Assembly: GCF_011074955.1 (NCBI RefSeq)
Contig: NZ_WUQJ01000028.1
Location: forward strand, 1 to 64,000
DNA length: 64,000 bases
Direction: 5' to 3'
DNA from: Marinobacter caseinilyticus
Lineage (GTDB): Bacteria > Pseudomonadota > Gammaproteobacteria > Pseudomonadales > Oleiphilaceae
The notes beneath the pieces are model-generated. The model was not told where the DNA came from and ran no database searches. It saw only the letters and a program-made list of their open reading frames with translations. Below, in pieces: positions 1-64,000 of the stretch. The translations under genes were made by a program, and so were the position numbers. How positions within the stretch are numbered: the first letter of the stretch is position 1; each line of letters opens with the position of its first letter.

Positions 1-41
1 TGCCCCGATATCTACTAACAATGCCAAAGTAGCGAGTAAAT

Positions 42-63
42 TTCAAACAAACGTTTGTTTGAA
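42..63. promoter_or_regulatory. Perfect palindrome, PsrA/TetR-like operator
   Basis: Positions 44-61 read CAAACAAACGTTTGTTTG, a perfect 18-bp inverted repeat; one more pair on the T side and A side each way extends it to 42-63. It lies about 255 bases upstream of the ETF-quinone oxidoreductase start. PsrA-type TetR regulators of fatty-acid degradation bind CAAAC...GTTTG half-sites, and electron-transfer flavoprotein genes are known PsrA targets. Assignment to PsrA is inference. Nothing else is supported in 1-318. A divergent gene left of the window, such as etfB, may share the site. Confidence 0.55.
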
Positions 64-318
64 TCTTTGAGTAAGCTATCCTTAAGACCCATAAGGTCAG
101 AGGATTCAGGGGCTAATATTCGTTTCAAAGCTCCAAGTCCGGTATTATATCGGTTTTAAAATGAAGACAGTCGAACACGGCTGGCCTATTAAAAGAGAGA
201 ACAGGATTATTCAGCGCCGTTAATTAAGTTGCTCTCCGGCCAATGCAGCCTGGGTCTGTAAACTGAGGCACTGAGCGTCGTAATCCTTATATCCACAGCG
301 AAGTTTGAGGAGACCAAC

Positions 319-1971
319 GTGGAACGCGAATCGATGGAATTTGATGTTCTAATCGTCGGCGGAGGCCCCGCAGGCCTTTCAGCTGCCTGTCGTATCATGC
401 AGATGGCTCAGGAAGCCGGCGAAGAAAAAACTGTTTGCGTCGTTGAAAAAGGGTCGGAAATTGGCGCACACATACTGGCCGGTACGGTATTTGAACCAAC
501 TGCCTTGAATGAGCTGTTTCCCGACTGGAAGGAAAAGGGTGCGCCCCTGAACACACCCGTAACGCGCGACGATATTTTTGTTTTGCGTGGTCAGGAGTCC
601 GCCACCAAGGTTCCGGGCGCGTTCGTTCCCAAGAACATGCACAACCACGGCAACTACATCATCAGCCTCGGCAACCTGTGCCGCTGGCTCGCTGAACAAG
701 CGGAAGCCTTGGGTGTAGAGGTATATCCCGGCTTTGCTGCCGCTGAGACCATCATCGAAGACGGCCAGGTCAAAGGCATTATTACCGGCGACATGGGCGT
801 TGCCCGTGACGGTAGCGAAAAAGATGGTTATATGCCCGGCATGGAATTGCGTGCCAAGTACACCTTGTTCAGTGAAGGCTGCCGAGGCCACCTGGGCAAG
901 CAGCTAATCCGTGACTTCAATCTCGATGAAGGCAAAGATCCTCAACATTATGGGATTGGCATCAAAGAGTTGTGGGACATTGATCCGGCCAAACACGAGC
1001 CCGGACTGGTCGTTCACACGACTGGCTGGCCGCTGTCGGATACCGGATCCACCGGTGGCTCGTTCCTATATCATCTTGAAAATGGTCAGGTATACGTGGG
1101 CTTGATTGCTGATCTTTCTTACAGCAACCCACACATGAGCCCGTTTGAAGAATTCCAGCGCCTGAAAACCCATCCGGAAATCAAAAAACACCTGGAAGGC
1201 GGCAAACGAGTGTCATACGGGGCACGCGCACTTTCCAAAGGGGGTTATAACTCGCTACCGAAGATGAGTTTCCCCGGCGGCCTGATTCTGGGTTGTGATG
1301 CGGGCACCTTGAACAGCTCCAAGATCAAAGGCTCACACACCGCCATGAAATCGGGTCTGCTGGGCGCTGAGGCGGTCTTTGAAGCATTGAAGGAAGGCAA
1401 GTCCGGCGAGGAGATCACCAGCTTTGCCGACCGCTTCAAGGAAAGCTGGCTCTATAAAGAGCTGTATGCTGAGCGAAACTTTGGGCCCGCTATGCACAAG
1501 TTCGGCAACATTGTCGGCGGTGGTATCGCATTCTTCGAGCAGAATATTCTGCGCGGGAGCTTGCCGTTTACCTTCCACGACACCGTGCCCGACTACGCCA
1601 CCCTCAAGCCAGCCGCTGAAGCGAAGAAGATTACGTATCCAAAACCGGATAACAAAATCACCTTCGATCGGCTTACCTCGGTGTTTATTTCAAACACCAA
1701 CCACGAGGAAGATCAGCCGGTTCATCTTAAACTGACCAACCCGGACATTCCGATTGAGGAAAATCTGCCCAAGTACGACGAACCCGCGCAACGCTATTGC
1801 CCCGCGGGCGTCTACGAAGTGGTTGAGAAGGACGATGGCAGCGGTAAGCGTTTTCAGATCAACGCACAAAACTGCGTTCACTGTAAAACCTGTGACATCA
1901 AAGACCCCGCCCAGAACATCACCTGGGTAACGCCGGAAGGCGGTGGTGGCCCGAACTACCCGAACATGTAA
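319..1971 (+). CDS. Electron transfer flavoprotein-ubiquinone oxidoreductase (ETF-QO)
   Basis: Membrane-associated FAD and 4Fe-4S enzyme that passes electrons from reduced ETF (from acyl-CoA and other dehydrogenases) to ubiquinone. The N-terminus carries the Rossmann FAD motif GGGPAGL. The C-terminus carries the cluster cysteines C494, C519, C522 and C525 (CPAGVY and CVHCKTCD). The 550-residue length is normal for the family. The GTG at 319 is chosen over ATG at 334 because GAGGAG ends 6 bases before it. It is monocistronic, with a PsrA-like palindrome upstream and a strong terminator downstream, so induction by fatty acids is plausible (inference). Confidence 0.95.
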   Translation: MERESMEFDVLIVGGGPAGLSAACRIMQMAQEAGEEKTVCVVEKGSEIGAHILAGTVFEPTALNELFPDWKEKGAPLNTPVTRDDIFVLRGQESATKVPGAFVPKNMHNHGNYIISLGNLCRWLAEQAEALGVEVYPGFAAAETIIEDGQVKGIITGDMGVARDGSEKDGYMPGMELRAKYTLFSEGCRGHLGKQLIRDFNLDEGKDPQHYGIGIKELWDIDPAKHEPGLVVHTTGWPLSDTGSTGGSFLYHLENGQVYVGLIADLSYSNPHMSPFEEFQRLKTHPEIKKHLEGGKRVSYGARALSKGGYNSLPKMSFPGGLILGCDAGTLNSSKIKGSHTAMKSGLLGAEAVFEALKEGKSGEEITSFADRFKESWLYKELYAERNFGPAMHKFGNIVGGGIAFFEQNILRGSLPFTFHDTVPDYATLKPAAEAKKITYPKPDNKITFDRLTSVFISNTNHEEDQPVHLKLTNPDIPIEENLPKYDEPAQRYCPAGVYEVVEKDDGSGKRFQINAQNCVHCKTCDIKDPAQNITWVTPEGGGGPNYPNM

Positions 1972-1986
1972 TCGGGGCGAAAATGG

Positions 1987-2012
1987 AAACGGCTCTTCGG
2001 AGCCGTTTTTTT
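1987..2012 (+). terminator. Rho-independent terminator of ETF-QO
   Basis: AAACGGCTC, loop TTCG, GAGCCGTTT, then a T run: a 9-bp perfect stem with a stable tetraloop just after the ETF-QO stop codon. Confidence 0.9.
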
Positions 2013-2018
2013 ATGGCC

Positions 2019-2044
2019 AAAAAAACGGCCTCCAGTGGAGGCCG
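2019..2044 (-). terminator. Rho-independent terminator of slyD
   Basis: On the minus strand the stem CGGCCTCC, loop ACT, GGAGGCCG is followed by a T run. It faces the ETF-QO terminator, so the convergent genes have back-to-back terminators only a few bases apart. Confidence 0.85.
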
Positions 2045-2067
2045 CCTTTCAAAGCCAGCATACGTTC

Positions 2068-2529
2068 TTAGTGAACGTGGCCGTGCTCTGCTTCTTCTTC
2101 GCTCGCTTCGCGAGTTTCAACAACTTCCACGTCAAAATGCAGGGTTTGACCTGCTAACGGGTGGTTGGCGTCGATTGTGACGGTTTCTTCACCGACTTCA
2201 ACAACTCGAACGACTTGTGGGCCGCCCGGAGTCTGCGCCTGGAACTGCATTCCTGGCTCAATGGTTTCTACGCCTTCAAAGGCTGAAAGAGGAACTGGCT
2301 GGACCAGTTCTTCGTTCACTTCACCGTAACCATCAGCTGGCTCGATATCGACTTTCAGCGCGTCGCCGGCGGCTTTTTCATTCAGTGCACTTTCAAGTCC
2401 ACCGATAATGTTCTGAGCACCTTCCAAATAGGTCAGCGGCTCGCGACCTTCACCACGGGAGGAGTCGAGCTGCTCTCCCTCATCGTTGGTGAGTGTGTAA
2501 TGGATGGTGACTACACGAGGCTGGGCCAT
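2068..2529 (-). CDS. slyD: FKBP-type peptidyl-prolyl isomerase, SlyD family
   Basis: Prolyl cis-trans isomerase and chaperone with the FKBP domain in roughly residues 1-70, interrupted by the insert-in-flap domain typical of SlyD. In E. coli SlyD a long His/Cys-rich tail binds nickel. Here the tail is short (E/H-rich, ending HGHVH), so metal binding is probably weak. AGGAG lies 5 bases before the ATG. It is a single-gene unit with its own terminator. At 153 residues it is shorter than the E. coli protein because of the tail. Confidence 0.9.
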   Translation of the reverse strand: MAQPRVVTIHYTLTNDEGEQLDSSRGEGREPLTYLEGAQNIIGGLESALNEKAAGDALKVDIEPADGYGEVNEELVQPVPLSAFEGVETIEPGMQFQAQTPGGPQVVRVVEVGEETVTIDANHPLAGQTLHFDVEVVETREASEEEAEHGHVH

Positions 2530-2770
2530 GTGATCTCCTTGCGTGTCTCAATGACTGTATGAATTTAATGGGTAATCGAAAGCAAACCTGAACAGCCGGA
2601 CTGCACAGAGGGACTAACGACCACCAGGCCTCAATAATAAGAGAATCGGACTCTTGCAACTCTTTAACCTAAGAAAGAGCAGTCTAACAAATGCCATACT
2701 GCGTTTTCTACCGTAAGGATGAGGGCGCGCCCCGGGAATTCAAGCCCCCTCGCCTTTTTAAAGCACTCTG

Positions 2771-3331
2771 TCAGTGCATTTTAAAGAAAACACCGTCACT
2801 CCAGACACCAAGCTCATCAGATGAGCCCGCCTCCCTATCAACGACGTATCTGGCCAGGTCGTAGAATGCCGCCGTCACCAGACGCGCCTGGAGACCATGA
2901 CGCACAGCGACCAAGGGTCTGGGTTCGTCTGAATCCGGGTAGGTCTCGACGGTTAACGGGTGTTCTTGGCCAATTAACAATGGTTCATCGACGTTGGTGG
3001 TCAGATTCAGGTTCTGGTTCTGGCCCTCACCCTCAACGGTCAGGGTATGAGCAAGCAGCGGTGTATCTTCAACCTGAATTCGCCACTTTTCCACCGGGGT
3101 TACCAGGTAGTACTCACCGTCTGATTCCCTGCGAAGAATCGTTGAAAACAGACGCACCAACGCCTGCCTCTTCATTAGATCGCCTTTGTAATACCAACCG
3201 CCATTGCGGGCAATCCGTATATCAATGTCACCCGAGAGTTCGGGGTGCCATTGCTCGATCGGTGGCGGACCTTTTTGACCGGATTTTGTCGCTTCAAGCT
3301 GGGCTTCAATGGCACTGGGGTCTTTGCTCAT
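2771..3331 (-). CDS. DUF1285 family protein
   Basis: A 186-residue conserved hypothetical of the DUF1285 family, cytoplasmic, with no signal peptide or membrane segment. Family-like traits are the N-terminal PPIEQWHPELSGDIDIRI stretch, the GGWYYKGD segment and a repeated beta-rich domain pattern. The function is unknown; the fold in this family is thought to contain two similar small domains. It is transcribed alone. Its promoter must lie in 3332-3543, where I see no clear consensus boxes. Confidence 0.85.
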   Translation of the reverse strand: MSKDPSAIEAQLEATKSGQKGPPPIEQWHPELSGDIDIRIARNGGWYYKGDLMKRQALVRLFSTILRRESDGEYYLVTPVEKWRIQVEDTPLLAHTLTVEGEGQNQNLNLTTNVDEPLLIGQEHPLTVETYPDSDEPRPLVAVRHGLQARLVTAAFYDLARYVVDREAGSSDELGVWSDGVFFKMH

Positions 3332-3438
3332 AAGATTGATCTCCCAACATTAACGGGCGTTTCGAGTACTCAAGATACGGTGTTTGCCCGCCGCGAGTTC
3401 ATCCTGCAGCTCAAACCAGGGTTGGGCCTCTGCCTGTT

Positions 3439-3464
3439 AACTCTGTTCGTCAACTCTGTTCGTC
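3439..3464. repeat. 13-bp perfect tandem duplication
   Basis: AACTCTGTTCGTC occurs twice head-to-tail in the spacer upstream of the DUF1285 gene. It looks like a recent slippage duplication; no function is indicated. Confidence 0.8.
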
Positions 3465-3543
3465 AAAAACGGGCGGCCAACAACCAAAACTCCACCAATC
3501 ACCTTGTTTTCAGTCTGACCCGGCAAACCGGACGGTCACTCAC

Positions 3544-3993
3544 TCACGGCAAAAATTGATCGCGCAGATCTGCGCAACCGGGCCCGGCGATGGGCATATC
3601 CAACAAGACAGCCTGACTCGTCATAAACGGGATACCGCGCCGGTGTCCATCGACCAGTAAAGTCGATAGCGCCCCGACAAGGGGCATATGAGAGATCAGC
3701 ATCAGATTGTGGCAGTGAACATCCAAGAGGTGGTTCAGGCATTCACCGGGGTCATCATCAGGAGTAATGAAGGATTGCTCTTCAACCGGGCAATTCAGTA
3801 CTTCAGACACGATCGCCGCCGTTTGTTTTGCCCGGATTAAAGGGCTGCACCAGATGCTATCGGGCCGCCAAGGCGATGCGGCGATTTTTTTAGCAACAGA
3901 CGCCGACGCCAGGCGGCCGGCATCGGTCAGCGCTCGTTGCTGGTCCAGGCTGTGCCAGCCGGCCTCACCGTGCCGCATAATTAACAAATGCAC
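3544..3993 (-). CDS. sixA: Phosphohistidine phosphatase SixA
   Basis: Histidine-phosphatase-superfamily enzyme of 149 residues. In E. coli SixA dephosphorylates phosphohistidine on signalling or phosphotransfer proteins. The catalytic RHG motif sits at residues 7-9 (LIMRHGEAGW) and the second conserved His lies in LMLISHMPLVG. An in-frame extension reaches back into gpsA, but GGAGG lies 4 bases before a GTG at 3993, which begins the family's usual N-terminus. That start leaves 17 bases to the gpsA stop, so the two genes are probably co-transcribed, as in Pseudomonas. Confidence 0.88.
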   Translation of the reverse strand: MHLLIMRHGEAGWHSLDQQRALTDAGRLASASVAKKIAASPWRPDSIWCSPLIRAKQTAAIVSEVLNCPVEEQSFITPDDDPGECLNHLLDVHCHNLMLISHMPLVGALSTLLVDGHRRGIPFMTSQAVLLDMPIAGPGCADLRDQFLP

Positions 3994-4010
3994 AGCGCCT
4001 CCGTAAAACG

Positions 4011-5081
4011 CTATTGAGTGAGTATTCGGGGCAGAATGAACTCTACATCTGAATTTTGCACCGCCATCATCAACCCATTGATAACAGCCTTTATTGATGC
4101 GTCGCAATACAGAATATCGTAAAGCCCTCTGACCAACGGCATATAGATACCGATATCTTCAGCCTTTTCTTTAACCAGCAGCAACGTATAAATACCTTCC
4201 GCCACTTGCCCTAACTCGGCGACGGCATCGTCCAGCCTGGCGCCTTTTCCAACAGCATAACCGACCCGAAAATTACGGCTTTTCGAGGATGTACAGGTCA
4301 CCACCAGATCGCCGACCCCGGCTAACCCCATAAAGGTCATCGGATTAGCGCCAAGACTGACCGCAAATCGACTCATTTCGGCCAGGCTGCGGGTCATCAG
4401 CATCGCCTGGGCGTTCTCACCGAGCTCCAGCGCTGAGGCCAGGCCGGAGACAATGGCGTAAATGTTTTTCAAAGCCCCCGCCAGTTCAACACCGTACATA
4501 TCCACGTTGGCGTAAACACGGAAATATTTACAACTCAGTAATTCCTGAACTCTTCGGCGAACTTCAGGGTCTTTGGCTGCAATCACTGTCGCGGTCAGAT
4601 CACGATTGGCTATTTCGCTGGCCAGGTTGGGGCCACTGAGAACACCGATCCGAGCCCTTGGAAGTTCTTCCTGAAGAATCTCGCTCATTAACTTGAAGCC
4701 TTGCTGCTCAATGCCTTTTGTCAGGCTGACAACAATCTGGCCCGAGGAAAAGTCCTGAACATGCTGCCGGATCACGTTCCGAAATGCTTTGCTGGGGATG
4801 GCGACAAAAACGATTTCCGCCTTGGCTACGGCCTCGGAAAAATCGGTGGTAGGCCTTATATCGCCTTTCAGCTCAACGTTCGGCATATAACGCGTGTTGC
4901 AGTGGTGTTCCGTAATTTCTCGCACTTGCTCAGGGTCACGCATCCAGAAATGGACCGCATGGCCATTCTCGGCCAGAACTTTTGCCATGGCGGTACCAAA
5001 GCTGCCGCCGCCAAGGACCGCAACATGATGCTGTTTGGCCTTCTTTGCCTTGCTCGGGGGAGTTCCTTGTTCTTCAGGCAT
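4011..5081 (-). CDS. gpsA: NAD(P)-dependent glycerol-3-phosphate dehydrogenase
   Basis: Reduces dihydroxyacetone phosphate to sn-glycerol-3-phosphate for phospholipid backbones; cytoplasmic. The Rossmann loop GGGSFGT is at residues 24-30, and the catalytic Lys region GALKNIYAI and the [12 protein letters not shown] segment are present. It has about 18 extra N-terminal, Lys-rich residues compared with E. coli GpsA, giving 356 residues. It is likely co-transcribed with sixA downstream and perhaps with rssB-rssC upstream (75-base gap). Confidence 0.95.
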
Positions 5082-5156
5082 AGTTATTCCGTTCAGGTGT
5101 CATTCGGGCATCTGCTAGACATAAACTAAGAGTGTAGTGCGATTTCCGGTCCCAGG

Positions 5157-5648
5157 TTAGCCGGGCTCTTCACATTCGAGGGCACGCACGAGATTCTTGA
5201 ATTCTTCCCTGTTCCGGCTATTCAGCCCCATTAGAACGCGATGGGCATCCAATACCTTATCTCGTACTTGCTGCTCACTAGCTCGCAATACAGGGATTTC
5301 TTCAAGCTCTTCAATACGGGAAGCAGGCTCTTTGACAATAATAAAAATTTTGTCGAACCCCATGGACGTAATAATTCTCGTCACGTCGGGATTGGTGGAA
5401 ATAAGCGTGGGGAGAAAATGACTTCGTTTCTCAGCCGCCATGGCAATTTTGGCAAGCAGGCCAAGGGTGGTGCTATCAATAATATCCGTTTCAGTCAGGT
5501 CGATAACGACTGTTTTGAAAATCGGATCCTGAGTAATTGACTCAACCAGACTGTCCAGCGTTGAACATAAGTTCAGCCGGATCTCTCCAATAAACTTCAG
5601 AACATAAATGCCCTGTTTTTCAGCCTGCAGTATTTTGTAGCCTGCCAT
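5157..5648 (-). CDS. rssC: STAS-domain anti-sigma factor antagonist (RssC-like)
   Basis: An anti-anti-sigma (STAS) domain protein whose acceptor serine lies in IDSTTLGLL (Ser59 from the start used). In the P. aeruginosa RssB/RssC pair the neighbouring phosphatase is thought to control the phosphorylation state of this serine. Residues after about 110 form a charged helical tail. Two starts are possible: GTG at 5660, touching the rssB stop (167 residues), or ATG at 5648 (163 residues). I prefer the ATG, without a strong ribosome site for either. No sigma or anti-sigma gene is adjacent. Confidence 0.85.
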   Translation of the reverse strand: MAGYKILQAEKQGIYVLKFIGEIRLNLCSTLDSLVESITQDPIFKTVVIDLTETDIIDSTTLGLLAKIAMAAEKRSHFLPTLISTNPDVTRIITSMGFDKIFIIVKEPASRIEELEEIPVLRASEQQVRDKVLDAHRVLMGLNSRNREEFKNLVRALECEEPG

Positions 5649-5659
5649 TTTAATTGCCA

Positions 5660-6844
5660 CTATTTCGACACAACATCTGTTACCGACACGATAGCAATAT
5701 CATCCGGCAACTCCGTGATCTCATCGAGGTTCAGAGCATCACTCAAAGAGGCGATAGTGTGACGACCTCCCGATACGAGTTCAAGTAGCCTACCCTCCTT
5801 TTCGTCTAATGTTTTCTTGTCGATGACTTCCAAAATACCGTCGGAAAACAAAATAAGCCGAAACGGTTTATCAAGCGGTGTTTCATAAACCTCCCAGTGG
5901 GGATCTTCAAACAGGCCAACTGGCAGGCCACTGCCTTCTAGAAATACCGGTGCCTGGCCTTCAAACCAAATAATTGGCATGGGGAAATGAGCGCCCACTG
6001 CATATCGAAGAGTATGCGCGGATTCTGAAATAATGCCGACAAATACTGTTACGTGTTTACCGAGACCTGTATCAAGCAGTTCTGAGTTGATGCGTTCAAG
6101 GAACCGATCCGGATACAGAATATCGTCACTGGAGCCTCGGCGAAAATTGCGTTGGAGTCGATTGGTGAGGTTTTTAAGCAGAACGGTTACGAAAGCTGAA
6201 CTTGCCCCATGCCCGGAAACATCGGCAATGTAGACCAGAATTTTGTCTTCATCGATACGAAAATAATCAAGGAAGTCGCCACTCAAATACAGAGATGGCT
6301 TGATCAGATGATCAATTTCAAAGCCGCCAATCTGATGATCATGATCCGGTAACATCTTGAGCTGGACTTTACGGCCCGCTCGCTGGTCGGCCCGGAGTTC
6401 CGAGATGCCTTCACGCAAATCCATGTTGGCCTCTTCCAGCTCCTGGCGATACAGCTGATTGAGTCGGCTAACTCTCACCCGGTCGAATAATTTCGCCAAC
6501 ACATCGTCGAGCGACGCTTTATCATTGCAGGGTTTAAGCACGAAATCGGAGGCGCCGGCCCGTAGCGCTGCCACTACCTCTTTGGCGTCACGGACATCGG
6601 AATAGGCGATCAATGGAATGTAGGTGTTGTGAGCTTCCAGCCGGTCGCTGAGTTCGGTGATGGCGGCGGGCGCCATATCGATAAAGATGGCGTCCGGCGG
6701 GTATTCCTCGAACAGCGACCTGGCTGCCGACAGGTCCGGGTATCCACTCACATAAAACCCCTTAGCCTCCAGATGACGATCGAGATCGGCTCTGGCTTTT
6801 TCATCGGGGTCGATAATCAGTATGCGCTCAGTGCGCGAAACCAT
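5660..6844 (-). CDS. rssB: Response regulator with PP2C/SpoIIE phosphatase domain (RssB-like)
   Basis: Receiver domain in residues 1-115, a helical linker (about 120-155), and a PP2C-type phosphatase domain (about 160-394). The receiver keeps the acidic pair D12/D14, phosphoacceptor D56, S82 and K104. The phosphatase keeps GD at 189-190, DVSGHG from 208, FSDG and PDD motifs. The ATG at 6844 is chosen over an upstream GTG because AGGG lies 8 bases before it; this gives 394 residues. It is predicted to dephosphorylate the RssC-like STAS protein encoded next to it, a partner-switching module for the general stress response as in P. aeruginosa PA2798/PA2797. The cognate histidine kinase is not in the window. 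Confidence 0.9.
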   Translation of the reverse strand: MVSRTERILIIDPDEKARADLDRHLEAKGFYVSGYPDLSAARSLFEEYPPDAIFIDMAPAAITELSDRLEAHNTYIPLIAYSDVRDAKEVVAALRAGASDFVLKPCNDKASLDDVLAKLFDRVRVSRLNQLYRQELEEANMDLREGISELRADQRAGRKVQLKMLPDHDHQIGGFEIDHLIKPSLYLSGDFLDYFRIDEDKILVYIADVSGHGASSAFVTVLLKNLTNRLQRNFRRGSSDDILYPDRFLERINSELLDTGLGKHVTVFVGIISESAHTLRYAVGAHFPMPIIWFEGQAPVFLEGSGLPVGLFEDPHWEVYETPLDKPFRLILFSDGILEVIDKKTLDEKEGRLLELVSGGRHTIASLSDALNLDEITELPDDIAIVSVTDVVSK

Positions 6845-6979
6845 GGAGATCACCCTAAACTACCAGCAGTAAACGATAAAAACGGCGTTTTCACGTTGCT
6901 TTAAGGCTATTCTGGCACGACGGTGTGATATAACAAGGTAAGATTCATGTTTTACTGACGTTTTCGGAGATGTTTTACC

Positions 6980-8449
6980 ATGCGGAGTGCAGTCAACGAC
7001 CTGCTAGGTGCCTACGACAAGCTGATCATGGACCCCGTACACGGCGGTATCCCACTCTATCACCACGAAATCCAGGTCATTGATCACCCGCTGTTTCAAC
7101 GCCTCAGAAATATTTGCCAGAATGACATTCTAAGCCTGGTTTTCCCTGGCGCCACTCACTCCCGCTTCCTCCATAGCATCGGCGTTATGCATGTGGGTGG
7201 CAGGATGTTTCGCGCCATGATTGATGCCTACCTTCGGGAACGCCAACTCAGCGATCGCACAGATCTCAATCTCAGTCAGCTTGACGCCATTGACTATCTG
7301 GCCAAGACCATCCGGTTGGCCTGCCTACTCCATGACAGCGGCCACTCCAGCTTTTCACATCAATTCACGCAAGCCCGGAGAATTCATGGCCTTATGGCCC
7401 GACCAGGGCGATTTGATGACCTGTGGCACGGCGTGGATTACCACCGGTTTTACAAGCAACGTCCCGCTGAGCTTGAACACGAACATTATTCCGTCCGGGT
7501 TGCGTACGATGTGTTAAAAGCCATCGACCTGGAAGAGGCAGGGCTTAACGCGGAAGACATTCTGGGCATCATGGAAACCACGGATGTCACACCCAGTGAG
7601 GCCTTTTGTCGCCACGCACGAACCTTTTGGGCATTTATCGCGGGCCCCGACGCGGAGTCCGGCGCCTTAAACGCGGCCTCCACCCCCGGGTTGGTGATGG
7701 ACTTGCTGTCGTCCGTGGTCTCTGGGGAGATTGATGCAGACCGTGCCGACTACATGCTTCGGGACGGGTTCCACTCTTCGGTAACCATTGGCGGCTTTAA
7801 CCTGGACCACCTGCTGAGTAACCTGAGGTTTGGCTGGAATGTGCAGCAGCCCTGGTTGGGGCTGGCGATCACGCAAAAAGGACTCGGGGCACTGGAGGAT
7901 TTCGTCTACAGCCGCCATCAGATGTACCGCAAGGTCTATGCCCACAAAACGGCCCTGGGCTTCGACTGGCTACTGCGTGAGGCCATCAACGAAGTACTCA
8001 ATGAACCTGAGACCTTCGAGTGGGTTGATACCTGCCTCAGTGATATGCGCTATTTTGCTGAATTGACTGATAATTTTTTCTGGGAAGCGTTTCGACGCCT
8101 GGCCCGAAAGCAGCCCCAAAGCTATTCAAAGTGCATTGTCGACCGGATTAAACTGGACCATCTCGACACTCGCGAAGACCTGTCACCGGACGGCATTGAT
8201 GTGCACTGCGCCCTGCTCGCGCACGAGCTCAATCTTCAGCCAAGCGACGTGGTGACCTGTTCGATGCGGGCCCGTTTTTCCAACATTCAGGACAACTTCA
8301 ACGGCATCAAGGTGCTGCTGCGCGATCCGGTTCACCGGACGCGGGAGCTTAGGAAAATCACCGACGTCAGTGCCTTTTTCAGCAAATTCGGGGACGGCAC
8401 TATTACCCATTTCTACCATCGGCCGGAACGGCTCAGAAACTTGAGCTAA
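6980..8449 (+). CDS. HD-domain phosphohydrolase (SAMHD1/dNTPase-like)
   Basis: A 489-residue HD-superfamily metal-dependent phosphohydrolase of the COG1078 type. The metal ligands are visible: H65 in HSRFLHS, H118-D119 in LLHDSGH, and the downstream Asp in EIDADRADYMLRDG. Relatives act on nucleotides, including dNTPs, but the substrate here is unknown. GGAG precedes the ATG by about 10 bases. It is divergent from rssB across a 135-base spacer and convergent with the FAD oxidoreductase, whose stop is 6 bases away. Confidence 0.85.
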   Translation: MRSAVNDLLGAYDKLIMDPVHGGIPLYHHEIQVIDHPLFQRLRNICQNDILSLVFPGATHSRFLHSIGVMHVGGRMFRAMIDAYLRERQLSDRTDLNLSQLDAIDYLAKTIRLACLLHDSGHSSFSHQFTQARRIHGLMARPGRFDDLWHGVDYHRFYKQRPAELEHEHYSVRVAYDVLKAIDLEEAGLNAEDILGIMETTDVTPSEAFCRHARTFWAFIAGPDAESGALNAASTPGLVMDLLSSVVSGEIDADRADYMLRDGFHSSVTIGGFNLDHLLSNLRFGWNVQQPWLGLAITQKGLGALEDFVYSRHQMYRKVYAHKTALGFDWLLREAINEVLNEPETFEWVDTCLSDMRYFAELTDNFFWEAFRRLARKQPQSYSKCIVDRIKLDHLDTREDLSPDGIDVHCALLAHELNLQPSDVVTCSMRARFSNIQDNFNGIKVLLRDPVHRTRELRKITDVSAFFSKFGDGTITHFYHRPERLRNLS

Positions 8450-8455
8450 AGACCG

Positions 8456-9502
8456 CTAGCCGACATGGTCGCTTGCCCGCCATTGCTGCAAGAAGCTTTC
8501 CGCGCTCTCAAACGCGCCTTCCACCCGACCGCCGTGAAGCCAGTCACCAATGACGCCCACCTGCGATTCCGCAAACCACAAATGACCGGGGCCAGTGGGT
8601 GAACTGGATTTAGCGTACAGCCAACGGTGAGCCAGCGTCGTTTCAGGAGGCTGCAGACACCCCGTTGCCAACTGGAATGCGTTCAAAAGACTGTCGGTTA
8701 CCGCCGTGGAAGATGCGTTCTGGTTGACATCGGACCAATCGGGCTTGCCGTGCAAAACCCACCATTCGCCGTTGTCCTGCCGACCTGGCTTGCTACTGTT
8801 ATTCGCAGCCCACTGAAGGATGTCGCTGTAGGGCTGCATGCCCTGGTAGTCGAGCCCCAACGAGTCTTTAAAGTGAACGACCACGGTCCAGCAGGCCTGC
8901 ATCTTTTCAATGTGCGGTTGGAGTTCGAGCGCGTGTGAGGCCATGCCGCTGGCCTCAAGGAAATCACGAGCTTGCGCCGGCGGCGCGGTGACGATGATCG
9001 CATCGAACAGACCCTGGTGCTGCCCCTCAGTGTCCATGAGCTGCCACTCGCCATTATCGGTACATGCCATTGACCCGATTCGGGTCTCATACCGGATATT
9101 CAGGTTCGTCGACAAAGCTCTCGTTATCGCGGTCATTCTCGGTGAGCCTACATAGCGGGTCGCTGGCCTGAAGCCCTCCCAACAACCATCCTGGCACTGA
9201 TACCTCAGTGTTGCAGGCCACTCCTGATAGGTGTCTGTTCCGGCATGTTTATCAAGGAAATGCCGAAAATCGGGGTTTCGAATGGTAAAATACTGCGCCC
9301 CTATATCGGCCGACCCGCTGTGATCTCCCTGAGTGGGCAGTCTTTTGGCGGCCAGGCGGCCACCCGGCCCGCGGCTTTTCTCGAACACAGTGACCTCAAG
9401 GTTCAACGCCTGGAGTCGATGCGCCACAGTAAGGCCAGCTATCCCTGAACCAATGACGGCAATCCGGCGTATATGGCGTTTATCTTCAGGATCATTAAAC
9501 AT
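8456..9502 (-). CDS. NAD(P)/FAD-dependent oxidoreductase (COG3380, renalase-like)
   Basis: Flavoprotein with the dinucleotide-binding motif GSGIAGLTVAHRL near the N-terminus, EKSRGPGGRLAAKR, and a C-terminal GDWLHGGRVEGAFESA, which matches the flavin-contacting end of the COG3380/amine-oxidase-like family. The substrate is unknown. An alternative TTG start at 9553 would add 17 residues; ATG at 9502 fits the usual family N-terminus. It is divergent from the fatty-acid-modification operon across about 100 bases, so it may be co-regulated with it (inference). Confidence 0.85.
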   Translation of the reverse strand: MFNDPEDKRHIRRIAVIGSGIAGLTVAHRLQALNLEVTVFEKSRGPGGRLAAKRLPTQGDHSGSADIGAQYFTIRNPDFRHFLDKHAGTDTYQEWPATLRYQCQDGCWEGFRPATRYVGSPRMTAITRALSTNLNIRYETRIGSMACTDNGEWQLMDTEGQHQGLFDAIIVTAPPAQARDFLEASGMASHALELQPHIEKMQACWTVVVHFKDSLGLDYQGMQPYSDILQWAANNSSKPGRQDNGEWWVLHGKPDWSDVNQNASSTAVTDSLLNAFQLATGCLQPPETTLAHRWLYAKSSSPTGPGHLWFAESQVGVIGDWLHGGRVEGAFESAESFLQQWRASDHVG

Positions 9503-9605
9503 TTTATAGAGTGCATCCAGACATAGGGTGGTTAACGTAAATCCGACAGGCAAAAGGCAATTGAATACTGGGCCTCACCAATTTTCGAAAAAGGGTAAGC
9601 AGGGT

Positions 9606-10559
9606 ATGACCCGAGTGCAAAACTGGCTAACGAACATCCAAAGGTGGTTCGATTCAAGCGCACAATCAGATCACTTAGACACCGAATCACGAGACTTCAA
9701 TGTTATCAGGGTACTACCATTCATAGCCTTGCATCTGGCCTGTCTGCTTGTTTTCGTGGCAGGAACAACCCCGTTTGCGATCGCTTTTGCAGTGTCGTTT
9801 TTTTTCCTCAGAATGTTTGCAATTACCGGTTTTTATCATCGCTATTTTGCTCATAAGACGTTCAAAACAAACCGCTTCTGGCAGTTTATGTTTGCTCTTC
9901 TGGGCGCCAGTGCCGCCCAGCGTGGACCTTTGTGGTGGGCGGCTCACCATCGGCACCATCACCAGCATTCCGATGACCCGGAAGACCTGCACTCCCCTCA
10001 CCAGGACGGTTTTTGGTGGTCCCACGTCGGCTGGTTCACTTGCGATGCCGGCTTTGCCATGGATGAGCGTCGGGTTCGCGATTGGCTGAAGTTTCCCGAA
10101 TTGCGGTTTATCAACCGATTCGACGCACTCGTGCCGGCTCTGACAGTGCTGGTGATCTACCTGCTTGGTGAAGGGTTGGCAGCCTGGATGCCCCAGCTCG
10201 GCACCAATGGATTCCAGCTGGTGGTTTGGGGATTCTTCGTCTCAACCGTTGCCCTGTTCCACGCTACCGTGTCCATTAACTCATTGGCTCATGTCTGGGG
10301 CAAGCGCCGGTTTGAAACCAGCGATGATAGCCGCAATAACGGCTGGCTCGCACTGATCACTCTGGGCGAGGGCTGGCACAATAATCATCACCGCTGGCCT
10401 CAGTCGGCACGTCAGGGGTTTCGGTGGTACGAAATTGACATGACTTATTATCTGCTTTGGATGCTGGAGAAAGTTGGCGTCGTCCATGATCTGAACCCGC
10501 TGCCGAAGCATATTCAGGAAGAAACCCGTCACCTGGACAACGTTCAGAGGAAACGCTAA
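9606..10559 (+). CDS. Acyl-CoA/acyl-lipid delta-9-type fatty acid desaturase
   Basis: Membrane di-iron desaturase of 317 residues. The three histidine boxes are intact: HRYFAH, HHRHHHQH and EGWHNNHH. Hydrophobic segments near residues 35-75 and 160-215 flank them. It would insert a cis double bond into a saturated acyl chain, giving the substrate that a CFA-type methyltransferase needs. The ATG at 9606 is preferred; an upstream start at 9528 adds 26 unconvincing residues. It is the first gene of an eight-gene operon, and its stop shares one base with the next start. Confidence 0.92.
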   Translation: MTRVQNWLTNIQRWFDSSAQSDHLDTESRDFNVIRVLPFIALHLACLLVFVAGTTPFAIAFAVSFFFLRMFAITGFYHRYFAHKTFKTNRFWQFMFALLGASAAQRGPLWWAAHHRHHHQHSDDPEDLHSPHQDGFWWSHVGWFTCDAGFAMDERRVRDWLKFPELRFINRFDALVPALTVLVIYLLGEGLAAWMPQLGTNGFQLVVWGFFVSTVALFHATVSINSLAHVWGKRRFETSDDSRNNGWLALITLGEGWHNNHHRWPQSARQGFRWYEIDMTYYLLWMLEKVGVVHDLNPLPKHIQEETRHLDNVQRKR

Positions 10560-11029
10560 TGGTACAACAACAGATCCCCCCTTCGATCCAGGGTATGCCA
10601 GCACTTGAAAACACCACCATGGAACGTTTTCGCGTCCTGTTTAACCAGATGTCCAGCGGACACCTTGGTGCATTGGATGAGGTCTATCATGGAGACATCG
10701 TCTTTACTGACCCGTTTACGACTGTTACTGACCTGACGGGACTGCGGGAATACTTTACAGGTGCCTACTTAAACGTCATTAGCTGCCAGTTTGAATTTGG
10801 TGATGCAATCGGTGAAGGCAAGGACGTCTGTTTGCCGTGGGTTATGAAATTACGCCACAAACGGATTCGTAAAGGCGAACTGATCAAGGTTGATGGTATT
10901 TCCCGACTGGTGTTTTCCGATGGTCTGATTGTGGCGCATCGTGATTACTTTGACGCTGGCCAGTTATTGTATGAAAACCTGCCGGTGCTGGGGACAGCGG
11001 TACGTTGGTTAAGGAAGCACGCAGCATGA
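10559..11029 (+). CDS. NTF2/SnoaL-like protein
   Basis: A 156-residue cone-shaped NTF2-like fold protein, judged from family pattern: an N-terminal helix pair, IVFTDPF, and a beta-rich C-terminal half. Proteins of this type commonly sit in the same operon as SDR, FAD oxidoreductase, DUF1365 and CFA-like genes in proteobacteria. The role is not known; it may be a small isomerase or hydratase, or a binding protein. It overlaps the desaturase stop by one base and the SDR start by four (ATGA). Confidence 0.8.
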   Translation: MVQQQIPPSIQGMPALENTTMERFRVLFNQMSSGHLGALDEVYHGDIVFTDPFTTVTDLTGLREYFTGAYLNVISCQFEFGDAIGEGKDVCLPWVMKLRHKRIRKGELIKVDGISRLVFSDGLIVAHRDYFDAGQLLYENLPVLGTAVRWLRKHAA

Positions 11030-11826
11030 GTCATCATCGCCCTGCGCCGATGACCATCTGGCTGACCGGCGCCACCTCTGGCATCGGCTACGCGGTTGCG
11101 GAACGGCTCATCGCCGACGGTCATCACCTGATCGCAACCGGGCGCCGTAAAGCCCCGCTTGAGACTTTGGCGGCCTTGGCCCCCGACCGGGTCACACTCG
11201 CTGCCGGGGACACGTTGAATAAGGAAGATGTGGCAACAATAGGCGGGACCTTAGTCGCCCATCAGCCAGTCCAAATGGCAATTTTAAACGCAGGTACGTG
11301 TGAATACCTGGACATTGCCGAGTTTCGCAGTGAGGTCATTGAACACAACATCATTACCAATGTGATCGGAACCGCTCGCTGTGTCGAGGCGGTACTGCCA
11401 TCTCTCAGGGCTGCACGCAAACAAGGCCTCTCCGCGCGGCTGGTCATTGTCAGTTCGTCCGCGTGGTGGTTTCCGTTTGGTCGGGCAGAAGGGTACGGCG
11501 CCTCCAAAGCAGCATTAACCTACTTTGCCCAATCGTTGAGGGCCGACCTGGCGGCCGAAGGCATCGCCGTCTCGGTGGTGTCGCCCGGCTTCGTGAAAAC
11601 GCCTTTGACTGACCAAAACGACTTCGAGATGCCCTTTCTGATCAGCTCAGGCGATGCAGCGAACCGGATTGTGGACGGGCTGAACAAGGGCCGCTCCGAA
11701 ATCCAGTTTCCAAAACGCTTCACCTGGACCCTAAAGGTTATCGGTGCCCTGCCCCAGAGCTTGATCGACCGCATGGCCGCCAGCATGACACGAAAACAAC
11801 ATCAGCAGCAGGAACATCATGAATGA
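11026..11826 (+). CDS. Short-chain dehydrogenase/reductase
   Basis: SDR-family NAD(P)H oxidoreductase of 266 residues. The cofactor motif TGATSGIG is at about residue 16, NAG follows, and the catalytic residues lie in VSSSAWWF...YGASK (Ser, Tyr, Lys). The ATG at 11026 forms an ATGA overlap with the preceding stop; an earlier TTG is less likely. It probably reduces or oxidises a lipid-linked carbonyl or alcohol in the operon's pathway (inference from context). Confidence 0.9.
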   Translation: MSHHRPAPMTIWLTGATSGIGYAVAERLIADGHHLIATGRRKAPLETLAALAPDRVTLAAGDTLNKEDVATIGGTLVAHQPVQMAILNAGTCEYLDIAEFRSEVIEHNIITNVIGTARCVEAVLPSLRAARKQGLSARLVIVSSSAWWFPFGRAEGYGASKAALTYFAQSLRADLAAEGIAVSVVSPGFVKTPLTDQNDFEMPFLISSGDAANRIVDGLNKGRSEIQFPKRFTWTLKVIGALPQSLIDRMAASMTRKQHQQQEHHE

Positions 11827-13088
11827 GTGACCAACGCCAGCGCATTGCCATTGTGGGAGCCGGGGTATCCGGTTTAACCACCGCCTGGTTGCTAGCCCAG
11901 AAGCACGACGTCGAAATTTTTGAAGCCGGCAACTACCCCGGCGGTCATACCAATACCAGGCCCGTTGAGTCTGACGGCCGGATTTTGCCAGTCAATACCG
12001 GATTCATAGTGTTCAATGACTGGACGTACCCGAATTTTATCAAACTGATGGATCGGCTCGGTGTCGCCTCGGAAGTCAGCGACATGAGCTTCAGTGTGGA
12101 TTGCGACACTACCGGGCTCGAATACAACGGCACTAACTTGAACACTTTGTTCGCACAGCGTCGTAACCTACTTAACCTGCCATTCCTTAAAATGATTCGC
12201 GAGATCCTTCGGTTCAATCAAGAGTCCAAACAGGATCTGGCGTCTGGTGCAATCAACGATTCCGAAACCCTGGGTGATTATCTCAATCGAAACGGTTACT
12301 CCCGGTATTTCAGAAACTATTATGTGGTGCCTATGGGTGCCGCTATCTGGTCGGCGCCGGAACTGGTCCTGGAACAGTTTCCTATCCGGTTCTTCCTGCA
12401 GTTCTTCAATAACCATGGCATGCTTTCGGTGGACGACCGCCCGACCTGGCGAGTTATTTCCGGCGGCTCCGCCCGTTACGTTGACCGCATGATGGAAACA
12501 TTGGCGCCCGTCACGCATTTGAACAGCCCCGTAACCAGGGTGCGGCGTTTCGACGACCGTGTCGTGCTGACGGCGAATGACAAAGAGCAAACGTTTGATC
12601 AGGTCATCTTTGCCTGCCACAGCGATCAGGCCCTGACCATGCTGGACGACGCGACAGACGCGGAACAAGAGGTTCTGGGTGCCATTCCGTATCAAAACAA
12701 CGACGTGGCATTGCACACCGACGATTCGCTGTTACCAGATCAAAAACGTGCCTGGGCCGCCTGGAACTACTTCATTCCGGCCCACAGCACCGAGCCGGTT
12801 TCGGTCACCTACAACATGAACATCTTGCAGAATTTCCACAAAGCCTCAGAGACGTTTTGCGTGACACTTAACCGTAGCCACGACATCGACCCTGCCAAGA
12901 TCATCGAGCAGTACCAATACTCTCACCCGGTGTTCAGCCTGGAGGCCGTTGCAGCTCAGGGTCGCTACGACGAAATCGGGGGCAAAAACCGGAGCCATTT
13001 CTGCGGTGCGTACTGGTTTAACGGCTTCCATGAGGACGGGGTTAAAAGTGCCCTTCGCGTTACAGAAGCCTTCGGGGTGGAGTTGTAG
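11823..13088 (+). CDS. FAD-dependent amine-oxidase-like oxidoreductase (COG2907)
   Basis: Flavoprotein of 421 residues with GAGVSGLTTAWLL, the family signature EAGNYPGGHTNT, and a C-terminal FCGAYWFNGFHEDGVKSA. COG2907 proteins occur with CFA-type methyltransferases and DUF1365, and flavoproteins paired with such methyltransferases act in methyl-branched or furan fatty acid synthesis in other bacteria (from memory). The start overlaps the SDR stop by four bases. Not related closely enough to the COG3380 gene upstream to suggest a simple duplication. Confidence 0.9.
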   Translation: MSDQRQRIAIVGAGVSGLTTAWLLAQKHDVEIFEAGNYPGGHTNTRPVESDGRILPVNTGFIVFNDWTYPNFIKLMDRLGVASEVSDMSFSVDCDTTGLEYNGTNLNTLFAQRRNLLNLPFLKMIREILRFNQESKQDLASGAINDSETLGDYLNRNGYSRYFRNYYVVPMGAAIWSAPELVLEQFPIRFFLQFFNNHGMLSVDDRPTWRVISGGSARYVDRMMETLAPVTHLNSPVTRVRRFDDRVVLTANDKEQTFDQVIFACHSDQALTMLDDATDAEQEVLGAIPYQNNDVALHTDDSLLPDQKRAWAAWNYFIPAHSTEPVSVTYNMNILQNFHKASETFCVTLNRSHDIDPAKIIEQYQYSHPVFSLEAVAAQGRYDEIGGKNRSHFCGAYWFNGFHEDGVKSALRVTEAFGVEL

Positions 13089-13090
13089 CA

Positions 13091-13999
13091 ATGGAACGCA
13101 GGCAGCCCCCTCCGCTGACCAGTCAATGGCTGGAGGGCACCGTCAGGCATCGGCGCCTGACGCCGGTGTCTCACGAATTTCTCTACCGTACCGGCATGCT
13201 GGCGCTGAACCTTAAAGAATGGACCGACGTCCCAAAGCTCAGCCGCTGGTTTTCGCTGGAACGCTTCAACTGGCTGTCACTGTGCCGCCGTGACTACTTC
13301 AAACCTGAGGCCACCAGCCTGAAGGACGCAGTCTGTGATCAGGTTGAACAAGCCACCGGTTGGCGCCCGGATGGCGACATAGAGTTAATTACCCACCCAC
13401 GATACCTCGGGTACGTGTTTAACCCGGTGAGCTTTTATTTTTGCTATGCGCCTGGGGACAACCCTCAAGAAGGCGCGGTACCCAGGGTTATTGCCGCCCA
13501 GATCACCAACACCCCATGGCACGAGCGCCACTTGTATTGTCTGGAGAGCGGTGAAGGCCGCGAGACAAAGTCTGGCTGGCACACACAGTCTTTCAGCTTT
13601 CAGAAACGGTTTCATGTCTCACCATACAACCCGATGGATCAGCATTACCGATGGCTGTTTGCTTTCCGGGACAACGAATTACGCATCCACATGAACGTGC
13701 TGAAAAATGACCAGAAGATTTTCGATGCAACCCTGGAAGTCCAAAGAGTGCCCCTGACTCGTAAATCTCTCCATAGAAGCCTGCGCCAGTTTCCCCTGGA
13801 ATCCTTCAAGGTGGTGGTGGGAATTTACTGGCATGCCCTACGCCTGAAACTAAAAGGGGCTGAATTCCAGACCCACCCGGACAAACTTGACCATCGTGAC
13901 CCCAGTTATCGACTCGGGTCTTCGGATCACGGCGAGCGAGTGGACGAGGTTCAACAACCAAACAACAATGCAACAAAGGTAAGCTCATGGAGAACATGA
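13091..13999 (+). CDS. DUF1365 family protein
   Basis: A 302-residue protein of the DUF1365 family, recognised from the HRRLTPVSHEFLYRTGML opening, the HPRYLGYVFNPVSFYFCY core and the FHVSPYNPMDQHYRW segment. The biochemical function is unestablished; the family is nearly always next to COG2907 and CFA-like genes. It starts 2 bases after the upstream stop and overlaps the CFA-like gene by 13 bases. Confidence 0.9.
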   Translation: MERRQPPPLTSQWLEGTVRHRRLTPVSHEFLYRTGMLALNLKEWTDVPKLSRWFSLERFNWLSLCRRDYFKPEATSLKDAVCDQVEQATGWRPDGDIELITHPRYLGYVFNPVSFYFCYAPGDNPQEGAVPRVIAAQITNTPWHERHLYCLESGEGRETKSGWHTQSFSFQKRFHVSPYNPMDQHYRWLFAFRDNELRIHMNVLKNDQKIFDATLEVQRVPLTRKSLHRSLRQFPLESFKVVVGIYWHALRLKLKGAEFQTHPDKLDHRDPSYRLGSSDHGERVDEVQQPNNNATKVSSWRT

Positions 14000-15258
14000 A
14001 CGCATCTCTTGAGGCCAAAACGGTTAGCACATCCTCGTCGATGACTGACCGATGGGCCCGTAAACTGGTCTGTCAACAACTTGGCGAGCTCAGGGATGGC
14101 GTGCTGACCATCCGGGAGTCGGGTCTTGATGATCAGATCTTTGGTGATGGCAACTCAGATTTCCCCGCGGCAGAACTTCACGTGCATGACAGCAGCACCT
14201 GGCGCGACCTGTTAACGGGCGGCAGTGTTGGCGCAGCCGAAGCGTTCGTCACCGGCGACTGGAGTTCGCCGGATCTGGTGGCGTTGTTGCGCTTTTTTAC
14301 CCGCAATGTTGACCGAATGAACGCCTTTGAGGATCGCTACAGCTGGATAACCAAGCCCACCTTGCGCGGGCTGCACTGGCTTAACCGAAACACACCGGCC
14401 GGGTCACGCAAGAATATTGAAGCTCACTACGACCTTGGCAATGATCTGTTCGAGAGTTTCCTCGACCCCACCATGATGTATTCTTCTGCGATCTACCCGG
14501 ATGATCAGGCCTCCCTCGATCAGGCCGCGGTTCACAAACTGGATACGATTTGCAAAAAACTCGATTTGCACCCGGGTGACCGTGTCATCGAGATTGGCAC
14601 TGGCTGGGGTGGCTTTGCCATACACGCGGCAAAACACTATGGCTGTCACGTCACGACAACCACCATTTCCAACGAACAATGGCAATGGGCCAAGGCAAAG
14701 GTTGACGAAGCCGGGCTGTCGGATCGCATTACCTTGCTGTTTGATGACTATCGTGACTTGACCGGAACTTTCGACAAATTGGTGTCCATCGAGATGATTG
14801 AGGCCGTTGGTCCCCAATTTTTGGACAGTTACCTGGGACAGATCAACACCCTGCTCAAACCCGACGGTTTGGCGCTGATTCAAGCGATCAACATGCCAGA
14901 GCAACGGTATCAGCGAGCGTTAAAGAACGTTGATTTTATTCAGCGGTTTATTTTCCCTGGAAGTTTTATTCCGTCGTTTGGTGCCATCCTCGATTCAGTG
15001 AGGACCCAGAGCAACCTGGTGCTGACGCACGCAGAAGACCTCGGATTTCATTACGCCCGCACCCTGCACGACTGGTGTGCGCGCTTTATGACGAACCGTG
15101 ACCATATTCAGTCTATTGGCTACGATCAGGCCTTCCAGCGCCTTTGGCACTTTTACTTCGCATACTGCGAAGCCGGCTTCAGTGAACGTGCCATTGGCGT
15201 ATCGCAACTGTTGCTGGCCAAACCTGGCAACAAACGCAGGAACATCCTGAGCCTATGA
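13987..15258 (+). CDS. Cyclopropane-fatty-acyl-phospholipid synthase family methyltransferase
   Basis: SAM-dependent enzyme acting on acyl double bonds; 423 residues. The SAM-binding motif is at about 200-209 (VIEIGTGWGG). Compared with E. coli Cfa, the active-site Glu is kept (E272 in MIEAVG, E239 in Cfa), but the bicarbonate ligands Cys139 and His266 are replaced by S167 (YSSAIY) and Q299 (LIQAI). The product may therefore be a cyclopropane or a methyl or methylene branch. AAAGG precedes the ATG at 13987. It overlaps DUF1365 by 13 bases and DUF2878 by 4. Confidence 0.92.
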   Translation: MENMNASLEAKTVSTSSSMTDRWARKLVCQQLGELRDGVLTIRESGLDDQIFGDGNSDFPAAELHVHDSSTWRDLLTGGSVGAAEAFVTGDWSSPDLVALLRFFTRNVDRMNAFEDRYSWITKPTLRGLHWLNRNTPAGSRKNIEAHYDLGNDLFESFLDPTMMYSSAIYPDDQASLDQAAVHKLDTICKKLDLHPGDRVIEIGTGWGGFAIHAAKHYGCHVTTTTISNEQWQWAKAKVDEAGLSDRITLLFDDYRDLTGTFDKLVSIEMIEAVGPQFLDSYLGQINTLLKPDGLALIQAINMPEQRYQRALKNVDFIQRFIFPGSFIPSFGAILDSVRTQSNLVLTHAEDLGFHYARTLHDWCARFMTNRDHIQSIGYDQAFQRLWHFYFAYCEAGFSERAIGVSQLLLAKPGNKRRNILSL

Positions 15259-15779
15259 TTCAGTCCAGCAGCGTCCGTAATGTGCTCAACTTTGTCCTGT
15301 TTCAGATCGGCTGGCTGGTGTGTGTCTTGTATCCGGGCATGCTGACCGCAGCGACCGCGTTCTGCCTTGTCGGCGTTCACCTGGTGCTAGTCAGTCAGCG
15401 GCCCCGGCAGGAGTTTCAATTTATTGTACTGGGCACGGCCGTCGGTGCGCTGTTGGACGGACTTTGGTTTCGGACAGGCGTGATGACGGACACGTCCGGT
15501 GCCGCTGTGGTTTGGACACCGGTATGGATCGTCGGTGTGTGGGCAGTCTTTATGACCACCCTCGCCCACTCATTGTCCTGGGTTAAACAGCGGGTCTGGC
15601 TGCCCTATGTGCTCGCACCGATTGCGGGTCCGTTCGCTTACTGGAGCGCGAGCCGGCTTGGAGCTGTGACGTTGCCTGACCTGACGGTGTCTTTGTTGGC
15701 CCTGGCGCTGGGATGGTTCGTGGTGTTTCCTTTGTTGCTTCACATTCAACAACGATTTTTCCGGAGCCTGACGCCATGA
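15255..15779 (+). CDS. DUF2878 membrane protein
   Basis: A 174-residue polytopic inner-membrane protein with about five hydrophobic segments and few charged residues, matching the DUF2878 family. The family recurs at the end of CFA-like operons; its function is unknown. It is coupled by four-base overlaps on both sides. It could anchor the soluble enzymes at the membrane (speculation). Confidence 0.85.
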   Translation: MIQSSSVRNVLNFVLFQIGWLVCVLYPGMLTAATAFCLVGVHLVLVSQRPRQEFQFIVLGTAVGALLDGLWFRTGVMTDTSGAAVVWTPVWIVGVWAVFMTTLAHSLSWVKQRVWLPYVLAPIAGPFAYWSASRLGAVTLPDLTVSLLALALGWFVVFPLLLHIQQRFFRSLTP

Positions 15780-16546
15780 CAGCGGGTCACAAAGTACTGT
15801 GGGCAGGACTGCTACTAGCCACAGGCCTAAGCCAGGCAACGGCAGCTTCCAATTGGATGTTTGTCGGTAAGGCCTACAACGCGGACGATAGGAGCACATT
15901 GCTTTATGAGGAGCACCACCGGGTCGAGGGTGAATGTGGCCGCGACGGATGGCACCCCATCCGACATCAAATTGACTACAGAACACCCGGATCCGGAGAG
16001 GTGTTTGCCCATAAGACCTTGGACTATCAGCGCTCAGACTTGATGCCCAGCGTGGAATTTGAACAACCAATGTTTGACGAACGCATGACCATTACCAACC
16101 TTGATAACTCTCAGTTGAGTATCGAGTGGTTAAGCAATGGTAAAGACCTCAAACAATTTCGGGTGAACGTCGACGACAATGTCGTCGCGGATGCCGGGTT
16201 CGATAACCTTGTCCGGGAACATTGGTCTGGCCTACGGAAAGGCAGGGACATCGACTTTCGTTTCCTGGCGCCAACAAGAGGCGAGCACTACGGCTTTACG
16301 CTGGCCAGCGTGGACGATCCCCGGATCCGCAGCGACGTCGCCCTTGAGATCAGGCCCAGCGGCGTGATTATGGGTCTGCTGGTTGATCCGATTTTGCTGG
16401 GGTATAACGCAGAAGGCTACCTGACCGATTACATTGGTCTGACTAATATCCGCAAAAATCAGGATGCCAACTACATCGCACACATTCGTTACCACCACGG
16501 CCAGCCGCCAACGTGCGCCCTGGTTCCTGATATCGATCAACCTTAA
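15776..16546 (+). CDS. Exported protein of unknown function, last gene of lipid operon
   Basis: A 256-residue protein that I do not recognise. It has a clear Sec signal peptide (hydrophobic core at about residues 7-20, ending TAAS), so it is periplasmic. The mature part is beta-rich, with several YDYQRSD- and EWLS-like strands, and lacks a lipobox; mature cysteines are few. Coupling by an ATGA overlap to DUF2878 makes it part of the same pathway. Superficially its place in the operon resembles that of DUF3833 lipoproteins in related clusters, but it is not one by sequence. Confidence 0.85.
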   Translation: MTAGHKVLWAGLLLATGLSQATAASNWMFVGKAYNADDRSTLLYEEHHRVEGECGRDGWHPIRHQIDYRTPGSGEVFAHKTLDYQRSDLMPSVEFEQPMFDERMTITNLDNSQLSIEWLSNGKDLKQFRVNVDDNVVADAGFDNLVREHWSGLRKGRDIDFRFLAPTRGEHYGFTLASVDDPRIRSDVALEIRPSGVIMGLLVDPILLGYNAEGYLTDYIGLTNIRKNQDANYIAHIRYHHGQPPTCALVPDIDQP

Positions 16547-16683
16547 TGTCAGCCTAAATTTCAGCCAACCTGTTTCATGTCATCCGCTGCGCAAGTGTCT
16601 AGCTGTGAGGCAACGCCATAGGTCAGCACAAAATTGTGATAGACTTTTCTGCTAATTACCAAAAACAGTCCGAGTTCGCACCC

Positions 16684-17496
16684 ATGATGTTTGTCTCCTT
16701 TAACGTCAATAGCATTCGTACCCGCCTCCATCAATTAGAAGCCGTTGTTAAAACTTACCGGCCTGATTTTATTGGTTTGCAAGAGACAAAAGTGCCCGAT
16801 GCGGATTTTCCCGTTGAGGCAATTGAGCAAATGGGATACCGCGTACAATTTCATGGCCAGAAAACCCATTACGGTGTCGCGCTCCTATCCAAACTGGCGC
16901 CAGACTCGACTCAAAAAGGCTTTCCCTGGGATGACGATGACGCCCAGAAGCGACTGATAACCGGTCATTTTACGGTCAACGGACAACGGCTAACCATTAT
17001 TAATGGCTATTTTCCCCAGGGCGAGAACCGTGATCACCCGGTGAAGTTTCCGGCCAAACAAAAATTTTATGCCGATCTGATGACCTACATTGACCAGCTT
17101 CAGGCGCAGAACTCAAATATCGTTGTGATGGGCGACATGAATATCTCGCCAACCGACAAGGATATTGGCATCGGTGCAGACAACGCCAAACGTTGGCTTA
17201 GAACCGGTAAATGCAGCTTCCTTCCGGAAGAACGTGAATGGCTTGCGCAAGTAGAAAGTCGGGGCCTGACCGATGTGTTCCGAAGCCTCCACCCGGATGA
17301 AGCCTGCACATTCAGCTGGTTTGACTATCGAAGCCGGGGCTTTGAGCGGGAACCCAGGCGCGGCTTACGCATTGATCTGATCATGGCCAGCGATGCTCTA
17401 TTACCGAAAGCCACTGCGGCAGGAATTTCCTATGAAATCCGGGCCATGGAGCGCCCGTCCGATCATTGCCCTATCTGGACAGAGTTCGACCTTTGA
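16684..17496 (+). CDS. xthA: Exodeoxyribonuclease III
   Basis: Class II AP endonuclease and 3'-5' exonuclease for base excision repair. All catalytic motifs are present: FNVNS, LQETK, GYFPQG, GDMNISPTDKD, RIDLIMAS and SDHCPIW. Length 270 matches the family. The annotated ATG at 16684 (or 16687) replaces a longer frame opening at 16636. It is followed 25 bases later by the PhaD-like regulator gene. Confidence 0.93.
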   Translation: MMFVSFNVNSIRTRLHQLEAVVKTYRPDFIGLQETKVPDADFPVEAIEQMGYRVQFHGQKTHYGVALLSKLAPDSTQKGFPWDDDDAQKRLITGHFTVNGQRLTIINGYFPQGENRDHPVKFPAKQKFYADLMTYIDQLQAQNSNIVVMGDMNISPTDKDIGIGADNAKRWLRTGKCSFLPEEREWLAQVESRGLTDVFRSLHPDEACTFSWFDYRSRGFEREPRRGLRIDLIMASDALLPKATAAGISYEIRAMERPSDHCPIWTEFDL

Positions 17497-17521
17497 AGTC
17501 ACGGCCACGCAGGATGCGTCC

Positions 17522-18148
17522 ATGAAAGTTAAAACCCGCGACCGTATTCTCACAACCTCTCTCGCCCTGTTCAACTCGGTGGGTGAACCCAACGTAACGA
17601 CGCTGCTGATATCCGACGAGCTCGATATCAGCCCAGGTAATCTTTATTACCACTTTAAAAGTAAAGGCGACATCGTTGGCGAGTTGTTTGAAGGTTACGA
17701 GGCCGAGTTAATCGATTTATTAAACGTACCTGAAGACGCTGAAATCAGTCTCGACCAGCAGGCGTTCTTTCTGCACTTGCTATTTGAAGCGGTCGCACGC
17801 TATCGCTTTCTTTATCAGGATCTGGTCAACGTGTTATCGCGGTATGAGACCCTGCAAGGGCGTTTTCGAAAGCTATTGAAGAAAAAAGAGCGGGCTTTTC
17901 GGATCATTTGCAACAGCCTTCAAAACCAGGACATCATGATTCTGTCCGCCCGCGAACTCGATGCGCTGTGTGAGCAGTTGACGCTGACACTCTGCTACTG
18001 GGTTAGTTTTGATAGCCTTTCACACCTGGACGATCGGGACTCAGTAGACCCAGGGCGTGGCGTGTTTCAGATGATGCAGCTGCTGGCGCCGTATATGCGG
18101 GACGAGGAGCGTCAGCAGGTGCAAGCCATGAGCGAGGATTACCTTTAG
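17522..18148 (+). CDS. phaD: TetR-family regulator, PhaD-like
   Basis: A 208-residue repressor-type protein. The N-terminal helix-turn-helix (VTTLLISDELDISPGNLYYHF, in part) closely resembles PhaD, the activator of pha genes in pseudomonads. AGGA lies 8 bases before the ATG at 17522. It converges on a phasin gene whose stop is 7 bases away, which supports a PHA link. No PHA synthase or depolymerase is present in the window. The target and ligand are inferred. Confidence 0.8.
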   Translation: MKVKTRDRILTTSLALFNSVGEPNVTTLLISDELDISPGNLYYHFKSKGDIVGELFEGYEAELIDLLNVPEDAEISLDQQAFFLHLLFEAVARYRFLYQDLVNVLSRYETLQGRFRKLLKKKERAFRIICNSLQNQDIMILSARELDALCEQLTLTLCYWVSFDSLSHLDDRDSVDPGRGVFQMMQLLAPYMRDEERQQVQAMSEDYL

Positions 18149-18154
18149 CGGGGA

Positions 18155-18601
18155 CTAGCCTTTAGACGTCTTGGCCCGGCTTTTGGGCGGTGTCGCTTTT
18201 TTAGTCGCACTCCCCTGCAAACGTTTGAGTTCGCTCTCCAGAACGGCAATGCGATCCTCCAGTGCCTGAATTTCCTCACGGCGATGAATGCCTAAACGGC
18301 GGAGTGCACCTGACACCCGTTCGTCGAAAAGGCTCTCGAGCTTGTCCCAGGTCCCAGTCGCCCGATCCCTTACATCTTCAACCCGTGTCTCAACGGATTT
18401 GACGTGTTTGCCCACCACACCGCGGGTCTTGTTTTCGAGTTCTTCCCCTTCATGGACCAGACGCTCAAAAAACCGACCAGCATCTTCCTCGGCCTTGGTA
18501 TACGCACCCAGACCCGCAAGCCAAATCTGGCGAGCGGAATCCTTGATTTTACCAGCCAATTGAACATCTTGTTCCGGCTTTTTGTCGTTCTGGTCTGACA
18601 T
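18155..18601 (-). CDS. Phasin, PhaI/PhaF-type granule-associated protein
   Basis: A 148-residue protein. Residues of the form IWLAGLGAYTKAEEDAGRFF mark the PhaI/PhaF phasin domain, followed by an amphipathic helical and coiled-coil region and a short Lys/Pro-rich tail (ATKKATPPKSR), a reduced version of the DNA-binding tail of PhaF. It coats PHA granules or acts as a general stress chaperone. The ATG at 18601 has GAGGTG 6 bases before it. A longer frame to 18751 lacks support. Confidence 0.88.
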   Translation of the reverse strand: MSDQNDKKPEQDVQLAGKIKDSARQIWLAGLGAYTKAEEDAGRFFERLVHEGEELENKTRGVVGKHVKSVETRVEDVRDRATGTWDKLESLFDERVSGALRRLGIHRREEIQALEDRIAVLESELKRLQGSATKKATPPKSRAKTSKG

Positions 18602-18662
18602 AAATGCACCTCTATTAAACTGACGGACAAGCGTTCGGAACCAACGCCTGTATATAATGTTT

Positions 18663-18693
18663 ATTGTATTACAGGAGCCACTGGATTTCAGTG
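18663..18693 (-). promoter_or_regulatory. Candidate phasin promoter with inverted repeat
   Basis: Minus strand: CTGAAA (-35), 17-base spacer, TACAAT (-10), about 60 bases before the phasin ATG. The -35 is embedded in the inverted repeat CACTG-N5-CAGTG (18679-18693), a possible operator for the adjacent PhaD-like regulator. Positions are by eye. Confidence 0.45.
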
Positions 18694-18816
18694 CTTTGCG
18701 CGCTGTTGCTTGGAGGAGACCAGTACCAGGTTTGCCCACCGCTATAAACACGACGCCAATATGAAAAAAAGTGATGAAAGTGAAGGATCAAAAACTTGAA
18801 GTGTTTAAAATATAGT

Positions 18817-18921
18817 CAATACTTGAAATACCGGTGTCCCTGCTGACGCCGGTTTGTCTGGAAGTCTTTCATGGATACTACTCGCACGCCTCTGCCCGGC
18901 CATCAGTGCCGGGCTTTTTTT
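18817..18921 (+). ncRNA. Candidate intergenic small RNA
   Basis: The 439-base space 18602-19040 has no gene. Its middle holds an 8-bp hairpin with one G-U pair (CCGGTGTC / GACGCCGG, 18831-18852), a linker with two GGA triplets, and a strong plus-strand terminator at 18894-18921. No plus-strand gene lies upstream that this terminator could serve: the phasin gene runs the other way. The 5' end is uncertain; a weak TATAGT at 18811-18816 could be a -10. No known sRNA family was recognised. Confidence 0.45.
18894..18921 (+). terminator. Rho-independent terminator (orphan)
   Basis: GCCCGGC, 7-base loop CATCAGT, GCCGGGC, then seven T on the plus strand. It belongs to no annotated gene and marks the end of the candidate small RNA. 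Confidence 0.85.
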
Positions 18922-18980
18922 GCCCGCAACTCCGATACCACAGTCCTTGGCCAACGGGCTCATATTAGCCACTGTGCCTC

Positions 18981-19024
18981 TTGCCTCTTGCCGTGCCCCC
19001 TATTAATATACGTTATACTTAAAT
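18981..19024 (+). promoter_or_regulatory. Candidate promoter and operator of the sulfur operon
   Basis: TTGCCT (18981-18986), 17-base spacer and TAATAT (19004-19009) form a plausible promoter. The AT-rich stretch 19003-19024 is an imperfect inverted repeat (TTAATATA ... TATACTTAA) overlapping it, consistent with autoregulation by the SqrR/BigR-like protein encoded next. Inference from position and base composition. Confidence 0.45.
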
Positions 19025-19040
19025 AACAATTGTTGACGCG

Positions 19041-19364
19041 ATGACCCCTAACGAGATCGATTACTTACAAATGCAGGCCTCCGCCGAACGTGCCAGCCAG
19101 TTCCTGAAATCGCTGTCACATCAGGGCCGGCTGCTGCTGTTGTGCCAATTAAGCCAGGGTGAACTCGGCGTCAGTGAGCTGGAAAAATTAACGGACATAC
19201 AGCAACCGTCACTGTCACAACACCTGGGGGTGCTTCGTCGCGATGGTTTGATCGCGCCAAGAAAAGTCGGCAAGAGTGTGTTTTACCGGATTTCCGACCC
19301 CAATGTATTAACCATGCTGCAACAGCTTTATGTCATGTTCTGTAACTCCGGAGAAAACCAATGA
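19041..19364 (+). CDS. ArsR-family persulfide-responsive regulator (SqrR/BigR-like)
   Basis: A 107-residue winged-helix repressor. It has just two cysteines, C35 (LLLLCQLS) in helix 2 and C101 (YVMFCN) in the C-terminal helix, the spacing of the reactive-sulfur-sensing pair of SqrR and BigR; the arsenic-type CxC site is absent. The recognition helix lies in QQPSLSQHLGVLRRDGLI. The ribosome site is weak. It overlaps the next gene by four bases and heads a six-gene sulfur operon, so it probably represses the operon until persulfide links the cysteines. Confidence 0.88.
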   Translation: MTPNEIDYLQMQASAERASQFLKSLSHQGRLLLLCQLSQGELGVSELEKLTDIQQPSLSQHLGVLRRDGLIAPRKVGKSVFYRISDPNVLTMLQQLYVMFCNSGENQ

Positions 19365-19801
19365 TTTCCATCGACTGGTCTGCGTTTACCCCCTGGGCCT
19401 CGCTTATTGGCGGAGTTTTGATCGGATTGTCAGCCGCTGCCTTTATCCTGCTAAGCGGTCGGATTGCAGGTATCAGTGGCATTCTTGGCGGGCTCTTTAA
19501 CCCTCATAAATCGGACGTGGTCTGGCGGCTGATGTTTCTAGCCGGCTTAATCGGTGCGCCTGTGGTCTGGCTGGCGTTCAATACCCTACCTGCGATTGAG
19601 ATCGAAGCCGGGGCGCCGGTGATTATCATTGCGGGTCTGCTGGTCGGTATCGGTACTCGCTATGGCTCCGGTTGCACCAGTGGTCATGGTGTGTGTGGCT
19701 TATCACGGTTATCGCCACGCTCTCTGGTCGCTACAGTGAGTTTTATGTTGGCAGGATTTCTGACAGTTTTCCTGGTGCGGCATCTGCTGGGAGGGAATTA
19801 A
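19361..19801 (+). CDS. YeeE/YedE-family sulfur transporter, subunit A
   Basis: Inner-membrane half-transporter of 146 residues with about four transmembrane helices. It carries the family motif GSGCTSGHGVCGLSRLSPRS, whose cysteines are thought to pass thiosulfate or another sulfur species in TsuA-like channels. Paired half-length YeeE/YedE genes (PmpAB type) next to a BigR/SqrR regulator are a recurrent arrangement. Direction of transport is not established. Confidence 0.88.
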   Translation: MISIDWSAFTPWASLIGGVLIGLSAAAFILLSGRIAGISGILGGLFNPHKSDVVWRLMFLAGLIGAPVVWLAFNTLPAIEIEAGAPVIIIAGLLVGIGTRYGSGCTSGHGVCGLSRLSPRSLVATVSFMLAGFLTVFLVRHLLGGN

Positions 19802-19803
19802 TC

Positions 19804-20229
19804 ATGAAAAATGCCATTACAGCGTTGCTGGTCGGATTGGTTTTTGGTGTCGGTTTATTGCTGTCTGGCATGGCGAACCCTGCCAAAGTACTTGGTTTCC
19901 TGGATATTGCGGGGCCATGGGACCCCTCACTGGCACTGGTTATGATCGGTGCCATTGCTGTCGGCATGGTGGCCTTTTCCATGGCGGCAAAACGCACTAA
20001 ATCGTTGTTGGGCAACGACATCAAGCTGCCGGCCAGTCGCTCGATTGATAAACGTCTTATCGTTGGCAGCCTGTTATTCGGCGTTGGCTGGGGGCTGGCG
20101 GGGTTTTGCCCCGGCCCGAGCCTGGTGGCGCTGGGCGCGGGCGAATCCAAGGCCTTCATATTTTTTATCGCCATGGTCGCGGGTATGGCACTGTTTGAGT
20201 TCATCGAACGATCCCGAATCCGGGGCTGA
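19804..20229 (+). CDS. YeeE/YedE-family sulfur transporter, subunit B (DUF6691-type)
   Basis: A 141-residue membrane protein with about four helices and the second-half motif GLAGFCPGPSLVALGAG. It starts at ATG 19804, 2 bases after the subunit A stop, with GGGAGG upstream. It is expected to dimerise with subunit A to form a complete channel equivalent to one full-length YeeE/TsuA. Confidence 0.88.
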   Translation: MKNAITALLVGLVFGVGLLLSGMANPAKVLGFLDIAGPWDPSLALVMIGAIAVGMVAFSMAAKRTKSLLGNDIKLPASRSIDKRLIVGSLLFGVGWGLAGFCPGPSLVALGAGESKAFIFFIAMVAGMALFEFIERSRIRG

Positions 20230-20239
20230 GGAGGAAAAA

Positions 20240-21109
20240 ATGTCCATAGACCCCATCGTCATTGCTTTTTTTGATAAAGACACCAATACCTACAGCTACG
20301 TGGTCAGAGACCCGGAGTCCAAGTCTTGCGCCGTGATCGATTCGGTGCTCAATTATGATGCGGCATCCGGCAAAACCGGCACCGAACTGGCTGACACCCT
20401 CATCGACTATATCCGCCAGGAAGCACTGACGGTTGAATGGATATTGGAAACCCATGTCCATGCGGATCATTTATCGGCAGCACCGTATCTCCATTCCCGG
20501 CTTGGCGGTAAAACAGGCATAGGCGCTAATATTCGTATCGTTCAGGAAACGTTCGGGAAGGTGTTTAATGTAGGCTCGGAGTTTGCCCGGGATGGACGCC
20601 AGTTTGACCGGCTGTTCACGGATGGCAGTATGTTGAATATTGGCCACTTGATTTGTCGCGTCATGCATACGCCCGGCCATACACCGGCCTGTCTGACGTA
20701 CCTTATTGGTGATGCGGCGTTTGTCGGTGATACTCTGTTCATGCCGGATTACGGCACCGCCCGCTGCGACTTTCCAGGGGGCGATGCCCGGGCGCTGTAC
20801 CGTTCGATCCAGAAGCTGATGGCCTTGCCGCCCACCACCCGAGTGTTCCTTTGCCATGATTATGGGACACCGGACCGTGAGCATTTTCAGTACGAGACCA
20901 CCATCGCAGATCAACGCCAGTTCAATGTGCACATACACCAGGGCGTAAGCGAAGAAGAGTTTGTCAGAATGCGGACTGAGCGCGACGCCACACTGAAAAT
21001 GCCGAACCTCCTCTTGCCCTCTGTGCAGGTCAATATGCGTGCCGGCCATTTGCCACCCCCTGAGGACAACGGCCAACGCTACCTGAAAATACCCCTGAAT
21101 TTATTTTAG
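20240..21109 (+). CDS. Persulfide dioxygenase-like MBL-fold protein (ETHE1/Blh type)
   Basis: Metallo-beta-lactamase-fold enzyme of 289 residues predicted to oxidise glutathione persulfide to sulfite. It has the metal motif THVHADH, a second-ligand segment MHTPGHTPACL, and DTLFMPDYGTARCDF, typical of the ETHE1/Blh class. AGGAGG precedes the ATG at 20240; a longer overlapping frame from 19949 is not used. In some relatives the DUF442 phosphatase/rhodanese-like module is fused to this domain (Blh); here it is the separate next gene. Confidence 0.9.
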   Translation: MSIDPIVIAFFDKDTNTYSYVVRDPESKSCAVIDSVLNYDAASGKTGTELADTLIDYIRQEALTVEWILETHVHADHLSAAPYLHSRLGGKTGIGANIRIVQETFGKVFNVGSEFARDGRQFDRLFTDGSMLNIGHLICRVMHTPGHTPACLTYLIGDAAFVGDTLFMPDYGTARCDFPGGDARALYRSIQKLMALPPTTRVFLCHDYGTPDREHFQYETTIADQRQFNVHIHQGVSEEEFVRMRTERDATLKMPNLLLPSVQVNMRAGHLPPPEDNGQRYLKIPLNLF

Positions 21110-21137
21110 AACCAAGAACGCCTGGAGACGTACGACA

Positions 21138-21569
21138 ATGAACATTAAGAAGCTCGACGACAACCTTTCAGTATCGGCGCAAATCACGGTCGACGACGTA
21201 GGCACAGCCGCGAGTCTTGGCTTCAAAACCTTGGTCGCCAATCGGCCGGACAGAGAAGAAATGGGTCAGCCAGCCATGGCCGATATAGAGGCGGCAGCCA
21301 AAGAGCACGGTCTGAGCTGGGTGTATTTACCGGTGCAGTCCGGCAACATTCTCGACAGCGATGTGGACGACTTCGTCCCCATGCTCGAGAACGCCGACAA
21401 GCCGATACTGGCATTTTGTCGGTCCGGGTTGCGCTGCACCGTACTCTGGGCCCTGAGTAACGCCCGGTTTATTCCCGCCGATCCGCTGATCAACCGAGCC
21501 CGGGAGGCCGGCTACGACCTCGCCCCGCTACGACCCAGGCTGGCTGAACAAGCCGCAAAAGCGAAATAG
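21138..21569 (+). CDS. DUF442/TIGR01244 phosphatase-fold sulfur transferase
   Basis: A 143-residue dual-specificity-phosphatase-fold protein with the active loop CRSGLRC (about residues 95-101). In reactive-sulfur operons this family is thought to move sulfane sulfur, like a rhodanese. It lies between the dioxygenase and the SulP transporter, 28 bases after the former and 3 bases before the latter. Confidence 0.85.
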   Translation: MNIKKLDDNLSVSAQITVDDVGTAASLGFKTLVANRPDREEMGQPAMADIEAAAKEHGLSWVYLPVQSGNILDSDVDDFVPMLENADKPILAFCRSGLRCTVLWALSNARFIPADPLINRAREAGYDLAPLRPRLAEQAAKAK

Positions 21570-21572
21570 TTC

Positions 21573-23354
21573 ATGGCCCGGCGCCTTCGTGGCTATTTCC
21601 CGCTAATCGGCTGGTTAGGCCGCTATAATCGGCGCCTGTTTGCAAGCGACGCCGTCGCTGCGATTATTGTTACTGCAATGGTAATCCCGCAGTCGCTTGC
21701 ATTCGCGCTGCTGGCTGGACTGCCGCCACAAGCCGGGCTTTATGCCAGCATTTTGCCGGCCATTGCTTACACTCTGTTTGGTACCGGCAATACTCTTGCG
21801 ATCGGTCCTGTTGCCCTCATTTCACTGATGAGTGCAGCCGCTGTGGGCGAAGTAGCCCAAGCGGGATCGGCCGGCTACATCAGCGCCTCCATTACCCTGG
21901 CATTGCTTTCCGGCGTTATTCTGTTCGCCATGGGGTTGTTGCGGCTTGGTTTTCTGTCTAATTTCATCAGTCATCCAGTCATCTCCGGGTTCATCACCGC
22001 GTCTGGCCTATTAATCGCAACAAGTCAGCTTCAGCATGTATTGGGCGTCAGGATCTCGGGCGACAACCTGATGGCACTGGGGCTCGGTTTATGGCGAACC
22101 ATCACGGAAACCCACGGTCCGACTCTGATGATTGGCCTGCCAGCCCTGGTTTTTCTATACGGCGTTCGCCACTACCTGGCAGCGGGGCTGTCTCGCCTCA
22201 GTTTCGATGGTCGGGTAACAGGCATTGTCGTCAGGGCGGGGCCCTTGATCGCCGTTGTGATCGCAACGGCCATTGTCGCAACGCTGTCACTCGATCAACA
22301 CGGTGTGTCTATTGTAGGCAACGTGCCAAGGGGATTGCCCGCTTTTGGCGTGCCCGGCGGCTCTCTGGCGCTGATCGAGCAGTTGCTGTTACCTGCCCTG
22401 CTGATCAGTATCGTTACGTTTGTGGAATCGGTTTCCCTGGCCCACAAATTGGCGGCGCGGCGCAATGAGCGCATTCGCCCGGACCAGGAATTATTAGGGC
22501 TGGGCGCCGCCAATATTGCCTCTGCCCTGTCCGGAGGCTTTGCCGTTGCCGGGGGGTTTTCGCGCTCAATCATCAACTATGACGCCGATGCAAAAACGCC
22601 CGCGGCCGGTGCCATGACCGGCGTTTTCATTGGCGTCATCACGTTATTCTTCTCCTCGGTTTTCTATTACCTTCCCAACGCCGTGTTGGCGGCCACCATC
22701 ATTATTGCGGTGCTAACGCTGGTGGACCTACGAGCGATCAGGGAGACATGGGAATACTCCCGCCACGATGGGGCTGCGTTGGTTGCCACCCTGATCATCA
22801 CGCTGTTTCTGGGCGTCACGACCGGCATACTGACCGGCGTCACATTGTCGCTGATGCTGTACCTTTGGCGCACCAGCCGGCCCCACAGTGCACTGGTCGG
22901 CCGAATCGCCGGCACTGAACACTTCCGGAACATCCAGCGCTATGAAACCGAGACCAGCCCGTATGTCATGATCCTGCGGGTGGATGAAAGCCTCTATTTT
23001 GCGAATGCGCGGTATTTGGAAGACCGGGTTTACACGCTGATAGTTGAACAGCCACAGTTGCGGGATTTCGTATTAATGTGTCCGGCCGTCAATTATATTG
23101 ACGCCTCCGCGCTCGAAACCCTGGAGGCAATTAACGGTCGTCTTCGTGACTCCGGCGTGCGCCTGCACCTTTCTGAGGTCAAGGGCCCGGTCATGGACAA
23201 ACTGGAAAAAAGCAGGTTTCTCAATGCCCTGAGCGGAGAGGTTTTTATGAGCACCTACCATGCGTGGTGCAAACTGAAGGACCGGTCCAGGCCCCCCCAG
23301 CCAGACGACAAACAACAGATGCAAACGTCTTCGACACCCGGACAAAATGTTTAA
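21573..23354 (+). CDS. SulP-family anion transporter with STAS domain
   Basis: A 593-residue inner-membrane transporter: a SulP core of about 10-14 helices over residues 15-420, and a cytoplasmic STAS domain from about 450 (CPAVNYIDASALETLEAI). The substrate could be sulfate, sulfite or bicarbonate. Because it follows persulfide oxidation genes, sulfite or sulfate export or exchange is a reasonable guess (inference). It is the last gene of the operon. Confidence 0.9.
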   Translation: MARRLRGYFPLIGWLGRYNRRLFASDAVAAIIVTAMVIPQSLAFALLAGLPPQAGLYASILPAIAYTLFGTGNTLAIGPVALISLMSAAAVGEVAQAGSAGYISASITLALLSGVILFAMGLLRLGFLSNFISHPVISGFITASGLLIATSQLQHVLGVRISGDNLMALGLGLWRTITETHGPTLMIGLPALVFLYGVRHYLAAGLSRLSFDGRVTGIVVRAGPLIAVVIATAIVATLSLDQHGVSIVGNVPRGLPAFGVPGGSLALIEQLLLPALLISIVTFVESVSLAHKLAARRNERIRPDQELLGLGAANIASALSGGFAVAGGFSRSIINYDADAKTPAAGAMTGVFIGVITLFFSSVFYYLPNAVLAATIIIAVLTLVDLRAIRETWEYSRHDGAALVATLIITLFLGVTTGILTGVTLSLMLYLWRTSRPHSALVGRIAGTEHFRNIQRYETETSPYVMILRVDESLYFANARYLEDRVYTLIVEQPQLRDFVLMCPAVNYIDASALETLEAINGRLRDSGVRLHLSEVKGPVMDKLEKSRFLNALSGEVFMSTYHAWCKLKDRSRPPQPDDKQQMQTSSTPGQNV

Positions 23355-23442
23355 TCCCACCGAGGTTCACGCTCGTATACAAGGCCGGTAACGGTGGCAA
23401 AGCCATTTTCCATACACTTTTCAAGTTAGGCGACAGCTGTTT

Positions 23443-24534
23443 ATGCGCTACAAAGGTGAAGACAAATTCCGTCACGATCAGCCCGAAAAACTCGGCATTC
23501 TGGTCACCAACCTCGGAACGCCAGACGCGCCGACCCCGTCGGCGCTCCGGCGCTACCTCGGCGAGTTCCTGGCGGACCCGAGGGTGGTGGAAGTTCCCCG
23601 GCTGATCTGGTGGCTGATTCTTCATGGCGTGATCTTGCGGATTCGCCCCTCCCGCTCAGCAGCCGCCTACAGCAAGGTGTGGGAGTCCAGTGGCTCGCCG
23701 CTGCTGACCCATACCGCAAATCAGTGCGAAGCGATTCGTAAACAGCTGCAAAGCAAATACGGCAACAATGTCGTAGTGGCGTTTGCCATGCGATACGGCA
23801 ACCCTTCCGTGACCAGTGTGTTGAATGAACTGCAAAGCCAGGGGGTTCGCCGGTTATTGGTATTGCCACTCTATCCCCAGTATTCCGGCTCCACATCCGC
23901 ATCAACGTTTGATGCGATCGCGCAGGACTTCGCCACCCGGCGCTGGCTGCCCGACTTCCGGTTTATCAGCCACTACCCGGATTTCCCCCCCTACATTGAA
24001 GCGATGGCCCGCCACATTGAAGACTATTGGCGCGAACATGGCCGTCAGGACAAACTGATTCTGTCCTTTCATGGCGTGCCCAAAAAATACCTCTTGCGCG
24101 GCGATCCTTATCACTGCGAATGCCACAAAACGTCAAGACTGCTGGCCGAACGGCTTGGCCTAAGCGCTGACCAGTACCAAACCACCTTCCAGTCACGATT
24201 TGGTCGAGAAGAATGGCTCAAGCCATACACCGATGAAACGCTGAAATCTTTGCCGGCCAGCGGCGTTACATCAATAGACGTGTTCTGCCCAGGGTTTTCG
24301 TCGGATTGCCTCGAAACCATTGAAGAAATCGATGAGGAAAATCGTGGTTATTTCATGGCGGCCGGCGGCAAAGCGTTTAATTACATACCGGCCATGAATG
24401 CCACGCCGGGTCATATTGACGCTCTGGTTGCCCTGATCGAACAGAATCTTCAGGGTTGGGCAGTGCCAACCAATGACCCGGAGGTACTGCGTAAGCGCGC
24501 GGCGCAAGCCCGTCAAATCGGAGCCCAGGCCTGA
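23443..24534 (+). CDS. hemH: Ferrochelatase
   Basis: Inserts Fe2+ into protoporphyrin IX, the last step of heme synthesis. The catalytic His lies in LSFHGVPKKY and the conserved Glu in FSSDCLETIEEI. The GYRYG-like and PLYPQYSGS segments are typical. Length 363 fits the family. No other heme gene is in the window. The ribosome site is weak. Confidence 0.93.
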   Translation: MRYKGEDKFRHDQPEKLGILVTNLGTPDAPTPSALRRYLGEFLADPRVVEVPRLIWWLILHGVILRIRPSRSAAAYSKVWESSGSPLLTHTANQCEAIRKQLQSKYGNNVVVAFAMRYGNPSVTSVLNELQSQGVRRLLVLPLYPQYSGSTSASTFDAIAQDFATRRWLPDFRFISHYPDFPPYIEAMARHIEDYWREHGRQDKLILSFHGVPKKYLLRGDPYHCECHKTSRLLAERLGLSADQYQTTFQSRFGREEWLKPYTDETLKSLPASGVTSIDVFCPGFSSDCLETIEEIDEENRGYFMAAGGKAFNYIPAMNATPGHIDALVALIEQNLQGWAVPTNDPEVLRKRAAQARQIGAQA

Positions 24535-24616
24535 CAGCAAGCATTGACTGTATTCCCGCGCTGCAATTGATAGACTGAAAACAGAAGAAACTGCAGCTCA
24601 TGGGGTGGGTCAAGTC

Positions 24617-25348
24617 ATGAAACTGAACTGCGATCTTGGCGAAAGTCATGGAGTCTGGACGATGGGCCAGGACGACAAAGTGATGCCGTTGATTGATATG
24701 GCCAACATTGCCTGCGGCTTTCACGCCTCCGATCCGGACATTATGGTGCGAACCGTCGGGTTGGCCCTGCAGCATGATGTCATGATCGGGGCGCATCCCT
24801 CGTATCATGATATCCAGGGTTTTGGCCGTCGGTCCATTCCTCACTCCGCCACCCAAATCCACGCATTGATCTGGTATCAACTCGGAGCCTTGGCCGCCAT
24901 CTGTCAGGCTCACGGAACACAACTGAGCTACGTTAAACCTCACGGTGCGCTCAACAACGACATGATGCGTCATTCGGAAATTCTCGAAGCGGTTATGGAC
25001 GCCGTTGTCCAGTATCAGCCCGGTCTGCCGCTAATGCTGCCCGTTACCCGTGATTACAAAGCCCACCAGGCCCTGGCTCTCAGCCGGGAACTGCCATTGT
25101 TAATGGAAGCCTTCGCGGACCGAGCCTATGACGACCGAGGGCGGTTGGTACCCAGGTCAGTGGCTGGCGCTGTTCTTAGCGACCCAAAGGCGGTTATAGC
25201 CCAGGCGCTGAATTTTGCTCAACTGGGCGGCGTCAACAGCATAAACGGTGAATGGCTGGAGCTCCCGGCTGACAGCCTCTGTGTGCATGGTGACAATGAA
25301 GCGGCACTGGAGGCTGTTAAAGGTATCCGACAGGCGCTCTCTGCCTAA
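24617..25348 (+). CDS. pxpA: 5-oxoprolinase subunit PxpA (LamB/YcsF family)
   Basis: Subunit A of the ATP-dependent 5-oxoprolinase complex PxpABC, which opens 5-oxoproline to glutamate. Recognised from the start KLNCDLGESHG, IACGFHASDP, GAHPSYHD and YVKPHGALNND. It is 243 residues long. The partner genes pxpB and pxpC, usually adjacent, are absent here, so it works with distant genes or has another role. The ATG at 24617 has a GGGTGGG site about 8 bases upstream. Confidence 0.88.
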   Translation: MKLNCDLGESHGVWTMGQDDKVMPLIDMANIACGFHASDPDIMVRTVGLALQHDVMIGAHPSYHDIQGFGRRSIPHSATQIHALIWYQLGALAAICQAHGTQLSYVKPHGALNNDMMRHSEILEAVMDAVVQYQPGLPLMLPVTRDYKAHQALALSRELPLLMEAFADRAYDDRGRLVPRSVAGAVLSDPKAVIAQALNFAQLGGVNSINGEWLELPADSLCVHGDNEAALEAVKGIRQALSA

Positions 25349-25515
25349 CAGTTTCGCTACCAGCCTGCCTTTAACGGTTTCCTCCTGCATCACCACCCTT
25401 ATTTTACCCCCCATTGTCAGGTGCTTGTGATAACCAGGCGCCAAATACGCGTGGCCATTCGATCTCCGATGATGCCCAGATGTTGAATAACACCTCCTTA
25501 ACCCACCATATACCG

Positions 25516-25543
25516 ATTGCCTATTGCCTATTGCCTATTGCCT
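25516..25543. repeat. Four-copy heptamer tandem repeat
   Basis: ATTGCCT repeated four times without error. It lies in the 362-base gene-free space 25349-25710 upstream of the integrase. Such a repeat would be prone to copy-number change. Confidence 0.9.
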
Positions 25544-25611
25544 CAACAGTAAGAGCCCTTTTATTTGGCGACTGAAACCGTTTCCTGTAATCTTTAAAAT
25601 TACATTTTTGA

Positions 25612-25660
25612 TAGGTAGGTAGTAACGTAGGAAAGTAGGTAGAAAGTAAGGTAGAAAAAA
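25612..25660. repeat. Degenerate GTAGG-type repeats before the integrase
   Basis: Purine-rich region with repeated GTAGGTAG, GTAGGAAA, GTAGGTAGAAA and AAGGTAGAAA units, ending 50 bases before the integrase start. They could be arm-type sites or the debris of a slippage-prone region. No attL/attR copies were found by eye. Confidence 0.6.
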
Positions 25661-25710
25661 CAAATCTAGAATTCTGCCCTGAGGTTCCAACTTTTTCACG
25701 AGACGAAAAC

Positions 25711-26991
25711 ATGCCAAAGAAGGTCCGCGAACTGAACGCCACGGAAGTTAGACGCCTGACCCATTCTGTGAGCAAAGGCGGCAAGCCATACAACGCCCTG
25801 CATCCCGTCGGTGGTATTTCAGGGCTGCTGTTGCAGGTCACCCCTACCGGCGCAAAATCCTGGATACTCCGAACCACCATGGCCGGGAAACGCCGAAACA
25901 TCGGATTGGGTGCTTTTCCCGATGTTACTCTGGCTCAGGCTCGTCGCAAGGCCAGGCAAACACGCCGAAAAATCGACGCCGGTATGGATCCGCTTGAAGA
26001 GCGGAAGGCGGCCAGACGCGCTCATACCGCCAACAGGTTGGGCTCAGTGACCTTTGCTGACGCAATGCGCGGCTATATCAAGAGCAATTCAAAAAAATTC
26101 CTGTCTCCCCGTCAAGCGCAGCAATGGCAAGTCAGCCTCACTACGTATGCAATCCCCCACTTGGGAGCCCTCCCGGTCTCTCAGATTGATCTCCCACACA
26201 TCAAGTTGGGGCTGGACCCAATATGGGAAACGAAAACCGACGCAGCCAACCGTGTCAGGGAAGAAATAGAAAACATACTCGAGTGGTGCGCTACCCAAGG
26301 TGTGCGTTCCGGTACGAGCCACACCGGGTGGCAACGCCAATTGGATGAAATGTACCCGTCGCCTGAAAGCATCGGAATAACGATCCTCCCCTCCGCCATG
26401 CCCGCCAATGACATACCTGGGTTTATGGAGAACCTTCAGAAACGCACCGACACTGCTGCCCGTGCTTTGGAGTTTCTGATATTAACCGCCAGCCGCACCA
26501 TGGAAGTCATTGGTGATAAGCGAAACGGTAAGCCCGGTATTACATGGCAAGAAATCGACTTTGCGCACAAGGTCTGGACTGTTCCTGCGGATCGTATGGA
26601 ATCCGGCAAACCCCACTGTGTACCATTGACTGATGCAGCCGTTGCCCTATTAACCAGTATCGGGCAAGGCCCACCTGGGGCAATGGTGTTTCCTGACCCC
26701 AACGGAGAAATCCCTTCAAGCAACTTTCTGATTGCGCTGCTGGTACGGATGAATCATTCGGTTACGGCGCAGGGCTTCCGATGTACCTTCAAAGAATGGG
26801 CACGCGAATTCACAACCTACGCAGATGAGGTTTCAGAACTGGCCCTGGCGCACGTAACCAGCGATGTTCAGCGCGCCGGGTCTGAACGGATCGACGAATG
26901 CAGGTTGCTCATGATTGACTGGGAACGGCATTGCTATGATGGCAATCCGTCAAAAACCGCCGGGGCCTTTTTGATGGCAGATTCTGTATAG
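25711..26991 (+). CDS. P4-like tyrosine integrase, probably catalytically inactive
   Basis: A 426-residue protein with the full layout of a P4-type island integrase: DUF4102-like arm-binding domain (1-105), core-binding domain (about 112-220) and catalytic domain (about 230-410). R262 (TASRTMEVI), R357 and H381 are kept. The Lys of the usual RMK..H.VPL is E297 (RMESGKPHCVPL), the HGFR His is Q354 (AQGFR), and the nucleophile position in the usual AYRR motif appears to be G390 (RAGSER). The reading frame is intact. It marks a decayed genomic island between pxpA and tRNA-Ser. Confidence 0.88.
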   Translation: MPKKVRELNATEVRRLTHSVSKGGKPYNALHPVGGISGLLLQVTPTGAKSWILRTTMAGKRRNIGLGAFPDVTLAQARRKARQTRRKIDAGMDPLEERKAARRAHTANRLGSVTFADAMRGYIKSNSKKFLSPRQAQQWQVSLTTYAIPHLGALPVSQIDLPHIKLGLDPIWETKTDAANRVREEIENILEWCATQGVRSGTSHTGWQRQLDEMYPSPESIGITILPSAMPANDIPGFMENLQKRTDTAARALEFLILTASRTMEVIGDKRNGKPGITWQEIDFAHKVWTVPADRMESGKPHCVPLTDAAVALLTSIGQGPPGAMVFPDPNGEIPSSNFLIALLVRMNHSVTAQGFRCTFKEWAREFTTYADEVSELALAHVTSDVQRAGSERIDECRLLMIDWERHCYDGNPSKTAGAFLMADSV

Positions 26992-27332
26992 ACAGTACAG
27001 AGTAAAAGGAGCATGCGGATCATGATTGCGGGAACGGCCAACAGGGTCCAGCGTCACCGAGAAAGCGAGTGCGTTTCTGTTGACCGTCTCAACATCCTCA
27101 GTAAATCACCCGACACTGGGCATCCCAGCGTTTGCTATTGATGAGCGTTCCAACGGCCGCTTTCGGTTTGAGCTCTGGATCAGGACACTCAAATTGAGAG
27201 TGACTCCGGTAACCGAGACTATCCTCACCTTATGCATTCCCTCGGTGACCACTCCAATGACTTGCCTGTTGAGCGTTAGCCATCCCTGTCATGTGATTGC
27301 ATTCTCGAGGTCAGTGAGACTGATGCGCTCGA
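26992..27332 (+). other. Gene-poor stretch with one possible 42-codon ORF
   Basis: Between the integrase and the Rap1a-like gene. A short ORF at 27013-27141 follows AAAAGGAG but has no recognisable product. A longer open frame (27026-27454) starts without a good codon and runs antisense into the next gene, so it is probably chance. Likely island debris. Confidence 0.25.
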
Positions 27333-27719
27333 CTATCGACAGGGATACACCTCTTGCAAAGCGACTGACACCAGCATGGTCATCTCACGATGAAGGTGTT
27401 GAGGATTTCTCTCTAAAAAATTCACCACAATCCGTGCCAGTTGCTTATTATTAACGCCCCTGGGTCTGCAAGACTGAAACGGTTTGATTTCCTCAGAGGT
27501 CATTGACTCCGTCCCGGTTGAATAGTCTGAGAGGCCTCTTATATAGCCAAAGCAAAATCCTACATCTACAGCGGCTTCAACCAGGTTCTCTTTCGTCCCA
27601 TTAATGTCTCCCGTAGCCAGTTTGCACGCATCAAGCAAGAGCTCCGCATCGCTTGCGGACGCTATGACTGGGACAGCCATAATAGAGATCATAAGAATTG
27701 CCATAAAATTCCTTTTCAT
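27333..27719 (-). CDS. Rap1a/Tai-family immunity-like exported protein
   Basis: A 128-residue protein with a Sec signal peptide (residues 1-22, ending ASA). The mature part has four cysteines (C32, C56, C84, C127), enough for two disulfides, and the GVNNKQLARIVVNFLERNP and ALQEVYPC segments typical of Rap1a/Tai immunity proteins, which neutralise type VI secretion amidase effectors in the periplasm. A good GGAGAGG site precedes ATG 27719. No effector or T6SS gene is nearby, so the role may have changed; the family also has many members without known effectors. Confidence 0.75.
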   Translation of the reverse strand: MKRNFMAILMISIMAVPVIASASDAELLLDACKLATGDINGTKENLVEAAVDVGFCFGYIRGLSDYSTGTESMTSEEIKPFQSCRPRGVNNKQLARIVVNFLERNPQHLHREMTMLVSVALQEVYPCR

Positions 27720-28414
27720 TACCCACCTCTCCTGAATGTTATTTGTGGGAGTTTTACATCTCTTTACTGCGGGCACTGCCAAGAAGAGCAACACGTTCTG
27801 TTAATGGGGTTTGGGTGGTTATTGCGTGCCCAGCGTTAACGGGGTTGCACGAGCTCCCGCCCCAATGCTGGGCAGCAATCCGCTTTAAATAACACTGCCA
27901 GCAAACCGGCGCGTTGCACTCATGTCATCCTGCTTCGCCGCGGTTGGCCTCCACACTTTCTGAAAACCTGGATGCTGATCGGTCGTTTAGTCTATTACCA
28001 AGACAGCAACAGAGCGGATTTCAGTTGTTTCTACTGCGGTGCCGAACGCGCTTCGAATACGTCGATCAAAGCCGCTTATCAAAACACCACTGACGCATAC
28101 TCCCCTGATATCTACTGCGGGACCCTTAACTCCCTGATCAAAGGGACATGGGTAACTGCTATTGGCGAGACCGGGCGCTGAAACTGACAGGAGAGTTGCG
28201 ATAAGGTTTTCACAGGGTGCGCCCCTGCCTGAGTGGCAGAGCTAACGTCGGAGAGACAATCCATAACGCCACCAGCTTCTTACGTAAGCTGTATAAAAAA
28301 TACCATCATTGTTAAGGATAGACCAAACCTGGGGTGGAACAGACAGCGAGAGTAACAAGAGGCAAGCGTTTGCAAGGCGAGACGTTAACTACGACTTCAA
28401 TTCACGTTGGAAAA
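27720..28414. other. Unassigned stretch between island remnant and tRNA-Ser
   Basis: Almost 700 bases without a supported gene. A 69-codon plus-strand frame (27972-28181) has a Cys pair FYC but no recognisable family or strong ribosome site. A 10-bp palindrome CTTACGTAAG lies near 28281-28290. I find no copy of the tRNA 3' end here. Confidence 0.3.
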
Positions 28415-28505
28415 TGGCGGTGGGTCAGGGATTCGAACCCCGGGACGGCTATTAACCGTCGGCGGTTTTCAAGACCGCTGCATTAAGCCACTCTGCCAAC
28501 CCACC
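28415..28505 (-). tRNA. tRNA-Ser (anticodon UGA)
   Basis: On the minus strand, acceptor halves GGTGGGT and ACCCACC pair perfectly, followed by discriminator G and an encoded CCA. The anticodon loop is CTTGAAA within stem GCGGT/ACCGC, giving anticodon TGA. A long variable arm (CGACGGTTAATAGCCGTC) marks it as serine. The T loop is TTCGAAT. The 3' end faces the integrase remnant, a usual position for island insertion. Confidence 0.95.
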
Positions 28506-28645
28506 GTTTTCCACATCGTCCTGCCGTCATTGCGACAGCGGTTCGCATGATACCGGAATGACTTGCGCTGTCAACGCCTGGGGGCTTTGTCTGAAAATTT
28601 ATCGAATTAAATGAACCTTTCGGAATGACTTTTGGTCATAAATGA

Positions 28646-28673
28646 TTGAAAGTTCCATAATCGACATTACTAT
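28646..28673 (+). promoter_or_regulatory. Candidate yccA promoter
   Basis: TTGAAA, 16-base spacer, TACTAT, about 45 bases upstream of the yccA start. Fits a sigma-70 promoter by eye. Confidence 0.45.
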
Positions 28674-28720
28674 AGGGGTATAAATTTATATCCTCAGTGT
28701 TGTTACAACCGGAGATGATG

Positions 28721-29443
28721 ATGGAAGACAAACGTTTTAGCGTCCGCCAAGGCCAGGCAGCGTATTCGTCCACACAAACCTCGCAAGGTGCGGGCATCAG
28801 TGCTGACGCCACGCGGGTTTTGCGCAACACCTACTCGCTACTCGCGCTCACGCTGCTGTTCAGCGCCGTGATGGCGGGCGTATCAATGTCCGTCGGCCTG
28901 GGCCGCGGGGCCAGCTTGGGCTGCAGCCTGGGTGCCTTGGCACTGGTCTGGCTGGTTCTGCCCAGAACCGCTAACAGTTCCGCCGGTATCGCGGTGGTTT
29001 TTGCCTTTACAGGCCTGCTGGGCTTGTCACTTGGCCCCATAATGTCCCATTACCTCGCGATGCCAAACGGCGGCGCTGTAGTGATGCAGGCGCTAGGCGG
29101 TACGGCTCTGGTATTCCTGTCGCTGTCAGGCTATGTACTGACCACCCGTAAGGACTTCAGCTTCATGGGTGGCATGCTGTTCGCAGGTTTGATGGTGGTT
29201 GTGATCGCCGCCATCGGCTCTGTGGTGGCAGGCATGTTCGGCGTGGCCGTCAGTGGCTTCAGTCTGGCGATCAGTGCGGCAATTGTGCTGCTGATGTCCG
29301 GCTTCATCCTTTATGACACCAGCCGGATCATAAACGGTGGCGAAACCAATTACATCCTGGCCACCACCGGGTTATACCTGAGCATCTATAACCTGTTTGT
29401 AAGCCTGCTCCATCTGCTTGGCGCTTTCAGCGGCGACGACTGA
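28721..29443 (+). CDS. yccA: Bax inhibitor-1/YccA family membrane protein
   Basis: A 240-residue inner-membrane protein with seven hydrophobic helices, the family's usual number, and the C-terminal MSGFILYDTSRII motif. E. coli YccA is a substrate and modulator of the FtsH protease. The third ATG of an ATGATGATG run is chosen because GGAG is 6 bases before it. It ends at a strong terminator and sits between tRNA-Ser and tus genes, as in Pseudomonas. Confidence 0.92.
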   Translation: MEDKRFSVRQGQAAYSSTQTSQGAGISADATRVLRNTYSLLALTLLFSAVMAGVSMSVGLGRGASLGCSLGALALVWLVLPRTANSSAGIAVVFAFTGLLGLSLGPIMSHYLAMPNGGAVVMQALGGTALVFLSLSGYVLTTRKDFSFMGGMLFAGLMVVVIAAIGSVVAGMFGVAVSGFSLAISAAIVLLMSGFILYDTSRIINGGETNYILATTGLYLSIYNLFVSLLHLLGAFSGDD

Positions 29444-29462
29444 TTGCCGGCGTGAGACCCAG

Positions 29463-29489
29463 AAACCCCGGTGCATACCGGGGTTTTTT
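29463..29489 (+). terminator. Rho-independent terminator after yccA
   Basis: AAACCCCGGT, loop GCAT, ACCGGGGTTT, continuing as a T run. A further outer inverted repeat, ACCCAGAAAC with GTTTCTGGGT, encloses it. Confidence 0.92.
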
Positions 29490-29539
29490 GTTTCTGGGTT
29501 ACAATGACACAAGATTTTTCTTACAAGGTTTGAGTTGCC

Positions 29540-29956
29540 ATGACCCAGACATCACCACTCTCCTACACACTGGTCATATCCGGAGCGCCATATAGTAGTC
29601 AGGCGCCCCAGACTGCATTGGCTTTTGCCAAAGCCGCTACCGCGGCGGGACACAAGCTCGACCGGGTGTTTCTGTATGGCGACGGTGTTTACCTGGCCTC
29701 GTCACTGGTTACAGCACCCAGCGATGAAGTGAACTGGACCGAAACCTGGTGTGATTTTCTGTGTGATACTCGCACCCCAGCAACCGTCTGTATTGCCTCT
29801 GCGCTGCGTCGGGGCATCCTGAATGAAAGCGAAAAAAAGCGATACCAGCGCACTGCCAGTAACCTGGCCGACCCCTTTGAAATTGCAGGGCTGGGCGATT
29901 GGGTAGAAAGTGTCGCAACCTCATCGCGCGTTCTGTATTTTCTGCCAGCGGAGTGA
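29540..29956 (+). CDS. tusD: Sulfurtransferase TusD (DsrE-like)
   Basis: Part of the TusBCD hexamer that relays persulfide sulfur from TusA to TusE for 2-thiolation of tRNA wobble uridine. The active Cys is C84 in TVCIASALRRGIL. 138 residues, slightly longer at the N-terminus than E. coli TusD. It leads the tusDCB-tusE cluster, starting 50 bases after the yccA terminator. Confidence 0.93.
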   Translation: MTQTSPLSYTLVISGAPYSSQAPQTALAFAKAATAAGHKLDRVFLYGDGVYLASSLVTAPSDEVNWTETWCDFLCDTRTPATVCIASALRRGILNESEKKRYQRTASNLADPFEIAGLGDWVESVATSSRVLYFLPAE

Positions 29957-29960
29957 CCGA

Positions 29961-30308
29961 ATGAATGTGTTGATTGTTATTGATCGCGCGCCCTACGGTG
30001 ATTGGTCTGGCAGGGAGTCACTGGATATGGCGTTCTCTCTCGCGGCTTTTGATAAACCAGTGGCATTGCTGTTTCGGGGTGCCGGCATTAACTGGTTGCG
30101 TCATGGTCAGCTACCCGAAGATATCGGGCAGAAGTCGGGCGAACGCAATCTTGCGGCCGCACCCATATTTGGTGTGTCTGATTTGTTAGCCGATCAGCAG
30201 GCCGCCTCCGACTATCGGCTCACTTTGGATCAATTATTGCCTGCCGCGTCGTTGGTTGAGGTCAGACCAGAGTTATACCGGCAATACGATCATGTGATTT
30301 CACTTTAA
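29961..30308 (+). CDS. tusC: TusC (DsrF-like) sulfur relay subunit
   Basis: A 115-residue DsrE/F-fold subunit of TusBCD without a catalytic Cys. RAPYGDWSGRESLDMAF is characteristic. The ATG at 29961, 4 bases after the tusD stop, is used rather than a longer frame from 29910. Confidence 0.9.
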   Translation: MNVLIVIDRAPYGDWSGRESLDMAFSLAAFDKPVALLFRGAGINWLRHGQLPEDIGQKSGERNLAAAPIFGVSDLLADQQAASDYRLTLDQLLPAASLVEVRPELYRQYDHVISL

Positions 30309-30327
30309 CCATGGCGGGATATTTGGT

Positions 30328-30606
30328 GTGTACACCTTACATCTATTAAACAAATCTCCGGATCATCCAAGGTTTGAGGCGTGCCTGGCAGCCGTTTCTG
30401 CTGATGACGTTCTGGTCCTTACTGAAAATGCGGTGCTGGGCCTTGCCTGTGTCAACGAGACCTTGCCGCTCAAGTCATATGCGCTGGAGTCTGACGTGAA
30501 AGCCCGGGCGCTACAGGATGCGGTTGCCGCCTCCGGCGCCAAGACAATAGACAGTGCAACGCTGGTTGCGTTAACCGAAACAACCCATCGTATTATGAGC
30601 TGGTGA
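30328..30606 (+). CDS. tusB: TusB (DsrH-like) sulfur relay subunit
   Basis: A 92-residue DsrH-family subunit, opening with MYTLHLLNKSPDHPRF. It begins at GTG 30328 behind GGGA. It completes the TusBCD complex and ends just before tusE. Confidence 0.88.
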   Translation: MYTLHLLNKSPDHPRFEACLAAVSADDVLVLTENAVLGLACVNETLPLKSYALESDVKARALQDAVAASGAKTIDSATLVALTETTHRIMSW

Positions 30607-30611
30607 TCACC

Positions 30612-30929
30612 ATGACCGCGCCGCAACGTAATAACGAAGGGTTTCTGGAAAACGCCTCGGAGTGGACGCCCGCCATCGCACAAGATATTGCCACTGAAAG
30701 CGATGTAGAATTGACCGAAAAGCACTGGGAAATCATTAGATTATTGCGCTCATTTTATAAAAAACATGAAATATCGCCACCCTCAAACAGGCTGTTTGTT
30801 AAGGCCGTTAAAGAGCAGTTGGGGGAGGAGAAAGGCAACAGCATCTATCTCATGCAGTTGTTTTCCGGGACACCAGCAAAAACCGCGTGTCGCATTGCCG
30901 GGTTACCGCGCCCTACCAACTGTCTTTGA
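30612..30929 (+). CDS. tusE: TusE (DsrC-family) sulfur acceptor
   Basis: Receives sulfur from TusD and hands it to MnmA. 105 residues, DsrC fold. The C-terminal arm ends TACRIAGLPRPTNCL with the essential penultimate C104. It also keeps C93, ten residues earlier, a CX10C spacing seen in true DsrC proteins of sulfite reduction, whereas classical TusE is usually described with only the last Cys. ATG 30612 is favoured over a GTG at 30603 overlapping the tusB stop. Confidence 0.92.
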   Translation: MTAPQRNNEGFLENASEWTPAIAQDIATESDVELTEKHWEIIRLLRSFYKKHEISPPSNRLFVKAVKEQLGEEKGNSIYLMQLFSGTPAKTACRIAGLPRPTNCL

Positions 30930-30967
30930 CCCTACAGTTTCAACTTTCTATTCGAGAGGCATTTTGA

Positions 30968-32050
30968 ATGACCGTGGACACCATGAACGAACCTTCCGCC
31001 GAGCTTCCCGAACCTAAATCCGGCGAGCACCCGTTCGCACCCTACGTCCGCATACTGGGTAAAGGTAAGCGCGGCTCCCGGTCGTTGAGCCGCGCCGAAG
31101 CTCGTCATGCCATGACTATGATACTTGAGGGTGCGGTAGAACCGGTTCAGCTCGGCGCTTTCCTTATGCTATTGCGGGTGAAGGAGGAAACCCCGGAAGA
31201 GCTGGCCGGGTTTGTTGATGCGGTGCGGGCCGGCGCTCAGGCGCCGGCATACCTCAAGGCTGATATTGATTGGTCGTCCTACGCCGGTAAACGCAGACAC
31301 GCACCCTGGTTCTTGTTCTCAATGCTGCTGCTGGCCCAGCACGGGCTAAGGGTGTTTATTCATGGTGCTGAAGGCCATACACCGGAACGACTCTATTTAA
31401 CGGAAGTGATGGCTGCATTTGGTCTGACACCGGCATCCAACTGGCAGCAGGTCGAGCGCCAGCTGTGTCAGAACAACCTGAGTTACCTGCCGCTGGCGGT
31501 GGTGGCCCCCCGATTGGCCGAAATGATTGACCTGCGCCCTATTCTTGGCTTGCGATCACCCGTGCATTCGCTATCGCGTCTGATTAATCCATTGAATGCG
31601 CGCGTTGTGCTTCAGGGCATATTTCATCCGCCCTACGCGGGGTTGCACCAACAAGCTGGCTTGCTGCTGGGTTATTCGCGAATTGCGGTTATCCGTGGTG
31701 AAGGCGGGGAAATCGAACGCAACCCGGATAACGCACTGAAGGTATTCCGCGCACGGCAAAAAGGTACGGATGGCGTCGTTGAGGAAGAAACCTGGCCTGC
31801 GATGTTTGACCGTCGCCACGTCAAACCCGACACCCTGAGCCCTGAACAGATGTTGGGCGTTTGGCAAGGTAATCATGACGATAGTTATGGCGAAGCCGCC
31901 GTGATTTCAACGGCAGCGCTCGCACTGTATGAGTCCGGCCAGGCGGCCGATCAGGACCATGCCCTTACGGTTGCCAGGGAACTCTGGAGCAACCGCGACC
32001 GGGAACAGTTTGACTCAGCGCCGGTCAGTCGAGCGATGAGCGTCGGATGA
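30968..32050 (+). CDS. ybiB: YbiB/TrpD2 family protein (anthranilate phosphoribosyltransferase-like)
   Basis: A 360-residue member of glycosyltransferase family 3 that resembles TrpD; E. coli YbiB binds nucleic acids and is linked to SOS control rather than tryptophan synthesis. Seen here are the SRAEARHAMTMILEG start, the IHGAEGHTPER loop, and GEGGEIERNP. GAGAGG lies about 8 bases before the ATG. Its 3' end overlaps an opposing gene by 36 bases. Confidence 0.88.
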   Translation: MTVDTMNEPSAELPEPKSGEHPFAPYVRILGKGKRGSRSLSRAEARHAMTMILEGAVEPVQLGAFLMLLRVKEETPEELAGFVDAVRAGAQAPAYLKADIDWSSYAGKRRHAPWFLFSMLLLAQHGLRVFIHGAEGHTPERLYLTEVMAAFGLTPASNWQQVERQLCQNNLSYLPLAVVAPRLAEMIDLRPILGLRSPVHSLSRLINPLNARVVLQGIFHPPYAGLHQQAGLLLGYSRIAVIRGEGGEIERNPDNALKVFRARQKGTDGVVEEETWPAMFDRRHVKPDTLSPEQMLGVWQGNHDDSYGEAAVISTAALALYESGQAADQDHALTVARELWSNRDREQFDSAPVSRAMSVG

Positions 32051-32377
32051 AGGGTGGCTGGTGGTCTTCCGCTCGGTGTCTGCGGACCCACCCAGAAAAC
32101 TACTGAGCCCGTTTTCAACCAGACCCGAGCCAAATCGCAGGAACTGGCGGGCCGGTTCACGCACGGACTGCTCCGGCAGTTCTTGCAAGCTTTCGCGGAC
32201 ACCCGCTTTGACACCCTGTGTTACCCGCGGCTCAAGCTGCTCGGCGGCATCCATAAGTTCCTTTACCTTGATATCAAGGTAAGGCTTAAGCACCCACCGG
32301 AAGAAACCGCCCAGCACCATTGCTACCACTAGAGCGGTGGCCAGCAGTTGTATGAGCAATGTCTGCCAAAATGCCAT
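32015..32377 (-). CDS. Small single-pass membrane protein
   Basis: A 120-residue protein I cannot assign. One N-terminal hydrophobic helix (about residues 4-28), then a charged amphipathic region and a Ser/Thr/Arg-rich end. ATG 32377 has AGGAG 5 bases upstream. It follows the DUF445 stop by 9 bases, so the two are co-transcribed, and its last 36 bases lie antisense to ybiB. Confidence 0.7.
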   Translation of the reverse strand: MAFWQTLLIQLLATALVVAMVLGGFFRWVLKPYLDIKVKELMDAAEQLEPRVTQGVKAGVRESLQELPEQSVREPARQFLRFGSGLVENGLSSFLGGSADTERKTTSHPSSDAHRSTDRR

Positions 32378-32386
32378 AATCACTCC

Positions 32387-33589
32387 TTAGTGGGGCCAGT
32401 AAGTAAAGAGGCCAAGCTGGGCCGCGCCAGCCAGGGCGCCCAGTACCCCACCCACCAACATAAGCTTGAATTCTTCCTCTTTAAACGCCGGCCGTAAAAT
32501 GTCCTGAAATTCGGCTGGCCCCAATGCTTGCATCTGTTCAGAGAGTACACCCGCAACGACCGGTGCGCGCTCTTTATTGAAAGCCGGATCGCAAAAAACA
32601 TGATTAGTCGCTGAAATGGCTTTGTTATTGATTGCTTTTTTTAGATCGCTGTAGCCGGTTACACCGATGGTTACCTGCGCCGTCAACTTCATCACCACGG
32701 AGTTATCAAGCAAGGGTCTCAGATGTTTCTGGATAATCGCACGGGTGCGGTCCCCGTGCTCGCCGTTGATCATGGCATTGGCCACTTTCTCCACGGTGAT
32801 CAACTCTTGTGCCACCAGACGTGCCCAGACTGCGCTGATCTCGGGTTGACGTCGTAAAAACAATCCTTGTATGCGCCAAAACAGAAATCGTCTAGGTGCC
32901 AGCGGCCGGAATATCAAGTTGATGGCCAGCCAATTGGTAACAAATCCAATACCAAACCCGGCCAGCGGCAACACCCACGCCTCAGAATACTGCAGCCACA
33001 GGGGTGCGACACCAGCCCCAAGTAGCCCGCCAATCCACGCCCCCTTGTTGATCACCGACCGCAGTTCCACCTGACCGGCATCCTTGAAAATTCGGTTCAT
33101 CAGATCTGGGTGGGTCGCCAGCTCACGGCTCAGCAGCGCCTTCAGGTCCACCAGGTCCGACAAGTCGTCGCCAAAATCCTCGACCAGGGATTCAATCCGG
33201 GAGGGCAACTGATCTCGGGCCCAATCATAGATCCTGCGCCGGAGAAAGGTTGGCAAGTTGTCCCAAAGGACAGGCTGAATCTCATACATCACTTCATCAA
33301 TGTATTCGTCCAGGCGCGGGTTCACCTGGGACACTACTTGCTCGACGATGCGTTTTGGCTGGAGTTTGTGGTAAACCGCATTCAGGTCTCCAAATTGGGC
33401 CATTGTGCGATCGATACAGATATGAGCCATCTTTTCGGCTTTTCGGGGGATAACTCCCTGCCAACCCAGCCAGCCGCCAAAACCGACGAAGTGGACGGGA
33501 TGGAAAGACATCTGGATAGCAAGCCAGTTGGTCGCCCAACCCACGGTTGCCGCCATTAACGGCACGGACCAAAGCGCGACGTCGATCAA
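32387..33589 (-). CDS. DUF445 family inner-membrane protein
   Basis: A 400-residue protein with hydrophobic segments at the N-terminus (about 2-22), in the middle (two, about 188-230) and at the C-terminus (about 375-395), separated by charged amphipathic regions: the DUF445 layout (YheB-like). ATNWLAIQMSFHPV and its repeat VTNWLAINLIFRPL show an internal duplication. The start is a TTG with GAGG 8 bases upstream, so the exact start is uncertain. Function unknown. Confidence 0.85.
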   Translation of the reverse strand: MIDVALWSVPLMAATVGWATNWLAIQMSFHPVHFVGFGGWLGWQGVIPRKAEKMAHICIDRTMAQFGDLNAVYHKLQPKRIVEQVVSQVNPRLDEYIDEVMYEIQPVLWDNLPTFLRRRIYDWARDQLPSRIESLVEDFGDDLSDLVDLKALLSRELATHPDLMNRIFKDAGQVELRSVINKGAWIGGLLGAGVAPLWLQYSEAWVLPLAGFGIGFVTNWLAINLIFRPLAPRRFLFWRIQGLFLRRQPEISAVWARLVAQELITVEKVANAMINGEHGDRTRAIIQKHLRPLLDNSVVMKLTAQVTIGVTGYSDLKKAINNKAISATNHVFCDPAFNKERAPVVAGVLSEQMQALGPAEFQDILRPAFKEEEFKLMLVGGVLGALAGAAQLGLFTYWPH

Positions 33590-33921
33590 GACCAGAACCT
33601 CAGGACAGAGAAATAAAACGTATAAACCGGGAACTCACTGCAGCATACCTGCTACAGAGGATTCCTCACACAACGGATGATGCTTGAATGGACGAAATGT
33701 GGCATTGGCCGTGGTGCCACGAAACCCAGGACGCCGTTGCCTCAGAAAAACCGGCGAGGTGGTACCCCCGCTCGGCAACCGGCTAACCGAAGCCAACGCT
33801 CCCGATGTGGTTGGCGAGTGTCATGACGGACTGCGATTCAATGTACGCTGGAACTAAGAGCGACTGCAGGCAGCACGTTGGGAAGAGCCGGACTGACAGT
33901 CGCGTTTCGCTCACTCAGTGG
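33590..33921. other. Gene-free spacer
   Basis: 332 bases between the DUF445 start and the nfuA stop. It must contain the DUF445 promoter. It is GC-rich, with short inverted repeats such as CGTGG/CCACG, but has no tRNA, terminator with T run, or convincing ORF that I can see. Confidence 0.4.
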
Positions 33922-34509
33922 TTACTGATAGTACGCGTTTTCCTTCACCGAATGATCGGTCACATCGCGCACAGCGGTAATTTCAGGTACTCGCTCTTTC
34001 AGCGTGGACTCAACACCCTGCTTCAACGTCAGGCTGACGGCGCTGCAACCCTGACAGCCACCCCCAAACCTGAGGACTGCCACGGACTCGTCTACTACCT
34101 CTACCAGCGATACTTCGCCACCGTGGGATGCCAGTCCCGGATTTATCTCCGAGGCGAGGATGTACCGGATACGATCGGGCAGCGGAGCGTCGTCATCAAT
34201 CTTGGGCACCTTGGCATTGGGCGCCTTGATGGTCAGTTGACCGCCCATTTTGTCCTCGGAGTAATCGACAAACGCCTCTTCAAGGAAGGGCACGGAATTA
34301 TGATCGAGGTACAAGGTAAACCGCTCCAGGTCGACCTGTTCGTCCGTCGGAACAATCTCATTGGCCGGACAATAAGCGAGACAGGTTTCAGCGTGCTTGG
34401 TGCCAGGCTGGGTCACAAAGATGCGAACCCCCATGCCTTCAACATCTTGTTTTTCGATAAGTTGAGCAAGGTAATCTCGCGCTGAATCAGTCACAGTAAC
34501 CAGGGCCAT
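33922..34509 (-). CDS. nfuA: Fe-S cluster carrier NfuA
   Basis: Delivers 4Fe-4S clusters to client enzymes and protects them under oxidative stress or iron limitation. A degenerate A-type domain spans residues 1-95 and the Nfu domain 105-195, with the cluster ligands in GGGCQGC. ATG 34509 has AGGTGG 5 bases before it; an upstream GTG is less likely. It is divergent from metH. Confidence 0.95.
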
Positions 34510-34727
34510 GTCTTCCACCTGTTGGAGTATGTAATGCCATTTTAAGTGAGTTGATCAAAACTTAAAAGACCTAGTAATTTAGTCAGCTTTTATTGCTGCG
34601 TATTGGTATTTTAATTACGTTCTATTTTACGATTAACCTAAGTCATGATGAATCGGGACGAACACACGCTTTTTTGCTATTATCCCGCGCCCCGATGACT
34701 CTATTTTGAATGCCGGAAGCTGCTTTT

Positions 34728-37700
34728 ATGACCGATCGCGAATCTCGTCTCGCCCAACTTTATCAAGCCCTGAAAGACCGTATCCTGATACTGGATGGCG
34801 GTATGGGCACGATGATTCAGAACCTGAAGCTGGACGAAGCTGCATTCCGAGGCGAGCGATTTGCCGAATACGATCGGGAAGTTCAGGGCAACAACGACCT
34901 CCTGAACCTGACCCAGCCGGCCCTGATGCGAAACATCCATGCCGATTACCTGGACGCTGGCGCCGATATCATAGAGACCAACACCTTCAACTCGACGCAG
35001 GTGTCTCAAGCCGATTACGGGCTTGAATCCATTGCGAAAGAGTTGAATGTCGCATCCGCGCAACTGGCGCGGAAAATTGCGGATGAATTTACCGCCAAAA
35101 ACCCTGACAAACCTCGTTTTGTTGCCGGCGCGGTTGGCCCGACCTCGCGCACAGCCTCTATCTCACCGGATGTAAACAATCCAGGCTATCGCAACGTCGA
35201 CTTTCAGACTCTGGTCGACAATTATTACGAAGCCGTGGGCGGCCTGGTCGAAGGTGGCAGCGATCTCATCCTGATCGAAACGATTTTTGACACCCTGAAC
35301 GCCAAGGCGGCCATTTACGCCACTCAGCAGTATTTTGAAGACAGCGGCATCACGTTGCCGATAATGATCTCCGGTACCATCACCGACGCCTCCGGCCGGA
35401 CCCTGTCTGGCCAGACCACGGAAGCATTCTGGAACTCCATTGCTCACGCAAAGCCGCTATCTGTGGGTCTCAACTGTGCGCTGGGTGCCGATGCGCTGCG
35501 ACCTTACGTCGAAGAACTGGCAAACAAGGCTGAGGCCTATGTCAGTGCGCACCCGAACGCCGGCCTGCCCAACGAGTTTGGCGAATACGATCAGACGCCA
35601 GAAGAAATGGCAGACATTGTCGAAGGTTTTGCACGAGACGGCTTCCTCAACATCATCGGTGGATGTTGTGGTTCGCGACCGGATCATATCGAAGCCATTG
35701 CCCAAGCGGTTGCCAAATACCCTCCTCGCCAGATCCCCGAACGGCCTAAGGCGCTTCGCCTGGCTGGCCTTGAGCCATTCACCGGAGATGAGAACACTCT
35801 GTTTATCAACGTTGGCGAACGCACCAATGTGACCGGCTCGAAGCGCTTTCTTCGCCTGATCAAAGAAGAGCAGTACGAAGAAGCACTGAGCGTCGCCAGA
35901 GACCAGGTCGAAAACGGCGCCCAGATCATCGATATCAACATGGATGAAGGCATGCTGGACTCCAAAGACGTGATGGTCACGTTTTTGAAGCTGGTTGCCT
36001 CGGAGCCCGATATCTCACGGGTGCCGATCATGGTCGACTCTTCCAAGTGGGATGTTATTGAGGCAGGCTTGCGCTGTATCCAGGGCAAAGCCGTAGTCAA
36101 TTCCATCAGCATGAAAGAAGGCGAGGATGAATTCCTGGCCCGAGCCAGAACGTGTATGCGTTACGGCGCCGCCGTAGTGGTTATGGCCTTTGACGAAGAG
36201 GGGCAAGCCGATACATTTGAGCGCAAGACGCAAATCTGTAAACGCTCTTACGACTTACTGGTCGGCATTGGCTTTAATCCCGCCGATATAATCTTTGACC
36301 CCAATATTTTTGCCATCGCCACCGGCATCGAAGAGCATAACAATTACGCCGTTGATTTTATTAACGCCACTCGCTGGATACGCGACAATCTTCCGTATGC
36401 CTCTATTTCCGGGGGCGTGAGCAATGTGTCGTTCTCATTCCGCGGCAATGATGTGGTGCGTGAAGCCATCCACTCCGTGTTCCTTTACCACGCCATTAAA
36501 GCTGGCATGAACATGGGCATCGTTAATCCAGGTCAGCTGGTCATTTACGATGAAATTGAACCGGAGCTCAAGGCGCTTGTAGAAGATGTAGTCCTCAACC
36601 GCCGGGCGGACGGTACCGACCGTTTACTTGAAATTGCGGAACGCTTCAAAGGCAAAGGTGGCAAGACGCAGGAAGAAGATCTGGCCTGGCGGGAGTGGCC
36701 AGTTGAAAAGCGCCTGGAGCATGCGCTGGTCAAAGGCATCACGAATTACATCCTGGAAGACACGGAAGCCTGTCGGCTGCGAGCGGAACGCCCCATCCAT
36801 GTGATTGAAGGCCCGTTAATGGACGGGATGAATGTGGTCGGCGATCTGTTCGGTGACGGTAAGATGTTTTTGCCCCAGGTGGTCAAAAGTGCTCGGGTAA
36901 TGAAACAGGCGGTGGCCCACCTGATCCCCTTTATAGAAGCTGAAAAATCGGAAGATCAGCAAGCCAAGGGCAAAATCCTGATGGCCACTGTTAAAGGTGA
37001 CGTGCACGATATCGGCAAGAATATCGTAGGTGTCGTACTGCAGTGCAATAATTATGAAGTCATCGATTTGGGCGTTATGGTGCCGTGCGAAAAGATCCTG
37101 GAGGCCGCTCGCAAGGAAAACGTCGACATTATTGGCTTAAGCGGCCTGATCACGCCGTCACTCGATGAAATGGTCCACGTAGCCCGTGAGATGCAACGGC
37201 TCGACTTCCAGATTCCCCTCATGATTGGCGGCGCGACAACCTCGAAGGCCCACACTGCGGTCAAGATTGAACCGCATTACAAGAACGATATTGCCCTGTA
37301 TGTGTCGGACGCGTCCCGTTGCGTTAATGTGGCATCTCAACTCTTGAGCAAAACGGCCAAACCCACTCTGGTTGAGGCCGCCCGAACCGAATACGAAGAT
37401 GTGCGTGAGCGTCGCAAAAACCGCGGTGACCGAGTCAAGCTTGTATCGTTTGATGAAGCTCAGCGTCGCGCGCCAGAGATTGATTTTGACAGCCACACTC
37501 CAGTAAAGCCTTCCTTCCTCGGGTTGCGTAACTTTGATAACTACGACCTGAACGAACTTATTGATTACATCGACTGGACGCCCTTTTTTATTGCCTGGGA
37601 CATATCCGGCAAGTATCCAGCAATCTTTGACGATCCAAAGCGCGGCGAAGCAGCTAAAAGTCTGTTCGACGACGCCCAGCAACTGCTCAAGCGCATTGTT

Positions 37701-38426
37701 GAAGAGAAGCGATTAACAGCGCGGGGCGTCATTGGCTTCTGGCCGGCCAGCCGACGCGGAGACGACATCGTGGTGTATTCCGATGAGAGCCGAAGCGAAG
37801 AGCTCACCACCCTGCACCACCTTCGCCAGCAAGATGAAAAATCGCCAGGCAAGCCAATGATGGCGCTGTCCGATTTCGTGCAACATGAATCCGCAGCACA
37901 GTGTGACTATATTGGTGGTTTTGCCGTTACAACCGGCATCGGCTCGGAAGAGCTGGTTCGCGAATTCAAAGACGCCAATGACGACTACAACGCCATCATG
38001 GTGCAAGCGTTGGCAGACCGGCTTGCAGAGGCCTTTGCGGAACGCCTGCATGAGCGAGTACGCAAAGAGCTTTGGGGTTATGACCCCGATGAAGCCCTGG
38101 CCAGTGACGATCTCATCCGTGAACGCTACAAAGGCATCCGGCCGGCACCGGGTTACCCGGCCTGCCCGGACCACACAGAGAAAGAAACACTGTTTGAATT
38201 GCTGCAGGCACCGGAAAATGCCGGCATTGAACTGACTGAACATTTCGCCATGTTCCCGGCTTCAGCCGTTTCAGGCTGGTATTTTGCGCACCCTCAATCC
38301 AAGTACTTTGCAGTCGGTCGCATTGGCAAAGACCAAGTGGAAGACTATGCCAAACGTAAGGGCTTGACTGTGGCGGAAGCTGAGCGCTGGTTGGCGCCGA
38401 GCCTTGCCTACGATCCGGCGGAGTAA
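34728..38426 (+). CDS. metH: Cobalamin-dependent methionine synthase
   Basis: Transfers a methyl group from methyltetrahydrofolate through cobalamin to homocysteine. It is about 1,232 residues with four modules: homocysteine domain (zinc ligands in GLNCALGAD and [10 protein letters not shown]), pterin domain (about 340-630), cobalamin domain (His ligand in [12 protein letters not shown], about 755) and the reactivation domain ([12 protein letters not shown] near the end). ATG 34728 has GGAAG 8 bases upstream; ATG 34710 is an alternative. No B12 riboswitch is visible in the leader. Confidence 0.97.
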
Positions 38427-38472
38427 ACCGGGCCGGACAGATCGGTAATAAATGGATTTCGGAGTTGAAACG

Positions 38473-38691
38473 ATGAGCGACCAGAAAACTGGGAAGAAAA
38501 AGCACCCTGGCCTGTTAAAAGTGATGCAGAGTGTGATGGCAGGGGCACTGGGTGTTCAGTCAAGCAAACGCCATGAAGAGGACTTTCAAAGCCAAAGTCC
38601 CTGGATGTATATCATTGTTGGCGTCTTGTTCACCATAGGGTTTGTGGTCACGCTGATCATGATCGTGAGATGGGTACTTGCCGGTCAGTAA
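38473..38691 (+). CDS. DUF2970 small membrane protein
   Basis: A 72-residue protein: a Lys-rich N-terminus, GLLKVMQSVMAGALGVQS and one C-terminal transmembrane helix (about 46-70). It matches DUF2970, commonly downstream of metH in Pseudomonas relatives. GGAG is 8 bases before the ATG. Function unknown. Confidence 0.85.
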   Translation: MSDQKTGKKKHPGLLKVMQSVMAGALGVQSSKRHEEDFQSQSPWMYIIVGVLFTIGFVVTLIMIVRWVLAGQ

Positions 38692-38715
38692 GCCCGTCTA
38701 GCGGGCTATTTTCGC
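38692..38715 (+). terminator. Short terminator-like hairpin after DUF2970
   Basis: AGCCCG, loop TCTAG, CGGGCT, then ATTTTC. The stem is only 6 bp and the T run weak. Confidence 0.5.
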
Positions 38716-38729
38716 TGACACATATGATT

Positions 38730-38834
38730 TTATTGGCCAGATACCCAGAACACCGCAAGAGCAACGGCCAGTGCAACCAGCGCAACTGCGGCAATGGCAT
38801 CGACCTGACTGTCTGTACGTGTGCTTTTACTCAT
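38730..38834 (-). CDS. 34-residue single-pass membrane micropeptide (candidate)
   Basis: Minus-strand ORF: ATG at 38834 behind AGAGGA, TAA at 38730-38732. The product begins with about 12 polar residues (MSKSTRTDSQVD), then a continuous hydrophobic Ala/Val/Leu helix, and ends WVSGQ. The strong ribosome site and clean transmembrane pattern favour a real gene. It is divergent from cysI and convergent with the DUF2970 gene. Function unknown. Confidence 0.6.
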   Translation of the reverse strand: MSKSTRTDSQVDAIAAVALVALAVALAVFWVSGQ

Positions 38835-39084
38835 TGGAGCATCCTCTTTTTATTGTAAAATGGGTTCAACGTCAGACTATAGCCTATTTGAGCCCTTTGG
38901 AAAGTTCTAGCGTTTTTTAAGTACCAAACGTGATTAGTATATTAATAAATAATCATTTTAAGCATAAGTCGAAACTGATATCGTCTTCGAAAAATCGCGC
39001 CGAACGTGCGGCTCCAACCCGTTCGCGACCCCGGTTCAAAGACTGATCATTCAATTCGATTCCTATAAATCAGGATCCCGCATT

Positions 39085-40737
39085 ATGTACGTATACGACG
39101 AACACGATCGGCAGATACTCGCTGAGCGCGTCGCGCAATTCCGTCATCAGACCGATCGCGCGCTCGCGGGGGACCTGGCCGAAGACGAATTTCTGCCTTT
39201 GCGACTGCAGAATGGATTATATGTGCAACGGCTGGCACCCATGCTTCGCATTTGTGTTCCTTACGGCATGTTGAGGTCGGATCAGCTTCGTCGGCTGGCA
39301 AAAGTCAGCCGGGATTACGACAAGGGGTACGCGCATTTCACCACTCGTCAGAATGTTCAACTGAATTGGCCTGCCCTCGAAGATGTCCCGGATATCCTGG
39401 CGGAACTGGCTGAAGTGGAGATGCACGCCAACCAAACCAGCGGTAATTGCATCCGGAACACCACTACGGATCAATTTGCAGGCGCCCAGTCCGATGAACT
39501 TGTCGATCCCAGACCTTACTGCGAAATCATTCGCCAGTGGTCCACTTATCACCCGGAATTTGCATTTTTACCACGTAAATTCAAAGTGGCGGTTAATGCG
39601 TCCGAATTGACCGACCGGGCCGCTGTTCAGGTCCATGACATCGGGATCGAGATCGTTCATAACGACGCGGGAGAACTCGGGTTCAGGGTTCATGTCGGCG
39701 GTGGTCTCGGACGTACCCCTATGGTAGGTCCGGTAATCCGGGAATTTTTACCCGAATTGGATCTGCTGACCTATCTTGAAGCGGTATTGCGCGTTTACAA
39801 CCGCTATGGTCGCCGTGATAACAAGTACAAGGCACGAATCAAGATTCTGGTGAAAGCTCTTACCCCGGAAGGGTTCGCCGAGAAAGTGGAAGAAGAGTGG
39901 TCCCACATCAAGGACTCACCTACTCGCCTGACCCCCGACGCGATTGCGCGTGTCCAGAGTTATTTTACCGAACCCGACTATGCCGCGCTGAGCAATGATC
40001 CTGAGACTTTGGTCGCTGCTCGCAGCGAGCACAAGGCATTCGATAAGTGGGTCACTCGGAACACTGATGCCCACAAGAAACCGGGATATGCCATCGTTAC
40101 GCTCACGATGAAAAAAACCGGCGTACCCCCTGGGGACGTCAGTGACCTGCAACTGGAGCACATTGCCAATGTAGCTGACCGTTACAGCTTTGGCGAAGCG
40201 CGCGTCACCCATCAGCAAAACGTGGTGTTGGCGGACGTAAGACAGGATGAGTTGTACGAGTTATGGCAAGCCATTAAACCCATGGGCTTTGCCACGGCCA
40301 ACCTGAACACCCTGACCGATATCATCTGCTGCCCCGGTGGAGACTATTGCGCCTTGGCCAATGCCAAGTCGATCCCCATAGCTGAGTCCATTCAACGTAA
40401 GTTCGACAACCTGGACTATGTGTATGATCTTGGTGACATCGACCTGAACATCTCTGGCTGCATGAATGCCTGTGGCCATCACCATGTCGGCCACATCGGG
40501 GTGTTGGGTGTTGATAAAAAAGGCGAGGAGTTTTACCAGGTCAGCCTGGGTGGCTCATCTCAGCGGGACGCCTCCATTGGCAAAATTCTGGGCCCCTCCT
40601 TTGCCAGTGAGCACATGCCGAACGTTATCGAGAAGATCATCAACGTCTTTGTCGAAAACCGGACCGATGAAGAGGCGTTTCTGGATACGTATCGTCGCAT
40701 CGGCATCACCCCCTTCAAGGAGCGCGTTTATGCCTGA
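39085..40737 (+). CDS. cysI: Sulfite reductase hemoprotein (nitrite/sulfite reductase family)
   Basis: Reduces sulfite to sulfide for cysteine synthesis with siroheme and a 4Fe-4S cluster; cytoplasmic. The cluster ligands CPGGDYC (C-x5-C) and CMNAC (C-x3-C) lie in the last quarter, and the substrate arginine/lysine loops and two ferredoxin-like repeats precede them. 550 residues, as in the Pseudomonas type without an adjacent CysJ flavoprotein. It overlaps the DUF934 gene by 8 bases. Confidence 0.93.
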   Translation: MYVYDEHDRQILAERVAQFRHQTDRALAGDLAEDEFLPLRLQNGLYVQRLAPMLRICVPYGMLRSDQLRRLAKVSRDYDKGYAHFTTRQNVQLNWPALEDVPDILAELAEVEMHANQTSGNCIRNTTTDQFAGAQSDELVDPRPYCEIIRQWSTYHPEFAFLPRKFKVAVNASELTDRAAVQVHDIGIEIVHNDAGELGFRVHVGGGLGRTPMVGPVIREFLPELDLLTYLEAVLRVYNRYGRRDNKYKARIKILVKALTPEGFAEKVEEEWSHIKDSPTRLTPDAIARVQSYFTEPDYAALSNDPETLVAARSEHKAFDKWVTRNTDAHKKPGYAIVTLTMKKTGVPPGDVSDLQLEHIANVADRYSFGEARVTHQQNVVLADVRQDELYELWQAIKPMGFATANLNTLTDIICCPGGDYCALANAKSIPIAESIQRKFDNLDYVYDLGDIDLNISGCMNACGHHHVGHIGVLGVDKKGEEFYQVSLGGSSQRDASIGKILGPSFASEHMPNVIEKIINVFVENRTDEEAFLDTYRRIGITPFKERVYA

Positions 40738-41233
40738 AGTTATCACTCAGGATGGCCAGATCAAAGCCGATCAATGGACGCTGGTCGAGCGCCCGGCAGA
40801 AGGCGAAACGATTGAGTTGCCGACAGGGCCCGCGATTATTCCGGCGGATATCTGGTATGCGAATAAAAACCAGTTCGCCGGGCGAGATGATGTCGGTGTG
40901 TGGCTGGAAAGCCATGACGAACCTGGCATTCTTGCAGACAGCGTTAATGACCTGCCGATTATTGCGGTGAACTTCCCTAAATTTACCGATGGTCGAGGGT
41001 ACAGCTCTGCGCGGTTACTGCGGGAGCGTTATGGCTACAAGAATGAGTTGCGAGCGATTGGGGATGTGCTTTTGGACCAGCTTCAATTTATGAAGCGTTG
41101 TGGTTTTGACAGCTACGCCCTTCGTGCAGACAAAGACATCCAGCTGGCCGCACACTGCCTGAACTTCTTCAGCCAGGCCTACCAGGCAGCGACCGATACC
41201 AATGAGCCATTGTTTCGTCGTCGGGTGTCATAA
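40730..41233 (+). CDS. DUF934 protein, cysI partner
   Basis: A 167-residue conserved protein of the DUF934 family, almost always directly downstream of this cysI type and presumed to support sulfite reduction. FPKFTDGRGYSSARLLRERYGY is characteristic. ATG 40730 has AAGGAG 7 bases upstream inside cysI, so the pair is translationally coupled. Confidence 0.9.
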   Translation: MPEVITQDGQIKADQWTLVERPAEGETIELPTGPAIIPADIWYANKNQFAGRDDVGVWLESHDEPGILADSVNDLPIIAVNFPKFTDGRGYSSARLLRERYGYKNELRAIGDVLLDQLQFMKRCGFDSYALRADKDIQLAAHCLNFFSQAYQAATDTNEPLFRRRVS

Positions 41234-41262
41234 ATACTCTCTGAAAGCAATCCAATTTGAGA

Positions 41263-41298
41263 CAGGGGATGCAGAACGCTTGACGTTCGTATCCCCTG
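41263..41298. terminator. Convergent hairpin between DUF934 and acuI
   Basis: CAGGGGAT pairs with ATCCCCTG, with an inner stem GAACG/CGTTC. There is no strong T run on either side; likely a stop or RNA-stabilising structure for both converging transcripts. Confidence 0.5.
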
Positions 41299-41314
41299 CT
41301 CTCCTGCCACCTCG

Positions 41315-42313
41315 TCAGTCACCGTGAACCAGCACGACCCGCCCTGAAGACTCGCCTTTCAGAAAGGCTTTGAGCGCAGAATCCAGTTCCTTCGGTCCAA
41401 TCTCCCGCGCAGTCTTCTCAGTCTGTTTGCATGCCCATGGGCCACTCAGCTTATCCCACACTGCCTGCTTTTCTGCCAAGGGAATCTCTACCGAATCGAT
41501 CCCTAACAGGTTCACCCCTCTCAAAATAAATGGTAACACTGTCGTCTGTAGCTGGGGCCCTGCCACTAAACCGCAGCATGCCACCGAGCCGCCCGGCTGG
41601 ATATACTTCAGCAGTTCCGCCAGCGGCTCGCCACCGACGGTATCGACAGCACCCGCATAGGCGGGCTTAAGCATGGGCTTTTTTTCAGCAGCCAGGGCAT
41701 CACGCCCAACAACCTCTGCGGCACCCAATGCCTTCAGGCTTTCGCTCTGGTCTGCTTTGCCACTAATCGCGACCACATCAAATCCCAGCGTTGCTAACAA
41801 CTCCGTTGCGATGCTGCCAACCGCACCACTGGCTCCGGTAACAGCGACCTTGCCCTGCTCCGGTTTCAGGCCCATTTTCAGTAGCTTGGCCACACATAAA
41901 CCCGCTGTCAGACCCGCAGTGCCGTAGATCATGGCAGTGCGAGCCTGCCAGTTTTGCGGCATCGGAATACACCAGGCTGCGGGCACGCGAATGTACTCCC
42001 CGAACCCACCGGGCGTGTTCATGCCCAGGTCATAGCCCGTCACAATAACCGGTTGGCCCGCTGCAAAATCAGCAATGTCAGAGGCAACCACTTCGCCCGC
42101 AGCGTCTATACCGGGCGTGTGAGGAAAATTGCGTGTCACCCCTTTGTTACCGGAGGCTGACAATGCATCTTTGTAATTGAGTGACGAATACGAGACCTTC
42201 ACCAATACTTCATTGTCAGGCAGGTCATCCGTGTTGCAACGCTCAAGCGCCCCAACATAATTACCGTCCTTTTCATGGACTCGCCAAGCGTTATAGTCGA
42301 TTGAGTTGGTCAT
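41315..42313 (-). CDS. acuI: Acrylyl-CoA reductase/quinone oxidoreductase, YhdH/AcuI type
   Basis: NADPH-dependent medium-chain oxidoreductase of 332 residues without the zinc site. The cofactor motif is GASGAVGS. Members reduce acryloyl-CoA to propionyl-CoA, which detoxifies acrylate from DMSP breakdown in marine bacteria. ATG 42313 with AGGGTGG 6 bases upstream is used instead of a GTG 9 bases earlier. It follows sohB by 21 bases in one transcript. Confidence 0.88.
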   Translation of the reverse strand: MTNSIDYNAWRVHEKDGNYVGALERCNTDDLPDNEVLVKVSYSSLNYKDALSASGNKGVTRNFPHTPGIDAAGEVVASDIADFAAGQPVIVTGYDLGMNTPGGFGEYIRVPAAWCIPMPQNWQARTAMIYGTAGLTAGLCVAKLLKMGLKPEQGKVAVTGASGAVGSIATELLATLGFDVVAISGKADQSESLKALGAAEVVGRDALAAEKKPMLKPAYAGAVDTVGGEPLAELLKYIQPGGSVACCGLVAGPQLQTTVLPFILRGVNLLGIDSVEIPLAEKQAVWDKLSGPWACKQTEKTAREIGPKELDSALKAFLKGESSGRVVLVHGD

Positions 42314-42334
42314 AATAACCACCCTGTTCCCGAA

Positions 42335-43411
42335 TCATTGGATTTTTTGGTTGCGAAACGCACTCAATAGTCGCACCACTGTGTTTTCCAACGCCGCACT
42401 GGCAGCCAACCCAAGTTTTTCTGGCAGGGTGCGCTTACGGCGGAATCCCACTGAGACTACCTCTGCTCTATCACACGCCTCAATGAGATATTCGTCTGAG
42501 GTTCGAATCTCATCAATCAGTTTTACGTCCAACGCACGGCGGCCAAACCAGATATCCCCATTGGCTACGGCGGCAATGTCCAGGCTCGGCCTGCGTTCGC
42601 TGACGTAGTCTTTGAACAGGCCATGGGTATCCTCAAGGTCTTCGAGAAATTTCTGCCGGCCCTTGTCAGTATTCTCTCCGAATACCGTCAACGTCCGCTT
42701 GTGTTCACCGGCCGTTAGTACCTCAAAGTCCACCTTATTATCCTTCAGCAGGCGGTGGAAATTGGGCAATTGAGCAACAACACCAATCGAACCAAGAATG
42801 GCGAACGGCGACGCAACAATGCGATCAGCCACACAGGCCATCATGTACCCACCACTGGCTGCAACCTTGTCCACGCACGCCGTCAACTTAATGCCCTTGG
42901 TACGAATCCGGTCAAGCTGCGCGGCTGCAAGCCCATAGCTGTGAACCAGACCGCCACCACTTTCAAGCCGAATCACCACCTCGTCTTTGTCAACATCCGC
43001 AACACTCAGAACGGCGGTGATGGATTTTCTGAGTGAGTCGGTGTCGCTGGCTTTGATATCGCCATCGAAGTCCAGGACAAACACCCGAGATGGGGTCTCA
43101 GTGGCGACTTCGGACTCGCTCTTTTTGCTTTTGAGTTTCTTTTTCTCGGCCTTAAGCTCTGCCTTCTCTTGCTTATTTTTCCGTTTCTGCCAAGCCTTGC
43201 GCTCGTGCTCATCCATCATTCTTGCCTGGATGGCGTCCTTAAGCTTGCGGTAAGTCTCGTTCAAGCGACGGATACGAAGCTCGCCGTCACTGTCATCGCC
43301 GCCTTTATCTTTGTGTGCTGCCGAAATAATGGCCGTTATTGCAATCAATAGAGCAACCACCAGGGTGACCGTTTTGGCCAAAAACAACCCATATTCCGTT
43401 AAAAATTCCAA
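42335..43411 (-). CDS. sohB: Inner-membrane serine protease SohB
   Basis: S49-family signal-peptide-peptidase-like protease facing the periplasm. An N-terminal transmembrane helix (about 10-30) is followed by a long Lys/Glu-rich helical linker (about 60-110), then the protease fold with catalytic Ser in ASGGYMM and Lys in LDVKLIDEI. A TTG start at 43411 with GGAG 7 bases upstream gives 358 residues, close to E. coli SohB. An in-frame extension to 43522 lacks support. Confidence 0.9.
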   Translation of the reverse strand: MEFLTEYGLFLAKTVTLVVALLIAITAIISAAHKDKGGDDSDGELRIRRLNETYRKLKDAIQARMMDEHERKAWQKRKNKQEKAELKAEKKKLKSKKSESEVATETPSRVFVLDFDGDIKASDTDSLRKSITAVLSVADVDKDEVVIRLESGGGLVHSYGLAAAQLDRIRTKGIKLTACVDKVAASGGYMMACVADRIVASPFAILGSIGVVAQLPNFHRLLKDNKVDFEVLTAGEHKRTLTVFGENTDKGRQKFLEDLEDTHGLFKDYVSERRPSLDIAAVANGDIWFGRRALDVKLIDEIRTSDEYLIEACDRAEVVSVGFRRKRTLPEKLGLAASAALENTVVRLLSAFRNQKIQ

Positions 43412-43700
43412 TTCGCTTCTCCAGCATGAAGATCCATAAAGTCGACTGATTGTAACCGAGGGAAGCCATCGTACAAGGGGTGGCCCATGGAAAATTGCCG
43501 AGAAGCGGAAATCAGCCGGCAAGAAATTAAAACAAGCGTTCGATCAAGCTTGACACGGATTGGCCCTACCCCTAAAGTCGAGTGGCTTAGCAGGCAAGCC
43601 TGGACGCTGAATAAGGGCGCTATCCGCGATTTCACGGGGTGTGTGGTCGTCGTGACAGGCTCAGCCACAGTGCACGATAAAATCTATAAAGGGTAAAACA

Positions 43701-44015
43701 ATGTCCGTAGCTCAGGTATTTGGAAAACTAGAACAGAACTTCAACGCTGACGCGGCCTCTGGTCTCGACCTGGTGTTCCAGTTCAACATCGAAGACGATA
43801 GCAACTACCATCTGGTCATCAACGACGGTGCGTGCCAGCTGGGCGAAGGCGATCACGCAGACCCATCTGTCACTTTGATCATGAATGCTGAAACACTTCA
43901 TGGTATCGTTTCTGGCGAAACTGATGGCATGCAGGCATTTATGGCCGGCCAACTTCGCGCCGAAGGCGATATGATGCTGGCAACCAAGCTGGGCGAGCTG
44001 TTCACCCTCAGCTGA
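43701..44015 (+). CDS. SCP2 sterol-binding domain protein
   Basis: A stand-alone SCP2 lipid-binding domain of 104 residues, cytoplasmic. GMQAFMAGQLRAEGDMMLA is the C-terminal helix pair typical of the fold. It may carry acyl-CoAs or other lipids. AAAGGG lies before the ATG. Its promoter lies in the 289-base spacer shared with sohB; it ends at a strong terminator. Confidence 0.9.
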   Translation: MSVAQVFGKLEQNFNADAASGLDLVFQFNIEDDSNYHLVINDGACQLGEGDHADPSVTLIMNAETLHGIVSGETDGMQAFMAGQLRAEGDMMLATKLGELFTLS

Positions 44016-44030
44016 TCCTCCAGTCAGTAC

Positions 44031-44066
44031 AAAAACCTTCGCGCTTATGGCCCGGAGGTTTTTTTT
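44031..44066 (+). terminator. Rho-independent terminator after SCP2 gene
   Basis: AAACCTTCG pairs with CGGAGGTTT (one G-U pair) across a 13-base loop, followed by a run of T. Confidence 0.8.
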
Positions 44067-44069
44067 GGC

Positions 44070-44411
44070 TCATCGTATTTGCCAGGAAACACGAGCAAAT
44101 TCAGTGGTGGTGGCAACCTTCGCCGTCGCATAGTTCCTGTCGGCGGTGGTTTTGGTACGGAGGGCGAGCCAGGTCCTCACGGTCGAACTGGCAGGCCCGT
44201 GCCCTGTTTTGAAGTTGAGCCCATCTGCTCCAATTGCAAGCAGCAACATGCCATGCCTACCGATACGGCCAGTACTTTCGGGCCAATCCGTGATAGCTTT
44301 CTGCCAGTTATTCCAGCCCGACAGCCGGCAAGGTTGCGGGAAAAATGCCAACTCAGTGGTCACATGCAACCTTCCTGCCGGAAGGGCAACCACACCATCA
44401 GAGTCGGGCAA
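44070..44411 (-). other. Possible small CDS in a 400-base spacer (low confidence)
   Basis: Between the SCP2 gene and the gene ending at 44420 lies a 113-codon minus-strand frame opening at a TTG 8 bases after the previous stop. The product has a plausible mixed composition (Trp-rich, RHGMLLLAIG segment) but matches no family I know and has no clear ribosome site. It may be a real downstream operon member or chance. Confidence 0.3.
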
Positions 44412-44419
44412 ACCTGCGG

Positions 44420-46129
44420 TTAAAGGCCGACGTCACTCATTGAGGACTCGGCTAATCTAAGCAGATCCATATTGCGATCGTCTCTCGTGCCGACACTCTC
44501 GATGTAATACTCAAGCGATGTCAGTGCGTCCGCCAAGGCCTCCAGCACAGCGTTAGAGGGTGGTTCCTTTTGATCCAGGAGTTTGTTCTGAATAGACGTT
44601 GCGACGCGCGCCAGCACGTTCGCCGCACTCGGGTCGTCCAGCAACGTGAAACCACCCCAAATGCTGTGCAACGTAGCGGGCAGATTGGCGAGATGAAGTT
44701 TGTCGTAATCGGATTCAATAAAGGCGGTAATGGCGCGCTTGGCCAAGGTCAGCGCACTGCGAGCCTCATCTGCAACCACAATCATCGCCTCACGCAGGTA
44801 CAGGGATTGCTCGCGGTTGGCTACTCGTGGTTGTGCAAGTGAATCGGTCTCTATGGTGATGCCCCGTGTCACCATCTGCATGGCTGCTTCTTCGATACTC
44901 AGAACCGCATCGGCCAGCGCATAAAGCTCATCGTCGACCGGCAATCGTTTCTCTGACTCCCAGAACCGCAATTTATCCGCCTCACCTCGTGCCAGTCGCG
45001 CCAGTTGCTGGAGATCAAGCATCAACAACGTATTGGCAAGACGCTCCAGCGAATCTGCAATGGTGGACAGCTCTGCCAGATCAGGCTCAATACCACGCTC
45101 AACGATATCGAGCTTATCCTTCAACTGGTTGAGCTCTTCCTGCAGGGCATCGGAGAGGGACTTGAGCACATCCGAACCGGGACCATAAAGTCGCTTTCGA
45201 TGGGCCTCCAGCAAGGATTCGGAGTATTCCGCCGGTGACAGTTTGTAGGCATTCAGAATATCGACGACTTCGGGGTTAGAGCACCCGCTGCGGTAAAGAA
45301 TATAGATCAGGTCTTTGAACAGAGAATCGGGTGCGTCTTTGGCGGTGGCCACTTTACCCACGTATACAATTTCGCGGGTGTATTTTTCGATACGCATCAA
45401 CAGCCGCTTTCGAGCCTTGCCAAAGGTCATCTGCCGATCGAGCATGGTTTCGCTGACAATCGCCAGCAAACACCACATTTGCCCCATGGAGGCGCCATTA
45501 CACAGCCGGGCAAAACCCCGGGCAGCGCGCCCGATCAGTTTTTTGTTTACCGTATCGTTTCGTTCCCGCAATACACCCAGCAAACCAACCTGAAACATCA
45601 AACGCATACGCCGGGCATGAACCTCATAACTGGCCTCGTCACTTTCAATGGGCGTGAGCGTGAGGCTTGCACAAAAATTTGCACGATGTTTGACATTGAC
45701 ATCGAAAAAACAGGATTCAGGGTAAGGTTTTTCTTTCCGGGCTTCACGGAGGTCGTTGATGATGGGCAACAGCAGTTCAGGATGGTCCGCACGTTGCTGG
45801 TGGTAATATTCAACGTATCGCCGGAGGATGAACAGTGCTCCATTGAGTGTAGTGAGCAGAATGTTCTTGTCGTCATTGGCGCCAACCGGCACATCATTGG
45901 CCATTGCGACGGCCTCCTGGCACAGCAATATGCCGCCCCGGAGTTCAACGAGGATAAAAATACCCCGTAGCTGATTCAGAAAATCAACGCAGTTCTGAAG
46001 GTCCTCCCCGCTTTCCCTGTTCTCCTGGAAGCGTTCAAGACTACTTTCCGCCTGTCTGATCGTTTGTTCAATTTCCGTTTTGACCAAATCAAACGACTGC
46101 GATTTCGTCGCTAAAGACGATTGCACCAT
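44420..46129 (-). CDS. Large helical protein related to the N-terminal region of ChpA/PilL
   Basis: A 569-residue, almost entirely helical cytoplasmic protein. QLRGIFILVELRGGILLCQEAV and a similar helical pattern near residues 330-400 resemble the degenerate Hpt-like domains at the start of ChpA/PilL chemotaxis kinases. No phosphorylatable His motif, kinase or CheW domain is present. It stands alone upstream of an empty 320-base region and could be a scaffold. Function unknown. Confidence 0.8.
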   Translation of the reverse strand: MVQSSLATKSQSFDLVKTEIEQTIRQAESSLERFQENRESGEDLQNCVDFLNQLRGIFILVELRGGILLCQEAVAMANDVPVGANDDKNILLTTLNGALFILRRYVEYYHQQRADHPELLLPIINDLREARKEKPYPESCFFDVNVKHRANFCASLTLTPIESDEASYEVHARRMRLMFQVGLLGVLRERNDTVNKKLIGRAARGFARLCNGASMGQMWCLLAIVSETMLDRQMTFGKARKRLLMRIEKYTREIVYVGKVATAKDAPDSLFKDLIYILYRSGCSNPEVVDILNAYKLSPAEYSESLLEAHRKRLYGPGSDVLKSLSDALQEELNQLKDKLDIVERGIEPDLAELSTIADSLERLANTLLMLDLQQLARLARGEADKLRFWESEKRLPVDDELYALADAVLSIEEAAMQMVTRGITIETDSLAQPRVANREQSLYLREAMIVVADEARSALTLAKRAITAFIESDYDKLHLANLPATLHSIWGGFTLLDDPSAANVLARVATSIQNKLLDQKEPPSNAVLEALADALTSLEYYIESVGTRDDRNMDLLRLAESSMSDVGL

Positions 46130-46449
46130 AAATTGACACTTCCCGTTATCAATGCGGAGATTACCGCTTCCTCTGCCCCAACATCAGTTGGCGACCCTGT
46201 CCGCATTATTCCGGCACCACCTGGGACGATTTCAGGCCGGTAAGGGAGCCGCCGTAGCAAAAAGCGATTCTCGTTTGGTCCATTATCGTTCGTTATTCGA
46301 GGACCAACGCTTGGTAAAAAATTGGTGAACTAACCATTACTTATAACACAAAACTCAAGTAGCTCAAGAAACCGCGTATGTAACAAATCGTACACCGGGA
46401 ACTGAACCACAATTCGCTATCTCGCATTCGCCGTGACGGTATTTTTGTA
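46130..46449. other. Spacer with one long-looped hairpin
   Basis: 320 bases between dnaQ's stop and the ChpA-like gene's start; it must contain the promoter of the latter. CGTTTGGTCC (46272-46281) pairs with GGACCAACG (46301-46309) with one bulged T over a 19-base loop. No ORF or T-run terminator was seen. Confidence 0.5.
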
Positions 46450-47166
46450 CTAATGAGCCGGGTCGGTTTCCAGTCGGCGCCAAAGTACTTCTCCGCCGGC
46501 TTTTTCGATAACGTCCAGCATGACCTCATGGGCACTGACTTCATCCGGTTCAGCTTTAACCACCCTAAGGGGTCTACGTTCTGCGGACAACCGCCGAATC
46601 GACGCGATACCCCCTTCACCGTCATTACCCGCGTCCAGGGACAGTGCGGTTTGCCCCCCGGTCATCAACAAATACACATCCGCCAGAATCTCAGCGTCCA
46701 GCAGAGCGCCGTGTAACTCCCGACTGCTGTTGTCGATTCCGTATCGTTTGCACAGTGCATCCAGGTTGTTTTTCTGACCTGGGTGCTTGGCTCGAGCAAT
46801 GGCGAGTGTGTCCACCACGCCACAATGGTCTGCGGTGACTCGTTTCGAATTAAGCCGGGCGAATTCGGCGTCCATAAACCCAACGTCAAACGCTGCATTA
46901 TGAATGACCAGTTCGCCACCCTCTATAAAATTGAAAAACTCCTCAGCTACATCACGAAACAACGGCTTATCAGCCAGGAATTCGTTGCTGATGCCATGGA
47001 CTGCCAAGGCTTCCGCTTCAATTTCACGCTCAGGGTTCACATAGACGTGGTAATGACGACCAGTAAGCTGGCGTTCAATCACTTCGACACAGCCGATCTC
47101 GATAATGCGGTGACCCTGGTTCGGGTCAATGCCGGTGGTTTCCGTGTCCAAAACGATCTGTCTCAT
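46450..47166 (-). CDS. dnaQ: DNA polymerase III epsilon subunit (proofreading 3'-5' exonuclease)
   Basis: DEDDh exonuclease of 238 residues. The motifs are DTETTG (ExoI), HNAAFDVGFMD (ExoII), and HGALLDAEILADVY (ExoIII), followed by a C-terminal tail that binds the polymerase alpha subunit. ATG 47166 has AGGA 7 bases upstream. It follows rnhA by 12 bases on the same strand, unlike the divergent E. coli pair. Confidence 0.95.
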   Translation of the reverse strand: MRQIVLDTETTGIDPNQGHRIIEIGCVEVIERQLTGRHYHVYVNPEREIEAEALAVHGISNEFLADKPLFRDVAEEFFNFIEGGELVIHNAAFDVGFMDAEFARLNSKRVTADHCGVVDTLAIARAKHPGQKNNLDALCKRYGIDNSSRELHGALLDAEILADVYLLMTGGQTALSLDAGNDGEGGIASIRRLSAERRPLRVVKAEPDEVSAHEVMLDVIEKAGGEVLWRRLETDPAH

Positions 47167-47178
47167 TGTCAATCCTGC

Positions 47179-47628
47179 CTACTTAGCTGTTGCCATTAAT
47201 TCTTCGACGCCACGATTCGCAAGTTCATCCGCCAATTCGTTATCCGGCACACCGGCGTGGCCCTTAACCCAGTGCCAGGTAACCTTGTGCCGAGCGACCT
47301 CCTGATCCAGGGCCCGCCAAAGATCGTCATTCTTTACCGGCTTTTTTGCCGCCGTTTTCCAGCCGTTCTTTTTCCAGTTGCTCATCCACTCGGTGATGCC
47401 CTTACGCACGTATTGGGAATCCGTATAGAGGTCGACGCTACAGGCTCTCTTGAGCGCTTTCAGGCCCTGAATCGCGGCCATCAGCTCCATGCGGTTATTG
47501 GTGGTGTCCCTCTCTCCCCCGTGAAGGGTTTTCAAGGCCTCTCCAAAGCGCAAGACAACACCCCAGCCGCCAGGCCCGGGGTTACCCTTACAGGCGCCAT
47601 CCGTATACAACACGACACTATCAACCAT
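47179..47628 (-). CDS. rnhA: Ribonuclease HI
   Basis: Degrades RNA in RNA-DNA hybrids. The active-site acidic residues lie in [26 protein letters not shown] and LYTDSQYV, and the basic protrusion is present. 149 residues. ATG 47628 behind GGAG is used; a longer frame to 47745 is not supported. Co-transcribed with dnaQ and probably the methyltransferase. Confidence 0.95.
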
Positions 47629-47669
47629 AGTTACTCCAGGAAAAGCTGAATCTGGGTTATCCGCGCCGC

Positions 47670-48440
47670 CTAGCGTGAGCGGTAAGTACGGGATATTCCG
47701 AGCGATCCGGTAGACGGCAACGAAATCACATTTTTCTGTCGCCATGCAGGCCGCCTGACAATTGGGGCGCAGACGCGTTTGGTGGCAAGGATACAGTAAT
47801 AAGCCCCGATCGGAACAAACCGATCAACGCCCAAGCGCTCCACCAGCGAGCGCTTATCGCTCAACTGCAAATTTTGTATCGGTAGCCGAAAAAAATGGCT
47901 TCTCGCAGACTCGACTTGGAAATCCAGCAAACTCAGCCAATCCTCCATTCGCGACCGAAACATGAAGCGCCCACCCCACGGGCCATAGCGATGCCGAAAG
48001 ATAAGCTTTCGAAGCCCCCAGAGGCTCAGCGGATTGAAACCCAGAACCAGCATCTGACCACCCCCACGAACGACCCTGGAGGCCTCGCGAATGACCTGAT
48101 GCGGGTACGCGGAAAAATCCGCACTATGGTGCAGAATGACCAGGTCCATTGATGAAGCCGGAAACGGCAGTTCATCGGGATCACAGACTGCAACACCCTC
48201 GGGCAGATCTGGTTGCCATCTTGGGGTCGTCACGATGCGGTGGCCAAAATCGCTGCTGCCAGCCAACGGTAGACGATGGCTGATGCCGACATGAAGCTGC
48301 CTTGCTCCGCTCAGCCCCTCAACGTGAGCGTCAACGCAGCGGCGTTGGTCAGACAGCAGTGAGCGCCCGAGCGGTGTTTGAAACCAGTTTTCGAATCGCT
48401 CGTGGCGTTCGGCGTAACCCTGCTCATCCAGTTTGCTCAT
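47670..48440 (-). CDS. Class I SAM-dependent methyltransferase
   Basis: A 256-residue methyltransferase-fold protein with [47 protein letters not shown], here cited in part only as the post-motif I region (about 90-145). The SAM-binding glycine loop is weak. It is conserved next to rnhA-dnaQ and gloB in Pseudomonas relatives; the substrate is unknown. It is divergent from gloB. ATG at 48440 chosen over the adjoining GTG. Confidence 0.85.
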
Positions 48441-48552
48441 CACGGTTCATCTCGGGAGTTTGCCCAACCAGCTCAAGCGTGCAAGCAGTGGGAGCTGGCG
48501 ATTAATTGCTTTATGATAACAGGGACACTCAAGCACGCACACGCGGAGTATT

Positions 48553-49347
48553 ATGCTGACCATCACACCGATTCCAGCGTTTAATGATAACTACATCTGG
48601 TGCCTGGCGGATGACGCAACCGGGAAAGCGCTGATTGTTGATCCTGGCCAAGCCGACCCGGTAACAGACTATCTTACAGCTCACAACTTAAGCCTTGATA
48701 CCATATTGGTTACTCACCACCATCCAGACCATACCGGCGGTATTGCTACGCTGCATCAGCGGCATCACCCTGCTCGCATTGTCGGTCCCACCGGCTCTCC
48801 GTTCAAAGCCACAACAGACAGTGTGCACCCTGGTGACACCGTGGCCTGGCAGGATCTGGAGTTTAAAGTGATGGCGGTGCCCGGTCACACACTGGACCAC
48901 ATCGCATTTTACTCCGCAACCGACGTTCAGGGTGGCCCTGTCCTGTTCTGTGGTGACACCTTGTTCATTTGTGGCTGTGGTCGGTTGTTCGAAGGCTCTC
49001 CGGAACAGATGCGGCGATCTCTTGCGTCACTGCGGACCTTACCCGATGCCACTCAGGTCTATTGTGCCCACGAGTATACGTTAGCCAACCTGAAATTCGC
49101 CCGGTCCTGGCTGCCTGACGATCAGGGCCTGGCCGACTTTGAAGCGCGCTGCCAGTCGTTAAGACACGCAAATACGCCAACGGTGCCCTCATCTCTGGCA
49201 CTGGAAAAGTCACTAAATCCGTTTTTGCGATGGGATGATCCCGCGCTGGTGGCGGCGGCCAAACGCTATGCCAACGAACACGATTTGCCGTCCGATAGTG
49301 ACAACGCGATTTTTGCAGCCGTCCGTCACGGGAAGGATCATTTTTAA
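48553..49347 (+). CDS. gloB: Hydroxyacylglutathione hydrolase (glyoxalase II)
   Basis: Hydrolyses S-D-lactoylglutathione in methylglyoxal detoxification. Metal motif THHHPDH at about residues 55-61, [10 protein letters not shown] and [12 protein letters not shown] follow; length 264. GGAG lies 4 bases before the ATG. It is divergent from the methyltransferase across about 110 bases. Confidence 0.94.
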
Positions 49348-49516
49348 AAGAGGGGTAACACAACCTGTCATCGACGTAACGTCAAGGTTCTTGACCCCCT
49401 GAAATTCGATCTCATAAAATCGCAGGCGAATGTTTCAGCTCAATGACCGAGCCCAAGCATTCCCTAAAGCCTCTTCAGGGCTGGCCTTGTGCCAGCTCGA
49501 CAGTCGGAACCCAAAC

Positions 49517-51268
49517 ATGACGGTACGAAGTATCACCGCCCTTTCCCTTGCCAGCCTGATCAGCGGCTGCGCGGCCCTTGGATATGGCACCTCCAAGGGG
49601 GACGTGGCCAGCTCCAATGCAGACGCCAACCTGACCGAAGAAGCCATACTGGCATCCGAAAAAGTCATTGTCCCGGCAGGGGATGACGAACTGCAGCGCG
49701 CTGTCGAAGCCAAGACCGCAGGACTTGAAAGCAACGGTGAACATCAAACTCAGCTGGATGAAGCGATTCAGCCTGAATTGAAGGAAGAAGCCAAAAAAGC
49801 CCGTGAAACGCTGGATTCAAAATCCGACTCGATAACCAAGGAAGCGGCAATCGCTGAACAGCAAGACCTGTTGCAGCGACTACGGGGACTTTTTGCCCTC
49901 GACCACTCCGTCACCGACAAGCGTGTTCAACAGCAACTGAATTGGTACGTCAGTCACCCCAGCTACATTGACCGGGTGCTCAACCGCGGCGGCCGCTACC
50001 TTCACCACATTATCAATGAAGTCGAAGCACGGGGACTGCCCGGCGAACTGGCGTTGCTGCCAATTGTGGAAAGCGCCTTTGACCCTTTTGCCTATTCCCA
50101 TGGCCGGGCGGCAGGCATGTGGCAGTTCATTCCCTCAACGGGCAAATACTTCGGGCTTAAACAGAGCTGGTGGCATGACCAGCGTCGGGATGTCGTCGCC
50201 TCCACTGACGCTGCCCTGCGCTATCTTGAGCGCCTGGCGGCTCGCTTCGATGGCGACTTTACCCTTGCCCTCGCTTCCTATAACAGCGGGGGCGGCACCG
50301 TCTCAAAGGCGATTCGAAAAAATACCAGGCTTAATCGTTCTACCGATTTTTGGTCACTGGATTTGCCAAGAGAAACAGAAGCTTACGTTCCCAAGCTTAT
50401 TGCCTTGGCAAAGATTTTCGATGACCCAAAAGCCTATGGCCTTGAATTGCCAACTCTGGAAGACAAGCCCTACTTCGCGATTGTCGAGACCTCATCTCAG
50501 ATTGATCTGGCGCAAGCCGCCGAACTGGCCGGTGTCGATATTGATGAAATTTACTTGCTCAACCCGTCTTACAATCGTTGGGCAACGTCGCCGGATGGTC
50601 CCCATCGGCTTCTGGTTCCGGTCGCAAATGCCGCACAATTCAAAACCGGGCTCGCAGCCATTGACCCCCAAAAGCGGGTTGCGTGGCAGAATTATAAGGT
50701 TGTCTCGGGCGACAGTCTTATCCGCATCGCCAACAAATTCGGCACCACGCCAGCGGTGATTCAACAAGTCAACAACATGAGGGGAAGCCTGATTCGGATT
50801 GGGCAGCGCCTGCTGATCCCGACCGCACGGGAAGGCACTGCCAATTATGTTTTGAGCCAGTCGCAGCGTCTCGCCAAGAAACAATCCAAGGGCAAGGGCA
50901 CCCGAATTGAGCATAAGGTTCAGTCAGGCGACACATTTTGGGACATTGCCCGCGACAATGGCGTCAGCGTGCGTCAACTTGCGTCATGGAATGGTATGGC
51001 TCCGGGCGACCCATTGTTTCCCGGTAAAAAACTTGTGATCTGGTCGACCGACCCAGGGGTCACGACTGTGACCAACAATGGCCGGGATAAAGGCATGGTC
51101 CGCAAGGTTGGCTACCGAGTTCGCAAGGGTGATTCATTGGCTGCCATCGCCAATCGCTTTTCCGTAAATGTGAGCGACATCGCGGGATGGAACGATCTCA
51201 ACACGGCGCGTTATCTTCAGCCGGGGCAAAGTCTGGTACTCTACGTCGATATTCGAAACAGCCCCTGA
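49517..51268 (+). CDS. mltD: Membrane-bound lytic murein transglycosylase D
   Basis: Outer-membrane lipoprotein that cleaves peptidoglycan. Lipobox LISGC with C18, an SLT domain (about 115-270; the ELALLPIVESAFDP Glu is catalytic), and three LysM domains in the last third (YKVVSGDSL, HKVQSGDTF and YRVRKGDSL). 583 residues. ATG 49517 starts a proper signal peptide; an upstream frame from 49430 does not. Confidence 0.94.
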   Translation: MTVRSITALSLASLISGCAALGYGTSKGDVASSNADANLTEEAILASEKVIVPAGDDELQRAVEAKTAGLESNGEHQTQLDEAIQPELKEEAKKARETLDSKSDSITKEAAIAEQQDLLQRLRGLFALDHSVTDKRVQQQLNWYVSHPSYIDRVLNRGGRYLHHIINEVEARGLPGELALLPIVESAFDPFAYSHGRAAGMWQFIPSTGKYFGLKQSWWHDQRRDVVASTDAALRYLERLAARFDGDFTLALASYNSGGGTVSKAIRKNTRLNRSTDFWSLDLPRETEAYVPKLIALAKIFDDPKAYGLELPTLEDKPYFAIVETSSQIDLAQAAELAGVDIDEIYLLNPSYNRWATSPDGPHRLLVPVANAAQFKTGLAAIDPQKRVAWQNYKVVSGDSLIRIANKFGTTPAVIQQVNNMRGSLIRIGQRLLIPTAREGTANYVLSQSQRLAKKQSKGKGTRIEHKVQSGDTFWDIARDNGVSVRQLASWNGMAPGDPLFPGKKLVIWSTDPGVTTVTNNGRDKGMVRKVGYRVRKGDSLAAIANRFSVNVSDIAGWNDLNTARYLQPGQSLVLYVDIRNSP

Positions 51269-51286
51269 CCGGACCGCGGTCGGGGG
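51262..51286 (+). other. Hairpin at the mltD stop codon
   Basis: CCCCTGACCG pairs with CGGTCGGGGG (one wobble) over loop GACCG, overlapping the mltD stop. No T run follows; it may reduce read-through into yejA or stabilise the mltD mRNA. Confidence 0.45.
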
Positions 51287-51312
51287 CATTACAACAGAGA
51301 AAAGCGAGCCCC

Positions 51313-53130
51313 ATGGCATTTACCTGGATTCCCTCGACCCTTACTGCAACCTGCCTCAGTGTCACCCTTTGCTTCAGCGGTGGCGTTTTGGCAGAAACTC
51401 AAGCCCCTGAGCCAAAGCACGGCATCGCCATGCACGGTGAGCCGGACTACAAGGCAGGCTTCAGTCATTTCGATTACGTGAACCCGGACGCGCCAAAAGG
51501 CGGCACCCTGCGCATGGCGGTGGTAGCCAATGGCTTTGACTCCTTCAACCCGTTTGTCATCCGCGGAGTAGCCGCAGCGGGTATCAACACCTATGTCTAC
51601 GACACGCTGTTAGTACCATCGAATGATGAGCCGTTCAGCGCTTACGGTTTGATCGCTGAGACCCTGGAAACCCCGGAAGATCGCAGTTATGTGATTTACA
51701 ATCTGCGTCCCGAGGCACGGTTTCAGGATGGCGAACCCATCACCGCCGAAGATGTGGCCTACTCTTTTAAGCTGCTGACCACCGAGGGCCATCCCCTTTA
51801 TCGGAATTACTACGCAGAAGTATCCAACGTTACGGTAGAAAATAAGCACCGCATACGGTTTGACTTCGGTGCCACTCAAAACCGGGAGTTACCGCTTATC
51901 CTCGGCCAAATGCCCGTGCTGCCCAAGCATTACTGGCAAGACCGGGCGTTTGACGAGAGCGGGCTGGACATACCTGTCGGCAGCGGGCCTTACACCATTG
52001 GTGGTGTCGATGCCGGCCGTTCGGTGACGTTTAAGCGCGTGCAAGACTACTGGGCAGCGGATCTGGGTGTTCGCAAAGGGTTGTTCAATTTTGACGCCGT
52101 TCGCTATGACTACTACTCGGACGATACGGTGGCGCTCGAAGCGTTCAAAGCGGGTAATTACGATTTCCGGCTCGAGTCGTCCGCAAAAAACTGGGCCACC
52201 GCTTACCAGGGCGACAAATTTTCCTCCGGCATGATTAAAGTCGAAGCCTTGAAGCACGAGCGTCCGGTGGGCATGCAAGCGTTCGTATTCAACACCCGGA
52301 GAGACAAATTCAGCGACCCTCAGGTCCGCAAGGCGATTAGCTACGCCTTTGATTTCGATTGGGCCAACCGCAATCTGTTTTATAACCAATATCGCCGGAC
52401 GGACAGCTACTTTGAAAACAGCGACCTGGCTTCCAGCGGCCTGCCCAGCGGCGAAGAACTGGCCATTCTCGAGCGTTATCGAGACCAGCTGCCCGAGGCG
52501 GTCTTCACCGAACCCTACAGCCCACCTTCGACGACCGGCGACAGCAGTTTGCGGGACAATCTAAGGATAGCTATCGGACTGCTCAGGGATGCCGGTTACG
52601 CCATCAAAGATGGCAAAATGACCCATACTGAAACCGGTCAAACCCTGGCGTTTGAAATGCTGTTGCATCAGAAGGCGTTTGAACGCGTGGTATTGCCGTT
52701 CAAGGGCAACCTCGAAAAACTGGGTATTGATGTCGATGTTCGCCTGGTGGATACCAACCAGTACATTCAGCGGGTACGCAGCTTTGACTTCGACGTAATT
52801 ACGCAGGTATTGCCCCAATCAGACTCTCCAGGCAACGAGCAGCGCGAATATTGGCACTCGGACACCGCCTCTGCGAAGGGTTCGCGTAACTACATGGGCG
52901 TCCGTGATCCGGTCGTGGATGACCTCATTGACCTCATCATTCAGGCCCCGGACCGAGCCTCATTGGTGCAACGGGTGAGAGCCCTTGATCGTATGCTGCT
53001 GCACAGCTACTACGTGGTCCCTCAATGGCATCTGGATGTCGACCGAATCGCTTATTGGAAAAAGCTTCATCGCCCCAAGAAGACGCCCAAGAACGGTGTC
53101 GATCTCATCAATTGGTGGGCCGAAAGTTGA
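51313..53130 (+). CDS. yejA: Periplasmic oligopeptide-binding protein, YejA-like
   Basis: Family-5 solute-binding protein of 605 residues with a Sec signal peptide (cleavage near VLAETQA). HGIAMHGEPDYKAGFSHFDY is typical of YejA, which in E. coli serves microcin C and peptide uptake. ATG 51313 is chosen because it begins the signal peptide; an upstream frame inside mltD is ignored. It is the first gene of yejABEF. Confidence 0.92.
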   Translation: MAFTWIPSTLTATCLSVTLCFSGGVLAETQAPEPKHGIAMHGEPDYKAGFSHFDYVNPDAPKGGTLRMAVVANGFDSFNPFVIRGVAAAGINTYVYDTLLVPSNDEPFSAYGLIAETLETPEDRSYVIYNLRPEARFQDGEPITAEDVAYSFKLLTTEGHPLYRNYYAEVSNVTVENKHRIRFDFGATQNRELPLILGQMPVLPKHYWQDRAFDESGLDIPVGSGPYTIGGVDAGRSVTFKRVQDYWAADLGVRKGLFNFDAVRYDYYSDDTVALEAFKAGNYDFRLESSAKNWATAYQGDKFSSGMIKVEALKHERPVGMQAFVFNTRRDKFSDPQVRKAISYAFDFDWANRNLFYNQYRRTDSYFENSDLASSGLPSGEELAILERYRDQLPEAVFTEPYSPPSTTGDSSLRDNLRIAIGLLRDAGYAIKDGKMTHTETGQTLAFEMLLHQKAFERVVLPFKGNLEKLGIDVDVRLVDTNQYIQRVRSFDFDVITQVLPQSDSPGNEQREYWHSDTASAKGSRNYMGVRDPVVDDLIDLIIQAPDRASLVQRVRALDRMLLHSYYVVPQWHLDVDRIAYWKKLHRPKKTPKNGVDLINWWAES

Positions 53131-53182
53131 TCGGAGTTGGCATCAACGCATGAGTAGTTTCTTTCCGGAGCAAGCTTGACCC

Positions 53183-54259
53183 ATGGGCGGCTACATATTA
53201 CGACGCTTAATGCTGATCATTCCGACCCTGATCGGCATCATGTTACTCAACTTCGTGATCGTGCAGGCCGCCCCCGGCGGCCCTATCGAGCAGTTGATTG
53301 CAGAAATGGAGGGCCACGGCGGCGGCGCCTTGAGCCGGGCCTCTGGTGGGGGTGGCAGCGAGGTTTCCTCATCGGGGGATAGCCGTGGCAGTCGGGGTAT
53401 TCCCGACGACATGCTTAAAGAGCTGGAAGTGATGTACGGCTTCGACAAACCGCCTTATGAGCGTTTTTTCAAAATGCTCGGTGACTACGCAACGTTCGAC
53501 TTTGGCGACTCGTTTTATCGCGACAGAAGTGTCATCGAGTTGATTATTGATAAAATGCCGGTTTCGATTTCACTGGGCTTGTGGTCGACCCTGATCATCT
53601 ATCTGGTCTCGATACCTCTGGGCATTCGCAAAGCCATTTCTGACGGTTCTCGGTTTGATGTTTGGAGCAGCTCAGTCATTGTGGTGGGCTACGCCATCCC
53701 GGGCTTCCTTTTTGCCATTCTCCTGATCGTGCTGTTTGCCGGTGGCAGCTATTTTGATGTCTTCCCTTTACGCGGTCTCACGTCACCCAATTTTGACGAC
53801 ATGGCCTGGTATGATCAGGTCACCGACTACTTCTGGCACTTGGTGTTGCCTGTGTCGGCAAACGTGATCGGGGGCTTTGCAACCCTGACGCTGCTGACCA
53901 AGAACTCGTTTCTGGACGAGATCGGCAAACAGTATGTGGTAACGGCCCGGGCAAAAGGCCTGGAGGAGCGCGAGGTGCTTTACCGTCACGTGTTTCGCAA
54001 CGCCATGCTGATTGTCATCGCCAGCTTACCCGGCGTATTGGTTTCACTGTTCTTCACCGGATCGTTGTTGATTGAAGTGATTTTTTCGCTCGACGGACTG
54101 GGGCTGCTTGGGTTTGAAGCCGCTCTGACCCGTGACTATCCGGTGATATTCGGCACGTTATACATTTTTACCCTGATGGGATTGGTGTTAAAACTGATCA
54201 GCGACATCACTTACGTGTTGGTGGACCCCCGCATCGATTTTGAAAGCCGGGAGCACTGA
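53183..54259 (+). CDS. yejB: Peptide ABC transporter permease, YejB-like
   Basis: Inner-membrane permease of 358 residues with about six helices and the EAA loop near 265-285 ([19 protein letters not shown]). A Gly/Ser-rich periplasmic insert follows the first helix (about 47-75), as in E. coli YejB. It begins 52 bases after yejA and ends 1 base before yejE. Confidence 0.94.
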
Positions 54260-54260
54260 C

Positions 54261-55289
54261 ATGAGCGTCATGAAGTTAACGCCGATCCAGCGACGCAGAC
54301 TCGCCAATTTCCGCAACAACCGTCGTGGCTACTGGTCGCTTTGGATATTTCTCGCCTTATTCGGGCTGTCGCTGCTGGGTGAACTCTGGGCTAACGAAAA
54401 GCCGCTGGTGGTTTCCTATCAGGGAGAGCTTTACTTTCCGCTGGTTCAGGAGATTCCCGAGGAGACCTTTGGGGGGTTCCTGCCAACCGAGGCAGACTAC
54501 CGCGATGCCTTCGTACGGGACGAGATTGAAGACAATGGCTGGATTTTATGGCCACCGATCCGGTTCTATTACAACACAATCAATTACGATCTTGAGACAC
54601 CGTCACCTGCCCCACCCTCTACCGACAATTGGCTCGGGACCGATGGCCAGGGCCGGGATGTGGTTGCACGCCTGGTCTACGGCTTTCGCATATCCGTGGT
54701 GTTCGGTCTGACACTGACCTTCTTCAGTTGCCTGGTTGGGGTTGTCGCCGGGGCAATTCAGGGCTATTACGGGGGCAAAACAGACCTTCTCGGCCAGCGG
54801 TTCATCGAGATCTGGTCGGGACTGCCCGCGTTATACCTGCTGATCATTCTTTCCAGTATTGTAAAACCCAACTTCTGGTGGCTCCTGGGCATCATGCTGC
54901 TGTTCAGCTGGATGGGGTTGGTCGATGTTGTCAGAGCGGAATTCCTTCGGGCCCGTAATTTTGAGTATGTGAAGGCCGCCAGGGCGCTCGGGTTAAGCAA
55001 CCGACTCATCATGTTCAAACACATTTTGCCAAACGCCATGGTTGCCACACTGACGTTTGTTCCCTTTATCCTGACCGGTGCCATTACCGGACTGACCTCA
55101 TTGGATTTTTTGGGTTTTGGTCTGCCCCCGGGATCGCCCTCACTCGGCGAGCTTATTGCCCAGGGCAAAGACAACCTGCACGCCCCCTGGCTGGGCATGT
55201 CGGCGTTTATTACCCTGGCCATCATGCTGACGTTACTGGTTTTTGTAGGCGAAGCTGTGCGTGACGCGTTTGATCCGAAGAAGAGCTGA
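54261..55289 (+). CDS. yejE: Peptide ABC transporter permease, YejE-like
   Basis: Second permease, 342 residues: one helix at 25-45, a large periplasmic domain, then five helices with the EAA loop (RALGLSNRLIMFKHILPNA). TDGQGRDVVARLVYGFR is typical. ATG 54261 follows the yejB TGA by one base. Confidence 0.94.
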   Translation: MSVMKLTPIQRRRLANFRNNRRGYWSLWIFLALFGLSLLGELWANEKPLVVSYQGELYFPLVQEIPEETFGGFLPTEADYRDAFVRDEIEDNGWILWPPIRFYYNTINYDLETPSPAPPSTDNWLGTDGQGRDVVARLVYGFRISVVFGLTLTFFSCLVGVVAGAIQGYYGGKTDLLGQRFIEIWSGLPALYLLIILSSIVKPNFWWLLGIMLLFSWMGLVDVVRAEFLRARNFEYVKAARALGLSNRLIMFKHILPNAMVATLTFVPFILTGAITGLTSLDFLGFGLPPGSPSLGELIAQGKDNLHAPWLGMSAFITLAIMLTLLVFVGEAVRDAFDPKKS

Positions 55290-55290
55290 T

Positions 55291-56883
55291 ATGAACGAAC
55301 TACTGAGTATCTCGGAACTCTCCATCGCCTTCGATTCCGGAGCCCCGGTCGTCAACGATTTGTCGTTTTCACTGGGTCACGGTGAAACCCTTGCCCTGGT
55401 CGGTGAAAGCGGTTCCGGTAAATCGGTGACAGCACTGTCGATCCTACGCCTGCTCGACGAACGTCACGCGCGTTTTCCCACAGGTCAGGTGCTGTATCAG
55501 GGCGAGAATCTGCTGACGGCCCCCATTAAACGTTTGCGCCAGATTCGCGGACAGCAAATCAGCATGATCTTTCAGGAACCGATGACCTCGCTCAATCCTT
55601 TGCACACGGTTGAAAAGCAAATCTCGGAAACTCTCGCGCTTCACAAGGGGCTCCGCGCCCAACAAGCGAAGGTTCGATGTATCGAGTTGCTTGAGTTGGT
55701 TGGGATTGACGACGCAGAACAACGATTGGACAGCTACCCTCACCAGCTCTCTGGCGGCCAGAAGCAGCGAGTAATGATCGCCATGGCCTTGGCCAACGAA
55801 CCCGATCTGCTGATCGCCGACGAGCCCACTACGGCGCTGGACGTCACCGTCCAGAAACAGGTGCTGGAGCTGCTGCGAGATCTCCAGCAATCCATGGGCA
55901 TGGCCATCTTGCTCATCACCCACGATTTATCGATTGTCAGGCGATACGCCGACCGGGTGATTGTGATGGAGAACGGGCAATTGGTGGAGACGGCCGACAC
56001 GAACACGCTGTTTCAGTCGCCTCAACACCCGTATACCCAAAAGCTATTGGATGCCGAGCCGCCGGCGACGCCAACGCCGGCACGCGAACAGACCGCTGAG
56101 TTGTTGTCCGTCAGAGAGCTCAATGTCCGATTTGCGACCCGCAAATCCTTGTTCGGTAAAACCCTGGAATCCTTTCATGCGGTTAAGAACGTCAGCTTCT
56201 CCCTACGCCATGGTCAGACGCTGGGCATTGTAGGCGAAAGCGGTAGCGGTAAAACCACCATTGGTCATGCCTTGCTGAAACTGACGAACAGTGATGGGGG
56301 CATCCTGTTTAAAGGTCACGCCCTCGACAACCTGAATCAAAAACAATTTCGCCCCTTCCGACGGATGGTTCAAATTGTCTTTCAGGATCCATTTGGCAGC
56401 CTTAGCCCAAGAATGTCGATTGCCGAGATTGTCGGCGAAGGACTCCTGGTGCATGAGCCGGGAAACCCTGACACCCACGAGCAGAAAGTCATCAATGCCC
56501 TGAAGGATGTAGGGTTGGACCCGGCGGTCAGACATCGCTACCCCCATGAATTTTCCGGCGGTCAGCGCCAGCGTATTGCGATCGCCCGAGCCCTGGTCCT
56601 CCAACCTGAATTGATCATTCTGGATGAACCCACCTCCGCACTTGACCGGACGGTTCAAAAGCAGGTCATCCAGTTATTGGGTGATCTGCAAACACGCTAT
56701 GGTTTAAGCTACATTTTCATCAGTCATGATTTGGCGGTGGTCCGTGCGCTCAGCCATCAATTGCTGGTATTGAAAAAGGGCGAGATCGTCGAGTACGGAC
56801 CGGCGAACGAATTATTTGAGCGGCCGGCCACTGAGTACACACAAGAGCTGCTGAGTGCCGCATTTTTCTATCAGAGCGCGTGA
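55291..56883 (+). CDS. yejF: Double-domain ABC transporter ATPase, YejF-like
   Basis: A fused pair of nucleotide-binding domains, 530 residues. Walker A GESGSGKS and GESGSGKT, signatures LSGGQ and FSGGQ, and Walker B/Glu motifs are all intact, so both ATP sites should be active. It starts one base after yejE and completes the importer. Confidence 0.95.
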
Positions 56884-57007
56884 CCATAGACTCTGATATG
56901 ACCGCTGCTGCGCAGACGAGATGTAACTACGACCAATTGAGTGTTACCCACACCCTGAGTGTTCGGGGATAATGCAGCTCAGGAACCTTCAACAAGGGAG
57001 AATACCC

Positions 57008-57793
57008 ATGGGATTACTCAGCGGTAAACGTGCGCTGATCGTTGGTGTTGCCAGCAAGCTGTCCATCGCAGCTGGTATCGCGGAAGCTTTTTACCAGCAG
57101 GGTGCCGAACTGGCATTCACTTATCAGAACGAAAAATTGAAATCTCGCGTTGAGGGCTTTGCCGAAGGCTGGGGAAGCTCCCTGACCTTTCCCTGCGATG
57201 TCGCCAGTGACGACGAGATTGAGACAATGTTTACTGAACTGGGCAAGCACTGGGATGGCATCGACATTATTGTCCACTCCGTGGGTTTTGCGCCCGCACA
57301 TGAACTCAACGGAAACTATGTCGATGTAACGACACGAGAGGGTTTCCGAATTGCCCACGACATCAGTTCCTACAGCTTTGTGGCTCTCGCCAAAGGTGGC
57401 CGCAAACTGCTGCGCGAAAATGGCTCAATGCTTACCCTGACTTACCTGGGTGCCGAAAAAGTACTCCAGAATTACAACGTGATGGGGCTTGCGAAAGCGT
57501 CCCTGGAAGCCAATGTGCGATATATGGCGGCCAGCCTGGGCGAAGATGGCATTCGGGTGAACGGTATTTCTGCCGGCCCAATCAGAACTCTGGCCGCCTC
57601 CGGCATCAAAAGTTTTCGTAGGATGCTGAATGAGAATGCCAAGCGAGCACCCATTCGCCGCAATGTAACCATTGAAGAAGTGGGTAATAGTGCCGCCTTC
57701 CTGTGCTCTGATATGGCCAGTGGCGTCACCGGTGAGATCATGTACGTTGACGGTGGCTTTAATATTACGGCCATGGGCAATCTGGAAGAGTAA
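57008..57793 (+). CDS. fabI: Enoyl-[acyl-carrier-protein] reductase
   Basis: NADH-dependent reductase for the last step of each fatty-acid elongation cycle; target of triclosan-type inhibitors. 261 residues. The catalytic pair is in YNVMGLAK (Tyr, then Lys six residues on), with [13 protein letters not shown] as the cofactor loop. AAGGGAG lies 8 bases before ATG 57008. It has its own upstream spacer after yejF. Confidence 0.96.
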
Positions 57794-57807
57794 CGGTCGA
57801 CTTGTAT

Positions 57808-57836
57808 CCGGGCGGCAATTCTCGAATGCTGCCCGG
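57808..57836. terminator. Hairpin between convergent fabI and PilZ genes
   Basis: CCGGGCGGCA pairs with TGCTGCCCGG (one G-U) over loop ATTCTCGAA. There is no T run, so its terminator role is likely but unproven. Confidence 0.45.
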
Positions 57837-57846
57837 TCAGCACAAC

Positions 57847-58254
57847 CTAGTCTTCCGACATTGCCTTACCGATGGCGTCCAGCCAATCGATAAAAGAAGT
57901 TTCATCGGATTCCAGAATTTTGAGGCCTACCACCCAGTCGCCAGCCTCACCCGCCTTCGTCCAAACCACTTCGCCAATCAAACTGTAACCCTCCCCGGCG
58001 TCATCAAACTTGATGAGCATCGAAAGCAGTGCGCCCAGAGAGATAGCTTCCCGAGTTTGCACCCTCACCCCTGACGTCGAGATATCGTGTGTGTAACACG
58101 TCAGTGTCTTGCCTTCGCGCTCAGACTCTGGACTTTGAGCTTCAAGTTGCAACACCACCGTAGCACGCCCCGCCAGTCGGAATTCAGAGCGCTGTTCATC
58201 CGGGGACATCAGAGTGTCCGCATCTTGTCCAAAACTGTAGTCATCGTCGTTCAT
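57847..58254 (-). CDS. PilZ-domain protein (c-di-GMP binding)
   Basis: A 135-residue single PilZ domain. The c-di-GMP motifs are present: R22-S-E-F-R26 (RxxxR) and DISTSG (DxSxxG) about 35 residues later. It therefore probably binds c-di-GMP. It is likely co-transcribed with the DUF1631 gene 68 bases upstream, whose C-terminal domain is PilZ-like. Output unknown. Confidence 0.9.
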   Translation of the reverse strand: MNDDDYSFGQDADTLMSPDEQRSEFRLAGRATVVLQLEAQSPESEREGKTLTCYTHDISTSGVRVQTREAISLGALLSMLIKFDDAGEGYSLIGEVVWTKAGEAGDWVVGLKILESDETSFIDWLDAIGKAMSED

Positions 58255-58322
58255 ATCCGTTCACCTTACATTGGCATACCCACGTCCAACAGTCGGGGAC
58301 GCTGGGGGATGGTTGCTCCATA

Positions 58323-60167
58323 CTAACGTTGCGTCCGTCCGACGCGGATACGACCAACCACCCGGGATAACGTATCGTCAAATTCAGCAGCACTGCTCAG
58401 TACCCTGACCTCACCGCCTGCCACTTGATGAACAAGCTGATCAAACGAATATTCCCGACGGTTGAGCCCGAGTCGGTCGACGAAGATCAGTTTTCGTGAG
58501 GCATTGATGCGCACCGCCAATTTAAGCCGAACCGATGCAGAGGCTCCGCCTTCGTCCGTATTGGATTCGGCATCAAGCACAATCCACCCGCCCGGTTTGA
58601 TGCCATCCACCTGCTGAGTTGCCGCATTGACTCTTGCCTGCTCTTTTTGTCTGGCAATGGCCGCTTCATCCGCTAACCGGACAGCTTCGGCCTCGCCCTG
58701 CTGTCGGGCAAGCTCGGCGGCCTTGAGGTCGTCTTCTTGTTGCCGCTTTAGGTCAGCTTCAACAATCTGTTTTCGCAGAGCATCCGCTTTCTCCTTTGCA
58801 GCCATCGCGGCTTTTTCCCGCTGACGGCGTTGAGCTTCAAGTACTTTTGCCAATGCCGACACCGTATCTGACAACACACCGCCAAATTTGTTAAGTGGCG
58901 GAAGGGGACGAAGCCGCTCTTCGGTCTGCTGCTGAAATTCTTTCCACGAGGTCAACGCCAATTTCACACCGAAACCGTTGGTCCAAAGTACTTCCTGCGA
59001 TTCGTCCAGCAGTGCCAGGAAAAACCGCCGCTGTTCGTGACTTCCCTCACCCTCTACGTACCAGTTTCCAACCGCATTGTTCACCTCCGCGACGTCGGCC
59101 CTGGATGGGCTCAACCAGCGGCCGTCGAAAGTGAATGGCCGATCTGGCGAAATCGCCGCAAACCGCTCAACATCGTCACCTCTGAGGCGAGTCATCATCA
59201 CTGATTCAACCCCTTCGAGTGCTTGTGCTGGCAGTTTGTTACTCTTCACCCGACCCCAGACATCGGTTATCCGGTCACCAAGCTGTTCACCGACCTGATA
59301 CAGCCGATCCCGATCTTTATCGGACAGACTCGGATCTCCGATCCAGACCAACCACTCCAGCAGACGCACCGCATGGCGCCAGTTATCGCCTTCAAGACCT
59401 GAATCCCAGACAATTTCACGCAACAGTGGCAACCAATAGTCCAGAACAAACTCGGTGATTTCTTTTGGCAATTCGCGGCCGCTCAATGCGCGACCCACCG
59501 ATGCCCGGGCAGTCTGTTCGGCGCGGCGTTGGCGGGCGGCTCCGCGTTCAGTCTCCAACAGCCGGACATGCAGCCGGTCAGAGCGCTGGTGTCGTTGATC
59601 AGCCTCCTGTTGCCATTGCGCTGCAAACTGGTTGAAGGGTTCAACGCTGTCTTGCTCAAAGCACTCAGTCACCCGAGTCACGAGTTCGTCGAGTTGTTCG
59701 AGTAAGGATCGCGACGACCGGCCTCCGGAATCACTCCAGCCTCGCCAGTCCATCAGACTATCCAGCCATGACAGCAGGCTGGGGTCTATCACGGTGGAAG
59801 TCTCTGACGCCATTCGCCACGCCAGGAAAAACCGCAATCGGGCAATTCGCTGCACCAACACCGGATGAAGGCCAGAGGTCCGAAGAAAGACGTCCATGAT
59901 GCGGTCAGCAATATAAGCCGCATTCACTTGCCTTACCGTCCAGGTTTGAGAAACCGACCGCACCACATGGATAACCGATTCGTCTCTTTGTTCTTTCCAG
60001 CACGACTGCAGCAACGGGCGCCAGTCGGTGACTTGCTCCGCCGCAATCCGGCCAACCGGATACGGAAGATCAGACACTCGAATACCCGCAAGAATCTCCA
60101 CAATACGCTCATCCACAGGCGCTAGCGCGGTTTGACGGTTAGGGTGTTCCGGTTGTGTCGGTGCCAT
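58323..60167 (-). CDS. DUF1631 protein with PilZ-like C-terminal domain
   Basis: A 614-residue cytoplasmic protein matching DUF1631: long helical N-terminal region, a Lys/Glu/Gln-rich coiled coil (about 440-515) and a beta-rich PilZ-like C-terminus (DGIKPGGWIVL to the end). No RxxxR motif is evident in that domain, so c-di-GMP binding is uncertain. It is the first gene of a probable pair with the PilZ protein. Confidence 0.85.
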   Translation of the reverse strand: MAPTQPEHPNRQTALAPVDERIVEILAGIRVSDLPYPVGRIAAEQVTDWRPLLQSCWKEQRDESVIHVVRSVSQTWTVRQVNAAYIADRIMDVFLRTSGLHPVLVQRIARLRFFLAWRMASETSTVIDPSLLSWLDSLMDWRGWSDSGGRSSRSLLEQLDELVTRVTECFEQDSVEPFNQFAAQWQQEADQRHQRSDRLHVRLLETERGAARQRRAEQTARASVGRALSGRELPKEITEFVLDYWLPLLREIVWDSGLEGDNWRHAVRLLEWLVWIGDPSLSDKDRDRLYQVGEQLGDRITDVWGRVKSNKLPAQALEGVESVMMTRLRGDDVERFAAISPDRPFTFDGRWLSPSRADVAEVNNAVGNWYVEGEGSHEQRRFFLALLDESQEVLWTNGFGVKLALTSWKEFQQQTEERLRPLPPLNKFGGVLSDTVSALAKVLEAQRRQREKAAMAAKEKADALRKQIVEADLKRQQEDDLKAAELARQQGEAEAVRLADEAAIARQKEQARVNAATQQVDGIKPGGWIVLDAESNTDEGGASASVRLKLAVRINASRKLIFVDRLGLNRREYSFDQLVHQVAGGEVRVLSSAAEFDDTLSRVVGRIRVGRTQR

Positions 60168-60303
60168 TCAGTCAAAGTTCCAGAAAAGGCAGGCAAAGAA
60201 TTGGTTTGGATTCCGCTATTTAACAATCATTTGCATTCCAGCACGGCATAGCCCGGACGTCCAGCAGCACTGCGTTTCAGTTTGTGGCTTCGTTGCAATA
60301 GCG

Positions 60304-60335
60304 CACTAAATAACGCAGTATATCGAACACTAAAT
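60304..60335. promoter_or_regulatory. Paired CACTAAAT direct repeats upstream of DAHP synthase
   Basis: CACTAAAT occurs at 60304-60311 and 60328-60335, spaced 24 bp start to start, about two helical turns, in the leader of the DAHP synthase gene. Such spacing suits a dimeric or two-site regulator. No TyrR box was recognised. Confidence 0.35.
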
Positions 60336-60418
60336 TTAGCATTGGAACGACCCGCCAAGACCTGAGCGACGCCGCTCGGAAGCCTGTCGGGGTGATAGCA
60401 ATCGGGGATTATAAAAGC

Positions 60419-61492
60419 ATGTCCGGCAATAAACTTGAGAACATTAATGTGGCCAGTCAGGAAGCACTGATTACACCTGAGGCACTGAAACAGGAAATGC
60501 CGTTGTCAGACGCCGCGGCGGCGACCGTTAGTCGTGGCCGACAGGCCATTTATGACATCATGGACGGTAAAGACCATCGGCTGTTTGTCGTGGTTGGGCC
60601 TTGCTCCATTCACGACATCAAGGCAGCGCGGGAATATGCCGACAAGTTGAAGGCATTGGCCGATGAAGTCAGCGACACCTTGTGTATCGTCATGCGTGTC
60701 TATTTCGAGAAACCCCGCACGACAGTCGGCTGGAAGGGTCTGATCAACGACCCTCACCTAAACGATTCTTTCGATATTGAGCAAGGCCTGCATATCGGTC
60801 GACGTCTGTTGCTTGATATTGCCGAACTTGGGCTGCCCACGGCAACTGAAGCACTGGACCCGATTTCTCCACAGTACCTTCAGGATACCATTGCCTGGTC
60901 TGCCATTGGTGCACGAACTACCGAGTCCCAAACCCACCGTGAAATGAGCAGCGGTCTGTCCATGGCCATCGGTTTCAAGAATGGCACCGATGGCAGTCTT
61001 GATGTCGCCGTCAATGCCATGAAGTCTGTCTCCCACCCCCACAGTTTCCTTGGAATTGATCAAAAGGGGCAAGTCTCCATTGTCCGTACCAAAGGCAATG
61101 CCTATGGCCACGTGGTGCTTCGAGGTGGCGGTGGCAAGCCCAATTACGACTCCGTTAATGTGGCACTGTGTGAACAGGCGCTGGCCAAAGCCGGGCTGCG
61201 TCAATCGATAATGGTTGATTGCAGTCATGCCAATTCCAGTAAAGATCCTGGCATCCAGCCTTTGGTATTGCAGGACATTACGCACCAGATCCTGGAGGGT
61301 AACCAGTCTATTCAAGGGCTGATGGTTGAAAGTCACCTTCACTGGGGTAACCAGTCCATTCCGGATAACCTGGACGATCTAAAATACGGTGTTTCGGTTA
61401 CCGATGCGTGCATTGACTGGCCAACCACTGAAAAAGCATTGCGCGATATGCGCACCCGTCTCAAGGACGTACTGCCCAACCGGGTAAAGTAA
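60419..61492 (+). CDS. 3-deoxy-7-phosphoheptulonate (DAHP) synthase, class I
   Basis: First enzyme of the shikimate pathway, joining phosphoenolpyruvate and erythrose-4-phosphate. 357 residues, AroF/AroG type. GPCSIHD, RTTVGWKG, IGARTTESQTHRE and VDCSHANSSK hold the substrate and metal ligands. Which aromatic amino acid inhibits it cannot be read from sequence by eye. ATG 60419 is used instead of 60392. It ends at a very strong terminator. Confidence 0.94.
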   Translation: MSGNKLENINVASQEALITPEALKQEMPLSDAAAATVSRGRQAIYDIMDGKDHRLFVVVGPCSIHDIKAAREYADKLKALADEVSDTLCIVMRVYFEKPRTTVGWKGLINDPHLNDSFDIEQGLHIGRRLLLDIAELGLPTATEALDPISPQYLQDTIAWSAIGARTTESQTHREMSSGLSMAIGFKNGTDGSLDVAVNAMKSVSHPHSFLGIDQKGQVSIVRTKGNAYGHVVLRGGGGKPNYDSVNVALCEQALAKAGLRQSIMVDCSHANSSKDPGIQPLVLQDITHQILEGNQSIQGLMVESHLHWGNQSIPDNLDDLKYGVSVTDACIDWPTTEKALRDMRTRLKDVLPNRVK

Positions 61493-61516
61493 GGTTTCAG
61501 GCTGACCACCTAAACG

Positions 61517-61554
61517 AACAAGGGAACCGCGCCATGGTGCGGTTCCCTTGTTTT
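61517..61554 (+). terminator. Strong Rho-independent terminator after DAHP synthase
   Basis: A 14-bp perfect stem, AACAAGGGAACCGC with GCGGTTCCCTTGTT, over an 8-base loop, then TT. It lies in the convergent gap with cobA. Confidence 0.9.
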
Positions 61555-61597
61555 GGGCTCCCAATACTGGGCCTGACATCCATCACTGCACCAGATC

Positions 61598-63777
<2,180 letters not shown>

Positions 63778-63921
63778 CTAAATCCGTACCCGGCTTCGGG
63801 TCAAGCTTGAGGGCATTATACCTGTCGAAATCTGTTAGGCCACCGCGAAGGGTCAGCACACGCCGTTAAGTCAAATTACGGATCCCAACGAACACCCCCA
63901 CCGCACCACAACAATCCAATG

Positions 63922-64000
63922 CTACTCCTCTTCTGGGTAGCGCTTGATTGGACTGTCGCTGTTTTTATTGTCCAGCCACGCCCGCTTTTCCGCCAGTTTG
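63922..64000 (-). CDS. rarA: Replication-associated recombination protein RarA, C-terminal end (partial)
   Basis: The window ends inside a minus-strand frame whose last 25 residues read KLAEKRAWLDNKNSDSPIKR... and stop TAG at 63922-63924. The ending NSPIKRY-like is characteristic of RarA/MgsA, and rarA lies upstream of serS in pseudomonads. Between them (63730-63921) I see no crcB. The rest lies outside the window. Confidence 0.75.
   Translation of the reverse strand, partial: KLAEKRAWLDNKNSDSPIKRYPEEE

Follow-up and report, generated by a model that had tools for sequence, protein, structure and literature searches.

Three adjacent genes of Marinobacter caseinilyticus match, by sequence, the UfaD, UfaO and UfaM genes of the published furan fatty acid pathway. 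They form part of an eight-gene operon at positions 9606-16546 of the window, by which is meant the whole 64,000-nucleotide stretch of contig NZ_WUQJ01000028.1 that was analysed. What is new relative to the known Ufa pathway is the desaturase gene that leads the operon. Fish, plants and bacteria all contain furan fatty acids, which act as natural scavengers of radicals.

We hypothesise that the operon encodes the synthesis of a furan fatty acid within the membrane phospholipids, and consider the proposal as a whole to be quite probable. The leading desaturase would supply cis-monoenoic chains (probably delta-9) on demand, from saturated membrane lipids. By homology, UfaM would transfer a methyl group from SAM onto such a chain to give a methyl-branched olefin, the UfaD flavoprotein would introduce a second double bond, and UfaO, the DUF1365 protein, would close the furan ring with O2. 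The SDR, NTF2-like, DUF2878 and exported LolA-like proteins may process or transport the modified lipid or its oxidation products. Induction of the operon, upon singlet-oxygen-type stress, would probably come from a sigma-E/ChrR pair whose genes lie elsewhere in the genome, and the product would be a monomethyl furan acid. The UfaM, UfaD and UfaO steps are established in Rhodobacter sphaeroides and Rhodopseudomonas palustris. The roles given to the accessory proteins are guesses, because RSP1087-1089 are dispensable in R. sphaeroides, and because in R. sphaeroides and R. palustris the three Ufa enzymes form furan acids and no desaturase gene beyond UfaD is needed (PMC7380195). If the proposal is true, Marinobacter shares a pathway that has been tested in two alphaproteobacteria.

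Organisation of the operon

The features are listed below with their positions in the window, their strand and the principal evidence.

8456..9502, minus strand: divergent FAD oxidoreductase, a neighbour across the common intergenic region and outside the operon (Amino_oxidase, 67.8 bits)
9513..9539, plus strand: promoter-like element GCATCC-N17-CGTA, candidate sigma-E/ChrR-type operon promoter (CATCC-N17-CGTA in 26 of 40 Marinobacter regions)
9606..10559, plus strand: membrane fatty acid desaturase, SCD1/DesC-like, operon leader (PF00487, FA_desaturase, 87.9 bits; SCD1 4ymk, E 2.3e-24)
10559..11029, plus strand: NTF2/SnoaL-like protein (PF12680, SnoaL_2, 51.5 bits)
11026..11826, plus strand: short-chain dehydrogenase/reductase, SDR (PF00106, adh_short, 113.4 bits)
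11823..13088, plus strand: UfaD-like flavoprotein, putative methylated fatty acyl desaturase (PF01593, Amino_oxidase, 88.3 bits)
13091..13999, plus strand: UfaO-like DUF1365 protein, putative furan-forming oxygenase step (PF07103, 251.7 bits, cut-off 25)
13987 or 13996..15258, plus strand: UfaM-like SAM methyltransferase (CMAS, 268.6 bits; UfaM clade, 99/95)
15255..15779, plus strand: DUF2878 membrane protein (PF11086, 123.7 bits)
15776..16546, plus strand: exported protein with a predicted LolA/DUF1849-like fold (no Pfam match; model)

A preliminary description of this DNA had proposed a linked eight-gene operon with overlaps of 1-13 bases and a single 2-base gap. The junctions read from the sequence agree, with six overlaps and one gap. 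The desaturase and NTF2 genes overlap by 1 nt. There are 4-nt overlaps between the NTF2 and SDR genes (SDR ATG at 11026), the SDR and FAD genes, the methyltransferase and DUF2878 genes, and the DUF2878 and last genes (last-gene ATG at 15776). The gap of 2 nt separates the FAD and DUF1365 genes, and the DUF1365 and methyltransferase genes overlap by 13 nt, or by 4 nt with the second ATG (13996). Pfam backs seven of the eight genes as named. The neighbourhood comparison that had been suggested for the desaturase and the last gene finds both of them, together with the other six and in the same order, at 39 of the 40 other Marinobacter loci fetched, so the operon is not a chance arrangement.

The last gene has no match to a Pfam family or to any other sequence family. 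Its product is predicted to be LolA/DUF1849-like: the model (pLDDT 91.7) has its best match in the DUF1849 protein 6ntr_C (Z 11.8, rmsd 4.6 over 201 residues), followed by DUF1089 (2h1t, Z 10.1) and LolA (up to 8.7).

The Ufa-type enzymes and the predicted product

In R. palustris, UfaD, UfaO and UfaM are necessary and sufficient for furan fatty acid, and UfaO is a DUF1365 protein; the three types are found at RPA2571-2569, where the locus numbers imply the order ufaD-ufaO-ufaM (PMC7380195). In R. sphaeroides, ufaD-ufaO plus ufaM are linked to sigma-E/ChrR, whereas the window has no such pair adjacent (PMC7380195). The window adds a desaturase, NTF2-like, SDR, DUF2878 and exported LolA-like protein, although an SDR is also present in the R. 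sphaeroides operon.

The DUF1365 protein of the window is of the UfaO type by its PF07103 score. For its model (pLDDT 93.7), the likeness to fatty-acid-binding, nitrobindin and spirocyclase barrels reaches Z 7.1 at most, which is typical of models with no clear match, and therefore no mechanism was drawn from it. The flavoprotein is 39-43% identical to the flavoproteins of eleven loci, which form one family and nearly all have an ECF-ChrR pair beside UfaD and UfaO; this identity marks it as UfaD-type, the eleven loci serving as stand-ins for the R. sphaeroides and R. palustris proteins. The gene order is consistent with RSP1091-1087 in three of them (we take RSP1089 to be an MFS protein). All of UfaD, UfaO and UfaM are present at 39 of 40 DUF1365 loci fetched from other genera of the order.

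The methyltransferase was placed using a tree in which the UfaM clade is defined by linkage to UfaD/UfaO, R. sphaeroides UfaM lying outside the sampling and two of the 14 chosen order loci (L119 and L143) giving no UfaM row. It falls within a clade of 28 rows (support 99/95), the other 27 being CMAS proteins from UfaD/UfaO loci, and E. coli Cfa lies outside this clade, as do the two further strong CMAS proteins of the same genome. His266 of E. coli Cfa, a bicarbonate ligand, is replaced by Gln. The same is true of 160 of the 162 proteins counted (L177_alpha_392 was omitted), while all four Cfa have His; the two exceptions are L177_alpha_533 and L235, a CMAS from Nitrospira with neither UfaD nor UfaO. 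The methyltransferase is thus outside Cfa both by this residue and by clade. The change from His to Gln was considered as the mechanistic cause of an olefin product rather than cyclopropane, and was dropped: passages of PMC3132707 describe Gln at this position in cotton cyclopropane synthases too, and the residue is therefore only a mark of the clade, and no proof of the product.

The preliminary description had named a cyclopropane, a methyl branch or a furan as possible products. The evidence supports a modified membrane fatty acid. Among the three, a furan is, on sequence grounds, clearly favoured, because the FAD and DUF1365 proteins match the UfaD and UfaO types and the methyltransferase lies in the UfaM clade. 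It had also been remarked that a flavoprotein beside a CFA-type enzyme recalls both furan and 10-methyl systems, and here only the likeness to furan systems stands. The flavoprotein of 10-methyl (Bfa/Tmp-type) systems is of the FAD_binding_4 type, whereas the one in the window belongs to the amine oxidase family, its Pfam matches being only Amino_oxidase, NAD_binding_8, DAO and NAD_binding_9. Such a system was ranked below furan.

Our best guess from the sequence is a monomethyl furan fatty acid, because no FufM-like protein was found in the genome: on the CMAS profile the only strong matches are the two Cfa-type proteins (292.8 and 286.5 bits) and UfaM (270 bits), with all others below 32 bits. 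R. palustris differs in having FufM. A FufM-like protein scores 147.6 bits on this profile, its label coming from its own tree group and its neighbours and not from comparison with R. palustris FufM itself. No report of a furan or 11-methyl acid in Marinobacter was found among titles, the opening parts of abstracts and passages of PMC3528120. The parts consulted of two Marinobacter species papers name only ordinary major fatty acids, and minor components would not show there.

A further published comparison is the operon smlt2375-smlt2367 of Stenotrophomonas maltophilia, whose nine genes rise 165- to 697-fold without chrR, in RNA-seq that was done once (PMC11832516). It is under sigma-E/ChrR control, and is annotated as encoding a periplasmic protein, desaturase, FAD protein, cytosolic protein, two CMAS, membrane proteins and lipocalin. 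The locus of a relative, S. sepilia, shows a corresponding gene order, and its first gene is homologous to the last gene of the window. Unlike the window, it has no NTF2 and no SDR, while the S. maltophilia operon has in addition DUF1295, a FufM-like enzyme and the lipocalin. The S. maltophilia authors read their operon as cyclopropane synthesis, and the word furan is absent from their paper (PMC11832516). If our proposal is true, this operon, which alters superoxide tolerance and beta-lactam susceptibility, is a furan-lipid operon and not a cyclopropane one.

One alternative, in line with their reading, is that the methyltransferase of the window is a further cyclopropane synthase, and that the end product is a cyclopropane or a simple methyl-branched fatty acid. 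The enzyme does belong to the CMAS family, and the cotton enzymes with the same change from His to Gln are described as cyclopropane synthases. Halomonas sp. YLGW01 bears on both sides: according to the parts consulted of PMC12089945, its ufaD, ufaO and ufaM are consecutive, as in the window, with no desaturase described there as part of the ufaDOM set, and when its UfaM is expressed in E. coli the methylated intermediate is formed, with cyclic fatty acids seen besides. Set against this alternative are the position of the methyltransferase in the UfaM clade and outside Cfa, the two Cfa-type enzymes that the genome already has, and the homologues of UfaD and UfaO, which act after methylation and are linked in 39 of 40 loci. 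We accordingly judge this alternative improbable and prefer a furan.

The leading desaturase

The presence of a desaturase at the head of the operon had been noted as a departure from similar sets. The desaturase is indeed there, but it is no oddity: judged by its gene neighbourhoods, it is a regular partner of the furan pathway in many bacteria. Of its best relatives, 62 of the 80 fetched (named or MAG loci, spread over several phyla) are found together with UfaD, UfaO and UfaM, and an orthologue (E 1e-50) lies upstream of UfaD, within the same gene set, in 13 of the 13 genomes of the order that have one. These are raw counts, carrying no background rate for unrelated genes beside UfaD. On two Acinetobacter plasmids the desaturase gene overlaps ufaD by 4 bases. 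No description of this desaturase as a furan-pathway partner was found in the literature on furan fatty acids and the Ufa names, by titles and parts of papers. If our proposal is true, several phyla, and Acinetobacter plasmids among them, have a furan pathway to which a desaturase is firmly attached.

A desaturase tree of 40 hand-chosen rows does not separate linked from unlinked members. The linkage label changes 7 times on it, against a mean of 11.2 for shuffled labels, and 2 of 500 shuffles were as low; 22 of the 37 inner branches are open, and the positions of the long rows L152 (a paralogue from the same genome) and L130 carry no meaning. BLAST did not match three other desaturase loci of this genome (L148-L150) to the desaturase of the window, and they were left out.

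There is a sizeable possibility that the furan pathway is right and that the desaturase is nevertheless a general stress-induced enzyme of membrane fluidity, with no part in furan synthesis. This would fit with the formation of furan acids by the three Ufa enzymes in R. sphaeroides and R. palustris, with the four other FA_desaturase matches above cut-off in the genome, with the six Nitrospira loci that carry relatives of the desaturase and no ufa genes, and with the main acids of two Marinobacter species, given as 18:1 omega-7 and 18:1 omega-9 in the parts consulted of the papers describing them. It fits less well with the retention of the gene beside ufa genes in all 13 genomes of the order and at 62 loci from several phyla, or with its overlap with ufaD on the two plasmids. 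The opposite view, that it serves a widespread furan pathway specifically, as its fourth enzyme, making the delta-9 monoene for UfaM, is put forward only tentatively, and we think it rather unlikely to hold in full. In that case Marinobacter, Acinetobacter, Stenotrophomonas, Verrucomicrobia and others would yield undescribed furan acids whose ring is shifted towards the carboxyl end (16:1 or 18:1 delta-9 giving 8,11-epoxy-9-methyl acids), in contrast to the vaccenate-derived 10,13-epoxy acid of Rhodobacter.

Regulation and the divergent neighbour

Similar gene sets elsewhere had been said to follow sigma-E/ChrR genes, with no sigma factor here. Both points hold: among the 40 loci fetched from other genera of the order, 20 have an opposite-strand ECF gene upstream of the set (in 16 of these the next gene after ECF is the NTF2 or UfaD gene), and the ECF-ChrR pair of this genome is on contig C31, not adjacent to the operon. 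The operon is nonetheless probably switched on by this distant pair.

Of 40 Marinobacter regions (the window included), 26 have the motif CATCC-N17-CGTA upstream of the desaturase, against 0.02 expected from mononucleotide shuffles, a figure for related sequences that is not a probability. The motif is conserved at a variable distance from the start codon. The -35 sequence GCATCC also precedes the matching genes of the Stenotrophomonas relative, there with N16. Control from a distance has a precedent in Pseudomonas syringae, where PSPTO_1121-1114 brings together homologues of RSP1091, RSP1090 and RSP2144 and an SDR in one locus distant from the sigma factor gene, with sigma binding backed by ChIP-seq (PMC5507510). 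That locus begins with phrB, and the word desaturase is absent from PMC5507510.

All three of these observations speak against the view that in this genus the operon is outside sigma-E/ChrR control, being served by another sigma factor or constitutive. In its favour are the location of the ECF-ChrR pair on another contig, the nine of 40 Marinobacter upstream regions that have no element, and the spacing of N17, where most ECF-ChrR promoters have N16: the related ECF-side elements are mostly TGATCC-N16-CGTA, and N17 occurs in 2 of 14 operon-side matches. Within this genome, GCATCC-N16-18-CGTA is at background (16 matches, against 15 for the reversed control). The exact form TGATCC-N16-CGTA in four loci, where others read TGAACC, lies inside the divergent FAD gene and may be coding sequence. 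We regard a lack of sigma-E/ChrR control as unlikely, and retain induction by the distant pair.

The looser pattern ATCC-N16/17-CGTAA has 44 matches in the genome, against 20 for the control, the operon and the ECF promoter being the sites examined singly. Three element matches near four photolyase loci, whose start positions are unmapped, speak neither for nor against co-regulation.

The start of the divergent FAD oxidoreductase is placed at 9502 from a conserved AAACAT, where the ORF finder begins instead at a TTG at 9553. Its relatives occur within the fetched stretch around the ufa loci of some other genera, which makes it a possible regulon mate.

Gene organisation and pathway assignment

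The host genome measures 4.31 Mb, and the operon runs desaturase, NTF2-like, SDR, UfaD (flavoprotein), UfaO (DUF1365), UfaM (CMAS methyltransferase), DUF2878 and an exported protein. Two starts were set from the sequence, each giving a 4-base overlap:

11026, + strand, start of the SDR gene
15776, + strand, start of the last gene

Read in this way, the eight plus-strand genes overlap at six of their seven junctions, and the seventh is a gap of 2 bases. The DUF1365 protein was matched in 77 of 81 Marinobacter genomes (the present one included) and not in the other four; in two of the 77 (G035 and G036) the match is split into two pieces. Loci were fetched from 40 of the 76 other matching genomes, taken as the closest and the most distant, and 39 of them keep all eight genes in order, which bears out the coupled operon proposed in the preliminary description. 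The sole exception, L089 (genome G071), is without the desaturase, DUF2878 and last genes. Its NTF2 and UfaD matches are each in two pieces, as if decaying.

In the order sample, the DUF1365 protein was matched in 106 of 145 genomes. UfaD, UfaO and UfaM occur together in 39 of 40 loci hand-picked from the 101 matching genomes outside the genus (L120 is without UfaD), with the desaturase inside the set in four. With a threshold of E 1e-40, UfaD was matched in 92 of 299 genomes of the phylum sample. Several other genera have relatives of the divergent FAD oxidoreductase (8456-9502) close to their ufa loci; no match to it was found at the Marinobacter loci L089, L106 and L107.

RSP1091 is described as UfaD and RSP1090 as UfaO, which carries the DUF1365 domain; the SAM methylase UfaM is required first, RSP1087-1089 are dispensable, and RPA2571-2569 of R. 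palustris suffice for the same product (PMC7380195). E. coli expressing Halomonas ufaM is reported to produce the methylated intermediate (PMC12089945). Given this published Rhodobacter, R. palustris and Halomonas work, the core furan fatty acid pathway is already known. What is added here is the assignment of the operon to it, a fixed desaturase partner, likely control in trans, a predicted fold for the last protein, and a new reading of a Stenotrophomonas operon.

The phylum sample contains eleven loci of one family, nearly all with ECF and ChrR genes adjoining UfaD and UfaO, and the UfaD of the window is 39-43% identical to theirs. Three of them (L181, L182 and L187), with no UfaM nearby, have the order UfaD, UfaO, MFS, DUF3833, SDR, consistent with RSP1091-1087. 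Lengths, against those published, are 250-252 vs 250 residues for UfaO, 186-191 vs 186 for DUF3833, 243-264 vs 245 for SDR and 428-434 vs 402 for MFS. RSP1089 is presumably the MFS protein.

In a 37-row methyltransferase tree, in which some branches are long and the row L177_alpha_392 is unreliable, the window methyltransferase falls inside a 28-row clade of CMAS proteins from UfaD/UfaO loci (support 99/95), E. coli Cfa and the two other CMAS proteins of the genome fall outside it, and FufM-like proteins make up a group of their own. The preliminary description had offered a cyclopropane, a methyl branch or a furan as product; with UfaD- and UfaO-type proteins beside a methyltransferase of the UfaM clade, the furan is favoured. 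As for FufM, the extra methyltransferase of the dimethyl branch, one FufM-like protein, used as the only yardstick, reaches 147.6 bits against the CMAS model; in the Marinobacter assembly, rated 100% complete, the strong matches to this model are two Cfa-type proteins and UfaM, with none FufM-like.

In E. coli Cfa five residues, listed in PMC3132707, bind the bicarbonate ion; PMC11387697 names Glu239, His266 and Tyr317 as its ligands. Of 162 counted proteins, 160 have Gln at the His266 position and 149 have Ser or Ala at the Cys139 position. Gln is likewise present in 91 of 93 non-Marinobacter representatives (mutual identity under 70%), and His in 4/4 Cfa proteins, 5/5 FufM-like proteins and, by pairwise alignment, 5/5 solved relatives. 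Gln was rejected as proof of product and is taken as a mark of lineage, since cotton cyclopropane synthases are reported with the same residue (PMC3132707).

Furan acids occur in Shewanella putrefaciens, Marinomonas communis and others, as cited in PMC3528120. An Arabidopsis protein has been likened to both UfaM (34% identity) and UfaD (39%) (PMC10940516).

The desaturase as a partner

The neighbourhood comparison suggested in the preliminary description speaks for the desaturase as a regular partner: it is kept in 39 of the 40 genus loci, and in all 13 of the 145 order genomes with an orthologue (E 1e-50 or better) it lies 5' of UfaD, either adjoining it or separated by NTF2 alone or by NTF2 plus SDR. 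A scan of genome_contigs with a desaturase alignment gave at least 593 stretches, at least 588 of them encoding a relative. Of the best 80 of these 588, 62 have the full trio of UfaD, UfaO and UfaM within the fetched stretch; counted singly, UfaD is there in 66, UfaO in 64 and UfaM in 63. Ten loci are Marinobacter-type, each with the trio, so the count outside this type is 52 of 70. Hosts of the complete set include Xanthomonas, Stenotrophomonas, Lysobacter, Rhodanobacter, Acinetobacter, Achromobacter and Porticoccus, and metagenome bins labelled Verrucomicrobiia, Planctomycetota, Gemmatimonadota, Nitrospinaceae and Melainabacteria. Among the 18 loci without the full trio, six being Nitrospira, some contigs end early and others (e.g. 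L255 and L280) have long flanks free of ufa genes. The Nitrospira MAGs (L232-L236 and L238) carry close desaturase relatives whose fetched surroundings contain neither ufaD nor ufaO, and the relatives form their own group in the desaturase tree.

The desaturase is SCD1-like in sequence and shares about 50% identity with two genes on cyanobacterial plasmids (one is annotated as desC1), which makes delta-9 the natural guess for its putative specificity. The main unsaturated acids of Marinobacter salarius and M. similis are given as 16:1 omega-7, 18:1 omega-9 and 18:1 omega-7 (PMC4157798), so the known substrate of UfaM would be on hand with or without the desaturase. Passages of PMC10971456, also on Marinobacter, name only ordinary major fatty acids, a listing that would miss minor components.

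Candidate control in trans

The preliminary description held that similar sets follow sigma-E/ChrR genes and that no sigma factor is present here. Both points stand: an ECF gene lies upstream on the opposite strand in 20 of the 40 other-genus loci, adjoined in 16 by the NTF2 or UfaD gene, and the Marinobacter ECF-ChrR pair sits elsewhere in the genome, preceded in the window's genome by TCATCC-N16-CGTA. Elements of the TGATCC-N16-CGTA type gave 14 matches on the operon side of the other-genus ECF loci (12 N16, 2 N17) and 16 on the ECF side, all N16. In the Marinobacter loci L096, L097, L104 and L105 the TGATCC-N16-CGTA form falls in the start region of the divergent FAD gene and may be coding sequence, because others have TGAACC at that place. 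In a Stenotrophomonas relative, both sides carry GCATCC-N16-CGTA.

CATCC-N17-CGTA stands 5' of the desaturase in 26 of 40 Marinobacter regions (the window and 39 loci); when all spacings between 10 and 25 were counted, the others seen were 16, 23 and 25, a single time each. Some form of ATCC-N16/N17-CGTA is present in 31 of the 40 and none in nine, and in the alignment the N17 block is conserved and its flanks variable. In P. syringae, a matching locus is reported to be bound by the product of a distant sigma gene (PMC5507510). The conserved element, the remote ECF-ChrR pair and this parallel suggest that the operon is likely under candidate sigma-E/ChrR control in trans.

From the annotations of S. 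maltophilia smlt2375-smlt2367 and the order of the S. sepilia locus L296, on which the likeness rests, the genes are a last-gene homologue, desaturase, UfaD, UfaO, UfaM, DUF2878, DUF1295, FufM-like and lipocalin. MD and CAZ are taken here to be menadione and ceftazidime. This sigma-E/ChrR operon is reported to rise 165- to 697-fold without chrR, in RNA-seq done once, and its deletion nearly undoes two changes seen in a chrR deletion, higher MD tolerance and higher CAZ susceptibility; the authors interpret the operon as making cyclopropane acids and nowhere use the term furan (PMC11832516). On the present reading it would instead be a furan fatty acid operon.

The last gene, plasmids and a neighbouring locus

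The last gene had no family match in a Pfam scan. Its structure was modelled with confidence (pLDDT 91.7) and resembles DUF1849 (6ntr, Z 11.8) and DUF1089 (2h1t, Z 10.1), and to a lesser degree LolA proteins (Z up to 8.7). From this model, we infer that the protein may handle lipid in the periplasm. Its conservation, also raised in the preliminary description, is high within the genus (39 of 40 loci) and partial over all searched loci, 72 of 189 having a relative.

Two Acinetobacter plasmids, in which the desaturase overlaps ufaD by 4 bases, are typed mobilizable: L200 (7007-12075 of the A. pseudolwoffii plasmid NZ_CP084301.1) and L201. Both have lipocalin-desaturase-ufaD-ufaO-ufaM-DUF1295, after which L201 adds a FufM-like methyltransferase. 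The furan gene set may thus spread by plasmid. The A. baumannii plasmid NZ_CP053219.1 (L202, 6321-8918) has the lipocalin and a partial, unannotated match to the desaturase, with no annotated ufaD, ufaO or ufaM beyond it; here the set seems to have been lost.

At 19041-21109 of the window, the translations suggest an ArsR-like regulator and, after it, a pair of membrane proteins and a metallo-beta-lactamase-like ORF, together resembling a sulfide-responsive set.
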